Shown here: positions 1-64,000 of the stretch, piece after piece
How positions within the stretch are numbered: position 1 is the stretch's first letter
Layout: every line of letters begins with the position of its first letter
NCBI GenBank assembly: GCA_028278455.1
Contig: JANQEH010000091.1
Location: 1 to 64,000, forward strand
Length of the DNA stretch: 64,000 bases
Source: a bacterium
GTDB taxonomy: Bacteria; SM23-31
Direction: 5' to 3'
Notes under the pieces: model-generated
What the model was told of the DNA's origin: nothing
Database searches by the model: none
Seen by the model: the letters and a program-made list of their open reading frames with translations, nothing else
Program-made: the position numbers and the translations under genes

Positions 1-295
1 CGAAACAGGAAATAATCTTTCGCCTGTAATATTTCGATAACTTATTACGGGACATTGACTTATAAAATAATCACTTAATGTTATGTTGTCAAGCCCCAAG
101 TTTTATTTAACAACCATTTGTAAAGAGAAAAGGTTTCCAAACCGAACGATATCCGGCTATAAGATTAACGGATTACTTGTAGACTATTATTGAAATAGGC
201 TAAGAATCTGTACAGAGATATATCGACTGCGTTCGAAATGACAGAGGTTCTAATGCAGGAAACAGTTAAATCAGAAATAATAGATATAATGACTT
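1..295. other. gene-free left edge
   Basis: No convincing coding region. A fragment of the dispersed ATTTCGAG-type intergenic repeat lies at about 229-247 (seen as TTCGAAATGACAGAGG). The remainder is AT-rich and unassigned. Confidence 0.5.
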
Positions 296-598
296 TTACT
301 GATAACCCAGTTTTTTCTTTGCGGATTCGGAGATCCTTTCCGGGGTCCATGGCGGATCCCAGACTATTTCAAGGCTGACATCCCCTACCCCCTCGATCTC
401 CTCAACTTTGGATTTCGCATCTGCAGCAATATACTGTGCCATACCGCAGCCTCTTGCGGTCAGAGTCATCTTGATATCGACATTATTATCATTTATGGTA
501 ACGCCGTAGATCAGACCCAATTCAACGATTGTGATCATCGGCAGTTCAGGATCGAAGCATCTATTTAAAGCATCCATGACCTGTTCTTCAGTTATCAT
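296..598 (-). CDS. MIP18/DUF59-family iron-sulfur assembly protein (SufT-like)
   Basis: A 100-residue single-domain protein of the MIP18 (DUF59) family, whose members (SufT, PaaD-like) help load or mature iron-sulfur clusters in the cytoplasm. The sequence shows the family hallmarks: DPELPMITIVELGLIYGV near residues 17-34, then MTLTARGCGMAQ with the conserved Cys, then an amphipathic helix and a C-terminal DPPWTPERIS segment typical of the fold. Length is normal for a stand-alone MIP18 domain. The ATG is preceded on the reverse strand by a strong AGGAGG about 5 bases upstream, which fixes the start. It stands alone, divergent from recJ. The family is assigned with confidence; the client protein is not known, and no suf or isc genes are nearby. 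Confidence 0.9.
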   Translation of the reverse strand: MITEEQVMDALNRCFDPELPMITIVELGLIYGVTINDNNVDIKMTLTARGCGMAQYIAADAKSKVEEIEGVGDVSLEIVWDPPWTPERISESAKKKLGYQ

Positions 599-861
599 TT
601 GATTGCCTCCTGTTCTTGATCAAATAATAAAATTCAACTAATCCAAAATAGTGTTATATGCCTGAAAAATCAACTTCTTTATGCCGATTTAAAAAATATG
701 CGGACAAAAAATAGTCTTAATTAATATTCGTTGATATTATTCTTGCAAATCACGATTTATTTAAATACATTTTAGCACCTTTCCTCCAAACTAACTTATT
801 GAAATCCTCCAGGCAAGCCGTTTATTATGTCCGGATAATATATCTGTGCAGGTTATAAATA

Positions 862-2574
862 ATGCAGAAAAAATGGGTTTTTGACAATAATATTCCCGAT
901 TCTGATGTCAGCGATCTTGCTGAGGAGCTCGAGGTACCTGTTGTCATTGCCAAGATCCTCCATAACAGGGGCATTGAGACGCGTGAAGATGCTGTCAGGT
1001 TCTTCAGACCTAAGATGGACAGACTTTATGATCCGTTCCTTATGCGGGATATGAAGAAGGCGGTTGACAGGATTCAGGAAGCACTGACCAACCAGGAAGC
1101 GATTCTTATCTACGGAGATTATGATGTAGACGGTATTACTTCATGTTCGCTGCTGTATCTGTATATCAGAAAACTTACCCAGAAGGTACATTATTTTATC
1201 CCGGACAGGATCAAGGACGGTTACGGATTTTCTTCCAGAGGTGTAAAGGAAGCGCGTGAAGTCGGGGCGACTCTGATTATTACTGTAGACTGCGGGATCA
1301 CAGCTGTTGAAGAGATTGGTCTGGCAAATGAGGATGGAATAGATGTTATAGTTACAGACCATCACCAGATGGGAAAAGAACTACCACCCGCTTATGCTAT
1401 CCTGAATCCCATGGTTCCGGAATGCGGATATCCTTTTAAGGGATTATCCGGTGTTGGAGTTGCTTTTAAACTTGTCCACGCCCTCAACAATTCGATCGGT
1501 TGGGATAATTCACAGCTGCTTCCCTATACTGATCTGGTTGCGATTGGCAGCGCCGCTGATATAGTTCCTCTGGTGGATGAAAACAGGATCCTTGTAAAGG
1601 AAGGTATAGAAAGGATAAACGGCCGGCACAATTTAGGTTTGAATGCTCTGTTGGATGTAGCTTCTCTGAATAACTGCTTTATCGGAACGGGACAGATACT
1701 ATTTGGTATAGCTCCCAGGATTAATGCAGTCGGCAGACTTGGCAGTGCAGAGAGGGCTGTCAGGCTTTTTACGACTTCGAAGATGGAAGAAGCGATCAAG
1801 ATCGCCGGGGTTCTTGAATCCGAGAACAGGCAGAGAAAGAACATTGAAGAAACGGCATTTATTGAAGCCGTTGAGAAAGCCGAAGCAGAGTATAACAGGT
1901 TGTCACCGGAACCTCTGGTTCTTCATGGTGAAGGATGGCATCCGGGAGTGATAGGAATCGTGGCCTCAAAGATCGTCGACCAATTTTACAGGCCTGCAGT
2001 CCTGATTGCAATTGAGGATGGGATCGGTAAGGGTTCGATAAGAAGCATTCCGGATTTCGATGTGTTCGAGGCACTGCAGAAATGCGGAAATTATCTCGAG
2101 GAATACGGTGGTCATAAATACGCCGCAGGACTAACAATAAAGGAATCAAATATCCCGGTATTCAAAGAGGCTTTCAAGAATGCGGTCAGGGAGTCTCTGA
2201 CTGCTCTGGACCTTGTGCCCAAGCTGAATATAGACGGGAAAATAGAACTTGACCTGATCAATGACAGGTTCTTCAATATTCTAAAGCATTTCGCTCCATT
2301 CGGCCCGCAGAATTCAAGGCCGGTATTTGTAGCAGAAGGGATCCAGGTTACCGGCAGGCCTACGATCGTCGGGAAAAACCACATTAAATTCTCGATAAGA
2401 CAGAACGGGGCTGTACTGCCCGTTATAGGATTCAACCTCGGGCATCTTATAGACACTATCGAAGAGGAGAGGGATTGCCTCGATATGGCATTTGTGATAG
2501 AGGAAAACACATGGCAGGGGAACACATACCTACAGCTGCAGCTGAAAGATATTAAAAGAAGAAATAATTCCTAA
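862..2574 (+). CDS. recJ: single-stranded-DNA-specific exonuclease RecJ
   Basis: RecJ degrades single-stranded DNA 5' to 3' in recombination and mismatch repair. The 570-residue protein has the DHH-superfamily order: DYDVDG at 86-91, the DCG segment at 143-145, TDHH at 165-168, then the DHHA1 region with GWHPGVIGIVASK at 358-370 and GGHKYAAG at 416-423, followed by the OB-fold tail. All metal-binding signature residues expected are present and the length is typical. It is followed after 13 bases by the tryptophanase gene on the same strand, so the two are probably co-transcribed although functionally unrelated. The upstream gap (599-861) shows no repeat and presumably holds the promoter, but no clear promoter boxes were seen. 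Confidence 0.97.
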   Translation: MQKKWVFDNNIPDSDVSDLAEELEVPVVIAKILHNRGIETREDAVRFFRPKMDRLYDPFLMRDMKKAVDRIQEALTNQEAILIYGDYDVDGITSCSLLYLYIRKLTQKVHYFIPDRIKDGYGFSSRGVKEAREVGATLIITVDCGITAVEEIGLANEDGIDVIVTDHHQMGKELPPAYAILNPMVPECGYPFKGLSGVGVAFKLVHALNNSIGWDNSQLLPYTDLVAIGSAADIVPLVDENRILVKEGIERINGRHNLGLNALLDVASLNNCFIGTGQILFGIAPRINAVGRLGSAERAVRLFTTSKMEEAIKIAGVLESENRQRKNIEETAFIEAVEKAEAEYNRLSPEPLVLHGEGWHPGVIGIVASKIVDQFYRPAVLIAIEDGIGKGSIRSIPDFDVFEALQKCGNYLEEYGGHKYAAGLTIKESNIPVFKEAFKNAVRESLTALDLVPKLNIDGKIELDLINDRFFNILKHFAPFGPQNSRPVFVAEGIQVTGRPTIVGKNHIKFSIRQNGAVLPVIGFNLGHLIDTIEEERDCLDMAFVIEENTWQGNTYLQLQLKDIKRRNNS

Positions 2575-2587
2575 CCGGGGGAGCAAA

Positions 2588-3964
2588 ATGGATTTTCCGG
2601 CAGAGCCCTTCAAGATCAAAGTTATTGAACCCATAAGCATTACAACTAAAGAAGAAAGACAGAAGATCATTGAGGATGCACATTTCAACATATTCAGTGT
2701 GCCTTCTGATAAGATCTATATTGACCTGCTGACCGACAGCGGTACTTCCGCGATGAGCGATTATCAATGGTCGGGTATAATGCTCGGAGACGAATCATAT
2801 GCCGGCAGCAAGAGTTATTTTAAATTCGAAGAGACCATACGGTCGATCTTCGGCTATAAGCACATCATCCCTACTCACCAGGGACGTGTTGCGGAGAACC
2901 TGCTTTTCTCGAGTGTTCTTAAGCCGGATTCGATCGTACCGAACAATATTCATTTCGATACAACGCGCGGTAATATCGAACATAATAATGCAAAAGCGGT
3001 CGACCTCGTCATAGACGAGGGGCTCGATCCGCATAAAGAGCATCCATTCAAGGGAAATATCGACATAAATAAACTGGAAAACCTCATTAACGAAGTCGGC
3101 GTTGCGAGGATTCCGCTCGTATTGATAACGATAACAAATAACTCCGGCGGCGGCCAGCCGGTATCGATGGAAAACATCCGGCAGGCGAGCGACGTATGCA
3201 AGAAATATGGCATCCCCTTGATATTTGACGCATGCCGGTTCGCGGAAAACTGTTTTTTCATCAAGCGGCGTGAGAAGGGATATGAAAACAAGTCTATTCT
3301 CGAGATCGCACGGGAGCTGTTTTCGTATGGGAACGGCTGCACTATGAGCGCCAAGAAGGATGCACTCGTGAATATCGGCGGATTCCTCTGCATCGAGGAT
3401 GATGAGCTGGCGCAGAGGATCACGAACCTGCTGATAATGATCGAGGGATTCCCTACTTACGGTGGCATGGCAGGCAGGGATCTCGAGGCGGTTGCCAGGG
3501 GATTGGAAGAAGTGCTAAACGAGAATTATCTGAATTTCAGAATAAGCCAGGTAAAGTACCTTGGGGAAAAACTCCAGGAAGGGGGAGTTCCGATCCTTGT
3601 ACCTGTAGGCGGACATGCAGTTTACGTTAATGCAAAGGAATTCATGCCGGATATTCCACAGTCTCAGTTTCCGGGAGTTGCCCTTACAGTAGCGCTTTAC
3701 AAGGAAGGCGGGATAAGGGCGGTTGAAATCGGGAGCTTGATGTTCGCCTCGAAGGATCCGGATACTGGAGATGTAACTTATCCGGAGCTGGAGATGGTGA
3801 GGCTTGCTATTCCACGGCGTGTATACACTGTCCGGCATATGGATTATGTTGCGGAAACTTTAATCAACATATATAAGAACCGGGACAGCATCAAGGGATT
3901 AGAGCTTGTATATGAGGCCCCGTCATTAAGACATTTTACTGCTAAGTTGAAAGAAATCGGCTGA
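2588..3964 (+). CDS. tnaA: tryptophanase (tryptophan indole-lyase)
   Basis: PLP-dependent beta-eliminating lyase that splits L-tryptophan to indole, pyruvate and ammonia. The 458 residues align end to end with the tryptophanase / tyrosine phenol-lyase family: LLTDSGTSAMSD near 47-58, PTHQGR at 95-100, and SAKKDA at 254-259 with Lys257 as the expected PLP lysine. Residues that separate the two activities favour tryptophanase: FDTT carries Asp124 where phenol-lyases have Thr, VEIGS at 379-383 has Ile where phenol-lyases have the substrate Arg, and LRHFTAKLKE has His449 where phenol-lyases have Phe. A GGGGGAG ribosome binding site precedes the ATG. It lies 13 bases after recJ and ends before a strong hairpin terminator. 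Substrate choice is inferred from these positions, not proven. Confidence 0.9.
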   Translation: MDFPAEPFKIKVIEPISITTKEERQKIIEDAHFNIFSVPSDKIYIDLLTDSGTSAMSDYQWSGIMLGDESYAGSKSYFKFEETIRSIFGYKHIIPTHQGRVAENLLFSSVLKPDSIVPNNIHFDTTRGNIEHNNAKAVDLVIDEGLDPHKEHPFKGNIDINKLENLINEVGVARIPLVLITITNNSGGGQPVSMENIRQASDVCKKYGIPLIFDACRFAENCFFIKRREKGYENKSILEIARELFSYGNGCTMSAKKDALVNIGGFLCIEDDELAQRITNLLIMIEGFPTYGGMAGRDLEAVARGLEEVLNENYLNFRISQVKYLGEKLQEGGVPILVPVGGHAVYVNAKEFMPDIPQSQFPGVALTVALYKEGGIRAVEIGSLMFASKDPDTGDVTYPELEMVRLAIPRRVYTVRHMDYVAETLINIYKNRDSIKGLELVYEAPSLRHFTAKLKEIG

Positions 3965-3981
3965 AAAATTGGATTATTTTT

Positions 3982-4026
3982 CCGGTAGCCGCAGGCTTCA
4001 GCCTGCGGCTACCGGTGGTGTTTTTT
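3982..4026 (+). terminator. intrinsic terminator after tryptophanase gene
   Basis: A perfect 15-bp inverted repeat (ccggtagccgcaggc at 3982-3996 and its complement at 4001-4015) with a 4-base loop is followed by tggtg and a run of six T at 4021-4026. It sits 17 bases after the stop codon. The stem could also be a repeat element recruited as terminator. Confidence 0.8.
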
Positions 4027-4126
4027 GATTATACAGATATTTATTCAATTTAACCTGATATCAATCTGGATATACGGTAGAATTACCCTGAAAAAAGAAT
4101 TTTGGAAATATTGAACGGATTATATA

Positions 4127-5110
4127 TTGAAAAAACCGCCGAAAGAGTATTATTCCGAGCTTGTAGTGAAGATCAACAATGATCTGCGGAAAGGAATAGC
4201 GGATAATTTCCCGCCGAACCTCTACGATCCGATGAAATATGTTCTTTCAGCCCGGGGAAAACGATTCCGCCCGATCATGGCGATATGGTCGTGCGAAGCT
4301 GTCGGCGGTGCCAGTGATGATGCATTCAGCGCAGCCCTTGCGATAGAGATACTGCATAATTTTACGCTTGTACATGATGATATCATGGATGAAGACGACC
4401 TACGCCGCGGAAGAGAGACCGTACACAAGAAGTGGAACGAGAATATAGCGATACTCGCCGGAGACGGGCTTATCGCGCTTGCTTACAGGTTTCTCCTGAG
4501 GAGCGAAACGCCTCACCTGCAGGAGCTGGTAAGCATATTTTCAGAGGCTATCATCACCGTGTGCGAAGGACAGTCGCTCGATAAGGACCTGGAGGGAAAA
4601 GAGGAAACGACACTCGAAGAATATTATGACATGATCCGGCGGAAGACGGCGGTTCTTATCTCGGTTTCCGCGGAGATCGGATGCCTCCTCGGCAGGGCAG
4701 AACAGGAGGTAAGATCAGCTGTAACCGGCTTTGCGATGGATCTCGGGCTTGCTTTCCAGATCCAGGATGACCTGCTGGATATCATCAGCGAAGAGGAGAT
4801 AATAGGGAAGGATATCGGGAGCGATCTTGCACAGGGAAAGAAAACATATCCGATTATTATGTTCAACGAAAGGGCGGATAAGAAGACAAGGGAAAAGCTC
4901 CACCGGAATTCTCTCAACAGCAAACCCACCTCAGAGAAAATGGAGCTGACAAGGAAGCTTTTCGGGGACTTCGGGGTCATCGATGATACATATAATGAAG
5001 TATCAAAACTGATAGATAGGGCGAACGGCCGGCTAGATCAGTATTCAGGCGTCATCGAAAAAGAATACCTTCTTCACCTCTCCGACATGATCAAAAACCG
5101 CAGTCATTAG
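4127..5110 (+). CDS. polyprenyl diphosphate synthase (class I)
   Basis: Isoprenyl diphosphate synthase that condenses allylic diphosphates with isopentenyl diphosphate to make a linear prenyl chain for lipids or quinones. The 327-residue protein shows the first aspartate-rich motif DDIMD at 84-88 in the context HNFTLVHDDIMDED, followed by RRG, and the second motif DDLLD at 214-218 after FQIQ; the GKKTYP loop follows at about 237-242. GKRFRP near 44-49 is the usual substrate-binding segment. An aromatic residue (Phe79) five positions before the first motif often limits chain length (C15-C20), but this alone does not decide the product. The start is a TTG; the next ATG (residue 36) would delete the N-terminal helix that the family needs. 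Upstream Shine-Dalgarno is weak. Confidence 0.9.
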   Translation: MKKPPKEYYSELVVKINNDLRKGIADNFPPNLYDPMKYVLSARGKRFRPIMAIWSCEAVGGASDDAFSAALAIEILHNFTLVHDDIMDEDDLRRGRETVHKKWNENIAILAGDGLIALAYRFLLRSETPHLQELVSIFSEAIITVCEGQSLDKDLEGKEETTLEEYYDMIRRKTAVLISVSAEIGCLLGRAEQEVRSAVTGFAMDLGLAFQIQDDLLDIISEEEIIGKDIGSDLAQGKKTYPIIMFNERADKKTREKLHRNSLNSKPTSEKMELTRKLFGDFGVIDDTYNEVSKLIDRANGRLDQYSGVIEKEYLLHLSDMIKNRSH

Positions 5111-5210
5111 TTTTTACTGTCCCAAATATAGTAGATAATACAGCCGCTTCATTATTTTACCAACGGGGCTAATAAAAGAGTTACTTTAATATTAGACTAT
5201 TGATTATAAG

Positions 5211-5248
5211 AATTCCCCCTTAGAAAAGGGGGATTAAGGGGGTTGTAC
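5211..5248 (+). repeat. CCCCCTT/AAGGGGG palindromic repeat, left-type copy
   Basis: Reads CCCCCTT, short spacer, AAGGGGGATTA, then a second AGGGGG. Same architecture and orientation as the copy directly upstream of the DUF559 gene at 45048. Confidence 0.75.
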
Positions 5249-5281
5249 AATAGTAATCTGTATTCAGTATTGTTTATACAT

Positions 5282-5413
5282 AATTCAAAATAGAGTTCTA
5301 TTTTGTCCAAAAAAGCTGGAGCAGGTTTGAAACCTGCTCCAGCACAGAATGTTATATCGATACACCCACAAACAAGTTTGCAGGTGCCAAAATAGACTCT
5401 ATGTTTTTGAATT
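5282..5413. repeat. MITE-like composite element with imperfect terminal inverted repeats
   Basis: The ends are inverted copies: ATTCAAAATAGAGTTCTATTTTG (split here: attcaaaatagag then ttctattttg) at 5283-5305 and, reversed, caaaatagactcta then tgtttttgaatt at 5388-5412, with small indels. Inside lies a perfect palindrome GCTGGAGCAGGT / ACCTGCTCCAGC at 5315-5343 and a hairpin around AACAAGTTTG at 5362-5388. The right end reaches the stop codon of the next gene. No coding capacity, so a non-autonomous element or nested repeat is likely. Confidence 0.55.
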
Positions 5414-5997
5414 CACTTCCTCAACGGGAACTGAAACCGCATGATCGGGTAATACCTGCCCGGCGGTTTGAATCCTCCTTTAAACCTGTCCAGCGGGACC
5501 TCCTCCCACTTCTCGGTTTTTATTGCTGAGCCGATTATACCGCCAACAAAGGAAGAAGGTATGCCAAAGAGAATACAGCCAGCAAGAATTGAGATCATAT
5601 GATTATTACTACCAGCTTCATATAGCATTAAAGTACCTATAAAACTACCAATTACCAAACCGTGGGCGGCACCTTTTTTGAAATTTCTTTTTCTTCCGAG
5701 ATATTTTTCGAGCCTGGTTATTGAATCTAAACTAAATCCGAGGCTTTCGTTTACAATGAGAAGGCTTATTTCCCGTTCGCTACTATATTGAAAAATCCCG
5801 TTAAATTCAAAAAAAGGAACTCTGTCAATGTACTTATTTTCAGCAAATTTATTTGTAGTATCATTTTCGTAAACAGCTGCAGGTATAGTAAGACGAATGA
5901 TATCACCCGGATTCAATTCTGTTTGTGCATAGCCGGAAGAAAACCAGAGTAGTATTAAGAATGCAGAAACACTTTTTTCGTTGATTAGACAACTCAT
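5413..5997 (-). CDS. hypothetical exported protein with glycine-rich membrane segments
   Basis: Function not recognised. Choosing the internal ATG at 5995-5997 gives a 194-residue protein that begins with a classical signal peptide (hydrophobic SVSAFLILLWFSSGYAQ), then a beta-rich domain, and a C-terminal half with two short Gly-rich hydrophobic stretches (GLVIGSFIGTLML and ILAGCILFGIPSSFVGGIIGSAI) before the ending IKTEKWEEVPLDRF, a tail I associate with families of uncharacterised envelope proteins in FCB-type bacteria. An upstream ATG at 6058-6060 would add 21 residues in front of the signal peptide and looks less likely; neither start has a strong ribosome binding site. It is a single gene on the reverse strand between repeats. 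Confidence 0.65.
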   Translation of the reverse strand: MSCLINEKSVSAFLILLWFSSGYAQTELNPGDIIRLTIPAAVYENDTTNKFAENKYIDRVPFFEFNGIFQYSSEREISLLIVNESLGFSLDSITRLEKYLGRKRNFKKGAAHGLVIGSFIGTLMLYEAGSNNHMISILAGCILFGIPSSFVGGIIGSAIKTEKWEEVPLDRFKGGFKPPGRYYPIMRFQFPLRK

Positions 5998-6197
5998 ATT
6001 ATAATAATTCTGTTTGCTTAATGATATATCAATAAGGATACTTGGATTCAGATGTTTCATTGTCTATTACAAAATCTGCTTTAACTCTTTCTGCTAGTGG
6101 CGATTATGCTAAGAGGATTCCTTGAACTGTAATCCCGGCTTACCAATAATCCTTCGTCCAGATAAGTTCAATATATAAATTAGTTTTTTCTTTGAGC

Positions 6198-6215
6198 GTT
6201 GGTGAATACACCAAC
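6198..6215. repeat. GTTGGTG/CACCAAC hairpin repeat, short copy
   Basis: GTTGGTG and CACCAAC separated by four bases form a perfect 7-bp hairpin. Related, longer two-hairpin copies are at 8007-8061 and 16391-16452. Confidence 0.6.
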
Positions 6216-6312
6216 ACTCAGCATCTGATTCTATTATATATATAGCTTATAGACAAATCAAGAAATATTTTTATTTTTTTGGATTATTGAATTATTTCTG
6301 GATGACAGGTAA

Positions 6313-6570
6313 GTATGTCAGGATAAGAAAGCTGTATTTTTGGGCCGAAAGAAAGTTGATTATTACGAGATAGATTTACAAAACTATTTAAAGTATAATC
6401 TTTGCCTCTGTGGTACAGCAAGGTTCAAAAATCACTATCAATTCGAATGATACACAGTTTGGAGGTCACCTGTCGAAGACTATCAAAAGATAATAATTAC
6501 CCCATATGACGGAAAAAACTTCCCATCTCCTGTTTATTATTTCAGAGAGTACAATAACGTATGTGATTGA
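6313..6570 (+). pseudogene. possible decayed coding remnant with in-frame stop
   Basis: One frame runs from 6313 to a TGA at 6568-6570 interrupted only by a TGA at 6448-6450. Both sides read like natural protein (FLGRKKVDYYEIDLQNYLK before the stop; WRSPVEDYQKIIITPYDGKN after it). There is no good start codon and a TAA lies just upstream at 6310-6312. TGA is an ordinary stop elsewhere in this window, so recoding is unlikely. Chance cannot be excluded at this length. Confidence 0.25.
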
Positions 6571-6647
6571 TATTATTGTATATATGGCTGTTTTTCGCTC
6601 AATGGCATATCCTTTGCATTTTTCGTGACAAAATAAAGGAGTTTATT

Positions 6648-6854
6648 ATGAGCGAACGAAGAAACTGCAAGCATAAGAACCTGGTGTATCTCGGGATCCA
6701 GAAAATAGACGGTTTTGAAACAGAGCTTACTCTTTATAATTGTCTAGACTGTAAGAGCACTATTTCTGTCGAATCCGATAAAAGAAAGACATACGGAAAA
6801 CTCAGAAATATCCGTAAGAAGGAACCTGCAAGGATCTACAGCCTCACTTCATAG
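6648..6854 (+). CDS. small zinc-ribbon-like protein
   Basis: A 68-residue cytoplasmic protein with a plausible metal-binding set: Cys7 and His9 (RNCKHKNL) paired with Cys32 and Cys35 (YNCLDC) across a beta-hairpin-sized spacer, followed by a basic tail. The ATG at 6648 is preceded by AAAGGAG 8 bases upstream, which supports this start rather than extension upstream. Role unknown; proteins of this kind are short, conserved and uncharacterised. Two other small Cys-rich genes occur in this window (32188-32418 and 50591-50755), but the three are not clearly homologous. Confidence 0.7.
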   Translation: MSERRNCKHKNLVYLGIQKIDGFETELTLYNCLDCKSTISVESDKRKTYGKLRNIRKKEPARIYSLTS

Positions 6855-6911
6855 AAATTTTCTTAGGTGCGGGGAGCTATTGATTCCTGAGGGGATTGTT
6901 CAGGGTACATT

Positions 6912-7664
6912 CTAACCCGAATTGGAATATCCACCGTCTATATTTATTACTTCACCCGTAATCATTTTCGATTTGTCACTGCACAGGAAAACCGCAAGAT
7001 CGGCGACATCCTCGGGTGTGGTTAGCTTCCCGAGAGGAGTTCGATCGAGCGTTGTTTTGATCATATCATCCTTATCGGGGAAGAAATCGAGCGCTTCTGT
7101 GTCAACGACACCGGGTGAAATAGCGTTTGCCCTTATCCCGGCTGGTCCGAATTCTGCGGCTATATAACGAACCATCGATTCCAGAGCGGCCTTGGAGCTT
7201 CCAATGATGCTGTAGTCTTTAATGACGCGCCTGCCCCCCAGGCTAGTCAGCGCTATGATGGATCCGCCGTTGAAATCCGGCATAGATGTCATTTTCTGCG
7301 TTATGGTAAGCACAGAAGAGACGTTTGTGTTAACTGTTTTTTCCCAGAATTTCCGTTTGATCTCTGAAACAGGTTTGACTACACCGAAGACGGCATTGCT
7401 GACGAAGATATCGATCCTTCCGAATTCGTCGGATATCTCTGCGCAGATCCTGTCAATCTCCGCTTCATCCTCGATGTTGCCCTTTATGAATTTGTAGGAG
7501 CAGCCGTTCGCTTTCAGCTCTTCCTCGAATTCTTCTGCTGCAGACTTCTTTCTGAGGTAGTTTATGATCACGGTTGCACCTTCAAGCGCAACGGCAAGAG
7601 ATATTGCTCTGCCGATCCCACGCGAACCACCCGTTATGAATGCTATTTTATCTTTCAGCTGCAT
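6912..7664 (-). CDS. FabL-type enoyl-ACP reductase / SDR oxidoreductase
   Basis: Short-chain dehydrogenase of 250 residues with the NAD(P) motif TGGSRGIG at 11-18, SNA at 89-91 and a catalytic Tyr151 and Lys158. The Tyr and Lys are separated by six residues (YSIIGSSK), the spacing of enoyl-ACP reductases such as Bacillus FabL, rather than the three residues of FabG-type ketoreductases. Several stretches resemble FabL in register: the segment around VSNAVFGVVKPV, the region SLGGRRVIKDY, and SPGVVDTEAL followed by FP. This suggests reduction of enoyl-ACP in the last step of fatty acid elongation. Single reverse-strand gene. Function inferred from motif spacing and resemblance; another SDR role remains possible. 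Confidence 0.8.
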   Translation of the reverse strand: MQLKDKIAFITGGSRGIGRAISLAVALEGATVIINYLRKKSAAEEFEEELKANGCSYKFIKGNIEDEAEIDRICAEISDEFGRIDIFVSNAVFGVVKPVSEIKRKFWEKTVNTNVSSVLTITQKMTSMPDFNGGSIIALTSLGGRRVIKDYSIIGSSKAALESMVRYIAAEFGPAGIRANAISPGVVDTEALDFFPDKDDMIKTTLDRTPLGKLTTPEDVADLAVFLCSDKSKMITGEVINIDGGYSNSG

Positions 7665-7810
7665 AATAGAGCCCGGTTTATTGAAACTTTGTATTCTTGA
7701 ATTCCAATATAAACTAAATTTGTTTTATTTAAATAAAAATCTGAGAAATTATTTTAAATTTTATTTATATTGTTGGGGTATTAGGATATTACTCACTATT
7801 TTCTGTGTTG

Positions 7811-8144
7811 AGTTTTCACGGCTTGCCCAGCCGGGGCATCACTCGAAATGACAAAGAATGGATTCCCGCTTTCTTGGGATTACATAAAACAAAAAAAGTG
7901 CACATGTCATTTCGACCGTAGTCCCGAGGCTTCGGGACGAGGCGGAGAAATCTCAACACAGAAATACAGATTTGGCAATTACTGGTTTATATTAAAAATG
8001 CTCGTTGTCGGTGTTTTCACCGACGGCGTAGATGTATTGGTCTGTTGGTGAAACACCAACAGACAGAGAAACCGGCTTATAAATCTGTCATTTCGAGCGA
8101 TGCCCCGGTACTGCAATGCAGCAAGGGGCAAGCCGAGAAATCTC
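7811..8144. repeat. cluster of dispersed intergenic repeats
   Basis: The 550-bp gap between two divergent genes is mostly repeats. ATTTCGAG-type elements lie at 7811-7853, 7905-7955 and 8086-8144, each running between TGTCATTTCGA and GAGAAATCTC with an internal hairpin (for example CCCGAGGCTTCGGG). A two-hairpin GGTG/CACC element lies at 8007-8061. A GGATTCCCGCTTTC fragment starts at 7859. Open frames here are repeat translations, not genes. Confidence 0.75.
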
Positions 8145-8214
8145 ATTGCTGAATTACAGATTCAATGCTTATTGGAATACTATATCAAACACTTAATTAT
8201 TTACTAAGAAAAGT

Positions 8215-9072
8215 ATGCTTGAAAAAATAGCGCTGATATTCGATTTTGATGATACCCTGGCCCCGGATTCGACTACCGGATTCCTTAATTTCATGGGGCA
8301 CGATCCCCATACCTTCTGGAAGGATACGGTCGATCCCTTATTGGATGAAGGCTGGGATCCGGCTACAGCATACATGTTCAGGCTTATAGAGCTGTCGAAA
8401 TCTCTACCGCCTGGTGAACGGTTCACCAGAGGAAAGTTCATCGATTGGGGCAGGAAGATAAAATTCTATAAGGGTGTTCCCGGTTTATTCGGGAATCTTG
8501 ACAGCGAGATCTCGGAAATATCCCAAAGAACGAATAAGGAAATCGTGATAGAGTATTTCGTGATCAGCTCGGGTATCAGTGACATCCTTTGCAATACTTC
8601 CATCAGCGGAAATTTCACTGAGATCTGGTCAAGCGGAATGAGCTATAACGGCGAAAATGAGGAGATCCATTTTCCGAGAAACGTGATCAGTTTCACGGAC
8701 AAAACCCGTTATCTTTTCCAGATCTCCAAGGGAATAATCGGTGAAGAATTCCGGGGTAAACCTTTCGAAGTCAACCGGAGGATCGATCCGGCAAATTATT
8801 ATATTCCGTTCAACAGGATGATATTCATCGGTGACGGCTACACAGATATACCGTGTTTTTCTCTTGTCCAGAGAAACGGCGGAACGACGATTGCTGTATT
8901 TGACAAGGAACGGCGGGATAAATGGGAGAGGGCATGGGAGTTCTCGGAGGACGGCAGGGTTGCACAGCTCGCCTCGACAGATTACAGGAAGACATCCGAT
9001 CTCTATTCGGTTCTGATAATGGCGATCGAAAAGATCTGCAGCGGGATAGCAGAGAAAGGTGAGGGCAGATGA
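8215..9072 (+). CDS. HAD-superfamily phosphatase
   Basis: Haloacid dehalogenase-like hydrolase of 285 residues, presumably a phosphatase. Motif I is DFDDTL with nucleophile Asp10 and acid/base Asp12, motif II is VISSGIS, and motif IV is GDGYTD with Asp207 and Asp211. A helical cap sits between motifs I and II, and an insertion before motif IV makes the protein longer than minimal HAD enzymes. Substrate cannot be told from sequence. Its stop codon overlaps the next start by 4 bases (ATGA), and that gene in turn overlaps the ATPase gene, so the three form one operon. The association with a YhaO/YhaN-like nuclease-ATPase pair suggests a role in nucleic acid or nucleotide metabolism, which is inference. 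Confidence 0.85.
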   Translation: MLEKIALIFDFDDTLAPDSTTGFLNFMGHDPHTFWKDTVDPLLDEGWDPATAYMFRLIELSKSLPPGERFTRGKFIDWGRKIKFYKGVPGLFGNLDSEISEISQRTNKEIVIEYFVISSGISDILCNTSISGNFTEIWSSGMSYNGENEEIHFPRNVISFTDKTRYLFQISKGIIGEEFRGKPFEVNRRIDPANYYIPFNRMIFIGDGYTDIPCFSLVQRNGGTTIAVFDKERRDKWERAWEFSEDGRVAQLASTDYRKTSDLYSVLIMAIEKICSGIAEKGEGR

Positions 9073-10127
9073 AGATCGCTTTTACAGCAGATGTTCACCT
9101 TAGAACCAGAGAAGAGCACACGGAAAGATATAATGCACTGGCAAATATCTTGAATCAAATGCTGGATGAAGAGATTAGCACTCTTATAATTGCCGGTGAT
9201 CTATTCGACCTGGAGATGCAGAATTACTCTGAATTCGACGATTTATGCAGGCAGCCGGAATACAGGGATCTAAAGATATATGTTTTACCCGGTAACCATG
9301 ATCCCGGATTGGATCAGAAGTTTTTCACTTCGGGAAACCTCAGGATATTAAATAAACCTGAGATATTTAAACCGGGAGACGAGTCATTACCGCTCCTTAT
9401 ACTGCCTTATAAGTCCGGGTATACTATGGGAGAGTTTCTTGCAGAATATAAAAGCAGCCTGCCTGACAGATGGATCCTGGTCAGCCACGGAGACTACCTT
9501 TCCGGATTAAGCACTCCAAATCCATATGAGCCCGGTGTTTATATGCCGCTCAGCCGGATGGACATCCGTCAAAACGATCCGGCTGTGATCATTCTCGGGC
9601 ATATACATAAAAAAATGGATCTGGGCAGGGTCCACTATCCCGGTTCTCCCTGCGGGCTTGATATAACTGAAACCGGCCGGAGGAGCTTCATAATCCTGGA
9701 TACAAATTCGCTGGATATCTCTTCAAAACCTGTTGAGACGGATAGGATCTTCTTCAACGAGACAATAATCGCCCTTCCGGTTACTAACGAATTTGATTAC
9801 ATAGTCAAAAAGATCAGTGAGATGAAAACCAGGTGGGAGATCGGCGAGGAAGACTACGGCAGAATATTCCTGAGGATAAAGATCAGGGGATATACTTCTG
9901 ATAAAAGGCGACTGGATGAAGTTATCAGGAGTGAACTGAAAGATTTCGGTTTTTATAAAGATGAGGGGCCTGACCTCAGCGAAGTCAATGTACACAGCGA
10001 TGTGGAATTGATCAGGATAGTCGAGAAAGTAGAGGAAGAGATCGGGAATATGGATCCTGCAGGCATCACAGTCAGCCGGGAAGATATAATGGAGCAGGCC
10101 CTATACCTGATATTCGGAAAACAGTAA
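9069..10127 (+). CDS. metallophosphoesterase, YhaO/SbcD-like nuclease subunit
   Basis: Calcineurin-like phosphoesterase of 352 residues resembling the Mre11/SbcD/YhaO nucleases that act with an SMC-like ATPase on DNA ends. The five metal-binding motifs are intact and in order: ADVH (Asp8, His10), GDLFD (Asp44), GNHD at 75-78, SHGD at 139-142 and GHIH at 177-180. The C-terminal 130 residues form a separate alpha/beta region as in SbcD capping domains. It overlaps the HAD gene upstream by four bases and the ATPase gene downstream by one base (TAATG), an arrangement typical of obligate nuclease-ATPase partners. Nuclease polarity and substrate are not deducible. Confidence 0.9.
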   Translation: MKIAFTADVHLRTREEHTERYNALANILNQMLDEEISTLIIAGDLFDLEMQNYSEFDDLCRQPEYRDLKIYVLPGNHDPGLDQKFFTSGNLRILNKPEIFKPGDESLPLLILPYKSGYTMGEFLAEYKSSLPDRWILVSHGDYLSGLSTPNPYEPGVYMPLSRMDIRQNDPAVIILGHIHKKMDLGRVHYPGSPCGLDITETGRRSFIILDTNSLDISSKPVETDRIFFNETIIALPVTNEFDYIVKKISEMKTRWEIGEEDYGRIFLRIKIRGYTSDKRRLDEVIRSELKDFGFYKDEGPDLSEVNVHSDVELIRIVEKVEEEIGNMDPAGITVSREDIMEQALYLIFGKQ

Positions 10128-12241
10128 TGGGAATAAGTATAGAGAAAATAAATGTCAGAGACCTTGGCCCGCTTAAGAGCTTTTCAGCTGAATTCGGCAG
10201 GTTCAACCTGATATACAGCAGAAATGAACAGGGGAAGACTTTCCTGGCTGAATTTCTTATCAGATCGCTTTTCAGAAAACCGAAAGACTGGGGATATATC
10301 CGAAAAAGTGGAAAGGGAAAGATTACGCTATCGGGACTTGCAGATGGGATTACCGAGCTAACACCCGCAAAAAAACCTAAACTCGAAGATTGCTGGGAGG
10401 AGAAGGATTCCGGTCTTCCGCCTTCACTTGCCAGGCTCCTTGTCGTCCGTGGAGGATCTGCTGGAATTGAAGAGGGTGATGCAGGTATAAGCAAGCCATT
10501 CATAAAGAATATTCTGTCAGGCAAGAAATTACTGGATAAAATTGACGATGACAAAAATATTTCCCGGACAACAAAAAATGCAGAGATCGAAGAAGGAAGG
10601 ATCATTATTGCGAGAAAAGGTGACGGTGAGAGGCTCGAAGAATTAAAAGATAAACTGGCTGATTTAGACAGCCTTTTTGCAGAGATCGAGGACAATTACC
10701 CGGCAGGAAAGCTAGCAGCTCTGAAGATCGATAAAAGATCGCTCGATGATCGACTTGAAGTAATGAAAAACGCAAGGAGATACGAGGCTTATCTCGTAAG
10801 CCGTAAGATAAGCGATCTTAAAGAAGAACTGAACAAGCTGCCGGACCAGAGCCTGGACCAGCTGTTTCGTGAAATTTCAGAGTATGGAAGCCTGAAAAGC
10901 AATATTGAGGATATGGAGAGCACATATAATGACCTCCGTGAAGAAAGCAAAGATTATAACTGGTTGAATGAAGCCAGGGCAGTTTATGAAGCGACGTCCG
11001 AAATCGCGGAAAGCCCCGATCTAAGGATCATTCTTGCGGGAGCAGCAGCAGCAATAATTTCCGTAGTTCTATTTATACTTGATCAAAAGATTGCAGGGGC
11101 AGTTTCATTTACTGTTATGGCTGCAGTCTCCGGATATTTTATAAAGAGGCTTCTTGGATCACTAAAAGATAAAAGCCGGAGTGAAGAGCTGGAAAGTATC
11201 AGGAAGGAGTTTCTTAAAAGAACAGGTTCAGAATTATCCGATATTGCTGTTCTTGATTCAGCTTTGAAAGAGCAGGAAAGCATCCTCAACAAATCTGCAG
11301 GTATAATGGATGAGCTGGAAAAACACAAAATCAAACTGCGAGATCTGAGATCATCGATAACTCAGCTTTTCCTTTCTCTTTGCGGTGAAGAAAAGAGTGA
11401 GTCTGAATGGAATTTTAGCCTGAATAGCCTGAGAAAGGATCAAAAAGATATAACCGGGATGATCAATGAATACAGGGTAACACTTTCCGGGTTGAAAGTT
11501 CATGAATCGGATCATCTTTCCATGGATCCGGGGAAAAAATTCAGCCAGGAAGAATATGACAGGCTGAAAGAGGGTGCAGATCATATTTTCCATGAGATCA
11601 GCGACCAGGAACAGCATTTAGGCAGCCTGAAGGACAGGATCGGATTTGAAACAGGGGATGATCGCGATACGGACCTCGAAAAGCTTATTGACAATCTGCA
11701 CAAAAAAAGGATTCAAACCGCATATGAGCTGAACGATACTACTGCGGGGATCATTGCCGGAATTACAGTGCATGGTGTGATCGAAAAGCTGAGGGAAGAG
11801 GAAGATGAGAAGATCCACGACGGATTAAGTTCTACAGCGGTGCTGGATAATCTGAAAAACCTGACAGGTAGGTATAACAACCTGAGGCTTGAAGGAAATG
11901 ACCTTATAATATCAGACGATCATGAAGAGTTTGATATCAAAGATCTCAGTACAGGCGCCCGGGAGCAGGTCATGCTGGCATTAAGGCTCGGGTTTGGTTC
12001 AAAGATCGCGGATAATGAGCCTCTTTTTCTGATACTTGACGATGCATTCCAGCACTGTGACTGGAAAAAAAGAGAGATACTTGTCGGCCGGCTGGCAGAA
12101 GCTTCAAAAGAAGGCTGGCAGATTATTTATCTGACCATGGATGACCATATTAGAGGGCTGTTTGTCAATGCCCGGGAGGAAAATTCCGAACTTGACTGCA
12201 GGATAATCGACCTTGATAAGGAGGAAAAACTGAACGCCTGA
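10127..12241 (+). CDS. YhaN/SbcC-like SMC-type ATPase with internal membrane hairpin
   Basis: An ABC/SMC-type ATPase of 704 residues. The N-terminal P-loop reads SRNEQGKT at 31-38, so the usual first Gly of the Walker A motif is Ser. Coiled-coil arms fill the middle, broken near residues 300-343 by two hydrophobic helices (IILAGAAAAIISVVLFIL and AVSFTVMAAVSGYFI) forming a membrane hairpin, a feature of YhaN-type proteins rather than SbcC. The C-terminal lobe has the signature LSTGAREQ near 606 and Walker B FLILDDAF near 633-640. The hinge lacks a visible CxxC zinc hook. The start overlaps the stop of the phosphoesterase gene. Probable role: membrane-tethered ATPase of a DNA-end or RNA processing nuclease. 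Confidence 0.85.
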   Translation: MGISIEKINVRDLGPLKSFSAEFGRFNLIYSRNEQGKTFLAEFLIRSLFRKPKDWGYIRKSGKGKITLSGLADGITELTPAKKPKLEDCWEEKDSGLPPSLARLLVVRGGSAGIEEGDAGISKPFIKNILSGKKLLDKIDDDKNISRTTKNAEIEEGRIIIARKGDGERLEELKDKLADLDSLFAEIEDNYPAGKLAALKIDKRSLDDRLEVMKNARRYEAYLVSRKISDLKEELNKLPDQSLDQLFREISEYGSLKSNIEDMESTYNDLREESKDYNWLNEARAVYEATSEIAESPDLRIILAGAAAAIISVVLFILDQKIAGAVSFTVMAAVSGYFIKRLLGSLKDKSRSEELESIRKEFLKRTGSELSDIAVLDSALKEQESILNKSAGIMDELEKHKIKLRDLRSSITQLFLSLCGEEKSESEWNFSLNSLRKDQKDITGMINEYRVTLSGLKVHESDHLSMDPGKKFSQEEYDRLKEGADHIFHEISDQEQHLGSLKDRIGFETGDDRDTDLEKLIDNLHKKRIQTAYELNDTTAGIIAGITVHGVIEKLREEEDEKIHDGLSSTAVLDNLKNLTGRYNNLRLEGNDLIISDDHEEFDIKDLSTGAREQVMLALRLGFGSKIADNEPLFLILDDAFQHCDWKKREILVGRLAEASKEGWQIIYLTMDDHIRGLFVNAREENSELDCRIIDLDKEEKLNA

Positions 12242-12276
12242 TCCGGTATTTTGTCTTGCTTTTTCCTAAAAATTTG

Positions 12277-12282
12277 TATAAT
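12277..12282 (+). promoter_or_regulatory. candidate -10 box for the 12360 gene
   Basis: A perfect TATAAT about 78 bases before the ATG. Upstream TTGCTT and TTGTCT hexamers are at imperfect spacing (15 and 20 bases), so only the -10 box is convincing. Confidence 0.3.
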
Positions 12283-12359
12283 TTAGGCGATTCTGTCATT
12301 ACTGCAGGAGTTGCAACAACGGACTAGAGATACGGCTCTTTAACAAAAGGAGATAGTTG

Positions 12360-12956
12360 ATGGGAAAGGAGTTTACCGAAGTAGTAATGGTTGGACCCTT
12401 GAGACTGATCAAAGGATTCGTCCATGGATATCTTCTTGGTAAAGGCAACCTCAGACGCCCTTTCTTTCATCTTAAAACCGGAACGATCAGAAGAGATACT
12501 ATTCTCGGCAGCCTAAGGACTTTCTTCGAGATGGAAAATAAAATTCCCTTCTGCCTTGAAACGAGCATGCTGTATGATTTCGAGAATGCCGCAGAGATTG
12601 CCAAGGAACGTTTCGGGATATATGTAAAAGAAAAGAGGGCGATCCTCTCCGCGGAATTCCAGTTTGAACACAGGATCCTGAACAGGCAATTGGCTGGATT
12701 GTGCAAGGATATTTTCACACTTATCCCGGAAGGGATTGAGATCTTCGATTATATACCGGTCGAGGAAGACAGGTCGGATTATCCGGCTCTTACTTTCAAG
12801 GGATCGGCCCCGAGGTACTGTTATATCGGCGAGGGTATGGTTTACGGTGAATTCGAGCCTGTGATTAAGTTCTATATGAATATAATGGGGAGCAGGTGTT
12901 CGGAATTTTTCAACTGCCATGACCTGAAGCTGAACCTCGATGAAAAAGAGGAATGA
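12360..12956 (+). CDS. conserved hypothetical protein, unknown function
   Basis: No family recognised. The 198-residue soluble protein begins at an ATG with AAGGAG seven bases upstream; a TTG three bases earlier is too close to that site. It has no signal peptide or membrane segment. It mixes amphipathic helices with beta strands, and contains several Cys (for example CLETSM, LCKDIF, RCSEFFNC), with three of them clustered in the C-terminal 25 residues, but no spacing typical of a zinc site. It is a single gene with its own probable promoter and terminator, convergent with the KAP NTPase gene. Confidence 0.75.
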   Translation: MGKEFTEVVMVGPLRLIKGFVHGYLLGKGNLRRPFFHLKTGTIRRDTILGSLRTFFEMENKIPFCLETSMLYDFENAAEIAKERFGIYVKEKRAILSAEFQFEHRILNRQLAGLCKDIFTLIPEGIEIFDYIPVEEDRSDYPALTFKGSAPRYCYIGEGMVYGEFEPVIKFYMNIMGSRCSEFFNCHDLKLNLDEKEE

Positions 12957-12978
12957 TATATAGATGATGTTGATTTTG

Positions 12979-13015
12979 AACCGCTGGTTGTATATTACGA
13001 TCAGCGGTTTTTTTA
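12979..13015 (+). terminator. intrinsic terminator
   Basis: Stem AACCGCTG at 12979-12986 pairs with CAGCGGTT at 13002-13009, followed by a T run to 13015. It ends transcription of the 12360 gene immediately before the convergent KAP gene ends. Confidence 0.7.
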
Positions 13016-16000
13016 TTACCAGAAAATAGAATCGCTGAACTCTCCGAGTTTTTTATCCTTTGAAAGGAACTCAAATAACTGCGGATCATCCACCCAGCAG
13101 CCTTTTTTGAAACCGGCTGCTTCTATTACTGAAGAAATCTTTTTAAGTTTTGTATTTTGTGATTTCAACTTTGTTACTTTTTCTGCTTCTTCTTCAAGAT
13201 AAACAAGCAATCTCTTGGATCCCGTGTTCTTCTTCAGAAGATCCGTGCACTGGGGCCACTTCATTGTCAGAACTACGAATTTAGCAATTGCTTCGTCATC
13301 CGGAATGTTATCTGTTTCTGCGCTCTGTGCAAGAGAAATTAAACTCAGAAGACGAAATTCATTGATGAATCTTTTCATTTGTCTTGGATTGTCACTGAAA
13401 AATTCCGCATTATCCCTCAGCCTTTTTTCCAGTATCGGATCATCTTCAAACTTCTCGCTGTATTCCTGAAGCATTGCCTCCTGGTGGATTTCCCGTTCCT
13501 CTTCATCGACAGCTTCCTTAAAACGCTTATCCCGGATTGTTTTGAATTCGTTGAAGTCTCTCGCTTTGTTATAATCCTTCATTCTTATTTCGGCAATCTT
13601 CTTTTCCCTTTCGACCCTTTTCATTTTTTCAGCTTCCTCTTTGTTCGGAGACTCATCTTCTGTTCTATCCCGGATTAGTTGTTCATCTTCCAGTGTTTTA
13701 CCTATGAGACTGTCCAAATATTTATCTCTTCCGGTTTCATCAGGCGGAGGAATGGTAATTGGCAGCTGAATAAATTTTTCCATGAATTTCATTCCCATGG
13801 GCTCGGAATTGTTAATTGTCGTGTATGTAACGAGCCGCTCTATCACCTTGATATTTGCCACCTCAAGGGCAGTTGAGACTATTACCGGATCCATACCGAG
13901 TACGAAAATGCAGTTTTTATAATCTCCGGATAAAAACAGATTGAGCGCTTCGATAACATCAGCTACATTACGGGGTTCGCATCTGTCAAGATCGTCGATG
14001 AACACCACCAGTGGTTCATTTTCCGTAGTTATCAGATCGATAACTTTTTTAAGATCCGATTCTACAAGGTGCAGGTAACCCATCCTGTCTTCGTAATTCG
14101 GTTCCTTAACGTAGTCAAGAAAATCTCCCGAGAATTTTTCCTCTCTGTTTCTTAAATGCAATACGACGGAATTTGCTATACTCGCTAAAACAGCCAGACC
14201 TGTACCTTTAACTCCTATATTCGGTCCGAATATTTCTGCCATTTTTGGAACAAATGATAGGAAAGGTGTAAGAAGTATTAAAGGTAGGTAAAACAGAAAT
14301 ATTTTCAATGTTTTATTGAACAGAAAATTTTGTACTTTGATTCTAACTTTTTCTGGATCGATCCTCTTGAGGCTGAGCTTCAGCAGAAACTCTTCTCTTT
14401 CAACCGGATTCATTCTTGCGGTTATCTGTGAAATAATGCAGTAAGCCATCCCTGCCCATATCTGTTCGCTTTTCTGATACTTCCAGGCATTGAACCAGAC
14501 AGTCGGCCTGCGGCTTTTCATAGATTTATACTTTGTAGGATATTTCAGGTTTTCATCCTGCTTGAAATCTTTTAGAATATTCAGCATCTGCCTGAAACTA
14601 AGATGGGATTTCAAACTCTTCACCTGCTCAGTTTCTTTCTCGAACTCCGGATCGAGCAGGTACTGTATTTTCTTCATCAGAGATGTTTTTCCTGCTCCCC
14701 AGGGTGCCTTGATCCCGATTGTCAACGGGGGTTTTGTTTTAGGGCTGACGATAAGGTCTCTTATAACATTGGCATAATACTTATACCCAAGCTGATCCTC
14801 CAGAGTCCACATATCCTGCTCGATCATAGTGTCTGTGGTCGTAAGGCCTGAAGGCGGTTTTATTTCTTCAACTATCTCTTCTTCAATGGTATCAATTTTT
14901 TGCTGATCGTCCGAAAGGTGCATTTCCTCTTCGCCAATACCAACAGCAGGAGTTTCGGGCGTCGGTGGCTTTTCAGACTCAATCGGGATAAGGTTGATAA
15001 TTTCGAAGGCCTCCTTATAGTTTAACTCTGAATTTAGGCGGCTCCTGAAGTATGGATTAGATAATCTCTCAAGATTCTTCTTTGACTTCATTGTCTCATA
15101 TGGAATGAAATCTGATAACTTCTTTTTATAAGTAATCTGGATATTTTTAGTTATTTTTCCAGACGCATCCTTTATATATTCCTCAGCAACACCCCAACCA
15201 TAAATACCTATGGCAGGACCTGTATTTGCCTGCCAGAGAAAAACAATATCTCCTCTTTCGATCTTCCTTGAGCTTGTTTCAAACGAATCCATACTTTCCT
15301 GGAGAATCCTGCTATGAAGCAGTCTTGAGTTATCTCGATTCTTTAAGATCCAGTAAGTTGTATTTTTCTTTTCAGATTTTTGTCTTTTCTTAGATTTAGG
15401 CGGCTTATATTCTACCTCTTCAAGTTTTAATGGATCATATATAGTTTTTCCTTCTTGCTTTTTCTCAAGATTCAATGGATCGTAGATTACCCTTTTGGTT
15501 ACGTGCCAATTCTTTATAACTTGAAGTATTTCTTTTGATTCATTACAGAGTTCTTTATCATAGAGTTCCTTTTGATGTATCCTTTCAGCCTGACGTAAAT
15601 TGGTTGACGAACCTTCAATATTATTTCTTTTAGCTTCAATTATTCCATGCAATCCATAGCCTAAAAAGCGAGCCTCAGGATCGGTTTTTACCCGATCATA
15701 TTCGTTTAATTCACCGCTCAAAATTGATGCATGTTCTAGATTTTGTGCTGTCAAGTATAGTCTTATTGTTTTTACAATTAGCCAAAACGAGAACACCGGA
15801 ACTTCGTTGTCTCTGGCAATTTGTTCAACTTCATCCAGAAAATCCTTTGTCCTTTCCATTCCTCCAGATACAATCTCGCGTACAGCCTTATTTAAGAAGT
15901 ACTCGGTTTTTACTACAATAATTCGATCCCATATTTTCTTGGAAGTTAACCTGTCAATTTTCTGCTCAACATCAGTGAATTGTCTGAGATATTCAAGTCC

Positions 16001-16315
16001 GGCAACTGCATACTCATAAATATCTATAAATTCATATTCCAGGTTTGGATACTCGTAAGGGTATCCAGCATTAAGACATCCTTCTAAGACTTCTTTGAAA
16101 ATTGCATATCTGTCGAGATCGAAGGAAGTTTCAGGGTGAGGGAATATATCAATAAGTCTCTTTGTAAAAGTACTTTTGGTAGTTCTTTCTTTTTGAACAA
16201 GAGTGGTGATTGTTTCAAAATCATTTTTATAGAAATCATATATCACCTTATAAGCTTCCCTGTCATCGATTTTATCGACTAACGCTCTGTATTGTCTCTC
16301 TCTCCGTCCAAACAT
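13016..16315 (-). CDS. KAP-family P-loop NTPase with EVE-like (PUA-fold) domain
   Basis: A 1099-residue protein in three parts. Residues 1-310 are alpha-helical, TPR-like. Residues about 319-445 look like an EVE domain (start TTYWILKNRD; core IERGDIVFLW; then GPAIGIYGWGVAEE), a fold that binds modified bases. Residues about 500-1099 are a KAP NTPase: Walker A APWGAGKTS with Lys543 and Thr544, the usual first Gly replaced by Ala; hydrophobic segments near 668-690 and 703-720 inserted in the NTPase as is characteristic of KAP; Walker B VVFIDDLDRC with Asp774-Asp775; then a highly charged helical region and RQMKRFINEF. A short internal duplication (IYDPLNLE / IYDPLKLE) precedes the EVE part. GGAG lies 8 bases before the ATG. 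KAP proteins include the phage-exclusion protein PifA, so antiphage defence is a reasonable inference; no partner gene is adjacent. Confidence 0.85.
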   Translation of the reverse strand: MFGRRERQYRALVDKIDDREAYKVIYDFYKNDFETITTLVQKERTTKSTFTKRLIDIFPHPETSFDLDRYAIFKEVLEGCLNAGYPYEYPNLEYEFIDIYEYAVAGLEYLRQFTDVEQKIDRLTSKKIWDRIIVVKTEYFLNKAVREIVSGGMERTKDFLDEVEQIARDNEVPVFSFWLIVKTIRLYLTAQNLEHASILSGELNEYDRVKTDPEARFLGYGLHGIIEAKRNNIEGSSTNLRQAERIHQKELYDKELCNESKEILQVIKNWHVTKRVIYDPLNLEKKQEGKTIYDPLKLEEVEYKPPKSKKRQKSEKKNTTYWILKNRDNSRLLHSRILQESMDSFETSSRKIERGDIVFLWQANTGPAIGIYGWGVAEEYIKDASGKITKNIQITYKKKLSDFIPYETMKSKKNLERLSNPYFRSRLNSELNYKEAFEIINLIPIESEKPPTPETPAVGIGEEEMHLSDDQQKIDTIEEEIVEEIKPPSGLTTTDTMIEQDMWTLEDQLGYKYYANVIRDLIVSPKTKPPLTIGIKAPWGAGKTSLMKKIQYLLDPEFEKETEQVKSLKSHLSFRQMLNILKDFKQDENLKYPTKYKSMKSRRPTVWFNAWKYQKSEQIWAGMAYCIISQITARMNPVEREEFLLKLSLKRIDPEKVRIKVQNFLFNKTLKIFLFYLPLILLTPFLSFVPKMAEIFGPNIGVKGTGLAVLASIANSVVLHLRNREEKFSGDFLDYVKEPNYEDRMGYLHLVESDLKKVIDLITTENEPLVVFIDDLDRCEPRNVADVIEALNLFLSGDYKNCIFVLGMDPVIVSTALEVANIKVIERLVTYTTINNSEPMGMKFMEKFIQLPITIPPPDETGRDKYLDSLIGKTLEDEQLIRDRTEDESPNKEEAEKMKRVEREKKIAEIRMKDYNKARDFNEFKTIRDKRFKEAVDEEEREIHQEAMLQEYSEKFEDDPILEKRLRDNAEFFSDNPRQMKRFINEFRLLSLISLAQSAETDNIPDDEAIAKFVVLTMKWPQCTDLLKKNTGSKRLLVYLEEEAEKVTKLKSQNTKLKKISSVIEAAGFKKGCWVDDPQLFEFLSKDKKLGEFSDSIFW

Positions 16316-16390
16316 ATTTATGCTCCGGAATATTTTTTAAACTTAGAGTTTAATATGGTTCACGAAAACCGAACATGTATTTCAGCTCAC

Positions 16391-16452
16391 TGTTGGTGCT
16401 TTCACCGACAGTGTTCAATAGTATAAATGCGTGTTTGTGAAAACACCAACAC
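16391..16452. repeat. two-hairpin GGTG/CACC repeat element
   Basis: TGTTGGTG/CACCGACA at 16391-16410 and GTGTTTGTG/CACCAACAC at 16431-16452. Same layout as 8007-8061. It lies in the 444-bp gap upstream of the KAP gene. Confidence 0.6.
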
Positions 16453-16663
16453 CCAGCTTAGCATTATTTCTATTAAATATTCTATCTGTTAGTTAAGATC
16501 ACAGAATTTTAATTTGATTTTCTGCAGAATTGTGTTATTATCTATTCAGTATAAGTTTCGTGAGAAGAAAATGCCCAAAAGGTCCAACAGAATAATAATA
16601 CATTTTATATGGAAATCAAAATTATTTTTTCTTGGACAGAAGCGAAACCTGAATCCTTTCTGA

Positions 16664-16710
16664 AGATTTCTCGGCTTATCCCGCCAGGGCTTCGCTCGAT
16701 ATGACAGAAA
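16664..16710. repeat. ATTTCGAG-type intergenic repeat
   Basis: Reverse-orientation copy running from GAAGATTTCTCGGC to CGCTCGATATGACAG. The rest of the gap 16316-16759 is AT-rich without a visible gene. Confidence 0.65.
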
Positions 16711-16759
16711 GTATTTTCAGTAAAAGCCGATATAATAGAATATTATACAATTCATTTGA

Positions 16760-17434
16760 ATGATAACCGTAGAAAACACAATATTCGAAAAGACTCCCGG
16801 TTATAAGGCGGGGTATCTGGAATTGGATAATTTATCCATACGTGACAGCGACGAGGATTTCTGGAAGATATTCGATGAAGAGACAGAGAGGATCCTGGAA
16901 TCGTTTGAATTGAGCACCATAGGGGAGAGCGAGGCCATATCGGGTATGAGAAAACTCTATAAAGGATGGAAGATCGACTATACCCGGTATCGCCCTTCCT
17001 CCGAAAGACTCTTACGGAGATTATTAAAAGGAAATAACCTCTACAGGGTTAATACTGTTGTAGATGTCTGCAATCTTATTTCACTGAAATACCTGCTTCC
17101 GATAGGTTTGTATGATATGGTGAAAGCGAAGGGTGATATTTCTGTCAGGTTCGGCAGGGAAGGAGATTCCTACATGGGGATAACAGGACTGGAGATCAGC
17201 GCCGGAGGAAAGGTTGTAGTCTATGACGATGAGGGGCCAGTCGGAAGCCCGGCGACAGACAGCAAAAGAACGGCACTGGATACTGGATCCGAAAAGGTGC
17301 TATGCTTATTTCACTGCCCGGAGAATATTGGCGATGAATATCTCGAAGAGATGATAACAGATTTTTATGACAGGCTTACCGGGCTGCAGGAGGATCCGCC
17401 CGGGATAGTGGAGAGAGGGATAGCAAGGCGATAG
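16760..17434 (+). CDS. B3/B4 tRNA-binding-domain protein
   Basis: A 224-residue stand-alone B3/B4 domain, the fold found in the beta subunit of phenylalanyl-tRNA synthetase where it hydrolyses mischarged tRNA. The family pattern is visible: TRYRPSSERLLRRLLKG near 75-91, then VNTVVDVCNLISLKYLLPIGLYD near 97-119, then the strand-rich second half with RFGREGD. Free-standing homologues are widespread and poorly characterised, with editing of misacylated tRNA proposed for some. It is a single gene, convergent with the outer-membrane protein gene, separated by a long inverted repeat. No partner synthetase gene is nearby. Confidence 0.85.
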   Translation: MITVENTIFEKTPGYKAGYLELDNLSIRDSDEDFWKIFDEETERILESFELSTIGESEAISGMRKLYKGWKIDYTRYRPSSERLLRRLLKGNNLYRVNTVVDVCNLISLKYLLPIGLYDMVKAKGDISVRFGREGDSYMGITGLEISAGGKVVVYDDEGPVGSPATDSKRTALDTGSEKVLCLFHCPENIGDEYLEEMITDFYDRLTGLQEDPPGIVERGIARR

Positions 17435-17455
17435 ATGTTAAAAAGATTTATTAAA

Positions 17456-17592
17456 TCCCCCTTTAAAAAGAGGGAGCCGGCAGTATTGTTAGTAGATATG
17501 TAATAGTCTCTATTACCGTAATTTATTTCACCACAGAGGTTCAGAGAGTATAGAGTTTTGCTCTTTTTATACTCTGTGCCTCTGTGGTGAAA
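17456..17592. repeat. palindromic repeats between convergent genes
   Basis: A decayed CCCCCTTT/AAAGAGGGA element at 17456-17475, then a long inverted repeat whose 14-bp arms TTTCACCACAGAGG (17526-17539) and CCTCTGTGGTGAAA (17579-17592) are perfect complements, with a second inner pairing of AGAGTATA and TATACTCT. It could act as a bidirectional terminator. Fragments of the CTCTGTGG motif also occur near 6405. Confidence 0.65.
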
Positions 17593-17599
17593 TGAGTTT

Positions 17600-18772
17600 T
17601 TAGAATCCTGTAACGAAGCCGAGAAGGAATCTCGTGTTTTCTCTTTCAATGTCGTAAGTGAATTCAGCCATAAATTTCAGGTTAGACCTGTAAAGATGCG
17701 TCAGATTCACAGTCGCAGTTTCGTATTCAGTCTGGAAATAGTCCGAATTATCCCATACCTTATTATATAAGAATACCGTGTAAATATAATCCTTCGGCAT
17801 AAAGAAGAGTTCTCCGAGTATACCTTCAGTCTTAATTTCATCACCCGGAGACGGCAGGAACAGGGGATTGTCATCCTGCCTGTAGACATATTGTAGATTG
17901 AGTTCAGCTTTCTCTCCAGAGATTATAATATCCGGTCCGAGAAAAAGATACTCATTATCTCTGCCGTTCATCTTTTCACTACCATAATATGTGAAACCGC
18001 CCAGATTGAAGACCTTGAAATCCTGCATGACACGGAAGAAAAAGCTTTTATTGCTGTCAATATCGTATGAACCGTGCTCAGATTCATCCTTGCCGTTACC
18101 GTTAAGGATCTCGAGAGCAAGGTCAGTTCCTGCATGCGTGGCATAGGTGAAAATGATACCCCTGTCGTATTTCAGATTGGCCACGCTGTAACCTACTTTT
18201 GTCTTATAGGGTTCATAATCCTCAAACGTCAGCCTCAGCTCTCTTTTCATCAACGGATCGGAAATCTGGAACTGTCCTACCATAATATCCAGTTCGGATC
18301 CGCCTATATTGTTAAAATGAACGTAAGCATCCTCAATACCGGCAACTTCTCCATGCTCGGACATATAGAAATACATGTAGTAACCCACATTATCCGCAAC
18401 ATTACCGCCGGACAGGACTTTAAGCCCCCATGGATTCTTGAAATCGTTTGTAACATCATCGTCAGGTGTGATCGAGTAATATGCATCGAACCTGACACCG
18501 AGCGGCAGCTCTCTCATTAATGTCAGCCTGTCATCCCCAGTATTCCGGTATGCTCTGGGGGGTTCTTCACCGTCCGGAAGCTCAAAACCATTCCCCGCGA
18601 ATTCTTCACCATATTCTTTAAGCTTTGGGAACGGATTGTGGCAGGTTGTACATGATAGATTATACTTACGGGCAAAAGCGGGTATTGCGTGAGCCCGGTT
18701 TACAGCCGAATCAATAACTATAGAAACCAGGAATATGGCCAGAATTCCAGAAAACATCGTCTTTAGTTTCAT
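17600..18772 (-). CDS. outer-membrane beta-barrel protein with N-terminal CxxCH haem site
   Basis: About 390 residues from the ATG at 18772, which has GAGGA eight bases upstream (an ATG 15 bases earlier overlaps that site). A signal peptide ends at about AHA. Just after it, SCTTCHNPFPKLKEYG gives a single c-type haem motif. The remainder is alternating beta strands with many aromatic residues and a terminal Phe (FLLGFVTGF), as in outer-membrane porins. Proteins with this IPAFARKY-CxxCH-barrel layout occur in metal- or sulfur-cycling bacteria and are thought to bring electrons to or through the outer membrane. It lies 195 bases downstream of a pentahaem cytochrome gene on the same strand, suggesting a porin-cytochrome electron conduit. 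Function inferred. Confidence 0.8.
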   Translation of the reverse strand: MKLKTMFSGILAIFLVSIVIDSAVNRAHAIPAFARKYNLSCTTCHNPFPKLKEYGEEFAGNGFELPDGEEPPRAYRNTGDDRLTLMRELPLGVRFDAYYSITPDDDVTNDFKNPWGLKVLSGGNVADNVGYYMYFYMSEHGEVAGIEDAYVHFNNIGGSELDIMVGQFQISDPLMKRELRLTFEDYEPYKTKVGYSVANLKYDRGIIFTYATHAGTDLALEILNGNGKDESEHGSYDIDSNKSFFFRVMQDFKVFNLGGFTYYGSEKMNGRDNEYLFLGPDIIISGEKAELNLQYVYRQDDNPLFLPSPGDEIKTEGILGELFFMPKDYIYTVFLYNKVWDNSDYFQTEYETATVNLTHLYRSNLKFMAEFTYDIERENTRFLLGFVTGF

Positions 18773-18852
18773 TATTTTTATCCTCATAATATCAATGGTT
18801 GAATGTATAGGTTTTCATAATAGTACGCTAAATCTAAATCCATATTCCGCTC

Positions 18853-18912
18853 TGAGATTTCCCGGTTTACCCCTAACCATGGTGCAGTATCGGGGCTGAG
18901 CTCGAAATGACA
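18853..18912. repeat. ATTTCGAG-type intergenic repeat
   Basis: Runs from TGAGATTTCCCGG to GCTCGAAATGACA between the two cytochrome genes, so it lies inside the presumed transcript. Confidence 0.6.
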
Positions 18913-18967
18913 ATCGGAATATCGTAAATCATTTTTGCATCATCATGTCTCTGCGGTGTCAGTTTTC

Positions 18968-20323
18968 TTACCAGAATATTTCGAATGTTGTGCTTGACTC
19001 ATTAATCAGGACATGTTCTTTTTCGTCTTCGGGCACATTCAGATAATCGGAAACTGGATTAACAAGCCTGCTGTAATAGAGTCTCGCGGTTACAGTTACC
19101 TTACCTTCGGGAATATCATCCGGAAGATCCCATGTGTATTTCTCGATCTTTGTTTCTCGCGGACCTATCCTGTAATCTGTACCGAGAGAAGCAGTGTTCC
19201 ACTGACAGATCGTCATTCTCCCCTTCGGGTCAAAATAAGCCATTCTGAAAATCCTGTCGCCGACAGGGACGCCATCACGCGGGAGTCCCTTGAAATCCGG
19301 AATACCCATTATTTCACCAATATCCTGGTATGCAAGCTCATCGCTTGCTATAGTGTATTTCTCACCTTCAAATCCTTTTTCATCTACGGCAAGATGATAT
19401 TTCCTTCCTTTGGAGTCCACGGCTTCGACATTCAGCCACATTATCCTGTCCTCAACTGCTCCGGTCGGTATTTTATGACCGGCTTTTGCATTATGGAGTA
19501 CTGCTTTAAGCACAACAGGCATACCTGGTTCGGTCTCTCTGGTATCGGGGTGTATCCTGAGTTCAACCGATCCGCGCAGCTTTGCCGGAGAATGAGCTCC
19601 GTGAAAAAGATGCTGGGCAACATCATCATATTCTTCCTTTGCCATAACGGCATTTCTGCCGGGCGCTCCGGGCATGTGGCAGTCCTGACATCTTACACCC
19701 TGCTCGGAATACTCACCTTCCTTCCATTCGATCTGGGTGCTTTTAACCCAGATTCCAAAGGGATTCTTCTCATTGTGGCAAACTCCGCAGAAATCCGCGG
19801 TTCGGATAAAATCCGAATACTGAGTAGTATGCTCAGGAGACTCGACACCATCCCTGTTGCCGTATTTTATCTTTCCGGGTTTGCTGATGAAGTTGAAATT
19901 ATGGGGTATATCACCAACAAATCCGGTAATAGTATGGCAGACATCACATGATACAGATTCATTTGCACGTGAATTCTCCGATGGACGCGGCGGCGGTGTA
20001 TCTCCCGCAAAGAAGGCCAGGGGCGCATGACATCCGTTACAGCCGTCTGCAACGGGTTTCATTTTCGGATCTTTTTCTCCATGCTTTACAGCAAGTTCGA
20101 AATATTCAATCTCATCCCAGTGGTGGGTATAAGCAACAGACATCATTGCCTGGTTCCACTGCTCATAAATATCGATATGGCAGGACCTGCATTTAGCCGG
20201 TTTCTCGAAATCATCATATTTGAATATCCCGTGTGCAGCATCTCCAACCCTGACATCCTGTGCTGATACATTTAACGGTAGAACTATAAACAGGATCAAA
20301 ATACAAGAAAATATTGATCTCAT
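18968..20323 (-). CDS. exported pentahaem c-type cytochrome
   Basis: A 451-residue periplasmic or surface cytochrome. After a signal peptide (cleaved near VSA) there are five CxxCH motifs: CRSCH 45-49, CNGCH 95-99, CDVCH 126-130, CGVCH 179-183 and CQDCH 212-216, with extra His residues available as distal ligands (for example THHW 66-69). The haem region resembles the cytochrome c554/NrfB-like multihaem family. Residues 250-451 are a haem-free beta-sandwich-like domain (HKIPTGAVEDRIMWLNVEA and following). AAAGG precedes the ATG. It is the upstream partner of the monohaem barrel protein. Likely role: electron transfer between periplasm and outer membrane; donor and acceptor unknown. Confidence 0.88.
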   Translation of the reverse strand: MRSIFSCILILFIVLPLNVSAQDVRVGDAAHGIFKYDDFEKPAKCRSCHIDIYEQWNQAMMSVAYTHHWDEIEYFELAVKHGEKDPKMKPVADGCNGCHAPLAFFAGDTPPPRPSENSRANESVSCDVCHTITGFVGDIPHNFNFISKPGKIKYGNRDGVESPEHTTQYSDFIRTADFCGVCHNEKNPFGIWVKSTQIEWKEGEYSEQGVRCQDCHMPGAPGRNAVMAKEEYDDVAQHLFHGAHSPAKLRGSVELRIHPDTRETEPGMPVVLKAVLHNAKAGHKIPTGAVEDRIMWLNVEAVDSKGRKYHLAVDEKGFEGEKYTIASDELAYQDIGEIMGIPDFKGLPRDGVPVGDRIFRMAYFDPKGRMTICQWNTASLGTDYRIGPRETKIEKYTWDLPDDIPEGKVTVTARLYYSRLVNPVSDYLNVPEDEKEHVLINESSTTFEIFW

Positions 20324-20478
20324 GATATGCCTTTCAGGATAGTTGAAAAGTAATGACCTGCATTAATATATATTACAGATTCCCGTTTTCAAACAATAAA
20401 TTAAGGGATAACAACGAATTAGAGCCAATTTCGGCGGAATTCTTCCGGGATCTGACATTGGATTTCCTCATGACAGAG

Positions 20479-20540
20479 GCACTGCCAAAGTGGCACGCAA
20501 TATTGACATATTTTTAGAATATGTGTCATTGTGGCAGTGC
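20479..20540 (+). promoter_or_regulatory. nested palindrome, candidate enhancer site for a sigma-54 activator
   Basis: GCACTGCCA at 20479-20487 is exactly complementary to TGGCAGTGC at 20532-20540. Nested inside, TTGACATAT (20503-20511) nearly pairs with ATATGTGTCA (20519-20528). It ends about 90 bases upstream of the sigma-54 promoter, the usual position of upstream activator sites. Confidence 0.5.
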
Positions 20541-20627
20541 GTGAAAGAAGGGCAGATTATGGTGTGTTGTCTTGAGAAGTGTTGTAATAGCATAAATAAC
20601 AACAGCTTACGATGGCGGAAGAAATTT

Positions 20628-20643
20628 TGGCACGGGTGTTGCT
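20628..20643 (+). promoter_or_regulatory. sigma-54 (RpoN) promoter of hsp20
   Basis: TGGCACGGGTGTTGCT matches the -24/-12 consensus TGGCACG-N4-TTGCW at every defined position with correct spacing. Transcription would start near 20654, about 70 bases before the hsp20 ATG, leaving a leader that contains AAAGGAG at its end. Confidence 0.85.
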
Positions 20644-20724
20644 TATATATTAGGCGTAGTCGAAAGGGAGAATGAAATTTTAAAAGGAAACTAAATATAA
20701 AATAAAATGTAAAGGAGAATTAAA

Positions 20725-21180
20725 ATGACACTTGTAAAATGGAGACCCGTCAATGCGTTAGACGCATTCAGTAATTTCGATTCAATGTTTGACAGTATGT
20801 TTTCACGTCCTGCAGTTTACAGACGGAGAAGAAACAGTGATATCGTACCGAAAGTGAACGTGAGCGAGAATGAAAAAGAGTATCTGTTCATGGTAGAGAT
20901 CCCCGGAATCGATAAAAAGGATGTCGAGTTATCCTTTAAAGAGGATGTTTTGACTATCAAGGGCGAGAGAGTACAGGAGAAAAAGGACGAAAAAGAAGAA
21001 AATAAAGATTGCCTGCACTGCAGCGAGATATCTTACGGTAAGTTCGAGAGATCGTTCCGTCTTGCAAATCCTGTGATCGATTCAAAAATCACGGCTTCTT
21101 ATAAGAACGGAATTCTCGATATCGTTGTACCGAAGGAAAAGGTCGAAGAGCCTGTATCCCAGAAGATCACGATAAAATAA
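20725..21180 (+). CDS. small heat shock protein, Hsp20/alpha-crystallin family
   Basis: ATP-independent holdase chaperone of 151 residues. N-terminal arm (NALDAFSNFDSMFDSMFS) is followed by an alpha-crystallin domain from about residue 40 (VPKVNVSENEKEYLFMVEIPG, split by KKDVELSFKEDVLTIKGER) to the NGILDIVVPK motif, ending with the I-x-I-type tail ITIK. An acidic, Cys-containing insert (ENKDCLHCSE) sits in the loop before the dimerisation strand. AAAGGAG precedes the ATG. The gene is a single transcription unit between a sigma-54 promoter and a strong terminator, indicating stress or growth-phase control by an unidentified enhancer-binding protein. Confidence 0.95.
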   Translation: MTLVKWRPVNALDAFSNFDSMFDSMFSRPAVYRRRRNSDIVPKVNVSENEKEYLFMVEIPGIDKKDVELSFKEDVLTIKGERVQEKKDEKEENKDCLHCSEISYGKFERSFRLANPVIDSKITASYKNGILDIVVPKEKVEEPVSQKITIK

Positions 21181-21230
21181 CTATTCATGTGTCGGATGAA
21201 TTAAAGAACAACCTTTCGGGGTAGAGAATA

Positions 21231-21260
21231 AAAGGCGGTAAATAATTTACCGCCTTTTTT
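21231..21260 (+). terminator. intrinsic terminator after hsp20
   Basis: AAAGGCGGTAAA and TTTACCGCCTTT form a 12-bp stem with a 4-base loop and a T run. A near copy is found at 21566-21594. Confidence 0.85.
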
Positions 21261-21387
21261 ATTATATTCTAAGAATTTGTACCTACCATTATGAACATAT
21301 TTATTGCATTATCTGCTAGATAAGTGGATTTTTGCGGCATTTTCAAGATTGTTTGAAGAAGTACAACTAATAAATAATAATAGAAAC

Positions 21388-21505
21388 TGGATTTCCGCTT
21401 TCGTGTGAATGACAGGGATAAAGATACTTCATTGAGATAATATAAGGAGCTTTTTTTAAAAAACTGATTTCTCAACACCCTTAAACAAGTTTGAGGGTAC
21501 CACTG
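21388..21505. repeat. repeat fragments in the hsp20-regulator gap
   Basis: GGATTTCCGCTTTCG with GAATGACAGG (21388-21420) and an ACACCCTTAAACAAGTTTG / GGGTACC hairpin (21475-21500) resembling the inner part of the 5282-5413 element. The rest of 21261-21565 shows no supported gene. Confidence 0.45.
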
Positions 21506-21565
21506 CTATATAAGTATTCTAATCAGAAGATGAATTATACTTATTTGCAGTAAAAGTAAAAAATA

Positions 21566-21594
21566 AAAGGCGGTAAATGATTTACCACCTTTTT
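21566..21594 (-). terminator. intrinsic terminator of the reverse-strand regulator operon
   Basis: On the reverse strand GGTGGTAAA and TTTACCGCC pair and are followed by TTTTATTTTTT, 34 bases after the stop of the receiver gene. It is nearly the same sequence as the hsp20 terminator. Confidence 0.75.
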
Positions 21595-21627
21595 ATGGAT
21601 AGAATTCAGAATTTCCATTTTCGCATA

Positions 21628-21981
21628 TCAGCCTATCGCTTCTTTTACCTTTTCAGCAAGCTGTTCTTTATTGATCGGTTTATCGAAGACAGCGAAAGGC
21701 TTCGGCAGGGCAAGATGTCTGCCGGGAAGGCCGCTGATAACTATGATGGGAATATCTTTATATTTCGGATCGCGGTGGATCTTCCTATAGAAATCAGTCC
21801 CTGTATTTTTCGGCATTTGAAGGTCAAGTGTGATCAGGTCGGGCATTTCGGATCTTACTTTTTCAAGGGCTTCCTCACCGTTATTGGCGATCATGGTTTC
21901 ATAACCTTCCTTTTTAAGCAGGGTATCCAGAAAAATGATAATATCATCTTCATCATCAACGATCAGGATCTTCTTAGCCAT
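21628..21981 (-). CDS. single-domain response regulator
   Basis: A 117-residue CheY-like receiver with no output domain. Acidic pocket Asp9-Asp10, phospho-acceptor Asp53 (TLDLQMP) and Lys101 (FDKPI) are present. The ATG at 21981 has GGAGG seven bases upstream; two in-frame ATGs further upstream overlap that site and are rejected. It is the last gene of the reverse-strand run and lies 90 bases after the dual-PAS kinase gene. It probably relays phosphate by protein contact with an unknown partner. Confidence 0.92.
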   Translation of the reverse strand: MAKKILIVDDEDDIIIFLDTLLKKEGYETMIANNGEEALEKVRSEMPDLITLDLQMPKNTGTDFYRKIHRDPKYKDIPIIVISGLPGRHLALPKPFAVFDKPINKEQLAEKVKEAIG

Positions 21982-22071
21982 TAGCATATCCTCCAAAATT
22001 GTAATATTTTTTAAAATATACTATTTTATCAGGGCTATTTCAAGTAGATAATTCAAAATCGGATGTTGGTA

Positions 22072-23703
22072 TTAGTCAATTATTTTATGTGGGAATACAG
22101 CCTTGAAAGTTGTTCCTTTTCCTACCTCGGAAGTGAATGTAATTATTCCCCCATGCTCCTCAACGATCTTATGCGCAACCAGCAGCCCCAGTCCGGTTCC
22201 TTCTCTTCCTTTTGTTGAAAAGAAATCCTCGAACACGTTTTCACCGACATGACCCGGGATACCCTGTCCGTTGTCCTCGACCTCGAAGATGTATTTATTA
22301 TCATCCTCACTGTAAGAACCGTTTACCAGGATCATATGAGAATCCTTACCTTCGGTAGAATCAATAGCGCACGCATCAAAAGCATTTATAATAAAATTTG
22401 TCAGCAGGCTGTGGAGGGCATCCGGATCGAACTTGCCTATCGGCATTTTTTCCGGGACTATTACGGAAAATTCGATCCCCTCTTTGGCAGCCCTGTCCCT
22501 GAACAATTCGTTCACACTGCTGATTACTGTACAGGGATCAATATTCTTGAATTCCATTTCCCGCTCTTTTGAACAATACAGCAGGTCTTTCACTATCCGA
22601 GCCACTTTCTCTACGTTTCTCTGGATCATTCCCCATCCCTGTTTTATCATATCCTGATCCTCATCCTCCATGCCTGTATTGACAACGAAGATACCTCCCT
22701 CGAGCCCCATCAGGATATTTTTGATCCTGTGCGCCATTGTGGCAATTGTCTTTCCCATATTTGTAAGTTCACGCTGCAGATTTTTAACTTCTGTAATATC
22801 GGTAGACAATTCCATAACAGAGGTGATCTCACCTTCCTTATTATATATTGGAGAGGAATACGCGATCACATTGGCTGTGGTGCCGTCTTTTTTTATTATA
22901 GTGGTCTCTTTGCTGTATATTTTACCGTCCTGCATAGTCCTGGCTACATGACAGTCATTGCATACGGTATTCTGTTTCTTGTAAACTTCATAGCAGCACT
23001 TTCCTGTATTATCTCCGAATTCCTGCTTGAAAAGGTTGTTCGACCTCACAATCTTAAAATCCCTGTCCTGGACTGATATGTAACATGGTACCTTTTCGAA
23101 GAGATCCATAAATTCTTTGCGGCTTGTTTCAATTTCTTCCTGAAGCTGCTTGACCTGTGTGATATTTGTAGACATCTCCATTACACCCTTGATCTTGCCT
23201 ATTTCATCATATACCGGTGTGGTATTGACAATCATCTGTGCAAGCTTACCGTCTTTTGTTATAACTGTTTCCTCAGTCGTGTAAGTCTTACCATCCTCAA
23301 AAGTTTTTTTCACGGAACAGTTCGGGCAGATCTCATCATATCCTTTATATACTTTGAAACAATACTCTCCAATTCTATCCCCAAAATCCTTTCTGAAGAG
23401 TTCATTTGTTCTGATGATTTTGAGGTCCTTATCCTGAATAGAGAGATAGCATGGAACCTGCTGGAAGAATCTGTCCACAACAGGGCTGTAGAGGGCAGCG
23501 CCGGATTGTCTTATCTTATAGGAGGCGATTCCCAGGAAAAGTAAAACGGCTGCCAGGATAAGACCGAAAATTAGTGGATGAACATAAACACCTGTTAATA
23601 CTAATGCGATGGCAAGGATAATTCTGAAGACCACGATCTTCCTGATAGATGTGGTGATCCATTCATAAGCACGAAATACAATGTTGAATTTCGAAAGAGG
23701 CAT
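22072..23703 (-). CDS. membrane sensor histidine kinase with two Cys-rich PAS domains
   Basis: A 543-residue kinase. Two transmembrane helices at about 24-62 form a short hairpin with no sizeable periplasmic domain, so sensing is probably internal. Two homologous PAS domains follow (about 75-190 and 200-315), both opening with PCYxSxQDxDxKIxR and both carrying the same Cys pattern, a Cys before VYK and a CxxC about 12 residues later (YCFKVYK then CPNC; CCYEVYK then CNDC). The HisKA motif MAHRIKN contains His325, and the HATPase part has the N box NFIINAFDA, DNGQGIP and GTGLGL. The Cys sets suggest redox or metal sensing. It is five bases downstream of a receiver gene and sits in the same run as a membrane redox complex. 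Confidence 0.9.
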   Translation of the reverse strand: MPLSKFNIVFRAYEWITTSIRKIVVFRIILAIALVLTGVYVHPLIFGLILAAVLLFLGIASYKIRQSGAALYSPVVDRFFQQVPCYLSIQDKDLKIIRTNELFRKDFGDRIGEYCFKVYKGYDEICPNCSVKKTFEDGKTYTTEETVITKDGKLAQMIVNTTPVYDEIGKIKGVMEMSTNITQVKQLQEEIETSRKEFMDLFEKVPCYISVQDRDFKIVRSNNLFKQEFGDNTGKCCYEVYKKQNTVCNDCHVARTMQDGKIYSKETTIIKKDGTTANVIAYSSPIYNKEGEITSVMELSTDITEVKNLQRELTNMGKTIATMAHRIKNILMGLEGGIFVVNTGMEDEDQDMIKQGWGMIQRNVEKVARIVKDLLYCSKEREMEFKNIDPCTVISSVNELFRDRAAKEGIEFSVIVPEKMPIGKFDPDALHSLLTNFIINAFDACAIDSTEGKDSHMILVNGSYSEDDNKYIFEVEDNGQGIPGHVGENVFEDFFSTKGREGTGLGLLVAHKIVEEHGGIITFTSEVGKGTTFKAVFPHKIID

Positions 23704-23708
23704 TCTTT

Positions 23709-24080
23709 TTATTCACCGAGAAGCTCATTCACTTTAGTTATCAGAGAATCGGGATCGATCGGTTTTTCCAAAAACAGCGTCGGACCGATCTTATCTCCAT
23801 CTTCAAAGAAGTCCCGGTTTCCGGATACACCGGACAAAACTATTACCGGTAAATCCTTCATATCTTCCCTGGCACGTATCAAACTGAAAAAATTGATACC
23901 GCTTTTTTTCGGCATGACAATATCAAGAGTTACCAGATCGGGTGTAAAATCATCAATTACCTCGAGCGCTTCTTCTCCGTTCGGGGCGAGAGCTGTTTCA
24001 AAACCGGCTTTATTGAACATTACCTGTAGATATATACGCATATCTTCTTCATCATCGATAATCAGAATTTTCTTAGGCAT
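23709..24080 (-). CDS. single-domain response regulator
   Basis: Receiver-only protein of 123 residues: Asp9-Asp10 acidic pair, phospho-acceptor Asp53 (TLDIVMPKK) and the switch Lys in LEKPI. It resembles the receiver at 21628, so the two flank the kinase gene as likely duplicates. It ends five bases before the kinase start, so the two are translated from one message. Confidence 0.92.
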   Translation of the reverse strand: MPKKILIIDDEEDMRIYLQVMFNKAGFETALAPNGEEALEVIDDFTPDLVTLDIVMPKKSGINFFSLIRAREDMKDLPVIVLSGVSGNRDFFEDGDKIGPTLFLEKPIDPDSLITKVNELLGE

Positions 24081-24121
24081 GGTTACTTAGCTCCTCTGGG
24101 TTAATAATTTGATTTGATGAT

Positions 24122-24925
24122 CTAACCATCACCTTCAACGATTTGTTTGGCATCCGGATGATCTATTCTCTTCAATACATTAAATATCTTATCATGGTAT
24201 GCAGCTTTTTCCATCAGCCGTACGAGATGTGTTATCAGCTCCGGGCTGTCAATAGTAGATAGTTTATCCTCTGCTAACTTTCTGATATCCGGATTTGCGT
24301 GCGTAAGGCCGAGAACAAGATACTCGAGGGCAATAGCGGCGCTTTCACCGCCCAGACTTAAAATCTCACCGAGAGATTCGAGAGATCCTTTGCTTCCTCT
24401 GAATTTTCCCAGTGCCCTGACGAGCCTTGCACCCCCGTATTTTTCAATGAGGGCCTTTATCTCATCAAGGCTTTTTACTTTATATTCTTCTTCCTTTTTT
24501 TCGGCAACTTCCTCTATAAAAGCCTCATCTGCAAAATTCTCGATAGCCATTCGCCTGACAGACATGCTGTATTCTTTATCCCTTGCAATGTCCTCCAGGA
24601 TTTTTGTATCTGTGATCAATGATAGACAGGCACCCGTCAGCTTGAAGTTTTTACGAACCTTGATTATGTGTGCTAATTTTTCCTGAGATTCTATCCGCTC
24701 AACTGCGGCAATTCTGGAATCGACTTCCTTTCCGTCAAGTGCAATCTCCATCAACTTTTCCTGATTAGAGATCTTTGTAACTGCAGCGTCCCGTACTCGA
24801 GGTGAGTTATCGTTTTTAGCCAGATCTGTCAGAACATCCTGATCAGATATCTTCTCTACAGACTTCAGTCTCACTTCCGGATCTTTAGATAGGTGATCGG
24901 GCTTAAAAAAATCAAAAACACTCAT
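24122..24925 (-). CDS. HEAT-repeat-like protein
   Basis: An all-helical 267-residue soluble protein. The N-terminal half repeats a unit of about 20-25 residues built around a D/E-x-x-V/L-R-x-x-A-V-x-x-I pattern (LKSVEKISDQDVL, RDAAVTKISNQEKL, RIAAVERIESQEKL), and the C-terminal half has further HEAT-like helices. Such repeats act as protein-binding scaffolds. It begins 15 bases after the iron-sulfur subunit gene and is followed after 41 bases by the receiver-kinase genes, so it probably links the redox complex to its regulators or assists its assembly. That role is inference. Confidence 0.75.
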   Translation of the reverse strand: MSVFDFFKPDHLSKDPEVRLKSVEKISDQDVLTDLAKNDNSPRVRDAAVTKISNQEKLMEIALDGKEVDSRIAAVERIESQEKLAHIIKVRKNFKLTGACLSLITDTKILEDIARDKEYSMSVRRMAIENFADEAFIEEVAEKKEEEYKVKSLDEIKALIEKYGGARLVRALGKFRGSKGSLESLGEILSLGGESAAIALEYLVLGLTHANPDIRKLAEDKLSTIDSPELITHLVRLMEKAAYHDKIFNVLKRIDHPDAKQIVEGDG

Positions 24926-24940
24926 TTCTTCCTCATCAGC

Positions 24941-26554
24941 TTAGTGGAAATCGTCCCATTCGATATAACCTTCACGAACGTCAACCATGCAGTTAATAAT
25001 TAGCTCAACAAGCCCACCGTATAATATCTGGCATCTGTCCCAGGCTTCATAATATGTCAGGAGGTCTCTTATCTGTCCCTTGCAGTTTGAGCATGGGGCG
25101 CAAACATATTTGCGAACACCTGGATCCAGCTCCTCTTTTGTGAAAGCTTCCAGGATCTGACGGAACTTCTTACGCCCGGATATCTGTAATTTCCACTCTG
25201 GAAAATTATGTGACTGCATGATAGCAAAACCACTTCCACCCCCGCAGCAGTAATTATCGACACCATGCGGTGTCATTTCACGGAACTGCGGGCAGATCTT
25301 CCGCAGGACACGTCTCTGGGGTTCAACTATGCCCATAGACCTTGTAACATTACACGGATCATGGTATGTAACCGGGAAATTATTTCTTTCCGGATCAACC
25401 ATTACCTTTTCGTTCATTACGATATCTTCCATCGTGACAAGACATGATTCCCTGGGAATGTTGCTTTCGCCAACCCAGACTTTGTCTCCGATCGCCATGG
25501 TAGCCTTGTGGGCATGCCCGCATTCACCCAGTACCACTTTTCTAACACCGAGCTTTTTTGCAATTTCGGCATGTTTCAGAGTAACTTTTGCATACTGGGC
25601 ATCATCGTAAAAAAGACCATAATTGACTGAGTCGTATCCGACCTGTTCGCTGGAAAGTGTCCAGCTCAATCCTGCAATATCGAACAGGATTGCAAAAGCC
25701 TCGAGATTCTCAGGCCAGGACAGGAATTCACCGGCATTATGGATCAGGAGAATGTCTGCTCCGGATTTATCGAACGGGAATTTGTGCTCAAGGCCTGTAC
25801 GGTCTGTGATATCCTCTTCTGCGAACTCCATCAGATCCATAAGTGCAACCGGAGACAATCCGGTCGAAGAGCCGGTCTCGAGCTGCTTGATTGTTCCGTC
25901 CTCATGGAGTTCCTGCGGGGATATTCCCAGCTCCATGCTGAAGAGTTTTCTGATCTCTCTCGAGATCAGGCCGTTGTCCACACCCATCGGGCAGGTCTGC
26001 GCACATCTCCTGCACAGCGTGCATCTGTAAGCAAGCTGAGCAAGTCTAGCTATTAATTCCCAATTCAGCTCTATATCATGTCCGGAGATCTTTGCCGTGA
26101 TAGTACCCATGGGTGAATTATACTTTTTAATGATCCTCCTTAAAATCTCTGAGCGGAATAGAGGCCTGTAGATATCCACTTCACCGCTTTCCTCGAAAAC
26201 AGGACAGGCCCCGGAACACGTATTACATCCTACGCAGTTATCCAGAGACAGCAGAAATGGCTTCAAGAAAGTCCAGTTGTCCTCTTTTGAGAGTAGTTTT
26301 TTCAGCCCTTCCAGAAAATTCGCTACCATTTTTGCTTTTTCTTCAGCGTCTTCAATTTTAGGAACAGCGACGTTAAGGATCCCGTCGAGTGAAATATCTG
26401 TACTCTCTTTGCGTGCTTCAGAGACATCGGGATATACTTTATCTACCCAGTCTTCGTATGGATAGGGTAATTTTGGAAGGTCTTCTACATTTAGCTCAAA
26501 CAGCTGGTCGACCTTCTTGCCAAATTCTTTTACATCTATATCATTTTTCTTCAT
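24941..26554 (-). CDS. HdrD/DsrK-like iron-sulfur oxidoreductase subunit
   Basis: Cytoplasmic 537-residue iron-sulfur protein. Two [4Fe-4S] motifs are clear: CVGCNTCSGACP with Cys107, 110, 113, 117 and CTLCRRCAQTCP with Cys178, 181, 184, 188. The C-terminal half has the CCG-domain signatures of heterodisulfide reductase subunit D and DsrK: HDPCN, CCGGGSG and CAPCSNCKG, expected to hold a noncubane cluster for disulfide chemistry. Its start overlaps the end of the membrane subunit gene by 14 bases, a DsrM-DsrK-like pairing that would move electrons between menaquinol and a thiol/disulfide or sulfur carrier. No dsrAB, dsrC or hdrABC genes are in the window, so the exact partner is unknown. Confidence 0.88.
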   Translation of the reverse strand: MKKNDIDVKEFGKKVDQLFELNVEDLPKLPYPYEDWVDKVYPDVSEARKESTDISLDGILNVAVPKIEDAEEKAKMVANFLEGLKKLLSKEDNWTFLKPFLLSLDNCVGCNTCSGACPVFEESGEVDIYRPLFRSEILRRIIKKYNSPMGTITAKISGHDIELNWELIARLAQLAYRCTLCRRCAQTCPMGVDNGLISREIRKLFSMELGISPQELHEDGTIKQLETGSSTGLSPVALMDLMEFAEEDITDRTGLEHKFPFDKSGADILLIHNAGEFLSWPENLEAFAILFDIAGLSWTLSSEQVGYDSVNYGLFYDDAQYAKVTLKHAEIAKKLGVRKVVLGECGHAHKATMAIGDKVWVGESNIPRESCLVTMEDIVMNEKVMVDPERNNFPVTYHDPCNVTRSMGIVEPQRRVLRKICPQFREMTPHGVDNYCCGGGSGFAIMQSHNFPEWKLQISGRKKFRQILEAFTKEELDPGVRKYVCAPCSNCKGQIRDLLTYYEAWDRCQILYGGLVELIINCMVDVREGYIEWDDFH

Positions 26555-27467
26555 TTTTCGGCTCCGTTATTACTTCTCCCCAGGTTTTTCCGGTACGGAT
26601 ATGATCTGCGCTCCATCCGACCTGTTTATTAAGCAATTCAAGTATGTTCTTTTCTATCTTACTTCCCCGTTCGTTATTCTGATCATTCCAGCGGACTGAG
26701 TGATACAGAAAATACTTAGCCACGAAATGGGACATCTTTGTAATCGGAATCAATAGTGTTAGAAAAGCAAGCAGGATGATCTCTGCGGTCAAAAGAACAT
26801 TCGGACTGGATATAGCAGAAAAAGTCAGCAGTGAACCTGTATAGCTTCGCAGGAACGAAAATGTGGGATCGTACATTATCGATGCGGCCAGGGCAACTGC
26901 GGCTGTAACGGTAAATGCTATTAGATTGAAGAAATCAATCGGGGCATTGAATTTTTTCTGCGTTTTGTCTGTCGATCTCCAGATAAAAAGACCGAAGGCT
27001 CCAAGTCCTGCAAGCGCAAGTCCGCCAAATCCCAGCGGTATGGTAAGGTAATAAACTGCTGTGCTGAAAAAACCGCCCTGGGAATCAACCGTCATTCCAA
27101 AGAAGGCTTCAAGAATTCCGCCGGTCATAAGCAGTACCAGCCAGCCTATAGTCATATATAATCCAAAATGGAATGGAAATGATGAATTCCAGACTTTTTT
27201 ATTGTGGTGAAAGATCCCTTTAAGGAATACTATTTCAGAGAACATCTCCTTCAGTTCATTGAACAGGTCTGTCTCTCTTTCTTTTGTCCACCAATCGAGT
27301 TCTTCAAAATAAGAACCGCCGTATTCGGCTCTGCCTTTCTCATGTGGAACAGGATACAATTCCCATCTCATGCTCTCGGGCGCAGTAGCATAGCGCAAGA
27401 CCTTCCTTAGGATAGCAATAAAGGCTACAAGGAACGCGAAGTAAGTAAATAACTGGATTCCCGTCAT
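26541..27467 (-). CDS. NarI/DsrM-like membrane cytochrome b subunit
   Basis: A 308-residue membrane protein with an N-terminal anchor (LFTYFAFLVAFIAIL), a soluble loop rich in Trp and charged residues (about 40-90), then four hydrophobic segments (near 98-120, 133-165, 185-205 and 222-250). It resembles the gamma subunit of respiratory nitrate reductases and DsrM/HmcE-type proteins that carry haem b and exchange electrons with menaquinone; His residues near the ends of the helices (PFHFGLYM, KMSHFVAK) are candidate haem ligands. It is the first gene of the reverse-strand run and overlaps the iron-sulfur gene by 14 bases. No nitrate reductase catalytic gene is present. Confidence 0.85.
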   Translation of the reverse strand: MTGIQLFTYFAFLVAFIAILRKVLRYATAPESMRWELYPVPHEKGRAEYGGSYFEELDWWTKERETDLFNELKEMFSEIVFLKGIFHHNKKVWNSSFPFHFGLYMTIGWLVLLMTGGILEAFFGMTVDSQGGFFSTAVYYLTIPLGFGGLALAGLGAFGLFIWRSTDKTQKKFNAPIDFFNLIAFTVTAAVALAASIMYDPTFSFLRSYTGSLLTFSAISSPNVLLTAEIILLAFLTLLIPITKMSHFVAKYFLYHSVRWNDQNNERGSKIEKNILELLNKQVGWSADHIRTGKTWGEVITEPKNEEK

Positions 27468-27651
27468 AAGAATTAACCTCGGATATTAGTTAATATTATT
27501 AAAAAAAACTATTATTAGCAAAACGCAAAAATGAACATCATCAGGAAAGAAAAACCCTCAGGCGCACCGTAAATACCAATTTTAATAATCTGTTCTTTTC
27601 AAGTCAAGACATAATTATCTGATAATATTTATAATAGGCATAAATTTAGTC

Positions 27652-29331
27652 TTAGATAAAAGGGGATTTTTTGTCCTTTTCGGCAGGAGAATTTTTTGAG
27701 AAGATGATATTGAAAAGCTCTTTGAACCATTGCATAATAGAAAGCGAAACCTTGTAGTTTCTTCTAATCCCTGATGCCTCGGAATACTCTCCTTTATCCA
27801 CAAGATTCCAGTACATGTTTGTTGCAGTCTCCAGCGTCATTTTGCCGGGAAGTTTAAAACGCGTCTTGATGGACAGGGCTTTATCGAAATTTTTCTCGAG
27901 GAAGAAAACCTTCCATCCTCTTAAAGCAGCATCATGAGCATAGGATTTTGCCAACCTGACCTTTGTTGCGTATTCAGCGGCATAAATATATTCTTTTTTT
28001 TCGATGAATTTCTGAAATACACTGATAAGATTAACAGCAATACTTTCCTCGTCCGGATTAAGCTTTATCGAGTCAAAAATTTTTAAAATATCACTGTAAT
28101 GGTACTGCCTGAAAAGGTCGAAGACTGATTTAAAGACGGATTCAGATATCAGGTGTCCGGGAATCATGTATTCGTCAATGAGGCGTTTAGCAGAAATAAA
28201 ATCCTGGTTTTCCATAGACCGTATAACCAGCTTAACCGCATCATTTACTATACTGTCTTTTTTCTCAACCATAAGATCATTCGTAAAGAAACCGTATTCA
28301 TTTTTAATCTTAACAGCCTCATCCAATTCACCGTTCTCCAGCAGCCTCCTGTGATGGAGGATCGCTTCATCGAGCATTGTAACAAAGAATTTCTGGGGTA
28401 CAGGTGCAGAAAAAAGAAAGAATGATTTTCGTACGGATCTTGCTGATTTGATATTTCCATCCTTCAAAAGTGAATTGTGCTTCTTCACTGCCAGGGCAAT
28501 CATTGCACTGCGGAGAGCCTGCAGCAGGTGATTGTCAACCGTTCTGTCTACAAGATCTGCCTTTTTTGCGAAATCATCGAGTAGATGAAACTTATCGTTC
28601 TCGAAACCGGGCTCCAAAAGATACTTCACAATATCTTTGACAAGGTTTTTTCCATCCTCTTCGGGAATAACTTCGAATACATCATCGCTTAGTAGATAAA
28701 AATCATGGATGATCCCCACAGCTTTCCTGAATTCACCTGTTTTAAGATCGTTTAGAGTCTGGTAAATGGCAGCAAGGGAAGTCCTTTTAAGCGAGAAACC
28801 GAACTCTTTTCCCAACATGGCCGCTTTAAGAAAATCATTCTCTTCATAAGCTTTATTATACTCTGAAAGTGTTATCTCTAACATCGCTTCTTTTACAATA
28901 TCGTAATTCTTAATAACCCTGAATGCATCCTCAACTCTGCCTTCTTTAAGATAATTTTCATAAGCCTTGTGAGAGGAGCGCCTGAGTTCTACTTCAGACA
29001 AATTCTGCTCTTTTGCCCACTGTGCGGCATCTTCAAACTGCCCGTTCTTGTAGAGCCTGTTCCATTCGGCAAGATAGAGTGGATTTATCAGGTTGGGCTC
29101 AAATTGGTATTTTAGACCGATCTGTAAGGCTGCCCGGTGATTCCTCTTTCCTTTAAATTTATTAAATGCGTCTACAGCATTGGGCATTATTTCTTCTAAA
29201 GGTATCCTGTTTTCCTGCTGCCATTTAAATGCTTCATCGATTTTTTCATTTTCTAGAAGGCTGCAGAAATGCAGAAGAGACTCATCCATCTCTTTATAAA
29301 TACTGCTGTTGTCTGGCTGTTTTTTGCCCAT
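27652..29331 (-). CDS. large alpha-helical repeat protein, unknown function
   Basis: A soluble protein of about 559 residues made almost wholly of helical pairs. A loose unit of roughly 35 residues recurs, marked by a Gly/Asn-x-[hydrophobic]-x-x-A pattern: KNGQFEDAAQWAKEQ, KEGRVEDAFRVIKNY, KTGEFRKAVGIIHDF, KDGNIKSARSVRKSF, ENGELDEAVKIKNEY. This resembles clathrin-heavy-chain or TPR-type solenoids. No catalytic motif, signal peptide or membrane segment. The start is uncertain: ATG at 29331, or a TTG 15 bases upstream; neither has a clear ribosome binding site. It lies alone between the redox run and the hybrid kinase gene. Confidence 0.7.
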   Translation of the reverse strand: MGKKQPDNSSIYKEMDESLLHFCSLLENEKIDEAFKWQQENRIPLEEIMPNAVDAFNKFKGKRNHRAALQIGLKYQFEPNLINPLYLAEWNRLYKNGQFEDAAQWAKEQNLSEVELRRSSHKAYENYLKEGRVEDAFRVIKNYDIVKEAMLEITLSEYNKAYEENDFLKAAMLGKEFGFSLKRTSLAAIYQTLNDLKTGEFRKAVGIIHDFYLLSDDVFEVIPEEDGKNLVKDIVKYLLEPGFENDKFHLLDDFAKKADLVDRTVDNHLLQALRSAMIALAVKKHNSLLKDGNIKSARSVRKSFFLFSAPVPQKFFVTMLDEAILHHRRLLENGELDEAVKIKNEYGFFTNDLMVEKKDSIVNDAVKLVIRSMENQDFISAKRLIDEYMIPGHLISESVFKSVFDLFRQYHYSDILKIFDSIKLNPDEESIAVNLISVFQKFIEKKEYIYAAEYATKVRLAKSYAHDAALRGWKVFFLEKNFDKALSIKTRFKLPGKMTLETATNMYWNLVDKGEYSEASGIRRNYKVSLSIMQWFKELFNIIFSKNSPAEKDKKSPFI

Positions 29332-29604
29332 TTTTACAGATTGCAAGTTTTAACGTTATTCACCGGAAATAAATAATGCAAATTATGTACCATATCGGGG
29401 AATAAAATATATGGCCGGTGATTTTTTCATATTTTGTAGCGGTGATCTGCCAGGTTGAGCTTAGAAACAGAAAACTCTGGTTAAATTGTAAATGCATTTA
29501 CTAAGAATCAATCCAGGGTATATTTCTGTAAAGATAAATCATGTTGAAAATCCAACAAAATGGTGTAAAAATCACCTCAGTAAAACAGATTATTCCCGGA
29601 TATT

Positions 29605-32085
29605 CTATTGATCGGAAATAATCTGATTTACTGCTGATGACAGTTCTTTGATCTTAAAGGGTTTCTGTATAAATCCGAGTACACCCTTTTCAAGGATATC
29701 ATTTGCTTTACCTTCTTTACTGTAACCGCTGGCGAGAAGAACCTTCACATCCGGTTTGATCCTTTTCATTTCGAGAAAAGTCTCCTTACCGGCCATGTTA
29801 GGCATGACCATATCGAGTAGAACAAGGTCGATGTCATCCATTTTTTCCCTGAAGACCTTCAATCCCTTTTTACCATCTTCTGCAAGCAGGACGGTATATC
29901 CAAGCGATTTCAACAAGTAATCGGCAATAGACCTGACGTGGTTTTCATCGTCTATAACGAGAATGGTTGCATCGCCTATTGCTAAAGATTCTTCTTTGAT
30001 TTCCTCGATCTCGAGATTTTTTTCCGATACCGGGAAATAAATATTAAAAGTAGTTCCATAACCGGGCTCGCTGTATACGTTTATGTGCCCGCTATGATTC
30101 TTTACGATCCCGTAAACCGTTGCAAGCCCGAGTCCTGTCCCTTCACCCTTTGTTGTAAAAAAAGGCTCAAAGATGTAATCCCTTACATCTTTAGACATAC
30201 CTATTCCTGAGTCAGTGATCATTATCTTGACGTATTCTCCCACCTCGAATTCCGGGTACCGCGATTTAAATTCAGGATCGATATAAGTATTCTCTGTTTT
30301 CAGATGCAGGGTACCGCCATTAGGCATTGCGTCTTTTGCATTGATAAATAGATTTGTGAAAACCTGTGTCATTTGAGAATGATCGGCCTCGATCAGCTTT
30401 GCATCTTCACTTAGCTCAAGGTTTACTTTTATAGTTTTATCGAATATTTTTTCCGAAACCTGTATTGTCTCGGTTAGGGTTTCGTTAATGTTCATCACAA
30501 CAGGATTATACTTACCTCCTCTTGCGAATCCGAGCAGCTGTTTTGTAAGCTCCGCCGCTCGTTCCGTTCCGCTGAAAATTATTTTAGCGGCATGTCCTTC
30601 AGTAGAGTCTGAATCGGGATACTTTATTTTCAGCATCTCAGCAAATCCCATGATACCTGTAAGGATATTATTGAAATCATGCGCTATCCCCCCTGCCAGT
30701 CTGCCAATGGATTCAAGTTTTTGAGATTGAAGCAGCTGTTCTTCAAGTTCCTTCTTCTCTATCTCACGTTTCTTAATATGAGTTATATCCTCAATTATCA
30801 TCAGGATGCCGGTGATAGAATCATCGGTATCTCTTATAGACTGCAGATGATAACGAAGACTTGCCTCTTTTCCCCATGAAGACCTGTAGTCCTTTTCAGA
30901 TAATACTATATCCCCTGATTCAATACATCTCCTGAAATCATTCGAAAAACCGACTTCCTTGAGTGTCGGGGTAGTGAGCATATTTTTTGATTTTGCATCA
31001 TCAACAGATGGTGAACCGAGTATTTCAACCATTTTACTATTTATATCAATAAGATTTCCCTCGATATCTGCATAGGCAATTCCCATAGGTGCATTTTCTA
31101 CGAGAGTGCGGAATTTCTTCTCACTTTCCCTGATCTGCTCTTCAGCTTTTTTTCTTGATATGGCAGTAGCTATATTATCTGCAACAACCTCGAGCAAAGG
31201 AATATCATGCTCAGTGAACATTTTATAGTCCGTATAACTCTGAACAGCAATAACGCCTATTACCTCGTTTTTGATCTTTAAAGGCACTCCCAGCCAGACC
31301 TTTGCCATAGTACCTATAAGATCCAGATCACCGGTTTTTACCTGTTCTTTTATGGTCTTTTCTGTGTTGAAGTATGGCTTACCGCTCTTTATGATCTTGG
31401 AAGTCCCGGTATCTGTATCGGAAGCTTTAAGAACGGGTACCTCCGAATCGTGCTCGTCGATAAAATATGGGAAGGTGATCAAATCGGTAGAGCGGTCATA
31501 CATAGCGATAAACAAATTTGTTGTATCTATTACTTCAGTAAGAGATTCATGTATTTCTTCGTAGAGCTCGTCAAGGCTAATGGGTGATATTGCAGCCTTG
31601 GAAATATTCGATATAACGACCTGCTGCTTTTCAGCCTTTACCCTGAATGATATATCCCTGACAATCGACTGGATATATGAAGGGCGGCCATTCTCGTCCA
31701 GAATTACAGAAATGCTGATCTCAACAGGGATCCCCTCACCGCTTTTTCTTTTAAATACTTTTTTGTAAGGATCGAGTTTTTCACCGTCTATAAGTTTCTG
31801 CAGCCTTTCATAAGAGTCATCACGATATTCTGAAGAAACGACTTCCAGCTTTTTCATGTCCAGGAACTCTTCTTTTGAATATCCGAAAAGAGAACACGCT
31901 TTCTTATTTACATTTCTGATCGTACCGTCAAAATTCAGATAAAATATAGCATCACTTGCTTCTTCAAACAGTGTCTCATATTCTTTCCTGGACAAATCCA
32001 GAGCTTTCTCAGTCTCCTTCCATTCCTTTTCCAGTTTTTTATATTGGATTATTTTTTTCCGGAGTTCTTCAATATTATCTTTCAT
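29605..32085 (-). CDS. soluble hybrid histidine kinase (PAS-GAF-PAS-HisKA-HATPase-REC)
   Basis: An 826-residue cytoplasmic hybrid kinase. Order: a short coiled coil; PAS about 28-150 (FEEASDAIFYLNFDGTI); GAF about 165-310 (LFIAMYDRSTDLITFPYF; VPLKIKNEVIGVIAV); PAS about 325-445 (LVENAPMGIAYADIEGNLI); HisKA with GGIAHDFNN and His469; HATPase with NLFINAKDAMP and GTGLGLATVYG; and a C-terminal receiver with phospho-acceptor Asp758 (VLLDMVMPN). No membrane helix, so it senses an internal signal. The GIAHDFNN box is the common form for hybrid kinases of this layout. A single gene; the target of its phosphorelay is not visible. Confidence 0.92.
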   Translation of the reverse strand: MKDNIEELRKKIIQYKKLEKEWKETEKALDLSRKEYETLFEEASDAIFYLNFDGTIRNVNKKACSLFGYSKEEFLDMKKLEVVSSEYRDDSYERLQKLIDGEKLDPYKKVFKRKSGEGIPVEISISVILDENGRPSYIQSIVRDISFRVKAEKQQVVISNISKAAISPISLDELYEEIHESLTEVIDTTNLFIAMYDRSTDLITFPYFIDEHDSEVPVLKASDTDTGTSKIIKSGKPYFNTEKTIKEQVKTGDLDLIGTMAKVWLGVPLKIKNEVIGVIAVQSYTDYKMFTEHDIPLLEVVADNIATAISRKKAEEQIRESEKKFRTLVENAPMGIAYADIEGNLIDINSKMVEILGSPSVDDAKSKNMLTTPTLKEVGFSNDFRRCIESGDIVLSEKDYRSSWGKEASLRYHLQSIRDTDDSITGILMIIEDITHIKKREIEKKELEEQLLQSQKLESIGRLAGGIAHDFNNILTGIMGFAEMLKIKYPDSDSTEGHAAKIIFSGTERAAELTKQLLGFARGGKYNPVVMNINETLTETIQVSEKIFDKTIKVNLELSEDAKLIEADHSQMTQVFTNLFINAKDAMPNGGTLHLKTENTYIDPEFKSRYPEFEVGEYVKIMITDSGIGMSKDVRDYIFEPFFTTKGEGTGLGLATVYGIVKNHSGHINVYSEPGYGTTFNIYFPVSEKNLEIEEIKEESLAIGDATILVIDDENHVRSIADYLLKSLGYTVLLAEDGKKGLKVFREKMDDIDLVLLDMVMPNMAGKETFLEMKRIKPDVKVLLASGYSKEGKANDILEKGVLGFIQKPFKIKELSSAVNQIISDQ

Positions 32086-32187
32086 CTCAGAAGTCCCATA
32101 GCGTGGTGTCGATATTAAACGTAATATCCAATGCAGAAATCAATATAATAAGAAATATAATAAACAAAAATATATTTTACTTAGTAT

Positions 32188-32418
32188 TTATTTATTCATA
32201 TATGTTCCGGAGGCAGTAATAGACCGCTGATTCATTTTGACTTTCACTCCGTCATCCTCCCCTATTCTGTTCCCGCATCTGCAATAGATCCTGCTGCCAT
32301 CCCTGATGGCATATGATTCGATGATCCTGTGATGCCAGCAACGAAGAATTCTGCCCTTACCTATCTTTTTATATTTAAAGATCTTTTTCCTGCATTTCGA
32401 GCAGCGGATAATAAGCAT
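32188..32418 (-). CDS. small Cys-rich zinc-ribbon protein
   Basis: A 76-residue basic protein starting MLIIRCSKCRKK. Cys6 and Cys9 form a CxxC knuckle, Cys27 follows, and Cys46 and Cys48 form CxC (YCRCGN), giving a plausible four-ligand zinc ribbon. The start ATG at 32418 is preferred to one 18 bases upstream because homologous small ribbons start just before the first Cys pair; no strong ribosome binding site is seen for either. Function unknown; nucleic-acid or protein binding is typical of such ribbons. Confidence 0.65.
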   Translation of the reverse strand: MLIIRCSKCRKKIFKYKKIGKGRILRCWHHRIIESYAIRDGSRIYCRCGNRIGEDDGVKVKMNQRSITASGTYMNK

Positions 32419-32653
32419 CTGAAACGGCCTGGTCACTCAAAGGTTCAATATCAGTTATTGTGAATACAACTGAATATAAGATTCTATTCAGTTTACTGAT
32501 TCGTTTTAAGAATGAATGAAAAACAGTATTAATAAACTTGAAATTTGTTAAAAGTGAAACTATATTAGAAAATCATCTTCATATTGTATTTACATCCCGG
32601 TCATTATAAGGCAGATCGACAATAATTTAAAACTAAATACAAGGAGCAGGGAA

Positions 32654-35600
32654 ATGCTGAAAAAAATAGCTGCAGTATTATTTATTATGGTTTTTACAGT
32701 TCAGGTGTTCGGGTATAACGGCGTCAGGCTTCTTCATGAAGCTGATATAAGCGATAATGAAGTCGTTTTTATCTATGCAGGTGATATATGGAAATCTTCC
32801 ATTAACGGCGGAGAAGCGAGAAGGCTGACTACTCATACTGGAATGGAATCTGTACCAAAATTCTCACCTGATGGTAAATGGATAGCTTTTACCGGCGAAT
32901 ATGACGGAAACACGGATATATTCGTGATGCCCGCTGAGGGAGGAGATCCAAGAAGAATGACTTTTCATCCGGGAGCAGACCGGCTCATTGGGTGGTATAA
33001 TGACGGGAAAAAACTGCTGTTCAGTTCCAGGAGAGACAGCTACAGCAGGTTCAGCATGTTCTATTCGATAGATATTGATGGAGGATTGCCGGAAGTTCTT
33101 CCTCTTCCGATGGCAGAAACTGGTTCGTTATCTCCTGATGGGAGGTCTCTTGCATACACTCCGATCGCGACTTCGATCAGGGCATGGAAACGCTACAGGG
33201 GGGGGCAGACAACTCCTGTCCGGGTGATCGATCTCGAGACACTGGAATTCGTGGAGATACCGCATCAGAATGCGACCGATGTATATCCGGTCTGGTTAGG
33301 AGATACAGTATATTTTCTCTCGGACAGGGATAGAACAATGGATATATTTGCATATAATGTGGAAACTAAAAGCCTGAGTAAAATAAAGAGCCACAGCCCG
33401 CTCGATGTAAAATATCTATCAGGAGACGGTGATAAGCTGGTCTATGACGCTGAAGGTTATCTGCACATCTACGATACAGGTTCGGGAAGGGTAACCAGGC
33501 TGAATATTACGGCATCCGGAGATCTAGTAAATATCCGGCCTCATTTCAAGAACGTTTCACGTGATATTATCAGCTCGGGTATTTCTCCGACAGGAGTAAG
33601 GGCAGTATTTGAGGCACATGGCGAGATACTGACGGTGCCGAAGGAAAAAGGAGATATAAGGAATCTAACTAACTCGACCGGGGCGAATGACAGATTTCCT
33701 GCATGGTCACCGAATGGTAAGTATATTGCGTATTTCTCAGATGCAGACGGAGAATACGAACTGTATCTTGCAGGCCAGAAGGGGAAGGGAGAGCCTGAAA
33801 AAATCGATATGGACATGAAATGTTTTCTCTATAATCCTGTATGGTCACCTGACAGTAAAAAGATAGCGTTTTTTGATAATCATCTGAATATATGGTACCT
33901 TGATATCGAGGATAAGAAACCGGTTAAAATCGATGAAGAGGAATACTCTGACCCTGACAGGTCACTGGCATCTATCTGGTCACCTGATAGTAAATGGATC
34001 GGTTATTCAAAAAGAATCAACGGGTATTTCCGTGCAATATTCCTTTATTCGGTTGAAGATAATAAAACATTCCAGATAACCGACGGAATGAGTGATGCAT
34101 TCTCACCGAAATTCGATCCGGAGGGAAACTACCTATACTTTATTGCGAGCACGAATGTAGGACCCACAAAAGGCTGGCTTGATATGTCTTCATTTGATCA
34201 TACTGTAACGATGAACCTATACCTGGCAGTTCTCGATTCAGATAAAGCTTCTCCTTTCCAGCCTGAAAGCGATGAAGAAAAGGTCAAGGATGAACCAAAG
34301 GATAATAAGGAGGATGAAGGGAAGAAAGTTGAGGGTAAGACAGAAGAAAAAACCATTAATATCGATCTTGAAAATATAGACCAGCGGATTATTTCCATTC
34401 CGGTTCCCTCGAGGAACTACTCTGATCTTCAGGTTGGAAAGACAGGTGAGATCTTCTACCTGGAAGCTATCCCGAACCAGGGCAGAACACTGCATAAATT
34501 TTCTATGAAAAAACGCAGTTCCGATCAATTCCTTACCAGGGTCAATTCATATGATATATCGAATGACGGCAAGACGCTTCTCTACAGGTCCGGGAATAAC
34601 TGGAGCATAGTTTCTACTGCCGGAAAACCGAAACCGGGAGACGGCAGGCTGAACCTTTCAAATATGGAAGTCTGGGTAGATCCGCATGCTGAGTGGGAAC
34701 AAATGCTTGTTGAAGCATGGAGACTGAACCGGGACTATTTTTATGATCCCGGTATGCATGGTGTTGACTGGCAAATGATGCTTGACAGGTATAAAGATTA
34801 CCTCCCTTATGTAGCGCATAGAAGCGATCTGAATTATCTGATCAGTGAGATGATCGGTGAGCTTTGTGTCGGACATGCAAGGGTGAACGGCGGTGATTTT
34901 CCTGATGTAGAAAGGATCCCGGGAGGACTTCTCGGAGCGGATTATGAGATCGAAAACGGAAGATACAGGATCAGGAAAGTTTACAGCGGCTTGAATTGGA
35001 ATCCAAACCTGAGAGCGCCGCTCACCGAACCGGGAGTCAATGTTATTGCCGGAGAATATATTCTGAAGGTTAACGGTATAGACCTTACGGATGACATCAA
35101 TATTTACTCCCTGTTCGAGAAAACAGCCGGGAAACAGGTTGATCTGGTCGTCAATTCAAGTCCTGCGGAAGAAGGCAGCAGGGAAGTCACTGTCGTTCCG
35201 GTAAGGAGCGAATACAACCTGAGGAACCGGGACTGGGTAGAAGGAAACAGAAGAAAAGTCGATGAAATGACAAACGGCAGGGTAGGATACGTATATCTGC
35301 CGAATACATCCACTGCGGGATATATTTATTTCAACAGGTATTTTTTCAATCAGCTCGAGAAAGAAGGATTCGTGGTGGATGAAAGGTTCAATGGCGGCGG
35401 GTCGGCAGCAGATTATTTCGTAGACCTCCTTGACAGGCAGCTTCTGAGCTACTGGGCAACCCGTGACGGAAAAGACTTCACGACTCCTTTCGCATCCGTA
35501 ATCGGGCCGAAAGCCATGATAATCAACGAATATGCCGGATCTGGCGGAGATGCCCTTCCGCTATATTTTAAGAGACTCGGTATCGGTCCTCTCGTTGGAA

Positions 35601-35881
35601 AGCGGACATGGGGAGGACTTGTCGGCGCATATGGTAATCCGCCCCTGCTGGACGGCGCATATGTCAATGTACCAAGTCTTGCAATCTGGAGCCCGGATGG
35701 TGAGTGGGAAGTTGAGAATATAGGTGTTTTTCCGGATTTTGAGGTGGATATGCTGCCGGTGGAAGTTGCACAGGGCAGGGATCCGCAGCTTGAGAAGGCA
35801 GTCGAGCTGGTAATGGAAGAGATAAGAAAGAATCCGTTCAAAAAGCTCAAACGGCCAAAGTATCCTATAAGGAAAAGGTAG
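32654..35881 (+). CDS. exported tricorn-like S41 peptidase
   Basis: A 1075-residue secreted serine protease. After a signal peptide (MLKKIAAVLFIMVFTVQVFG) come TolB/tricorn-type beta-propeller repeats (recurring SPDGKWIAF, SPNGKYIAY and SPDSKWIGY), an acidic Lys-rich linker at about 536-575, a core region, a PDZ-like part and a C-terminal S41 catalytic domain. Tricorn catalytic residues are recognisable: His741 in CVGHARV, nucleophile Ser963 in NEYAGSGGD and Glu1021 in EVENIGV. The linker may replace part of a propeller. Tricorn degrades oligopeptides, so this enzyme likely trims imported or external peptides in the periplasm. A good AAGGAG precedes the ATG. It opens the peptide-breakdown region. 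Confidence 0.92.
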   Translation: MLKKIAAVLFIMVFTVQVFGYNGVRLLHEADISDNEVVFIYAGDIWKSSINGGEARRLTTHTGMESVPKFSPDGKWIAFTGEYDGNTDIFVMPAEGGDPRRMTFHPGADRLIGWYNDGKKLLFSSRRDSYSRFSMFYSIDIDGGLPEVLPLPMAETGSLSPDGRSLAYTPIATSIRAWKRYRGGQTTPVRVIDLETLEFVEIPHQNATDVYPVWLGDTVYFLSDRDRTMDIFAYNVETKSLSKIKSHSPLDVKYLSGDGDKLVYDAEGYLHIYDTGSGRVTRLNITASGDLVNIRPHFKNVSRDIISSGISPTGVRAVFEAHGEILTVPKEKGDIRNLTNSTGANDRFPAWSPNGKYIAYFSDADGEYELYLAGQKGKGEPEKIDMDMKCFLYNPVWSPDSKKIAFFDNHLNIWYLDIEDKKPVKIDEEEYSDPDRSLASIWSPDSKWIGYSKRINGYFRAIFLYSVEDNKTFQITDGMSDAFSPKFDPEGNYLYFIASTNVGPTKGWLDMSSFDHTVTMNLYLAVLDSDKASPFQPESDEEKVKDEPKDNKEDEGKKVEGKTEEKTINIDLENIDQRIISIPVPSRNYSDLQVGKTGEIFYLEAIPNQGRTLHKFSMKKRSSDQFLTRVNSYDISNDGKTLLYRSGNNWSIVSTAGKPKPGDGRLNLSNMEVWVDPHAEWEQMLVEAWRLNRDYFYDPGMHGVDWQMMLDRYKDYLPYVAHRSDLNYLISEMIGELCVGHARVNGGDFPDVERIPGGLLGADYEIENGRYRIRKVYSGLNWNPNLRAPLTEPGVNVIAGEYILKVNGIDLTDDINIYSLFEKTAGKQVDLVVNSSPAEEGSREVTVVPVRSEYNLRNRDWVEGNRRKVDEMTNGRVGYVYLPNTSTAGYIYFNRYFFNQLEKEGFVVDERFNGGGSAADYFVDLLDRQLLSYWATRDGKDFTTPFASVIGPKAMIINEYAGSGGDALPLYFKRLGIGPLVGKRTWGGLVGAYGNPPLLDGAYVNVPSLAIWSPDGEWEVENIGVFPDFEVDMLPVEVAQGRDPQLEKAVELVMEEIRKNPFKKLKRPKYPIRKR

Positions 35882-35935
35882 GGTGTAAAACGGAAATTAA
35901 ATATTGTATTAATTTGCGTTTTCCAGTTCCACATT

Positions 35936-36121
35936 TGAGATTTCTCGATTTCGTCCCGAAAACAGGGACTCCACTCGAAATGACATGACCATATCTTGTC
36001 AAATCGGCCGGATTTCCTGTAATCTGAAGGGAGCATCGGAGAGATTAAAAGTGTAAATAATTGTCATTTCGAGCGCAGCCCCGATCCTTCAATGCTGGAA
36101 GGGGCAAGTCAAGAAATCTCA
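35936..36121. repeat. pair of ATTTCGAG-type repeats in opposite orientation
   Basis: One copy at 35936-35985 (GAGATTTCTCGA to CTCGAAATGACA) and one at 36062-36121 (TGTCATTTCGAGCG to AAGAAATCTC) with an internal hairpin around CTTCAATGCTGGAAG. They fill most of the gap 35882-36209. Confidence 0.7.
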
Positions 36122-36209
36122 GAAAGGATTTTCGATCGGACCAGAAGTTGAAAAGTAGTCAGTGTACGTAAATTAATTGAATAAATATCCTTATAATAAG
36201 GCAGATCAT

Positions 36210-37694
36210 ATGTATAGAAGAAATTTCATCATTGCTTTATTGATGATCTCGGCGCTGTTTTTCCAGACAGCGCCTGTATCAGGCCAGTTCGATTCAATAT
36301 CGGACAAGATCGCAAAGGAATTGAAAGAGCAAAATGTCCCGTCCATCTCTGTTGCTGTAGCACGTGATGGGAAAATCATCTGGGAAGAAGCCTTCGGGTG
36401 GGCAGATATTGAGAAAAGGATCCCCGCTACCGTGCATACTCCGTATTCTCTTGCATCAATATCTAAACCAATTACTGCAACAGGACTCATGATACTTGTT
36501 GAAGAGAACTTGATCGACCTTGATAAGCCTGTAAATGGCTACCTCGGGGAAGGCAAGGTGAACGGTAGGGCCTGGGAACCGGACCTCGCTACAATCAGGA
36601 GAGTAATGAGCCATACGGCGGGACTGCCCCTCCATTACCACTTTTTTTATGCTGACGAGCAGTACACGAAACCGCCGATGGATGAGACAATCCGCCGGTA
36701 TGGAAACCTTGTAACCGCTCCCGGTGAGAGATATCAGTATTCCAACCTTGGATACGGAATAATTGACCATGTAATATCAAGAGTTTCGGGAAGGAGCTAC
36801 AAAGATTTCATGAAGGAAAGAGTATTCGAGCCGCTTGGTATGACACGGACTTCAGTTGATCCGGATCCGGATCTCGGGGAAGAGGATGCCGTCAGGTATA
36901 ATAGCGCAGGAGAATCTATACCTTTCTATGATTTCGATCATCCCGGTGCTTCCGCAGTTTACAGCAGCGCACACGATCTTGTCCGGTTCGGTATGTTCCA
37001 TCTTAAAGACCGTCCGGAAGGCCGGGAAGCGATAATTTCAGATGAAGCTATTGACGAGATGAAGACACCTGTACCTCCGGCGGAGGGATACGGCCTGGGC
37101 TGGTCTGAATACACTCGAGGCTCGGTCAGGAGGATAGCACATTCAGGTGGAATGGGTGGAGTCAGTACGACACTGATTCTGTTACCGGATCACGATATCG
37201 TAGTCACTGTACTTTCAAATAAAAGCAGCCGCCTGCCGTCAACTATAGCGGAAGATATAATAGAAGCATTGCTGCCCGATGAATATGTCCGAACCGAGCC
37301 ACCGGAAAGAGGGAACCGAGGCAAATTTAATCCGGAAGAAGGTTTAATGGGAAACTGGGAAGGCTCTATAGATACTTACAACGGTGAAATTCCCATTAAG
37401 ATAAGAGTAGCCAAACCGGAAAAAACTTCGCGTGTTTATGTTCAACTTGGAGATGAAAAGGAACTCAGGCTGATATCAGTGAGTTACAGGAACGGATTCC
37501 TGAGAGGATCGTTTCGCGGAGACCTCGGAACAGAAGATGTGCAGAAATATCCTAATAAGCTGAATGTCGAGTTGAAATTCCGTGGTGATGTTCTGAACGG
37601 ATCGGTGACAGCTGTTCCGCTTCCGGGAAAAAGAGTCGGTAATGCTCTTAGCCATTGGGCGGAGCTTGTTAAAACGGATAAGGACCGTCGATAA
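36210..37694 (+). CDS. exported serine hydrolase, class C beta-lactamase / penicillin-binding fold
   Basis: A 494-residue enzyme with an N-terminal signal peptide (RRNFIIALLMISALFFQ). Catalytic motifs of the family are present: SISK with Ser83 and Lys86, YSN at 177-179, and HSGG with His311 in place of the KTG box. A lipocalin-like beta domain follows at about 370-490, as in many beta-lactamase-related esterases and D-aminopeptidases. Starting at the ATG at 36210 puts AAGG eight bases upstream and the signal peptide at the N-terminus; a TTG 33 bases earlier is less likely. With two D-aminoacylases next to it, a role as D-amino peptidase or esterase is plausible. Antibiotic resistance is not implied. 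Confidence 0.88.
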   Translation: MYRRNFIIALLMISALFFQTAPVSGQFDSISDKIAKELKEQNVPSISVAVARDGKIIWEEAFGWADIEKRIPATVHTPYSLASISKPITATGLMILVEENLIDLDKPVNGYLGEGKVNGRAWEPDLATIRRVMSHTAGLPLHYHFFYADEQYTKPPMDETIRRYGNLVTAPGERYQYSNLGYGIIDHVISRVSGRSYKDFMKERVFEPLGMTRTSVDPDPDLGEEDAVRYNSAGESIPFYDFDHPGASAVYSSAHDLVRFGMFHLKDRPEGREAIISDEAIDEMKTPVPPAEGYGLGWSEYTRGSVRRIAHSGGMGGVSTTLILLPDHDIVVTVLSNKSSRLPSTIAEDIIEALLPDEYVRTEPPERGNRGKFNPEEGLMGNWEGSIDTYNGEIPIKIRVAKPEKTSRVYVQLGDEKELRLISVSYRNGFLRGSFRGDLGTEDVQKYPNKLNVELKFRGDVLNGSVTAVPLPGKRVGNALSHWAELVKTDKDRR

Positions 37695-37756
37695 AGCGGA
37701 ACCTGCTATTACTCATCATCAGGCCTGACAGGTATTCCGGTCATCAAACTTCAATA

Positions 37757-39565
37757 TTAATAATTTTTTAGCTTCAGCACTTCTCCCGGACGGGCTCCGG
37801 TATACTCGCCTTCATCGATCACAAGTTCACCGTTAATAAGGAGATACTTTACGCCATTACAATACTGATGTGCATTTGAGATCGAGGTTTTTGTTTCAAT
37901 ATTCTTCAGGTCCAGTACATTAATATCAGCCCTGTATCCCACCTTTATCCATCCGCGGTCATCCCATTTCATTATCTCTGCGGGGAGTGATGTCTGTGAA
38001 CGTATAACATGCTGCACTGTAACAGTTTTTCTTTCCTGAGCATACTTTTTAATTTTGTGGAGAAATGTTGAATAAGACCTTATATGCGGCAGTCCGATTC
38101 CATAAAACGGGGCGGTTCCGTCACTGCCCGTACCTACATAGTCTTTCTTCATTATGAATTCAATATCATCTTCCGACATTCTCAGCGGGATAGTCCTGGC
38201 ACCCATGAGGTGCAGCTCGATAGCTGTGTCGATGACGGGCTTACCCTTCATTTCTGCTATTTCCTGAAGTGACTTGCCTTCGAATTCACGGTCAACGCAG
38301 ATACCGACAATAAGGTTATCAGCACCGATACTTTCAATGTATCTCGATGTTAGAGACTTTATTTTCTCAGCTTCCCCAGTATCATTGAGCCTCTGTTTAA
38401 AAAGCATCCTTTCTCTTGTATTCTCAGGCCCTCTGAAGTCACCTGTGCTCATCAGGTAGGGTGTGATGAAACTGACAAGCCGTTTTCTGGGGAGGCTGTC
38501 CAGAAAGTCCCGGTGTCTTTCCGATATCGGAAAATAAGGTGTAACTTTTTTATAAAGGTCAATCAATTGTTCATCTCTGAGGTGATCAAAAACGGATTCG
38601 ATATCACCTCTTGAGAGCCGTTCGGCTGTCCTTGTATTGAACCATGCTCCGGAAGGGACAATATTAGTATACGGATACCCGTTGGAGAATTCGTACGGGT
38701 ATTGATCGGCGGTAATTTTCAATCCCCTGTCCCGGGCTTCCTCGATAAGCCGGCAAGCTTCCTCCACAGATCCCCAGTTGCTTTTTCCCATTACCTTGAA
38801 ATGCGATATATGTACACGGACTCCGGCTGTTTCTCCGATTTCTATTGCCTCTTTGACAGCCGCGATCAGGTTTTGCGCTTCGTTCCTAATGTGTGTATGA
38901 TAGATTCCGTCATAAGGGGCAATCTCTCTCACCAGCTCGATCACCTCGTCTGTCTTCGAATAACTTCCGGGGACGTATATCAGCCCGGTGGAGAATCCGC
39001 TGGCGCCCTGTTCCATCGCCTGATTAACGAGCATTTTCATTTTCTCGAGCTCATCCGGTTCCGGAGCCCTTTCTTCTCTTCCCATAGCTATCTGCCTGAC
39101 CGTTCCATGACCAACGAGTAGAGCGGCGTTCGGGCCAATCCCGTTCTTCATCCACCGATTCATCTGGTCTTCAGCTTGCTCAAAGATAGGCCATGCGCTT
39201 TGTCCGCATTGACCGACTACTACTGAGATAACACCCTGGTAAAGATAGTTCAGGCAAGGCATGTTTTCCGGGAAGTACATTCCTCTTTCCACATGAGTAT
39301 GAAGATCGATGAATCCGGGTGTGATGTATAATCCCCTGGCATCGATAGTCTTTTCTGCCGTGCCTTTGATGTTTTTCCCGACCTTGACAATTATCCCATC
39401 CTTAACGGCAACGTCGGCCCTGAAATCCTTTTCGCCTGAGCCGTCATAGACTTTCCCTCTTTTAATGAGTATATCGTAATCGTATTTTTCCTGGCTGAAA
39501 GCTGTCACGGACAGGATAATTAGCATTGAGATGATCAACATTACTGAAAGACATTTTCTTCTCAT
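37757..39565 (-). CDS. exported D-aminoacylase-type amidohydrolase
   Basis: A 602-residue metal-dependent amidohydrolase of the N-acyl-D-amino-acid deacylase family, preceded by a signal peptide (LSVMLIISMLIILSVTAFS). Metal-site motifs: GFIDLHTHVERG, the bridging-Cys segment VVVGQCGQ, HTHIRNE, ISHFK and GSDGTAPF. The C-terminal SYLLINGE-type strand and GEVL tail close the composite beta domain. The ATG at 39565 is chosen because GGAG lies about seven bases upstream. It faces a second paralogue (39787) in divergent orientation across a 220-bp gap. The expected reaction is hydrolysis of N-acyl-D-amino acids or D-dipeptides from peptidoglycan or peptide debris; exact substrate unknown. Confidence 0.88.
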   Translation of the reverse strand: MRRKCLSVMLIISMLIILSVTAFSQEKYDYDILIKRGKVYDGSGEKDFRADVAVKDGIIVKVGKNIKGTAEKTIDARGLYITPGFIDLHTHVERGMYFPENMPCLNYLYQGVISVVVGQCGQSAWPIFEQAEDQMNRWMKNGIGPNAALLVGHGTVRQIAMGREERAPEPDELEKMKMLVNQAMEQGASGFSTGLIYVPGSYSKTDEVIELVREIAPYDGIYHTHIRNEAQNLIAAVKEAIEIGETAGVRVHISHFKVMGKSNWGSVEEACRLIEEARDRGLKITADQYPYEFSNGYPYTNIVPSGAWFNTRTAERLSRGDIESVFDHLRDEQLIDLYKKVTPYFPISERHRDFLDSLPRKRLVSFITPYLMSTGDFRGPENTRERMLFKQRLNDTGEAEKIKSLTSRYIESIGADNLIVGICVDREFEGKSLQEIAEMKGKPVIDTAIELHLMGARTIPLRMSEDDIEFIMKKDYVGTGSDGTAPFYGIGLPHIRSYSTFLHKIKKYAQERKTVTVQHVIRSQTSLPAEIMKWDDRGWIKVGYRADINVLDLKNIETKTSISNAHQYCNGVKYLLINGELVIDEGEYTGARPGEVLKLKNY

Positions 39566-39706
39566 AACAAACTCCATTGAAAGTTAATCTGGCAGGAAAA
39601 CAGTTCTAAAGCGTTCTTAAAAGTACATAGATGTAGATAATTGTAAATAAAAATGTATTCATAGTCAATATTTTAATAACCTGTCAAAAGTATAAGCTGA
39701 AAATTC

Positions 39707-39735
39707 TTGTGAATTACCCTGAAATTGGGTATAAT
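39707..39735 (+). promoter_or_regulatory. sigma-70-type promoter of the second D-aminoacylase gene
   Basis: TTGTGA at 39707-39712 and TATAAT at 39730-39735 are separated by 17 bases, so transcription would start near 39742. Confidence 0.55.
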
Positions 39736-39786
39736 TAATCAATATCCCCTGAAAATCAATAATATTCGTCTATAAGGAGAGTGAGA

Positions 39787-41382
39787 ATGAGGAAATATAC
39801 ACTTATCATTTTTGTTCTTGCCGGATTGTTATGCTCATTTACTTCTGCTGACAGCCAGGAACGGTATGACCATGTCATAAAGAACGGAAAAATAGTAGAC
39901 GGCACCGGTAATCCATGGTACTATGCAGATATAGCGATAAAGGGGGACAGGATAGTCAAGATCGGCATGATCGGAGATGTTGAGGCAGAAAATGTAATAG
40001 ATGCAGAGGGTAAAATAGTGTGCCCGGGTTTCATTGATATGCATTCCCATGCGGAGAGGCAGATGTTGCGAGATCCCTCAGTACATAATATGATAACTCA
40101 GGGAAATACGACTATCGTCGGAGGTAACTGCGGAGGCAGTCAGCTCGATATTGAAAGATTTTTTGCATCGGTTGAGAAAAAAGGATCAGCCCTGAACATG
40201 GGAACACTGATAGGACATAATACCATCCGCCGGAAAGTAATGGGAAATGCCGGGAGAGAACCTACTGCCGAAGAACTCGAGAAAATGAAGGAATATGTAG
40301 AGAAGGGAATGCGTGACGGGGCACTCGGTTTCTCTACAGGACTGAAATACAGGCCTGGAGTTTATTCAAAGACTGATGAGGTTATCGAACTGGCAAAAGT
40401 AGCGGCAAAGTACGGCGGATTTTACGCAACTCATCTGCGCGATGAGGGGCTGCAGCTTTTCGAATCAATGGATGAGGCAATAAAGATAGGGGAGGAAGCC
40501 GGAATCCCTGTGCAGATGTCTCACCACAAGGCAGCGGGGGCCGATATGTGGGGGCAGACGATCAACAGCCTTAAAAAGATGGAAAAAGCGCGGGAAAGAG
40601 GGATAGATGTTACAACCGATCTGCATCCGTATCCGGCGACATTCACGACAGCAGCGATCCTTTTTCCGGCCTGGGCGCTTGAAGGATCATCCGAAGAGAT
40701 CGAGAACAGGCTAAGTGATCCGGCGATCCGCAAGAGAGTTATAGATGGGATAGTGAATAATATCATCCACGATCGGGGTGGGAATGATATCAGGAATGTT
40801 ACCCTTGCGGTTTACAGTTCTGACAGGAGTCTCGAGGGACTGAATCTGCACGAGATACTTGTCAAAAAGGGCAGGGGAACGACCATGGAAGATGCAGCAG
40901 AACTCCTGATCGAGCTGTTGATGAGCGATGGAGGAGCAAGCTGCGCTTATCACTGTCTGTCAATGAACGACATAGTCAGGATCCTCCAACATCCGTTATC
41001 GATGTATGGAAGCGATGCGGGGAATGCATTTATCGGTGTGGGCAAAGTGCACCCGAGACATTACGGGCATTTTCCGAGGATAATAGCCAACCACGTCAGG
41101 GACCGCGGTGATCTTACACTTGAGTATGCTATCAAGAAAATGACCTCATTTCCTGCAGCAAAAGCCGGGATAAGGAACAGGGGTATGATATCGGAGGGTA
41201 AATTTGCGGATATCGTGATTTTCGATTATGATGAGATCCAGGATAATGCGACATTCATGGATCCTCATAATTACTGCGACGGCATCGATTACGTTATAGT
41301 CAACGGAGAGATCGTGGTAGACCATGGGAAGATAACTGATAAACTGCCTGGTAAGGTGATATTCGGCCCCGGGAAGAAATAG
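39787..41382 (+). CDS. exported D-aminoacylase-type amidohydrolase
   Basis: A 531-residue paralogue of the divergent neighbour. Signal peptide (TLIIFVLAGLLCSFTSADSQ) followed by the amidohydrolase barrel: GFIDMHSHAE, VGGNCGGS with the bridging Cys, ATHLRDEG, MSHHKAAG and YGSDAGNAF. The ATG at 39787 has AAGGAGA about six bases upstream; a GTG two codons earlier is closer to that site and less likely. It is shorter than the neighbour through loss of about 70 residues between barrel strands. Probably acts in the periplasm on N-acyl-D-amino acids released by peptidases. Confidence 0.9.
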   Translation: MRKYTLIIFVLAGLLCSFTSADSQERYDHVIKNGKIVDGTGNPWYYADIAIKGDRIVKIGMIGDVEAENVIDAEGKIVCPGFIDMHSHAERQMLRDPSVHNMITQGNTTIVGGNCGGSQLDIERFFASVEKKGSALNMGTLIGHNTIRRKVMGNAGREPTAEELEKMKEYVEKGMRDGALGFSTGLKYRPGVYSKTDEVIELAKVAAKYGGFYATHLRDEGLQLFESMDEAIKIGEEAGIPVQMSHHKAAGADMWGQTINSLKKMEKARERGIDVTTDLHPYPATFTTAAILFPAWALEGSSEEIENRLSDPAIRKRVIDGIVNNIIHDRGGNDIRNVTLAVYSSDRSLEGLNLHEILVKKGRGTTMEDAAELLIELLMSDGGASCAYHCLSMNDIVRILQHPLSMYGSDAGNAFIGVGKVHPRHYGHFPRIIANHVRDRGDLTLEYAIKKMTSFPAAKAGIRNRGMISEGKFADIVIFDYDEIQDNATFMDPHNYCDGIDYVIVNGEIVVDHGKITDKLPGKVIFGPGKK

Positions 41383-41383
41383 A

Positions 41384-41480
41384 TCCTGAAACAAGTTCAG
41401 GACGACAAAGAATTAATAATATAGTGATTGAAAATAGACAGAATTATGTCCCCCTTTTTTAAAGGGGGATCCAGTGGGAT
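41384..41480. repeat. hairpin and CCCCCTT/AAGGGGG repeat between convergent genes
   Basis: TCCTGAA/TTCAGGA hairpin at 41384-41402, then CCCCCTTTTTTAAAGGGGGATCCAG (as ccccctttttt then aaagggggatccag) at 41449-41475. The second is a left-type copy of the repeat that flanks the DUF559 gene. Either can end transcription from both sides. Confidence 0.65.
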
Positions 41481-41514
41481 TTCTAAAGTTTTTGAATAAA
41501 CAACTTTACTTGGT

Positions 41515-42672
41515 TCAGTACCTTTCTTTCAGCCTCAGTGTGAAAATCACTGCCAGGACTGCAAGTCCGGCGGAGAGCCAGTAGGTTTTTTCTAATCCGA
41601 TCATATCGCTCAGGAATCCAACGAACATAACACTCAATGCTGCCACCACAAAGTTGATCGTCATGAAGATCCCGTTTATAAATGCAGGTCTGTCGGTTTT
41701 TACATCCTGCACCATGGCGAGGAATACCGGGGTAGGCGCCGATAATGTCAATCCGATCAGTATAAGGAGGGGAACAGTAAGAATCCCATCGAGGAAGAGG
41801 AACAATCCCATGAAAACCGGGGTGGTTGCGGAAAGGATAAACAGGGTGGTTTTCCTTCCGATCCTGTCAGAGATCGCACCGCATGCGAAAGATCCGCCTG
41901 CTGCTGCAAACTGCAGGATTGAAAGAGATATTCCAGCTATCCAGAGAGATTCACCTTTTGATGTCAGGTAGACAGGGAGAAATACCGTCAAAGCGGCTTT
42001 CATGAATCCCCTTGCCATCATGATACCGGTGATCCCGGAGAAGAAAGGGATCAATTTCATGAAAGTTTCTTTCGCTCCGAATTCCTTTTCGTTCCGTTTG
42101 AAATCTCGCGAGATATTGATATTCCGAAGCCTGACATAAAGCACTGCGGATGCCACGCATCCGAAAAGGATCAGCCTGTAGGTTCCCTCAAGCCCCCACA
42201 ATGAGATCGCTCCGAGTATCACCATCGGTCCGAGTGTGCGGGCGAATTCCCCTCCAAGCATGAAAAAGCTCATTCCCGTACCGGTTTTATCCCCTGAAAC
42301 GCGTTTTATCATTACAGGGGCGGGGACATGAAAAAGAGTTGAGCTAAGGCTCATAACAAGCAGAAGGACTACGAGAACAGTGTATGAAGGCGCCGCCCCC
42401 AGGAGGCTCATTGCAGTTGCAGTTACAGCAGGTGTGAAAATCACGAAATATCGCATCCTCATCTTGTCCGCGGCTATTCCGATAAAGGGATTTGATAACG
42501 CAAATACCCTCTGGATTACCGAGAGAAATCCTGCGGATGCATATGAAATGCTCAGTTTTTCGATCAGCAGGGGAAGGATCGGCGCAAGGAATGAAGAAAA
42601 GATATCATGCAGCATGTGTGCTGTTGATATAAGAATGACATTACCGGTCTGGAACCTTTTGTGATCTTTCAT
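41515..42672 (-). CDS. MFS transporter, fosmidomycin-resistance-like subfamily
   Basis: A 385-residue inner-membrane secondary transporter with about 12 hydrophobic helices. The first helix carries the STAHMLHDIFSSFLAPILP pattern (His and Asp within the helix followed by a Pro-rich end) seen in Fsr-type exporters, and the loop after helix 2 has a weak MFS motif A (GIAADKMRMR); a clearer copy, GAISDRIGRK, follows helix 8. Located beside D-aminoacylase genes and convergent with one of them. Export of a small amphipathic compound or import of a breakdown product are both possible; the subfamily label is by resemblance and does not define the substrate. Confidence 0.85.
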   Translation of the reverse strand: MKDHKRFQTGNVILISTAHMLHDIFSSFLAPILPLLIEKLSISYASAGFLSVIQRVFALSNPFIGIAADKMRMRYFVIFTPAVTATAMSLLGAAPSYTVLVVLLLVMSLSSTLFHVPAPVMIKRVSGDKTGTGMSFFMLGGEFARTLGPMVILGAISLWGLEGTYRLILFGCVASAVLYVRLRNINISRDFKRNEKEFGAKETFMKLIPFFSGITGIMMARGFMKAALTVFLPVYLTSKGESLWIAGISLSILQFAAAGGSFACGAISDRIGRKTTLFILSATTPVFMGLFLFLDGILTVPLLILIGLTLSAPTPVFLAMVQDVKTDRPAFINGIFMTINFVVAALSVMFVGFLSDMIGLEKTYWLSAGLAVLAVIFTLRLKERY

Positions 42673-42773
42673 CAGGGAAAATTGTATAATAATACTTGAA
42701 AAAATCCAAAATTGTGGTTAAATAGCAACTTACTAAATTCTTCCAACTTTATCAACCGGACAAAATATCTATT

Positions 42774-43661
42774 ATGAAAACAAAATACTTAGGTTTATTA
42801 ATTCTGATTCTTCTGCTGATCCAGGGGTGCTCTACGGTAGAGATCAGCGTAAATGACGGTTATGGGGAATACCTGATGGTGGCTGCAGGGGAGTTCCTTA
42901 TGGGCGATAATTTCGACGAGGGAAACTCAGACGAAATCCCTGTCCATACTGTCTTTCTGGATGCATACTACATCGGTCAGAACAAGATAACCAACTTTGA
43001 ATACAGCCGGTTCATAAAGGACGGCAGATATACTAATGAATTATATTGGACAGCAGGTGGGTTCGGGGAGCACGGGGACGAACCGGACTACTGGAGAGAT
43101 TTCGAACACAGGGGTGGAGGGATATCCGGTAACGAAAATTACCCGGTCGTAGGTATTAGCTGGTTCGAGGCGATGGCATACTGCAGCTGGCTGTCTGAAA
43201 AAACAGGATTCACTTACCGTCTGCCGACTGAAGCCGAATGGGAAAAAGCCGCGAGAGGGACTACACAATTCCGGTTTCCGTGGGGCAACGAGATAGATAA
43301 TTCCTATGCAGCATACGATTATGGCGCCAGCAGGAATTTCTATTCACTCGCATCGGCCGGATTTTACAACGGAATGACATACGGTTCCTTTGTAACGTCG
43401 AATAATGCATCGCCTTACGGGGCATACGATATGGCAGGGAATATCTCTGAATGGTGCCTCGACTGGTACGATTATAAATACTATAGTGTATCGCCAGAAA
43501 AAGATCCGAGGGGGCCTGATTCAGGGACAAGCAGAGTGCTGAGAAGCGGCGGATACGTAGACAGCGCATACTATCAAAGAGCGAGCTCGAGACACAAGAT
43601 GGGGGCGCATTTCAAGAGCTATAAGACGGGTTTCCGCTGCGTCCGGGAGGTGCGAAAATGA
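42774..43661 (+). CDS. SUMF1-fold lipoprotein
   Basis: A 295-residue lipoprotein: hydrophobic leader ending LLIQGCS with the lipidation Cys. The body is an FGE/sulfatase-modifying-factor fold: GEFLMGDN, PVVGISWFEAMAYCSWLSEK, YRLPTEAEWEKAARG, PYGAYDMAGNISEWCLDWY and a C-terminal GFRCVREV. The segment where formylglycine-generating enzymes place their two catalytic Cys reads SGGYVDSAYYQRASSR with no Cys, so it is not expected to oxidise sulfatases. Such variants usually act as binding or structural modules. It is followed 153 bases later by a close paralogue. Confidence 0.85.
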   Translation: MKTKYLGLLILILLLIQGCSTVEISVNDGYGEYLMVAAGEFLMGDNFDEGNSDEIPVHTVFLDAYYIGQNKITNFEYSRFIKDGRYTNELYWTAGGFGEHGDEPDYWRDFEHRGGGISGNENYPVVGISWFEAMAYCSWLSEKTGFTYRLPTEAEWEKAARGTTQFRFPWGNEIDNSYAAYDYGASRNFYSLASAGFYNGMTYGSFVTSNNASPYGAYDMAGNISEWCLDWYDYKYYSVSPEKDPRGPDSGTSRVLRSGGYVDSAYYQRASSRHKMGAHFKSYKTGFRCVREVRK

Positions 43662-43670
43662 GGTTATTTA

Positions 43671-43800
43671 ATCCTGAAACTCCCAGTTTCTCTGGAGCAG
43701 GTTAAGTTCAGGGTGACAAAATTAATTTCTATCTGAGCTTTTTTAATTACTATTCTCATTTGTCATGCCAAAGGCGGGGCAAAAGCGGGAATACAAAAAA
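43671..43800. repeat. repeat fragments between SUMF1 paralogues
   Basis: AATCCTGAAACT, GGAGCAGGTTAAGTTCAGGGTGACA and TGTCATGCCAAAGGCGGGGC resemble pieces of the intergenic hairpin families seen at 5315 and 41384. No gene. Confidence 0.4.
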
Positions 43801-43814
43801 TATGGTATTAGAAC

Positions 43815-44708
43815 ATGAAAACTTATAAAACATTATTCAGCTTCACACTTTTGATTGCCTTAATTGGTGCTTTATCCTATTCAGCATTCGCACAATTATC
43901 CGTCAATGACGGTTACGGTGAGTATATGCGGGTACCGGCCGGCCGGTTCCTGATGGGAGACAATTACGAAGAGGGTGATCCGGATGAAGTCCCTGTCCAC
44001 ATTGTTTTTCTTGACGAATATTTCATAGGTAAATACAAGGTAACGAATGCCGAGTTTAAAAAGTTCGTTGATGATAACGGCTATGAGAATTCCGAATACT
44101 GGAGCGCAGGCGGTTTTGGAGAGTATGGTGAAATACCGAGGCACTGGAACAGCGAACGGTTCAAAGGCGGCGGTATTACCGGTAATGCTAATTTCCCGGT
44201 TGTTGGTGTGAGCTGGTTTGAGGCAATGGCGTACTGCTCATGGCTATCGGAGAAGACGGGTAAAGTCTATCGGCTGCCAACTGAAGCTGAGTGGGAAAAG
44301 GCGGCACGGGGAACAGACAGCAGAAGGTTTGCCTGGGGAAACGATATAAACGGGCATTATGCTAATTTTGAGTTTAGCGATGATCCTTTCGAACGGGGCC
44401 TCACACCAGTCGGATATTACGACGGGAGCGTTCATGGTGAGTACAGGACAAACAGCAATAAGAGCCCTTACGGCGCGTTCGATATGGTCGGGAATGTCTG
44501 GGAATGGTGCCTCGATTGGTATGCATCCCGGTATTATGATGTATCACCGGAGAACGATCCAAAAGGCCCGGATACCGGATCGAGCCGTGTATTGAGAGCG
44601 GGAGGATGGGTGGACAGCGCCTATTATCAGCGGTGCGCCAACCGCAACAGCAGTTTTCCCGAGAACCGCAATCCCATCCAGGGTTTCCGCTGCGTCCGGG
44701 AGAAGTAA
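43815..44708 (+). CDS. exported SUMF1-fold protein
   Basis: A 297-residue paralogue of the preceding gene, with a cleavable signal peptide (ALIGALSYSAFA) instead of a lipobox. All fold landmarks are shared: GRFLMGDN, PVVGVSWFEAMAYCSWLSEK, YRLPTEAEWEKAARG, PYGAFDMVGNVWEWCLDWY and GFRCVREK. The catalytic segment reads GGWVDSAYYQRCANR: it has one Cys, but not the CxxxxC pair of true formylglycine-generating enzymes. Tandem duplication followed by different anchoring (lipoprotein versus soluble) suggests a shared periplasmic binding role. Confidence 0.85.
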   Translation: MKTYKTLFSFTLLIALIGALSYSAFAQLSVNDGYGEYMRVPAGRFLMGDNYEEGDPDEVPVHIVFLDEYFIGKYKVTNAEFKKFVDDNGYENSEYWSAGGFGEYGEIPRHWNSERFKGGGITGNANFPVVGVSWFEAMAYCSWLSEKTGKVYRLPTEAEWEKAARGTDSRRFAWGNDINGHYANFEFSDDPFERGLTPVGYYDGSVHGEYRTNSNKSPYGAFDMVGNVWEWCLDWYASRYYDVSPENDPKGPDTGSSRVLRAGGWVDSAYYQRCANRNSSFPENRNPIQGFRCVREK

Positions 44709-44739
44709 GGGGGTGGATTTGTGATGAACTCTTTTTTTA

Positions 44740-44776
44740 ACATCCCCCTTGATCCCCCTTCGAAGGGGGAGTTTAA
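44740..44776 (+). repeat. CCCCCTT/AAGGGGG palindromic repeat, right-type copy
   Basis: Reads CATCCCCCTTGAT then CCCCCTTCGAAGGGGGAG. Nearly identical to the copy at the end of the DUF559 gene (45445-45480), in the same orientation. A decayed copy lies at 44951-44975. The rest of the gap 44709-45083 is AT-rich with no gene. Confidence 0.8.
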
Positions 44777-45047
44777 AGATTGTTATACTCGTTAAAAATC
44801 ATATATCTGATATACAATTAGTCTTAAAAGTTTGTTTATCTCAGAATCATTTACTTCGAATGGCGATCAAAAAATGTTATTCATCATTCCAGTAGAAAAT
44901 GGTCAAATGGTATAGTTTTACACTAATATAAGTATGTATAGACATAATTTAATTCCCTCTTTAAAAGGAGAATATAAGAGTAAATTATTTAACATGTGGA
45001 ATATTCACAATATAATTAACAGATTTAACTAGTTTCTAAGATTAATA

Positions 45048-45480
45048 TTCCCCCTTTGTAAAGGGGGATAATGGGGGATTTAAATGGTTTTACCTTATAA
45101 CCCCGAATTAAAAGCAAGAGCAAGAGAATTAAGGAAAAATAGCACTCTTTCGGAAATTCTTTTGTGGGATCAATTAAAAGGCAAAAAACTAAAAGGGTAT
45201 CAATTCAATCGCCAAAAACCCATAGGCAATTATATAGTTGATTTTTATTGTAGTAAACTGGGATTGGTGATAGAAATTGACGGGATAAGTCATAATACAA
45301 AAATTGACAAGGATATGAGAAGACAAAAGGTCTTAGAGTCATATGGTCTGAATGTTATCCGTTTTAATGATTTGGATGTCAAAAAGGAATTAGATGCTGT
45401 TTTAAGAAGCATTTTAATTGCGATAGAGAGAATTGAAAATACTTAACATCCCCCTTGATCCCCCTTCGAAGGGGGACTAT
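45048..45480 (+). mobile_element. candidate REP-like cassette: DUF559 gene inside inverted repeats
   Basis: Left repeat 45048-45083 reads CCCCCTTTGTAAAGGGGGAT, then AATGGGGGATTTAA. The complement of the right repeat 45445-45480 reads CCCCCTTCGAAGGGGGAT, then CAAGGGGGATGTTAA. They are inverted versions of one 36-base sequence and bracket a single 363-bp gene exactly: the inner GGGGG of the left copy is the Shine-Dalgarno site six bases from the ATG, and the right copy begins at the stop codon. At least ten further copies lie elsewhere in the window without the gene. This is inferred to be an autonomous element; no target-site duplication was established. Confidence 0.5.
45084..45446 (+). CDS. 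DUF559-family endonuclease-like protein (Vsr/PD-(D/E)xK fold)
   Basis: A 120-residue DUF559 protein, related to very-short-patch-repair and restriction-type nucleases. N-terminal helix motif ARELRKNSTLSEILLWDQLKG, then FNRQKPIGNYIVDFYC with Asp53, then LVIEIDGISH with Glu64, Asp66 and His70, matching the expected nuclease core, then a C-terminal FNDLDV helix. All likely catalytic residues are present, so the protein should be active. The frame is intact and flanked by inverted palindromic repeats that supply its ribosome binding site. DNA cleavage is a family-based inference; what it cleaves is unknown. Confidence 0.88.
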   Translation: MVLPYNPELKARARELRKNSTLSEILLWDQLKGKKLKGYQFNRQKPIGNYIVDFYCSKLGLVIEIDGISHNTKIDKDMRRQKVLESYGLNVIRFNDLDVKKELDAVLRSILIAIERIENT

Positions 45481-45558
45481 AAAGGTAATTTCTTTTTCCA
45501 AATGAACATTGTTGAGGAGAAATATCACGCGAAAAAAAAAGTAAATTTTACATTAGAT

Positions 45559-45855
45559 ACACCCCCTTCGAAGGGGGTGTTTATGTATAATTCCTCTTTT
45601 CTATAGAAATAGCCAATGTTAGGATCTTCACAAAGAAAGTTGAAAATTACAACTAACCTTCATACTTTAATAAAGTTCAAACAACTAAATATTGTCCTAA
45701 TAAATACTCCCACTTTTTAAAGGGGGGGCTTTAATCGTAATTTTTTTCACCTAAAGAATACTGTTGATAGGAAAAGTCAGGCAAATAAATAAACCGTCTG
45801 ACAATTTCACATTTTTTACTCCCCCTTTGTAAAGGGGGAATTAAAGGGGGATTTA
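45559..45855. repeat. field of further CCCCCTT/AAGGGGG copies
   Basis: A perfect 22-base palindrome ACACCCCCTTCG/AAGGGGGTGT at 45559-45580, a decayed copy at 45705-45730, and a full left-type copy at 45819-45855 (ending AATTAAAGGGGGATTTATAA). Spaced by roughly 140 and 110 bases. The whole gap 45447-45945 has no supported gene. Confidence 0.75.
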
Positions 45856-45945
45856 TAATTGACTAACGTGCAAACGCCGTTCGCCTCTACAGTGGTATGT
45901 TAGAATCTTGTGAATCGAGTACCATTTATAAATGGAAACAAGTCT

Positions 45946-46944
45946 TTACCTGTTTCCCCTGGCCTGTATGCCTTTCACAGCTCCTTCGATCAGGTTGTAT
46001 GCCGCTTTCAGTGAGAGCTTATTTTCATCCCGGGCTGCAGGGTATGATGCTATTCCCAGCCCGGCGGCCTTCTCGTATTTGAACATCACGGTCAATGCAG
46101 CTCCGAGTTCAATGCTGGTCGGTCCGTCAGGGACGTTCAGTGAATGCCCCATTACTTCCCGCGGATCGAGAACATCCATGTCAATATGAATGTATATGAT
46201 GTCCGTCAGCCGGCTGAGCCTCTTCATCTGTTGGTGGATATTGTCCGAAAGATCCCTTATATCCTGTGTAGTTATCATTTCGATATCAGATCTGTCTATC
46301 AGCTCCTGTTCCAGAGGATCGGTATCCCGTACGCCTGCCATAACTATATATTTCGTCGGTAGGGCAGGATCGAGTCCCGAGCTTCGTCTCAGGTTGTGGA
46401 GGCATAATCCTGCAGAAACTGCAACGGGCATTCCTCCGAGCATCCCGCTCAATGTAGTTTCCGGGGTGTTGAAATCCCCGTGGGCATCTATCCAAACAAG
46501 CCCGACCCTGAGCGGTCTGCTTGACGGCCCAGAATGCTGGTACCCTGCGAGCATCCCCATAAGGGAATTGCAGTTTCCGAGCAGCCCGATATTGAAGATC
46601 CCGGCCTTTTCGTTTTCTGCTACCAATTTGCAAAGGTGCCCGTTCGCCAGTCCCATCCTGTTCCATCTCCCGTATTCTTTCTCTTCATCGGATGTAAGCT
46701 CCGCCTCGGATATACTCATCAAATCACAGTCGTTATCAATGAGCAGATCCCGGATACCGCCGTTAACAAGTGCATCCGGACCGATGGAGAGTTCATTGCC
46801 GGCACGGTCGCCGTTATATGGATTCAATACTATCGCTGTCTTTATCTTCCCGTCAGAAGCTGTGTATTTCTGGGCAGAGGATGAATACGGCATTAGAAAG
46901 ACAAAAATAAGGATAATAGAGATTGATCCGGCTATACGGTTCAT
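45946..46944 (-). CDS. exported arginase/agmatinase-fold protein with altered metal site
   Basis: A 332-residue ureohydrolase-fold protein with a signal peptide (ISIILIFVFLMPYSSSAQ), which is unusual because arginases and agmatinases are normally cytoplasmic. DAHGDFN at about 153-159 and IDMDVLDP near 253-260 keep the metal-binding aspartates, but the first motif, normally GGDHS with a metal-ligand His, reads LLGNCNS at 121-127, placing Cys at that point. Subfamilies with GNCN exist among arginase-like proteins of unknown activity. It may hydrolyse a guanidino or formimino compound or another amide. It lies alone, reverse strand, downstream of the DUF559 repeat field. Confidence 0.82.
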   Translation of the reverse strand: MNRIAGSISIILIFVFLMPYSSSAQKYTASDGKIKTAIVLNPYNGDRAGNELSIGPDALVNGGIRDLLIDNDCDLMSISEAELTSDEEKEYGRWNRMGLANGHLCKLVAENEKAGIFNIGLLGNCNSLMGMLAGYQHSGPSSRPLRVGLVWIDAHGDFNTPETTLSGMLGGMPVAVSAGLCLHNLRRSSGLDPALPTKYIVMAGVRDTDPLEQELIDRSDIEMITTQDIRDLSDNIHQQMKRLSRLTDIIYIHIDMDVLDPREVMGHSLNVPDGPTSIELGAALTVMFKYEKAAGLGIASYPAARDENKLSLKAAYNLIEGAVKGIQARGNR

Positions 46945-47035
46945 TTGATGCCCCCTGTTTGTGGCGGTTTATAATTTTTCGGTTTCTTTATTAATTCAAT
47001 AATTAGAGTCTTTGTCCTGTAGTTAATATTTCTCC

Positions 47036-47150
47036 GCTTCATTTCCCGCCACAGCGGGAAATTTCGGTCGAAATGACAGGTATCAATTAAGTAAAACTGT
47101 CATTTCGAGTGAAGTCACATCCCTGAAAGGGGAGTGTAGTATCGAGAGAG
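47036..47150. repeat. two ATTTCGAG-type repeats facing each other
   Basis: Copy 1 at 47036-47079 with an inner CCCGC/GCGGG hairpin, ending GGTCGAAATGACAGG. Copy 2 at 47099-47150 starts TGTCATTTCGAGTG. The rest of the gap 46945-47338 is AT-rich; it must contain the promoter of the 47339 operon but no clear boxes were seen. Confidence 0.65.
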
Positions 47151-47338
47151 CACAGAAACGGATAAGAATACACATTAGACTTTAAATCACAAAATATGAC
47201 TGAACTTGTACTGCAAAGTTAATATATCTTAATACAAAAACCAATATAATGATATTCATTTGACTTGAAAAAGGGCGGAATCAATATTATATTCCAGTCA
47301 TACTTCTTCTCAGGCAATTCAATCAGCGAGGATACATA

Positions 47339-47563
47339 ATGGAATTCACTGTAATAGCGATCAATTTTCTCTATGCTGCGCTCGGGGGAGTAATGACCCT
47401 GATATTCATGTACGCAGGTTACAGGCTTTTTGACAAGGCAACTCATTTCGATACTGCAAAACAACTTGCCGAAGGCAACCAGGCTGTCGGGCTTGTCGTA
47501 CTCGGTATATTCCTCGGTGTGGGTGTTGCCATCGGATTGGTAATCGGAATGGGGCTGAATTGA
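47339..47563 (+). CDS. DUF350-family small membrane protein
   Basis: A 74-residue inner-membrane protein with two hydrophobic helices (INFLYAALGGVMTLIFMYAGY and VGLVVLGIFLGVGVAIGLVIG) joined by a short polar loop, the pattern of one DUF350 repeat; many relatives have two. Function unknown. The stop codon is only 4 bases before the next ATG, so it is translated with the lytic transglycosylase gene and probably the peptidase gene that follows, hinting at an envelope role. Confidence 0.8.
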   Translation: MEFTVIAINFLYAALGGVMTLIFMYAGYRLFDKATHFDTAKQLAEGNQAVGLVVLGIFLGVGVAIGLVIGMGLN

Positions 47564-47567
47564 GAGC

Positions 47568-48188
47568 ATGCACACGATTAAAAATACCGTCCGTCTGTTT
47601 ATTACTATATTAATATTGTTATTCGTTCATGGGAGTTCACCCCTGTATTCCCAGGAAATGCCGAAGGTCAACTCCAGGAAATGGACGAAAAAATATGACG
47701 TGCATTTCAGAAAGTACAGCAAGAGATTCTTCGGTGTGGGATTTGACTGGAAATGGATCAAGGCACAGGCGATCTCTGAATCGAGCCTGAGGGAAGATGC
47801 CCAGAGCTGGGCAAGCGCAAAAGGGATCATGCAGATTATACCCTCAACATTCGCCGAAATAAAGGAGAAGAATCCCGAATTCATCGATATCGAAGATCCG
47901 CGCTGGAATATCGCCGCCGGAGTGTACTATGACCATCAGCTTTATAAGAGATGGAGCGATATTAATACCTCGCAGGACAGGCTGAGCTTCATGTTCGCCA
48001 GCTATAATGCAGGCAGGAGAACGATACTGAATGCCCAGAGGCTTAGCAGATCGGAGGGATATGAGGGCACAAGGTGGATTCATATTGAAGCTGTTGCACC
48101 GAAAGTAAACAGGTGGAGGCACACTGAGACACTTGGATATATTAACAGGATTTTTTACCTGATGGATAAAAAAGAAAAGGACAAATAG
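47568..48188 (+). CDS. exported lytic transglycosylase (SLT/GH23 domain)
   Basis: A 206-residue murein lytic transglycosylase. The signal peptide or anchor (FITILILLFVHGSSPLYS) is followed by a GH23 domain with catalytic Glu71 in AISESSL, then AKGIMQIIPST, the GVYYDHQLY helix and FASYNAG, all standard for the family. It would cleave peptidoglycan glycan strands to 1,6-anhydromuropeptides in the periplasm. It starts 4 bases after the DUF350 gene and ends 23 bases before a prolyl oligopeptidase gene that has its own AAAGGAG, giving a three-gene envelope operon. Muropeptide release fits with the D-amino acid hydrolases upstream in the window. Confidence 0.92.
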   Translation: MHTIKNTVRLFITILILLFVHGSSPLYSQEMPKVNSRKWTKKYDVHFRKYSKRFFGVGFDWKWIKAQAISESSLREDAQSWASAKGIMQIIPSTFAEIKEKNPEFIDIEDPRWNIAAGVYYDHQLYKRWSDINTSQDRLSFMFASYNAGRRTILNAQRLSRSEGYEGTRWIHIEAVAPKVNRWRHTETLGYINRIFYLMDKKEKDK

Positions 48189-48211
48189 GAAAACTATAAA
48201 GGAGAACCGGA

Positions 48212-50452
48212 ATGCCAGCGAAAAGAAACCGAACATATGTATGCTTTTTCACACTGCTGTTGTTTTTCTCATTAACCACTTCAATAACAGCCCAGACAGA
48301 GAAAACCGCTTTTACAACAGAGGATGCACTGAAAGTGATCTCTCTGAGTGTTAATGATGTTACTGACGACGGAAAATATCTTGCGGCTGTCAAAGCAACC
48401 AGGAAAGACAGGCAGAATGTCGATCATGGAAGATTTGGCGACCCAACTTATATTTCCCCGAGATACGGTGAGATGGTCATCATCGATTCGGAGACAGGGG
48501 AAGAGACAATGCTGTTTGAAAACCGTGTTCAGGTAAGTTCACTGAAATGGTCACCTGATAACAGGACTCTTGCATTTTTCCTAAGGGAAGGGGATGAGTT
48601 TTTTCTGCATACGTACGAGATCGGGAAAAGCAAGCCTAAGAAGATCAAGTTGAAAACAGATAAACAGATAGCTTCATACTCACCGCTGATATGGCGGGCG
48701 GATGGCAGCGGGATCATACTTGCCCTGAGAGAAATGGACTGGGCTGAAAAATCGAGAAAGATGTTCCTCGACCTTTCTGAAGGGCCGGTAATAGTCCAGG
48801 ATTCAAGAAAGCCGTTCCTTGCATGGGAAGTTGTGAGAAACCAGTCGTCTTTCATGATCCCTGCAGTTGTGAACCTGAAAAAGAGAGATGTCAGAGAGCT
48901 TCTCCCTGAATCCCAGATCAGCCGTATCAGGCAGGAAAAGGAAGGAAGTTTTATTACATATGTAATATCAAAACCGCTGAAAACCGTATATAACCGCAGG
49001 GGCGGAACTGAATATGAACTGTTTATGCTTGACATGGCGGGCGGTTCCGAACCAAAAGTGATACTCGAGAAGACCACCGAAAGGATTAACCTTACATGGA
49101 ATGACAGGAATGATACTTTCGCATACGCTAAAAAAGGTAATGTTTTCATTCAATCTGTCTACGATGAAAAGGCAGTCAATATAACAGAGAATCACAGGAC
49201 GAATGTCAGCGAGAAAGATACATCAAAGCTGAGATATTCCGTAATGAGATGGAATCCGGACGATTCTGCGCTTCTGATCAGCTCGCAGAATGGCTATCAT
49301 ATCATAGATATCCAATCGAAAGATATAGAGCATGTATATGAATTTCCTGAAGACAGAGAAAGCGCTCCGAATCTCAATGTACAGAACTGGAGTCCTGACG
49401 GAAGATACTTATTCATGACCTATTCAGCTAAGAATAAATGGGAAAGAGGGCTTGTGAAATACGATCTTCAGACAAAACGGATGGAGGATCTTGTTAAGGA
49501 CAGCAATCTGTATTCGAGGTGGATGTTTACAGAAAATGGGGAGAAAATTCTATACAATTTTTCAGATGGTGATATGCCGAATGATTTGTTCATTGCTGAC
49601 AATAATCTGAACAGCGTCAGAAGGCTCACCAATCTGAATCCATGGATAAAAGATAAGAAAATCACCCGGAGCGAGCTTGTGGAATATCTTGATGTTGACG
49701 GAAATAAACTGTATGGAATTCTGTATTATCCTGTCGATTACGAACCGGGTAAGAAATATCCGCTTGTTTGCGAGATATACGAAAGATTCTTCAATAACGG
49801 ATTCCATACGAGCATGAACCTTCTGGCCAATTCAGGTTTCTTCGGTTTCAGGCCTTCAGTAGATCTCGAAGAAGGATTTCCGGGAGAAGCATGGATAAAA
49901 GGAGTTACATCCGGTATCAACAAGCTTATTGATATGGGACTTGTTGACAAGAATAAGCTGGGTGTGCACGGGACAAGTTACGGAGGATATGCAACAAACC
50001 TGCTTATTACACAGACTGACAGGTTTGCCGCAGCGTGTAATATATCGGGTAAGGTTAACATTATAAGCTTTCTCGGTGACAGCCCGAAGATAACGACAAG
50101 GAATTATGCGGCGGCAGAGATCGGTCAAGACAGGATCGGCGCAACATTGTGGGAGCAGCCGCAGAAATATATCGCTCATACCGCAATTATGTTCGCAGAC
50201 AGGATCAAGACACCCCTGCTTATGCTTTCCGGCGAGGGCGATTGGAACGTTCCGGCAACCAACCAGAGAGAGATGTATTATGCACTCAGAAGGCTGGGTA
50301 AGGAATGCATCTGGGTACATTATATGAATGCCGGACATGGGGCCGGACGTTCGAGTAATGAAGAAGACTTTCATCACCACTGGAAAACTCTGCTGGATTT
50401 CTATAAGGAAAAATTTGACGAAGTAGACAAGAAAAAAGAAGAGAAAATGTAG
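48212..50452 (+). CDS. exported S9 prolyl oligopeptidase-family peptidase
   Basis: A 746-residue serine peptidase. Signal peptide (FFTLLLFFSLTTSITAQ), a beta-propeller at about 40-500 with SPDNRTLAF and SPDGRYLFM repeats that limits access to large substrates, and a C-terminal alpha/beta hydrolase. The triad is visible: Ser589 in HGTSYGGY, Asp677 in GEGDWNVP and His709 in NAGHGAG. S9 enzymes cut short peptides, often after Pro or acting as dipeptidyl or acylaminoacyl peptidases; the exact class is not decided here. AAAGGAG precedes the ATG. Last gene of the 47339-50452 operon. Confidence 0.92.
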   Translation: MPAKRNRTYVCFFTLLLFFSLTTSITAQTEKTAFTTEDALKVISLSVNDVTDDGKYLAAVKATRKDRQNVDHGRFGDPTYISPRYGEMVIIDSETGEETMLFENRVQVSSLKWSPDNRTLAFFLREGDEFFLHTYEIGKSKPKKIKLKTDKQIASYSPLIWRADGSGIILALREMDWAEKSRKMFLDLSEGPVIVQDSRKPFLAWEVVRNQSSFMIPAVVNLKKRDVRELLPESQISRIRQEKEGSFITYVISKPLKTVYNRRGGTEYELFMLDMAGGSEPKVILEKTTERINLTWNDRNDTFAYAKKGNVFIQSVYDEKAVNITENHRTNVSEKDTSKLRYSVMRWNPDDSALLISSQNGYHIIDIQSKDIEHVYEFPEDRESAPNLNVQNWSPDGRYLFMTYSAKNKWERGLVKYDLQTKRMEDLVKDSNLYSRWMFTENGEKILYNFSDGDMPNDLFIADNNLNSVRRLTNLNPWIKDKKITRSELVEYLDVDGNKLYGILYYPVDYEPGKKYPLVCEIYERFFNNGFHTSMNLLANSGFFGFRPSVDLEEGFPGEAWIKGVTSGINKLIDMGLVDKNKLGVHGTSYGGYATNLLITQTDRFAAACNISGKVNIISFLGDSPKITTRNYAAAEIGQDRIGATLWEQPQKYIAHTAIMFADRIKTPLLMLSGEGDWNVPATNQREMYYALRRLGKECIWVHYMNAGHGAGRSSNEEDFHHHWKTLLDFYKEKFDEVDKKKEEKM

Positions 50453-50590
50453 AGTTTATAGATTAGAAGTTCCTGATAATTCAGGATTTGTGAAATTGTA
50501 TGGTTTGTTATAGATGCATAATTTACAAAGCACTATACACAGAATCTTATAAATCAAATTATTGCGAAATTAAGGCAGCAGGGTGTATTG

Positions 50591-50755
50591 TTATCCAGGT
50601 TTTTGCGGTTTCATTTTCCCGGTTACAAGGCTGCATTTTCTACACAGGGCGTTAAGGAGTTTTTCGGTCTCGAACGTTATTATCTTCTTACCGCATCTTC
50701 CGCAGTAGATCGTGTGAGTTTCCTGCTCCGGGAACAGGGATATCTGCCTTGCCAT
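50591..50755 (-). CDS. small zinc-ribbon protein, 54 residues
   Basis: A very short reverse-strand gene, MARQISLFPEQETHTIYC and on, with two CxxC knuckles: Cys18-Cys21 (YCGRCGKK) and Cys38-Cys41 (LCRKCS), spaced 17 residues apart as in treble-clef or ribbon folds, and a basic tail. The regular double-knuckle pattern is unlikely by chance. No strong ribosome binding site was seen. It lies convergent with the peptidase gene. Function unknown. Confidence 0.65.
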   Translation of the reverse strand: MARQISLFPEQETHTIYCGRCGKKIITFETEKLLNALCRKCSLVTGKMKPQKPG

Positions 50756-50832
50756 AATGATAACCGCCGGTGGAATAATGAATAATATTATTTGTTACCT
50801 ATGCACCTGATTCTAAAACTTGAATCTGCGTG

Positions 50833-50880
50833 CAGAGATTTCTCGGCCTACCCATCTTTCGGGATTGCGCTCGAAATGAC
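50833..50880. repeat. ATTTCGAG-type intergenic repeat
   Basis: Runs from AGAGATTTCTCGGC to GCGCTCGAAATGAC with an inner hairpin. Confidence 0.65.
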
Positions 50881-51007
50881 AATATAATATATGGTGCAAC
50901 AAGATAACAATTCTATATAAGAAAATCCACTCTGATGATAGCCTGATTTTGTAAAAAAAACAATTGATATTTTGAAAACCCAAGATAAAGCAACCACAGG
51001 TTTAACT

Positions 51008-51814
51008 ATGCAAAAGCAACTAATATTGTTTGGCGTTTTTATTTTCGTTTTCGCTGCTTTAATTTATTTCTTCAACGAATCTGGGAGTCCCGGTATTGAG
51101 CTTCAGTATCTTACATGGCAGGAGGTCGAAGATGTTTTCAATGACCATGATACTGTAGTGATTCCCCTCGGAGCTATCACTAAGGAGCATGGTCCTCACC
51201 TGCCTCTGAATAATGATTACATTATGGCTGAATATCTTGCCGAGAGAGTTGTTAAGGAACTCAATGTTGCCATGATGCCGACTGTTCCGTTCGGATTTTA
51301 TCCTTCATTTCTCGAATATCCGGGTTCGGTCTCCCTCCAGCCGGAAACATTCAAGAACCTGATCAAGGACATCTGCGGTTCAATCGCCGGATATGGTATA
51401 AAAAAATTCTACATTATTAATACGGGTGTATCAACTGCCCGGGTGCTAGCCCCGGCAAAAGAGGAGCTGTTCAGAGAGTCGGGTATAATCATGGAATATA
51501 CCGATATAATCAAGGCAGGCGAGGATGCGGTACATGAGGTAGAAACACAGGAAGGGGGCACCCATGCGGATGAGATCGAGACCTCGATGATGTTGTACAT
51601 CAAACCGGATATCGTCGATATGAGCAAAGCCGTAAAGGATTACGATCCGCGTGATCTGCCGGGACTGACAAGGGACAAAAATAAATCTCATACTTTTTCC
51701 CCCACAGGGATCTGGGGGGATCCGACGCTGGCGACTAAAGAAAAAGGGGAGAAGGTTACCGAGGCTGTTGTCCGGGATATTATCGAAGATATCAGGAGGT
51801 TGATGAAGAGATAG
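51008..51814 (+). CDS. membrane-anchored creatininase-family amidohydrolase
   Basis: A creatininase-fold protein of 268 residues with an N-terminal membrane anchor (LILFGVFIFVFAALIYFF), probably placing the enzyme in the periplasm. The first metal motif reads KEHGPHLPLNND (the KEHGPH variant of the family's EQHGPH) and the second GGTHADEIETS keeps the usual His and Glu. The segment normally NGHGGN reads NTGVSTA, losing a conserved His, so catalysis may differ from creatinine or formamide hydrolysis. The ATG at 51008 is preferred; an upstream TTG would add 12 residues before the anchor. Single gene. Confidence 0.82.
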   Translation: MQKQLILFGVFIFVFAALIYFFNESGSPGIELQYLTWQEVEDVFNDHDTVVIPLGAITKEHGPHLPLNNDYIMAEYLAERVVKELNVAMMPTVPFGFYPSFLEYPGSVSLQPETFKNLIKDICGSIAGYGIKKFYIINTGVSTARVLAPAKEELFRESGIIMEYTDIIKAGEDAVHEVETQEGGTHADEIETSMMLYIKPDIVDMSKAVKDYDPRDLPGLTRDKNKSHTFSPTGIWGDPTLATKEKGEKVTEAVVRDIIEDIRRLMKR

Positions 51815-51848
51815 TAAGTCATTATTCCCCCACATATTTTAATAAAGC

Positions 51849-51925
51849 CGTCATGCATGGGAAAGCGAATGCATAATTCTGGTATTACTCACCTCCTCGT
51901 CCCCGCGTAGACGGGGATCCAGTAT
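51849..51925. repeat. intergenic hairpin repeats
   Basis: A CATGCATG/AATGCAT segment at 51849-51875 and a GTCCCCGCG/ACGGGGA hairpin at about 51899-51916 followed by TCCAGTATCT, of the common GGGGATCCAG repeat type. No gene between 51815 and 52097. Confidence 0.45.
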
Positions 51926-52097
51926 CTAAATTTCTAATACTGTTTCCCTCACTTGGCACATAAGGATCCACACCCTGCATTTCATCCATCATATTGAGCA
52001 TTCTATCCTTTTAAATTATCATTCTGTCCGGTAATTATTCTTTTACCGGTCATGGTTTCATATTTTGAGTCCAAAATTAATTTAATAGGAGAGAACC

Positions 52098-52769
52098 ATG
52101 AGTAAACGGATCAAATTCATCATAATGGTCACAATTATCGTGATCAATACTCTGTTTGATGTTTCTATCGCACAGGTAAAACTCTGGAAAGACAGTCTCA
52201 CAAAGGAATCCGGCAATAAAGAGCTGCTGCTGAAACTGGGTAAATACTATCACAAAGCTGGCGGTGAGGGAGGGAGCGAAGAGGCCGTCTTGAAAGCCGA
52301 GATATACCTGGAAAAGCTTCTCAGGCTCGAACCGGGCAATGGCCTGGCTATGGTATACCTTGGCTCGGTTATCACAATGAAGGCAAGGGATACGATTCTT
52401 CCCTGGAAAAAATGGGATTATATGCAGAATGGATTCAAAATGATCGACAATGGTGTTAAAACGGATCCGGGCAATGTAGAGGTCAGGCTGATGAGGGCAA
52501 TACACAGTGTCAGCGTACCGTCTTTTTTCAACAGGTTTGATATCGGTTTCAGAGATTTTGAGTATCTGAGCATGGTTATCTCAGAGAATGAAATAGATTT
52601 TTCGCAGGAATTCCTATTACCTTATTATTACTATTACGGGACTGCTCTTGAAATGGATGAAAAATACCAGGCTGCAAAAGAGATGTTCAGGAAAACTATA
52701 GATGTTTCTCCCGATTCAGAATATGCAAAAATGGCAGAGAATGAACTTAGATCATTAGAGAAGAAATAA
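52098..52769 (+). CDS. exported TPR protein
   Basis: A 223-residue periplasmic protein: signal peptide (FIIMVTIIVINTLFDVSIAQ) and helical repeats of TPR type (KELLLKLGKYYHKAG; AEIYLEKLLRLEPGNGLAMVYLG; TDPGNVEVRLMRA; EKYQAAKEMFRKTIDVSPDSEYAKMAE). TPR proteins mediate protein contacts. AGGAGAG precedes the ATG. A single gene before the LytS/LytTR pair; its partner is unknown. Confidence 0.82.
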   Translation: MSKRIKFIIMVTIIVINTLFDVSIAQVKLWKDSLTKESGNKELLLKLGKYYHKAGGEGGSEEAVLKAEIYLEKLLRLEPGNGLAMVYLGSVITMKARDTILPWKKWDYMQNGFKMIDNGVKTDPGNVEVRLMRAIHSVSVPSFFNRFDIGFRDFEYLSMVISENEIDFSQEFLLPYYYYYGTALEMDEKYQAAKEMFRKTIDVSPDSEYAKMAENELRSLEKK

Positions 52770-53062
52770 TTATGGACACAAAGAAAACTGACGCTATAAA
52801 CATTATTTTTGCCTGCTTCGGTATCGCCTCAGGCAACAGACGTAAAATGGGTGCTGCATATTGTGTGAGAGAAATGGCCGTACGGCGTCAAGAAAGCCGG
52901 GTAGAAGGCTGCAGTGACGGCTGTAGAACAGACAGGAAGGTACATGTCAGATGAATACTTTTCTGCGGGAAATTATTTCTTTACTTTCTTCAGGTGAAAT
53001 CATATCTTGAAGACAGTTGCAGTCATCGATATATTCAGGAAAATCTAAAACGACACCAATAG
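52770..53062 (+). other. gap upstream of the LytS-type kinase gene
   Basis: A 60-codon frame (52772-52954) lacks a ribosome binding site and family resemblance and is not called. No palindromic repeat was seen here. Confidence 0.4.
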
Positions 53063-54115
53063 ATGAAAATTAGATCAATATTTGAGTTTTATCCCATTAA
53101 GAAAATCACAATAAGCGTTTTATCTATCACAGCTGTTGTCAGCATTTTCATTGCCATATACTCTGAAGCCGTCTATATCGGACTTTTCGTGGAGACCTTT
53201 ACTTATACGATCTCCTGTAATGCGTTCTGCCTGATATTGATCTTCTTTTTTTATGAGAAGATTAAGAATTACAGCAACATCATTTTTTTTCTTTTGATAC
53301 TAATAATAGTATTCTTCGGTGTTATGATGGGCGTTTTCGTGGCGAACCTGATCCTTAATCATAGTTTGACACCGGAGCTCAGGATTATCGGAATATCGCT
53401 CCTCGTAGGCACAGTCGGCGCTTTGCTTTCGACAATGTTCGAAATGTACAGGAGAAGTATTGTTGATAAAACCAGGAAACTTAAGGAAACGGAATTAGAG
53501 AATGAGAAACTTAAGCGATATGAGCTTATTGCAAGGCTAAACAGTCTCCAGGCGAAACTCAATCCGCATTTTTTGTTCAATACACTTAATACAACCGCCG
53601 CGCTTATCTATGATTCCCCGGAAAAAGCTGAAAAGAATATTGTAAACCTATCAAATCTATACAGAAAGGTACTTGCCATTTCAAACAAGACCATGATCTC
53701 CGTTGGAGAGGAAATGGAGCTGATCCGGGATTATTGTGATCTCGAGAAGCAGAGATTTGAAGATAAACTCAAACTGAAGCTGAGCTGCCCGGAAGAGCTC
53801 AAGGCTATTGAGATCCCGGGCCTGATAATCGAACCGTTGATTGAAAACTCGATAAAACACAATCTTGACAAATATGGTGATCCTGTAAAGATTGAACTAA
53901 CAGTGGCAATGTCAGGAGAAATGCTCAATATATGGGTTAAGGATGACGGCTGCGGTTTCGACGTTAAGAAGGTGAACCACGGTTTCGGTCTGTACAGCAT
54001 ACAGGAAAGGTTGAGGATCATATATCACGAGGACTATGAGCTGAATATTGATTCGGGTGAATCCCGTGGGACATTAATAGACATAAAGCTTCCTCTTAAA
54101 CCCGGGAACGGGTAA
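53063..54115 (+). CDS. LytS-type membrane histidine kinase
   Basis: A 350-residue sensor kinase of the LytS/YehU class. Four hydrophobic helices lie in the first 130 residues (for example VLSITAVVSIFIAIY; IIFFLLILIIVFFGVMMGVFV; IIGISLLVGTVGALLSTM) with no large periplasmic domain. The His_kinase box LNPHFLFNTLN has His169, and the GHKL ATPase has IEPLIENSIKHN and DDGCGFD. It is six bases before a LytTR regulator gene, its evident partner. The signal may be membrane-borne. Immediately downstream lies a long series of exported propeller genes that could be under its control, which is inference from position. Confidence 0.92.
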   Translation: MKIRSIFEFYPIKKITISVLSITAVVSIFIAIYSEAVYIGLFVETFTYTISCNAFCLILIFFFYEKIKNYSNIIFFLLILIIVFFGVMMGVFVANLILNHSLTPELRIIGISLLVGTVGALLSTMFEMYRRSIVDKTRKLKETELENEKLKRYELIARLNSLQAKLNPHFLFNTLNTTAALIYDSPEKAEKNIVNLSNLYRKVLAISNKTMISVGEEMELIRDYCDLEKQRFEDKLKLKLSCPEELKAIEIPGLIIEPLIENSIKHNLDKYGDPVKIELTVAMSGEMLNIWVKDDGCGFDVKKVNHGFGLYSIQERLRIIYHEDYELNIDSGESRGTLIDIKLPLKPGNG

Positions 54116-54121
54116 TTACGG

Positions 54122-54871
54122 ATGAAGATAAGAGCAATTATTGTAGATGACGAAAAACCGGCAAGATCCCGGATCAAAAGACTTATGTCCGGTTTCGAGA
54201 ACCTTGAACTTGCCGGAGAGGCCGGTAATGGAGAAGAAGGATTAGAGCTTATCAGGAATGCCTGCCCGGATGTTGTGTTCCTGGATATCAAAATGCCCCG
54301 GCTAACCGGATTCGAAATGCTGAACAGGCTTGAAAAGACTCCTTATATAGTATTTGTTACCGCATATGATGAATTTGCACTGAAGGCATTCGAGGAAAAT
54401 ACAGTAGATTATCTTCTTAAGCCTGTATCGGAAGAGAAATTCACCCGGGCTGTTTCAAAGATAACGAACATGATTTCACGGAAAGAATCAAATGAGATCG
54501 ACTACAGGGAGATAATCTCAGCAATAGAACGGAAAAGGGTTATGATCCAGAGGTTCTCTGTCAAACTCGGCTCAAGAATATTCCTTATTTCTGCAGGTGA
54601 TGTTTATTTCTTCAACTCAGAAGACAAGCAGACATTCCTCAATACTAAAGAAAGGGATTTTATAATACCGTTCACGTTGAAAGAACTTGAAGAAAAGCTT
54701 GATGAAGGTTCCTTTATAAGAGTTCACCGGGCTTATATCGTAAATATCGATCATGTCAGTTCGATCCATACATGGTTCGGCGGCAGGTTGATGCTTAAGA
54801 TGAAGAATGACAGTGAGATAATTGTCAGCAGGAACTACACCGCTGAGTTCAAAGAGAAAATCAATTTGTGA
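54122..54871 (+). CDS. LytTR-family response regulator
   Basis: A 249-residue DNA-binding regulator. Receiver domain 1-120 with Asp9-Asp10, phospho-acceptor Asp55 (FLDIKMPR) and Lys in LLKPVS; LytTR DNA-binding domain about 145-249 with the family landmarks RIFLISAGDVYFFNSEDK, SFIRVHRAYIVNIDHV and SRNYTAEFK. It acts as partner of the LytS-type kinase six bases upstream. LytTR proteins bind pairs of direct repeats near promoters of exported or cell-surface genes; no such pair was confidently located. Confidence 0.93.
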   Translation: MKIRAIIVDDEKPARSRIKRLMSGFENLELAGEAGNGEEGLELIRNACPDVVFLDIKMPRLTGFEMLNRLEKTPYIVFVTAYDEFALKAFEENTVDYLLKPVSEEKFTRAVSKITNMISRKESNEIDYREIISAIERKRVMIQRFSVKLGSRIFLISAGDVYFFNSEDKQTFLNTKERDFIIPFTLKELEEKLDEGSFIRVHRAYIVNIDHVSSIHTWFGGRLMLKMKNDSEIIVSRNYTAEFKEKINL

Positions 54872-54907
54872 TGTATGGAAATGGCTTATTTATTATCAAA
54901 ATACACA

Positions 54908-55026
54908 TCACCCTTTTATTCCCCTTCGAATGGGGAGTTTATCGATCCACCATCAGGGGGACTATTTTCGGTGTTCCATATAGGGGGTAATTCACGTTTA
55001 AACTCCCCTGTCAAAGGGGGGTGTAC
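54908..55026. repeat. two CCCCTT/AAGGGG palindromes between regulator and first propeller gene
   Basis: ATTCCCCTTCGAATGGGGAG at 54918-54938 preceded by a CACCCTTT module (right-type layout), and CTCCCCTGTCAAAGGGGGGTG at 55001-55022. Both are diverged copies of the family at 45048. They could act as attenuators between the regulator and the array. Confidence 0.6.
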
Positions 55027-55058
55027 GGAAGGAAATATTCTTAATTAATGAAGTAATA

Positions 55059-56171
55059 ATGATTATTTTCAAAACAATAACAATTCTTTTTATTACTATT
55101 ATTAATTCAATTATCCCTTTAGATTCTTTTGCGCAGGATATATCGGAAAAGGATGGCGTAAAGATAGTAAAGAACTATGCCCGGAAGTGGGGCAGTGAGC
55201 CGCAGATCAAACTGGAACTGGTCCGGAAATACGGAGGGAGACTGGAAAAACGATGGAATTATACTTTATCATATCCGTTTGATGCGGTAAAGGATATATA
55301 CGGAAACCTGCTGGTAGTGGAATCCGGTAATCACAGGTTGAAGAAATTCAGTCCGGAAGGTGTTTACGTCAGACAAATAGGTAAGGGAGGATACGGAGAA
55401 GGGGAGTTTCACGCTCCAATTGCTATCGATGTTGATAAACAGGGAAGCATCTACGTTGCTTCGAATAATAACAACCGCATTCAGGTCTTAGACAGGATGG
55501 GGAATTATCTAAGAACGATCACCGGAACATATAATTATACATTTTTCCGGGTATTGAGTAATGGAAATTTTGTAATGCAAGACAGGACAAAGTGGAGTTT
55601 TTCTGGGGATATTGAACTCCAGGAAAGTATAAAACTTGTCCGGGAATATAACTCGAAAGGCAGGAAGATAAAAACATTCGGTAAACCTTACGCATATATG
55701 GTAGATACCCTTACGGTGTCCGACAGGAGCTTCTCTCTGGCTGCAGATAATGAGGACAATGTGTACCTTGCTTTCCGTCACAGGGATCATATCGAAAAAT
55801 ATGACAGGAGGCGAAGACTTGTTATGCAGTCCAGCAGGCCTTTGAAATATCCTGTGACTCTCATGCCGGACAGCCCGGAGGGGATCGGCACCGAAAGGCC
55901 GAATGTTGTGTCCGTAGGGATTGATGTTGACGATAAAGGGAGGATCTGGGTACTTACCCACTCAAAACAACCGGAGGATATCGGAGGATTCTACGCCGAC
56001 AAACCGGTTGATCTATTTGAACTTCATATCTTCGACAGTGAAGGCATCTTCCTTTTTTCATTTTCTATAAACCATTTTGCAGACCGCATCCGTCTTATGA
56101 AAAGCAGCCTGTTTATTATTGATACCTATAAGAATATGGCTGTTTACGAATACAGGGTGTCTAACAGGTAG
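55059..56171 (+). CDS. exported 6-bladed beta-propeller (NHL-type) protein, array member 1
   Basis: A 370-residue secreted propeller. Signal peptide (ITILFITIINSIIPLDSFAQ), then ARKWGSEPQIKLELVRKYGG, a diverged form of the array's shared N-terminal motif (WG, then a charged strand and a KYGG end), then NHL-like blades with the recurring layout D-x-x-G-N/S-[LI]-x-V-x-[DE]-x-x-N-x-R-[LI]-x-[KV]-F (for example GNLLVVESGNHRLKKFSPEG; GSIYVASNNNNRIQVLDRMG). It is the most divergent member and has no lipobox. No catalytic motif; binding of a ligand or surface partner is likely. Confidence 0.85.
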   Translation: MIIFKTITILFITIINSIIPLDSFAQDISEKDGVKIVKNYARKWGSEPQIKLELVRKYGGRLEKRWNYTLSYPFDAVKDIYGNLLVVESGNHRLKKFSPEGVYVRQIGKGGYGEGEFHAPIAIDVDKQGSIYVASNNNNRIQVLDRMGNYLRTITGTYNYTFFRVLSNGNFVMQDRTKWSFSGDIELQESIKLVREYNSKGRKIKTFGKPYAYMVDTLTVSDRSFSLAADNEDNVYLAFRHRDHIEKYDRRRRLVMQSSRPLKYPVTLMPDSPEGIGTERPNVVSVGIDVDDKGRIWVLTHSKQPEDIGGFYADKPVDLFELHIFDSEGIFLFSFSINHFADRIRLMKSSLFIIDTYKNMAVYEYRVSNR

Positions 56172-56223
56172 TTTTCTTTCATTATCCTCTCTGGAAGGGG
56201 AAACCTTATATAGGAGAATAGTC

Positions 56224-57363
56224 GTGAAATGTTATTACTTTCTAACGTTAATATTGGTGTATGTCATTTTTTCAGGTTTCAGTGGTCAAAATAATCTGAT
56301 CGTATCAGCCCAGTCCGCAGGATCCAGACAGATTCATAATTCAGTTCCTGAATGGGGCAGAGAGTGCAGGGTGAAGCTCGAGTTTGTCCGAAAATATGGA
56401 GAGTACGACAGCACGGATGAAGACCTGCAGCTCTTCCGGCCAAAGGACCTGGTCATGGATTCAAAAGGTGGTATTTATATACTCGATACGGGTAATTATC
56501 TTGTGAAGAAGTTCAATTCTGAGGGAAAGTTCCTGTTCTCATTCGGGGAAAAAGGGCAGGGACCGGGAGAATTCCAGATGCCGATGGAAATAGAGATCGA
56601 CAGGAACGATGATCTGTATATCTCAGACTTTACCAACAGGGTAATACACGTATTCGGAAAAGATGGTGACTACAAAACGGGTATCAGGCCCGGGGATATG
56701 ATGATGCCGAAACAGTTGTTGATGCTCGAAGGTGGAAAAATCGCCGCATTTTTTCTGGATTTAGCTAACAGTGATAGGAATTTTGAGCAAAAAGCGGTGA
56801 AGATAGTGGATGTTGACTCGAAATCTGTTATCGATGAATTCGGTACAAAAAGAGTGATTGAGAATGAAAGGTTCAAGAACCTCGGTAATGAATACAACTT
56901 GAGCGTTGATAAAGAGGGAAATATTTACATGGCATTTTCATTTCAGAACAGGATCGAGAAATTTGACAAGGACTTGGATTTAGTCTGGAGGATGGATCGT
57001 AAAAAAAGCTATGATGTTCTCAGCGAAAAGCGGCGGCGTACAGGGCAGACTTCCGGAAATCGCAGATTTACCAGCCAAAGGGTTAACCGCCTCTCTACCG
57101 GTATACAGGTTGATAAATACGGCAGGTTGTGGATAGGAAGTCAGAAAAGGGCTTTTACGGAGGAGGAGTTAATGGAGAGTGAAGCCGATAATGAAAACCT
57201 GAGTATTATCGAAATATATAATAATAAAGGAATTTTACTCGGTGAATTTAATCATGATTCATTCTCAAACGGAAGGCTTTTCAGGATAGTGGGAGATCGT
57301 TTCTTCATTATCGACGCCCTCGAGACACATTCAGTCTATGAATACCTGATTGTGGAAAAGTGA
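56224..57363 (+). CDS. exported 6-bladed beta-propeller protein, array member 2
   Basis: About 379 residues from a GTG start that has AGGAG seven bases upstream; longer frames overlapping the previous gene are rejected. Signal peptide (FLTLILVYVIFSGFSG), then the array motif RQIHNSVPEWGRECRVKLEF, then RPKDLVMDSKGGIYILDTGN and the GEKGQGPGEFQMPMEIEID blade. Closest to member 3, sharing the acidic STDEDLQLFRP stretch and the closing RFFIIDALETHSVYEY. Propeller fold with no visible active site. Confidence 0.85.
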   Translation: MKCYYFLTLILVYVIFSGFSGQNNLIVSAQSAGSRQIHNSVPEWGRECRVKLEFVRKYGEYDSTDEDLQLFRPKDLVMDSKGGIYILDTGNYLVKKFNSEGKFLFSFGEKGQGPGEFQMPMEIEIDRNDDLYISDFTNRVIHVFGKDGDYKTGIRPGDMMMPKQLLMLEGGKIAAFFLDLANSDRNFEQKAVKIVDVDSKSVIDEFGTKRVIENERFKNLGNEYNLSVDKEGNIYMAFSFQNRIEKFDKDLDLVWRMDRKKSYDVLSEKRRRTGQTSGNRRFTSQRVNRLSTGIQVDKYGRLWIGSQKRAFTEEELMESEADNENLSIIEIYNNKGILLGEFNHDSFSNGRLFRIVGDRFFIIDALETHSVYEYLIVEK

Positions 57364-57372
57364 ATAAACCTT

Positions 57373-57410
57373 ATATCCCCCCTTTTTTAAGGGGAATATT
57401 TAAAATGGGG
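57373..57410. repeat. CCCCCTT/AAGGGG palindromic repeat, left-type copy
   Basis: CCCCCCTTTTTTAAGGGGAATA then TTTAAAATGGGGA, directly after the stop of array member 2; may end its transcript. No gene in 57411-57605. Confidence 0.65.
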
Positions 57411-57605
57411 ACAAATTACTTAATTGATCCTTATTGATTCGAGCTTAGAAAGCTTCCGGAAGTTAAGTTATGTGTTCCCTTTTTTTGCACTTAACTAAAT
57501 TAACCATGCTTGCATTTAAAACTATGACCTATATTCGCTATTTTTAATGTATAATCTTAGAATTACAATCTATCAACATGCAGGTCCTTAATAGAGAGAA
57601 TTTAT

Positions 57606-58733
57606 ATGAAAAACGCAATAGTATTACTTCTAATCATCATTCAAATAAATTGCACATCGAAAACAGAGACATACACTATTGCAGAGATAAATGGGATCAG
57701 GCATATTCATAACCGGGCGCCCGCATGGGGTGAAAACTGCCGGCTCGATCTCGAACTTATCGGGAAATTCGGTGAACTCGACAGCGATAATGAAAGCCTG
57801 CAGCTATACCGGCCGACGGATCTGGTTGTGGACTCTAAAGGTGATTTATATATCCTCGATGCCGGTAATTTTCAAGTGAAGAAATTCAGTTCAACCGGTG
57901 AGTTTCTTTTTTCATTCGGCAGCAAAGGACAGGGCCCGGGTGAGTTCCAGACGCCATTCGGTATGGAGATAGATGAACAGGATAATATCTATATCGCAGA
58001 TTATGCGAACAATGTTATCCATATGTTTGACAGCCGGGGAGAACTTATCAGGGGGATCAAATCAGAGAAGTCGCTTATGCCCCAGAGCATACTGTTTCTT
58101 TCACGGGGGCGGCTGTCTGTTAAGTACCAGGGATTCTCGAATCCAGAAGAAGAAGAGAAGGATAAACTCGTCAAAATTGTCAATTTTTCCGGAGAGATAG
58201 TAGGAGAATTCGGCGATAGGAGGTCATACGATGACCAGATGATGAGAATGATCGGGAATGAAGTTTTCTTTACTGCAGATAGTGAAAAGAACATATATAT
58301 AGCGAGAATGACCCGGAACCTTATCGAGAAATTTAACATCAGCGGGCAACTCATCTGGAGGATGGACAGGGTAAAACCTTACGAGGAAAGCGAGACAAGC
58401 CAGTCACAAAAGGTCACCAATCCGGACGGCAGGACATTCTATTTCTTCAGAACAAACCGGTTTTCGTTCTGGGTCCAGTCGGATCATGAGGACAGGCTCT
58501 GGGTAAGCAGCCAGGAAAGGGAATACACCGATGCTGAATGGGAACGAGGCGGCCATTCGGAAGAGAATATCAGGATATTCGAGATTTTCAGCAAAGATGG
58601 AGTTCTACTTGGGATTCTAAAGAAAGATTTTTATAGTGTAGGCCGGCTATTCAAGATCATCGGGGACCGTTTTTTCCTTATCGACGCCCGCGAAGAACAT
58701 TCTGTATTCGAATATCGTATAATTGATAAGTGA
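57606..58733 (+). CDS. exported 6-bladed beta-propeller protein, array member 3
   Basis: 375 residues. The hydrophobic leader ends IIIQINCTSKTE, a possible though non-ideal lipobox. The array motif is IRHIHNRAPAWGENCRLDLE, followed by ELDSDNESLQLYRPTDLVVD, then propeller blades with GQGPGEFQTPFGMEID. A Cys-Arg after WG is shared only with member 2, pointing to a recent duplication of this pair. Ends with RFFLIDAREEHSVFEYRI, as in member 2. Function unknown. Confidence 0.85.
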   Translation: MKNAIVLLLIIIQINCTSKTETYTIAEINGIRHIHNRAPAWGENCRLDLELIGKFGELDSDNESLQLYRPTDLVVDSKGDLYILDAGNFQVKKFSSTGEFLFSFGSKGQGPGEFQTPFGMEIDEQDNIYIADYANNVIHMFDSRGELIRGIKSEKSLMPQSILFLSRGRLSVKYQGFSNPEEEEKDKLVKIVNFSGEIVGEFGDRRSYDDQMMRMIGNEVFFTADSEKNIYIARMTRNLIEKFNISGQLIWRMDRVKPYEESETSQSQKVTNPDGRTFYFFRTNRFSFWVQSDHEDRLWVSSQEREYTDAEWERGGHSEENIRIFEIFSKDGVLLGILKKDFYSVGRLFKIIGDRFFLIDAREEHSVFEYRIIDK

Positions 58734-58920
58734 TACAGCAACCGGTTGTTAAAAATCAGAAATAACAGTATCTGAATCATAACTCTCTCTTTATTATGGT
58801 TACATTTAATATAGATTATATTATCTATCCGTCGGTAAGTTATCTATATTGAAGAATCAGTATTTTCCCCCCAATCAATGGCAGAATTAGGGAGTTTGAT
58901 ATCAAAACGAGGAGATTGGT

Positions 58921-60012
58921 ATGAAAAGGTTAAAACCATTGTTGTTTTCACTTCTTCTAATTGCAGTCTTAGGTTGTGCTTCCGATCCGGAGACATATAT
59001 AGCCGAAGTTATCGACGGTGTTCGTCATGTGAATAATCTCGCCCCGAAATGGGGTGCCGATCCTGAGGTTGGTATCGAACTTATCAGAGAATATGGCGGT
59101 ATGGATGAGGTAGATGAGAATTACTTGTTATATAAACCTTTCAGCGCTACGATCGACAAAGACGGTAATGTATATATCCTCGATGCGGGAAATTTCAGGG
59201 TACAGAAGTATGACAGGAATGGGAAATATATATTGTCTTTCGGCGGAGAAGGACAGGGGCCGGGTGAATATAAGGATCCTGAAAGGATCGGCATAATATT
59301 CGGGAAGTTTATTTATATTGGCGATACAGATAATAATAAGGTAGAGATTTTTGACCTGGAGGGCAATTTCATTGACGGGATACGGTTCAACAGTGTTGTA
59401 GGCCAGAGCCTGATAACCGAAACCGGAGTGATAATAACCCACTACCAGATGGAGAGCAGAGATAAACCTGCAGACAGGGTAATGACTGATGGTACTGTCA
59501 ACAGGGATACCGGGAAGATCACACGGTATGAAGAAGATTCCGATAAGATAATGATACCCCTGGGTAATTATCCATTTATGGCGAGTGACAAAAACGGCAA
59601 TTTCTTTTTCAATGCCTGGCACGACAACTGGATAAGGAAGTTCACGAGTGAGGGCGACCTGTTATTAGAGATCTCCAGAGACCTTCCACAGAAACCGGGG
59701 ATGAACCGTGCGACTGAAAATGGCACTAATATTGGATGGGATACGATGTTCTCATGGGGGATTGGTATAGATCATAACGACAGGATATGGTCTCTGACAA
59801 TAAACAGGAATAAAAATGAGAATGAAAGTTACAATGAATATAGCATGAATCCGGAGATTTTTGACCTTGAGATCTATGATAGAACAGGAGTGATGCTGGG
59901 GAAGATTAGACCGGGAAACTATGTTAGTCTGATGTTTGTAATCCAGGATAGTTTATTCATGACAGATTATAGAAACAACATTGTCTATCATTATAAAATA
60001 GTAGAGAATTGA
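58921..60012 (+). CDS. 6-bladed beta-propeller lipoprotein, array member 4
   Basis: 363 residues with a good lipobox (LLIAVLGCAS), so anchored in a membrane and facing the periplasm or surface. The array motif is VRHVNNLAPKWGADPEVGIE, then DEVDENYLLYKPFSATIDKD, then NHL blades with GEGQGPGEYKDPERIG. A strong GAGGAG precedes the ATG. Its leader region (GGGAGTTTGATATC and on) resembles that of member 5. Function unknown. Confidence 0.87.
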   Translation: MKRLKPLLFSLLLIAVLGCASDPETYIAEVIDGVRHVNNLAPKWGADPEVGIELIREYGGMDEVDENYLLYKPFSATIDKDGNVYILDAGNFRVQKYDRNGKYILSFGGEGQGPGEYKDPERIGIIFGKFIYIGDTDNNKVEIFDLEGNFIDGIRFNSVVGQSLITETGVIITHYQMESRDKPADRVMTDGTVNRDTGKITRYEEDSDKIMIPLGNYPFMASDKNGNFFFNAWHDNWIRKFTSEGDLLLEISRDLPQKPGMNRATENGTNIGWDTMFSWGIGIDHNDRIWSLTINRNKNENESYNEYSMNPEIFDLEIYDRTGVMLGKIRPGNYVSLMFVIQDSLFMTDYRNNIVYHYKIVEN

Positions 60013-60122
60013 CTGAAAAGCCCGTCATAGAGTAATTAGCAATAGATAATTTAGGGTAGACTGCAAACCGACTGGTTATTTCCCCCAGCCAGAGGAGATG
60101 TCACCAAAATAGGGAGATTGCT

Positions 60123-61241
60123 ATGAACAGGTTAAAACTGCTATTAATCTCACTTCTTTCACTGACAATAATAATCTGTTCAACCGGACCGGAGACATAT
60201 ACGGTCGAGATCATCGATGGTGTCCGGCATGTGCATAACGTTGCCCCAATATGGGGAGATGAACCTGAAGCAGAACTGGAATTCGTTCAAGAGATCGGTA
60301 GTATCGATGAAACAGATGAAAATTACCAACTTCACATGGCTATCAATGCTATAAAAGATAATGCAGGTAATTTCTATATAATGGACAGGGGGAACAGCCG
60401 TATCCAGAAATATGACAGAGAAGGAAAGTATGTGCTGACGATAGGTTCAAAGGGAGAAGGCCCCGGAGAACTAATGACACCTACCGGGATAGATATTGCA
60501 GACGATAATACTCTTTATGTTACAGATATGTCTAATAGAAAATTTGAGCACTTCGATCTCAACGGCAAATTCCTTGATACCATCAATATGTCTGATGGAA
60601 TATACGTTTTTCTAAGCTATTTCAGGTGCTTGAGCAGCGGCAGGCTCCTTGCCCGGGTGTCCACGATAAGAATGCCCGGACAGGAGGAAAAAGGAGATAG
60701 CAAATTATTTAGCATCTATGATGCTGAAGGTAAGGAATTGAGTAAAATTGTTGATGAGATAAAAGCGGATGAAGACCGGTATACAGACACAATAAACAGT
60801 AATTTTTTTGCTGTCGATAGAAATGATAACCTGTTTATAGCCTATAGGAATCAAAATCTGATAGCGAAATACAATGCAGGCGGAGAACCGTTGATGATGA
60901 TAGCTAGGCCTCTAAATTTCGAGATAGAATATAAAATGGTGGACAGAAAATATCCCAGCGGCAGAACGAGATCCGCACCTTATGTTACAGAAGTCGCAAA
61001 TAAGATCGGGATTGATAGAAAAAACAGAATATGGGTTATGACCTTTACCAGCGAATTTGTGAGAGACGAAGAATGGAATGTTGAGGTATCTGCCGACAGA
61101 GCATTCAATGTGTTTGATAGCGAAGGATTATATCTTGGTGAAGTTCCAAGGCCAAATGACAATCTGTTCTTCATCCGGCTTGTAGGAGATTCGGTTTTAT
61201 TCTGTGACAAGAATTATGTAACGATCACGAATACAGGATAA
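60123..61241 (+). CDS. 6-bladed beta-propeller lipoprotein, array member 5
   Basis: 372 residues; the leader LTIIICSTGPE gives a probable lipidation Cys. The array motif is VRHVHNVAPIWGDEPEAELE, followed by DETDENYQLHMAIN, then blades with GSKGEGPGELMTPTGIDIAD. AGGGAG precedes the ATG. Unlike the other members its end (CDKNYVTITNTG) is short of the usual HSVYEY-type strand, so the last blade may close differently. Confidence 0.87.
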   Translation: MNRLKLLLISLLSLTIIICSTGPETYTVEIIDGVRHVHNVAPIWGDEPEAELEFVQEIGSIDETDENYQLHMAINAIKDNAGNFYIMDRGNSRIQKYDREGKYVLTIGSKGEGPGELMTPTGIDIADDNTLYVTDMSNRKFEHFDLNGKFLDTINMSDGIYVFLSYFRCLSSGRLLARVSTIRMPGQEEKGDSKLFSIYDAEGKELSKIVDEIKADEDRYTDTINSNFFAVDRNDNLFIAYRNQNLIAKYNAGGEPLMMIARPLNFEIEYKMVDRKYPSGRTRSAPYVTEVANKIGIDRKNRIWVMTFTSEFVRDEEWNVEVSADRAFNVFDSEGLYLGEVPRPNDNLFFIRLVGDSVLFCDKNYVTITNTG

Positions 61242-61526
61242 TAGAGAAACAGTAATTGGTAACTGTTTCTGAGTAAATGGGGAAATACGTAAACAATCCC
61301 CGTATTCCTCCCGGCGCTGGCAGGACATGCCTTTCGAAAGTGGAGTAATCAAGATACTGTTACATCTTTGTATGGGTGAACGGCGTCCTCCCGAGAATCC
61401 GGGGTGGCTCTAGAAAATTCTGGTAGATGCATTGTATTCTCTAGAAAAACAGGTGTTTCTTATTTTTTTTGTTCTTAAATTGGATTCAATCTGTTTACCT
61501 GCCAACTTTCATGATCGAGGGCTGCT

Positions 61527-62678
61527 ATGAAAAAATATTCTCTATATGCATTAACAATAGTATTTGCTGTATCCCTGACCGGCTGCGGAGGCGGGGAAAA
61601 TTATACGATAGAAGAAGTCGGTGGTATTAGATTCATCCATAATCTGTCACCGCAATGGGGAGGCAAACCGAAAGTCGAGTTAGAGTATATCAGGACCATA
61701 GGCGGGCTCAATGAAACGGATGAAAATTACCAGATGTTCAGAACTGCAGATGCTCTGAAGGATACGGAAGGTAACCTGTATATTCTCGATTCCGGCAATA
61801 ACAGGCTGCAGAAGTTCGGCCCGGACGGCAGGTATCTCCTGACAATTGGCCGGGGTGAGGGGCAGGGTCCGGGTGAATTCAATATGGCAACATCTATAGT
61901 TATTGATAATGAAGACAACATAAATATAATGAATGTAGGTAACAGGAGGATTGACAAGTTTTCATCAACAGGTGTATTCATGAGTTCCACTGAAGCCAGG
62001 AAGATGTATACGTTCTTTCGTTTTCTAAGCGATGGAAATCTGGTCGCTCCAGTGCTGAATATTCCCGAGCCCGGGCAGGAAGAGGCCGAAGCGGAAAAGA
62101 CGCTCGTCAGCATCATAGACAGTAAAGGCGAGATTGTCAGGAGTTTCGGAAAGTTCAAAGAATATGATGACATGATGATGAACATGATGGGCAATATAGT
62201 CCGCATCGCTGTGGATGGTGCGGATAATATATATGCTGCCTACGGAACCGAAAACCTGGTCGAAAAATATAACACTGCAGGTGAGTTGATTCTGAAAATC
62301 GACCGGCCGCTGCCATACGAGATAGTTCACAAAACATCGATCAGGGAATTTGACTTCAATGGTCAGAAGACAGAGATGCCGTTTCCTGAAATGACCTATG
62401 TTTCACTGAGTGTCGAGATCGACAGCCATGACCGGGTATGGGTGGCGACCTACCATGAACAACCTGTGCTGCCTGCAGAGGGGCAAATCGGGCAGACACT
62501 TGAACAGCCGGGAGGTTTTCATTTCGAGATTTACGACAGCGGGGGAATATGGCTAGGGAACATTGAGCAGCCTGAAGAAGGATTGACTCTTGTAAGGATC
62601 CAGGGAGATACGGTTTTCTTTGTCAGTAAAGACCTTGTCGCGATTTATGAATACAGGATAGTTGAAAACAATAATTAG
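61527..62678 (+). CDS. 6-bladed beta-propeller lipoprotein, array member 6
   Basis: 383 residues; clear lipobox (VSLTGCGG). The array motif is IRFIHNLSPQWGGKPKVELE, then NETDENYQMFRTADALKD, then blades with GEGQGPGEFNMATSIVID. It ends VAIYEYRIVENN, the usual closing strand. GAGGG lies before the ATG. The 285-bp gap before it holds a CGGCGCTGGCAGG repeat fragment near 61311 and nothing else recognised. Confidence 0.87.
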   Translation: MKKYSLYALTIVFAVSLTGCGGGENYTIEEVGGIRFIHNLSPQWGGKPKVELEYIRTIGGLNETDENYQMFRTADALKDTEGNLYILDSGNNRLQKFGPDGRYLLTIGRGEGQGPGEFNMATSIVIDNEDNINIMNVGNRRIDKFSSTGVFMSSTEARKMYTFFRFLSDGNLVAPVLNIPEPGQEEAEAEKTLVSIIDSKGEIVRSFGKFKEYDDMMMNMMGNIVRIAVDGADNIYAAYGTENLVEKYNTAGELILKIDRPLPYEIVHKTSIREFDFNGQKTEMPFPEMTYVSLSVEIDSHDRVWVATYHEQPVLPAEGQIGQTLEQPGGFHFEIYDSGGIWLGNIEQPEEGLTLVRIQGDTVFFVSKDLVAIYEYRIVENNN

Positions 62679-62728
62679 TAAATGGTTGCCGGTTATTGGG
62701 AAAGACGGTCAATAATCCCCTGTATCCA

Positions 62729-62982
62729 CCCGCCGCTGGCGGGACAGGTTCTTAGCTAAGGGGGAATATATAATGCAGTTATTTTGATCACGCCGTCGTT
62801 GGCGGCACAGGCGCTTTTATAAAGGGAAAATTTTGAAATGGATAATACTTGAATATCCCCTTTGTCCCCCTTACAGGGGGATTCAGATGTGTGTTTTTCT
62901 TTATCGCGGTGACTGGATAATCGATTCCATCCTTGAGGGAATTCATTAATAGTCCCCCCTATCAAGGGGAGGGAATACAAGG
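62729..62982. repeat. mixed palindromic repeats before array member 7
   Basis: CCCGCCGCTGGCGGG hairpin at 62729-62743, a GCCGTCGTTGGCGGC copy near 62791, a right-type CCCC/GGGG element at 62852-62886 (ATCCCCTTTGT then CCCCCTTACAGGGGGATT) and another at 62950-62972. These fill the 332-bp gap 62679-63010; no gene. Confidence 0.65.
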
Positions 62983-63010
62983 AGGGTGTTAACAAATTAA
63001 GGAGGTGAGA

Positions 63011-64000
63011 ATGAATATGTTACAACACATGTTTTTCTTATTGATCATAATCACGTTAATGAACTGCGGATCCGACCCTGAAAACTACACCGTAGAGGTC
63101 ATCGATGGTGTACGTCACGTGCATAACCTCGCGCCGAAATGGGGAGACGAGCAAAAGATTGAACTGGTATTTGTAAGAACAATTGGCGGTTTAGATGCAG
63201 TGGATGAAAACTACCAGTTCTACAGGATCTCGGATCTGAAAGTAGACAGGGAAGGAAATCTTTATGTTCTTGATTCTGGAAACGGCAGAATACAGGTCTT
63301 TGACATTGATGGTAAATATTTAAAGACTATCGGACGACCGGGGCAGGGTCCGGGAGAACTGGACAAACCATATGGGATGTACATCAGGGATAACGGTGAA
63401 ATATTAGTCTCCAAATTTAGAACTATAATTATATTCTCTCCGGATGGGAAGGAGATTGGTCGCCACTCAACGGATGATACAATATATGAACTAAATATTA
63501 CAAACCGATCGGACTATGTTTTTCCTACTTCTGCAGGGAAATACAGGGAATCGGATAATATCAAGGAAGAGATCAAACTGGTCAGCATTTTTGATAGCGA
63601 GTTTAAACTATCAAGAGAATTCGGTGATACTCATGACTTCGGCGATAATGAAAAGAACTATTGGGGCAACAATATCAATATTGTCTTAGATGAACAGGAT
63701 AACGTGTATGTCTGCATGTCAGAGGTTAATAGGATAGATAAATATGATCTTGAGGGAGATCTTGTATTTCGTATGGACAGACCGACAGATATAATTCCCG
63801 AGTTTACTGTAACAAAAAGGACTATCAATGTCGGCGGTAAACCGATGGAGATCGAATCCAAAGGATTTTCACGAATATCATGGGATGTTGATATTGATGA
63901 AAAGAACAGGTTGTGGATTCATACTTATAAACGGCGAAAAAAGGAAGGGGAGACTTTTTGGGGAGATTTTATGTATTTTGAGATATTTGATAGTGAGGGA
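63011..64000 (+). CDS. 6-bladed beta-propeller lipoprotein, array member 7 (truncated by window edge)
   Basis: Open from an ATG with a perfect AGGAGGTG upstream to the end of the window, 330 codons without a stop; by comparison with its neighbours about 35-50 residues are missing. The leader LLIIITLMNCGSDPE gives a lipidation Cys. The array motif is VRHVHNLAPKWGDEQKIELV, then DAVDENYQFYRISDLKVD, then blades with GRPGQGPGELDKPYGMYI. The array may well continue beyond the window. Confidence 0.85.
   Translation, partial: MNMLQHMFFLLIIITLMNCGSDPENYTVEVIDGVRHVHNLAPKWGDEQKIELVFVRTIGGLDAVDENYQFYRISDLKVDREGNLYVLDSGNGRIQVFDIDGKYLKTIGRPGQGPGELDKPYGMYIRDNGEILVSKFRTIIIFSPDGKEIGRHSTDDTIYELNITNRSDYVFPTSAGKYRESDNIKEEIKLVSIFDSEFKLSREFGDTHDFGDNEKNYWGNNINIVLDEQDNVYVCMSEVNRIDKYDLEGDLVFRMDRPTDIIPEFTVTKRTINVGGKPMEIESKGFSRISWDVDIDEKNRLWIHTYKRRKKEGETFWGDFMYFEIFDSEG

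Follow-up and report, generated by a model that had tools for sequence, protein, structure and literature searches.

A gene for a small nuclease of the DUF559 family, enclosed between two inverted palindromic repeats, was found in a bacterial DNA stretch of 64,000 nucleotides (the window). The comparison of this locus with related sequences gives good support to the view that the first repeat, the gene and the inverted second repeat together form a mobile unit, which has entered intergenic DNA as well as, in-frame, unrelated genes. The repeat is the BoxC/PIT/TM intrastrand-triplex motif, already described in the literature, and its association with DUF559 is well supported. As an explanation, a homing-like mobile element with triplex-repeat ends is put forward, in which cutting at the repeats by the nuclease is probably followed by copying of the unit through host repair. 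The original prediction, which had seen in the locus a possible REP-like self-mobilising element, is partly supported, being right in its outline and wrong in the repeat family.

The gene encodes a protein of 120 aa which belongs to Pfam DUF559 (PF04480; E-value 2.8e-35, 120.9 bits against a cut-off of 20.6) and is the only DUF559 gene in its genome. The features of the window are listed in Table 1, where F stands for a hairpin followed by a G-run and R for the inverse of F. The left unit consists of the computationally predicted hairpin CCCCCTT TGTA AAGGGGG followed by ATAAT and the third run GGGGG, and the right unit of CCCCC, TTGAT and then the hairpin CCCCCTTCGAAGGGGG. It had been claimed that the gene is exactly framed by inverted palindromic repeats, and this is a fair description; a repeat finder reports the two ends as a 31-nt inverted repeat with 77% complementarity; the flanks are not identical and differ from each other in loops and spacers. 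The third G run of the left unit lies at a Shine-Dalgarno-like distance from the ATG at 45084, in agreement with the role given to this copy beforehand. The right copy had been placed at the stop codon; it does follow directly after the gene, but begins three bases past the TAA (45444-45446).

Table 1. Position of the DUF559 gene and of the repeat units in the window
Feature	Position	Strand	Details
Gene-less F unit, distant from the gene	5215..5241	+	
Gene-less F-like unit, third run degenerate (GTGGG)	41450..41479	+	
Gene-less R unit upstream of the gene, near-identical to the right terminal unit	44744..44769	-	
Left terminal unit F	45050..45077	+	Hairpin 45050-45067 and third G run 45073-45077
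DUF559 (PF04480) nuclease gene, 120 aa	45084..45446	+	Pfam, invariant residues, AlphaFold, fold match
Right terminal unit R (F inverted)	45450..45475	-	C run 45450-45454 and hairpin 45460-45475
Bare palindrome CCCCCTTCGAAGGGGG, without third run	45562..45577	.	
Degenerate palindrome (CCCACTTTTTAAAGGGGGGG)	45708..45728	.	85% match to left unit
Gene-less F unit downstream of the gene	45821..45850	+	

Copies without the gene are scattered in both orientations, as had been stated. Seven palindromes were counted in the window, of which two frame the gene and three more are no further than about 400 bp away. A search of the genome (5.28 Mb, 76% complete) with the strict pattern CCCCCTTN4AAGGGGGA gave 16 sites, where the reversed control had 0; with a looser pattern of hairpin plus third G run, 77 matches, a number inflated by overlapping matches, were obtained against 2 for the control. 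The repeat count of this genome is well above chance. Just upstream of the repeat cluster there are two adjacent paralogues (42774-43661 and 43815-44708) which by eye resemble formylglycine-generating or sulfatase-modifying factors. A known defence system and a phage origin were also considered for the locus and rejected, the PADLOC and PHROG matches being only weak, and no known RNA family was found at the locus.

The BoxC/PIT/TM repeat is made of a palindromic C/G hairpin with a nearby third G-rich run, occurs in both orientations and often in inverse pairs, is present in hundreds of bacterial genomes and has been known in E. coli since the 1990s; the only form for which triplex formation in vitro has been published is that of E. 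coli (PMC4666352). The units of the window show the C run, the complementary G run and the third G run which a purine-motif triplex would need; they have stems of 7-8, and their loops fall within or close to the published range. The third run matches G5 and not the full stem, and the window repeat is therefore a short variant of the triplex motif. Holder et al. (2015) described no mobility function or gene near these repeats, left their origin and spread open, and made no mention of DUF559, ycjD or any endonuclease (PMC4666352). Compared with that work the repeat is the same, and here it forms the ends of a gene-bearing mobile unit.

The likening of the repeats to REP sequences and their RAYT transposases did not hold. 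The two systems are alike in that palindromes flank a single gene and are also dispersed without it, but the gene between the present palindromes codes for a PD-(D/E)XK nuclease and not for a Y1 HUH transposase, and here the sequences vary by genome while the three-run architecture is constant. REP families carry GTAG/CGTC tags (PMC3733652); none were seen on the window units, nor are they among the commonest triplets after the third run (TGT, ATT, TGG, TTG). A RAYT or another HUH/Y1 transposase acting in trans on gene and repeats is thus a very improbable mover. Y1_Tnp genes do occur in 35 of the 40 genomes checked, but no link with the repeats emerged from these genomes, and around the Y1_Tnp (RAYT-type) genes 0 of 10 sampled loci were bounded by repeats. 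The window's own genome has only two weak Y1 matches, the better of them with an internal stop; two repeat-rich genomes (G107 and G127) are without Y1, and three others (G158, G144 and G079) have Y1 and no pattern matches. From a classical DDE or serine/tyrosine insertion sequence the unit differs in having DUF559, and no transposase or recombinase, as its only gene and in showing no target duplication, which most DDE elements produce.

The distribution of the pairing was surveyed in 84,980 species genomes, which were searched with the protein query alone, the flanks being unused, and 80 DUF559 loci from many phyla were obtained. Most of their flanks have the same layout in different sequence, such as CCCCCTT/AAGGGGG, CCCCTCC/GGAGGGG, TCCCCTTGAGGGGA and CTCCCTT/AAGGGAG. 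A mechanical detector, demanding F upstream and R downstream, each within 130 bp of the gene, found both in 46 of 87 close DUF559 homologues against 0 of 239 other ORFs in the same loci, so that the proposed inspection of the flanks of related genes favoured the link. When 60 genomes were sampled, for the most part one from each family, both units were present at 7 and at least one at 12 of the 14 scorable DUF559 loci. The clade to which the window gene belongs shows the pairing most strongly (both units at 58 of 110), other clades more weakly. Homologues without repeats had been named as evidence against the idea, and this objection holds in part: some DUF559 lineages are without them, for example seven Flagellimonas sequences and many divergent clades. 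The Flagellimonas orthologues were also considered as a case of transposition and rejected; since they lie mostly at one conserved site and are without repeats, they look inherited.

GIY-YIG nucleases were tried as an equivalent passenger, an idea taken from an HsdR locus (L090) which holds both kinds of nuclease, and were rejected, as 0 of 25 GIY-YIG genes in repeat-rich genomes were bounded by repeats and the one at L090 lacks flanking repeats. The ORF at this locus (1489-5895) is an HsdR frame carrying the GIY-YIG domain and DUF559, both in-frame; solo repeats, likewise in-frame, stand at further places in it, and three F units of 42 nt arranged in tandem preserve the frame.

Gene and repeat were also found to vary together. 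The two ends of one element are more similar than ends of different elements (mean score 49 vs 26; 0 of 2000 permutations), and protein similarity is correlated with repeat similarity (Mantel rho 0.31; 0 of 1000 permutations), which holds also for between-phyla pairs; the repeat score, about 20 at lower protein identity, rises abruptly to 53 above 65%. The number of repeats had been expected to follow the presence of the gene, and it rises with it in Cyclobacteriaceae, in the 60 genomes and in E. coli. The median repeat excess is 15 with DUF559 and 0 without it in 119 Cyclobacteriaceae (p 8e-12), and 63 and 0 respectively in the 60-genome sample (p 9e-7; p 4e-6 when the window's own class is removed), these counts taking in overlapping matches and the two end units and carrying no phylogeny correction. 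Equal abundance of repeats in genomes without the gene, the other finding named beforehand as adverse, was not seen, the load being lower without it; the exceptions are two genomes with dozens of pattern matches and no DUF559 (G301, 90% complete, and G326, 98% complete).

Such repeat-rich genomes speak for the main rival, in which the repeats expand alone, by replication slippage or template switching at the triplex or hairpin, and DUF559 is merely carried between inverted repeats as a passenger cassette, with no part of its own in the movement. The repeats have indeed been tied to genomic instability on their own (PMC4666352). Against this, the carried gene is nearly always of the DUF559 family, no such framing is seen for other genes or small nucleases of these loci or genomes, and gene and repeat type co-vary across phyla, and we hold the passenger model to be unlikely.

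Movement of the whole unit is indicated by three groups of loci, namely a multicopy genome, the Algoriphagus sites and the in-frame insertions, and the claim that DUF559 with inverted terminal palindromes moves as one piece agrees with all of them. A Chloroflexi genome (G003) has four dispersed copies with 87-90% identity, two of them decayed; the alignment of the copies starts at AAATTCCCCC and stops at GGGGGAATT, which are the outer hairpin edges, and the flanks beyond differ. One decayed copy of this genome (L144, G003:C29) has a similar palindromic insert with CGGCCGAG at mirrored position in the left and right end hairpins, which looks as though one end had been overwritten by a copy of its partner.

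In Algoriphagus the locus can be written as A-X-B-Y-C according to gene order. In A. vanfongensis the element occupies X, and Y is empty; in A. zhangzhouensis a homologous element occupies Y, and X holds another repeat; A. litoralis has the element at X within a repeat array. Among 30 congeneric loci read, only two have DUF559 here and most are without repeats; one (G277) holds a single R-spacer-F pair at X with the gene absent. Site X seems to be a hot spot for repeats. At this site in A. zhangzhouensis (L102, about 1640-2050) a different tandem palindromic repeat of GATAAGGCTTCGCCTAGATA type takes the place of the A. vanfongensis element, and in A. litoralis (L071, 2430-4000) there are R-spacer-F arrays with a conserved spacer of about 100-150 bp, which resemble non-autonomous elements. 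That such arrays occur both with and without the gene is in favour of the passenger model.

At 17 or more of the 80 loci DUF559 lies in-frame within a longer reading frame. The hosts are HsdR (between nuclease and motor domains), N6 methyltransferases, a radical-SAM protein and a type ISP protein, in which DUF559 splits the specificity domain at profile position 181/182. A Paludibacter methyltransferase has, relative to a close homologue on a Chryseobacterium plasmid, an extra in-frame block of F units, DUF559 and R, together with two further in-frame solo units which the plasmid homologue does not have; in-frame insertion of solo units without the gene is again what the passenger model would allow. 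The block of DUF559 and repeats is 70% identical between this methyltransferase and an otherwise unrelated HsdR, and HsdR homologues without the DUF559 block are present in Flagellimonas. Rickettsia palindromic elements, which lie in-frame within coding sequence and bring no nuclease gene, are alike in their in-frame palindromes; here the insert can include a whole DUF559 domain. Empty sites and target duplications had both been suggested for inspection. The Algoriphagus loci and the Chryseobacterium homologue without the element provide the former, but no target-site duplication was seen in the G003 copies or in the Paludibacter methyltransferase comparison. As to the window's own locus, the search brought up no more than five other genomes of its class, and the relatives are too distant for an empty-site comparison.

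The protein of the window has all of the predicted catalytic residues intact (E24, D53, E64, D66, H70 and D77), which are invariant over 41 homologues including the window gene and fit a metal-dependent nuclease. The structures nearest to its AlphaFold model (pLDDT 91.6) are 3hrl, from a gonococcal DUF559 protein, and 3r3p, which represents the I-Bth0305I catalytic domain (Foldseek E 4.4e-4, TM 0.61/0.73), with Vsr lower down; a profile search likewise matched 3r3p (E 8.4e-4). It had been assumed that DUF559 has no established mobility role; such a role is not without precedent, because the family is related in sequence and fold to I-Bth0305I, an EDxHD homing endonuclease with a homologous catalytic domain. 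Homing endonucleases spread selfishly through cutting and repair (PMC3943268), and a 2022 paper assigned a DUF559 gene to the EDxHD homing family (PMC9403480). The window protein differs from I-Bth0305I in being a single stand-alone domain (about 110 aa of the 120 aa) without the extra DNA-binding regions, whereas EDxHD homing endonucleases are long multi-domain proteins which bind tens of base pairs; moreover the DUF559 unit lies outside introns and inteins and has many target sites, not one allele.

The one characterised DUF559 gene known to us is vsrA of Caulobacter. Its product, VsrA, has the same Pfam domain as the window protein. Cells lacking the solitary methyltransferase ScmA mount an SOS response which depends on VsrA, and the role of VsrA was interpreted and discussed in terms of mismatch repair (PMC12907096). 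These data suggest that DNA breaks can arise in vivo through a DUF559 protein. The mismatch-repair proposal, along with a fold close to Vsr, would suit a genome-maintenance nuclease, acting in Vsr-like mismatch repair or in triplex and hairpin removal, which makes the repeats tolerable; the repeats would then serve as start site and terminator, and the gene would spread by ordinary horizontal transfer. This is considered distinctly unlikely, as a housekeeping gene would hardly be dispersed in several copies with hairpin edges, leave decayed ones behind, or be inserted in-frame within methyltransferase, HsdR, type ISP and radical-SAM genes.

In the homing-like explanation, which we favour, the window would hold one copy of a widespread mobile element of the form F unit, DUF559 gene, R unit. 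DUF559, as an endonuclease of EDxHD/Vsr type, would cut DNA at or beside the repeats, perhaps at replication, when these may take up a hairpin or triplex form. Through recombination or break repair by the host, the gene with its ends, or the repeat alone, would then be copied into the break. The process would be an ectopic homing with many possible sites and with no transposase strand-transfer step. The gene-less repeats would be non-autonomous products or relics of the element. Among the points against this explanation are that no DUF559 protein is known to us to cleave these repeats and that PD-(D/E)XK nucleases do not join strands. From the sequence comparisons we infer that dispersal of the repeats is driven by the nuclease, and DUF559 is the best candidate for the spreader of BoxC/PIT repeats. 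A broader form of the proposal is offered tentatively, as a possibility somewhat short of even: a transposase-free class of mobile DNA in which a minimal EDxHD/Vsr-fold nuclease would recognise hairpin or intrastrand-triplex DNA, use it both for its own ends and for landing, and enter even coding genes in-frame. The BoxC/PIT repeats in E. coli, cyanobacteria, Bacteroidota and others would then have been seeded by it.

A search of the open-access literature for DUF559 together with repeats found no link, and within that literature the connection of DUF559 with BoxC/PIT appears to be new. It gives a candidate explanation for each partner, the repeats as well as the large protein family. If the nuclease drives the dispersal, the strategy of this mobile element would differ from that of transposases and of REP/RAYT, and would account both for the in-frame insertions into restriction-modification enzymes and for one source of genome instability.

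Both the repeats and ycjD are present in E. coli K-12, in which the question can be tested. In MG1655 ycjD (b1289) is a DUF559 gene, and the gap between ycjD and fabI holds the motif GGGGAGAGGGTTAGGGTGAGGGG. Sixty E. coli genomes were sampled evenly down a search ranking; those with ycjD (n=37) have 11-27 matching places (median 19) and those without it (n=23) have 1-16 (median 4; p 4e-10). The contrast seems to follow lineages and may represent one event, and it is therefore taken as suggestive only; a maintenance nuclease which makes the repeats tolerable would predict fewer repeats without ycjD too. The ycjD locus was also considered as a clean empty-site case and rejected: in the strains lacking ycjD another block of genes lies next to fabI, so that they do not present a simple empty site. 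In two loci (L310 and L230) a long perfect hairpin (CACCTCATTCTGACAAGA...TCTTGTCAGAATGAGGTG in L230) lies upstream of ycjD and overlaps its start, and is unlike the triplex repeats downstream of the gene.
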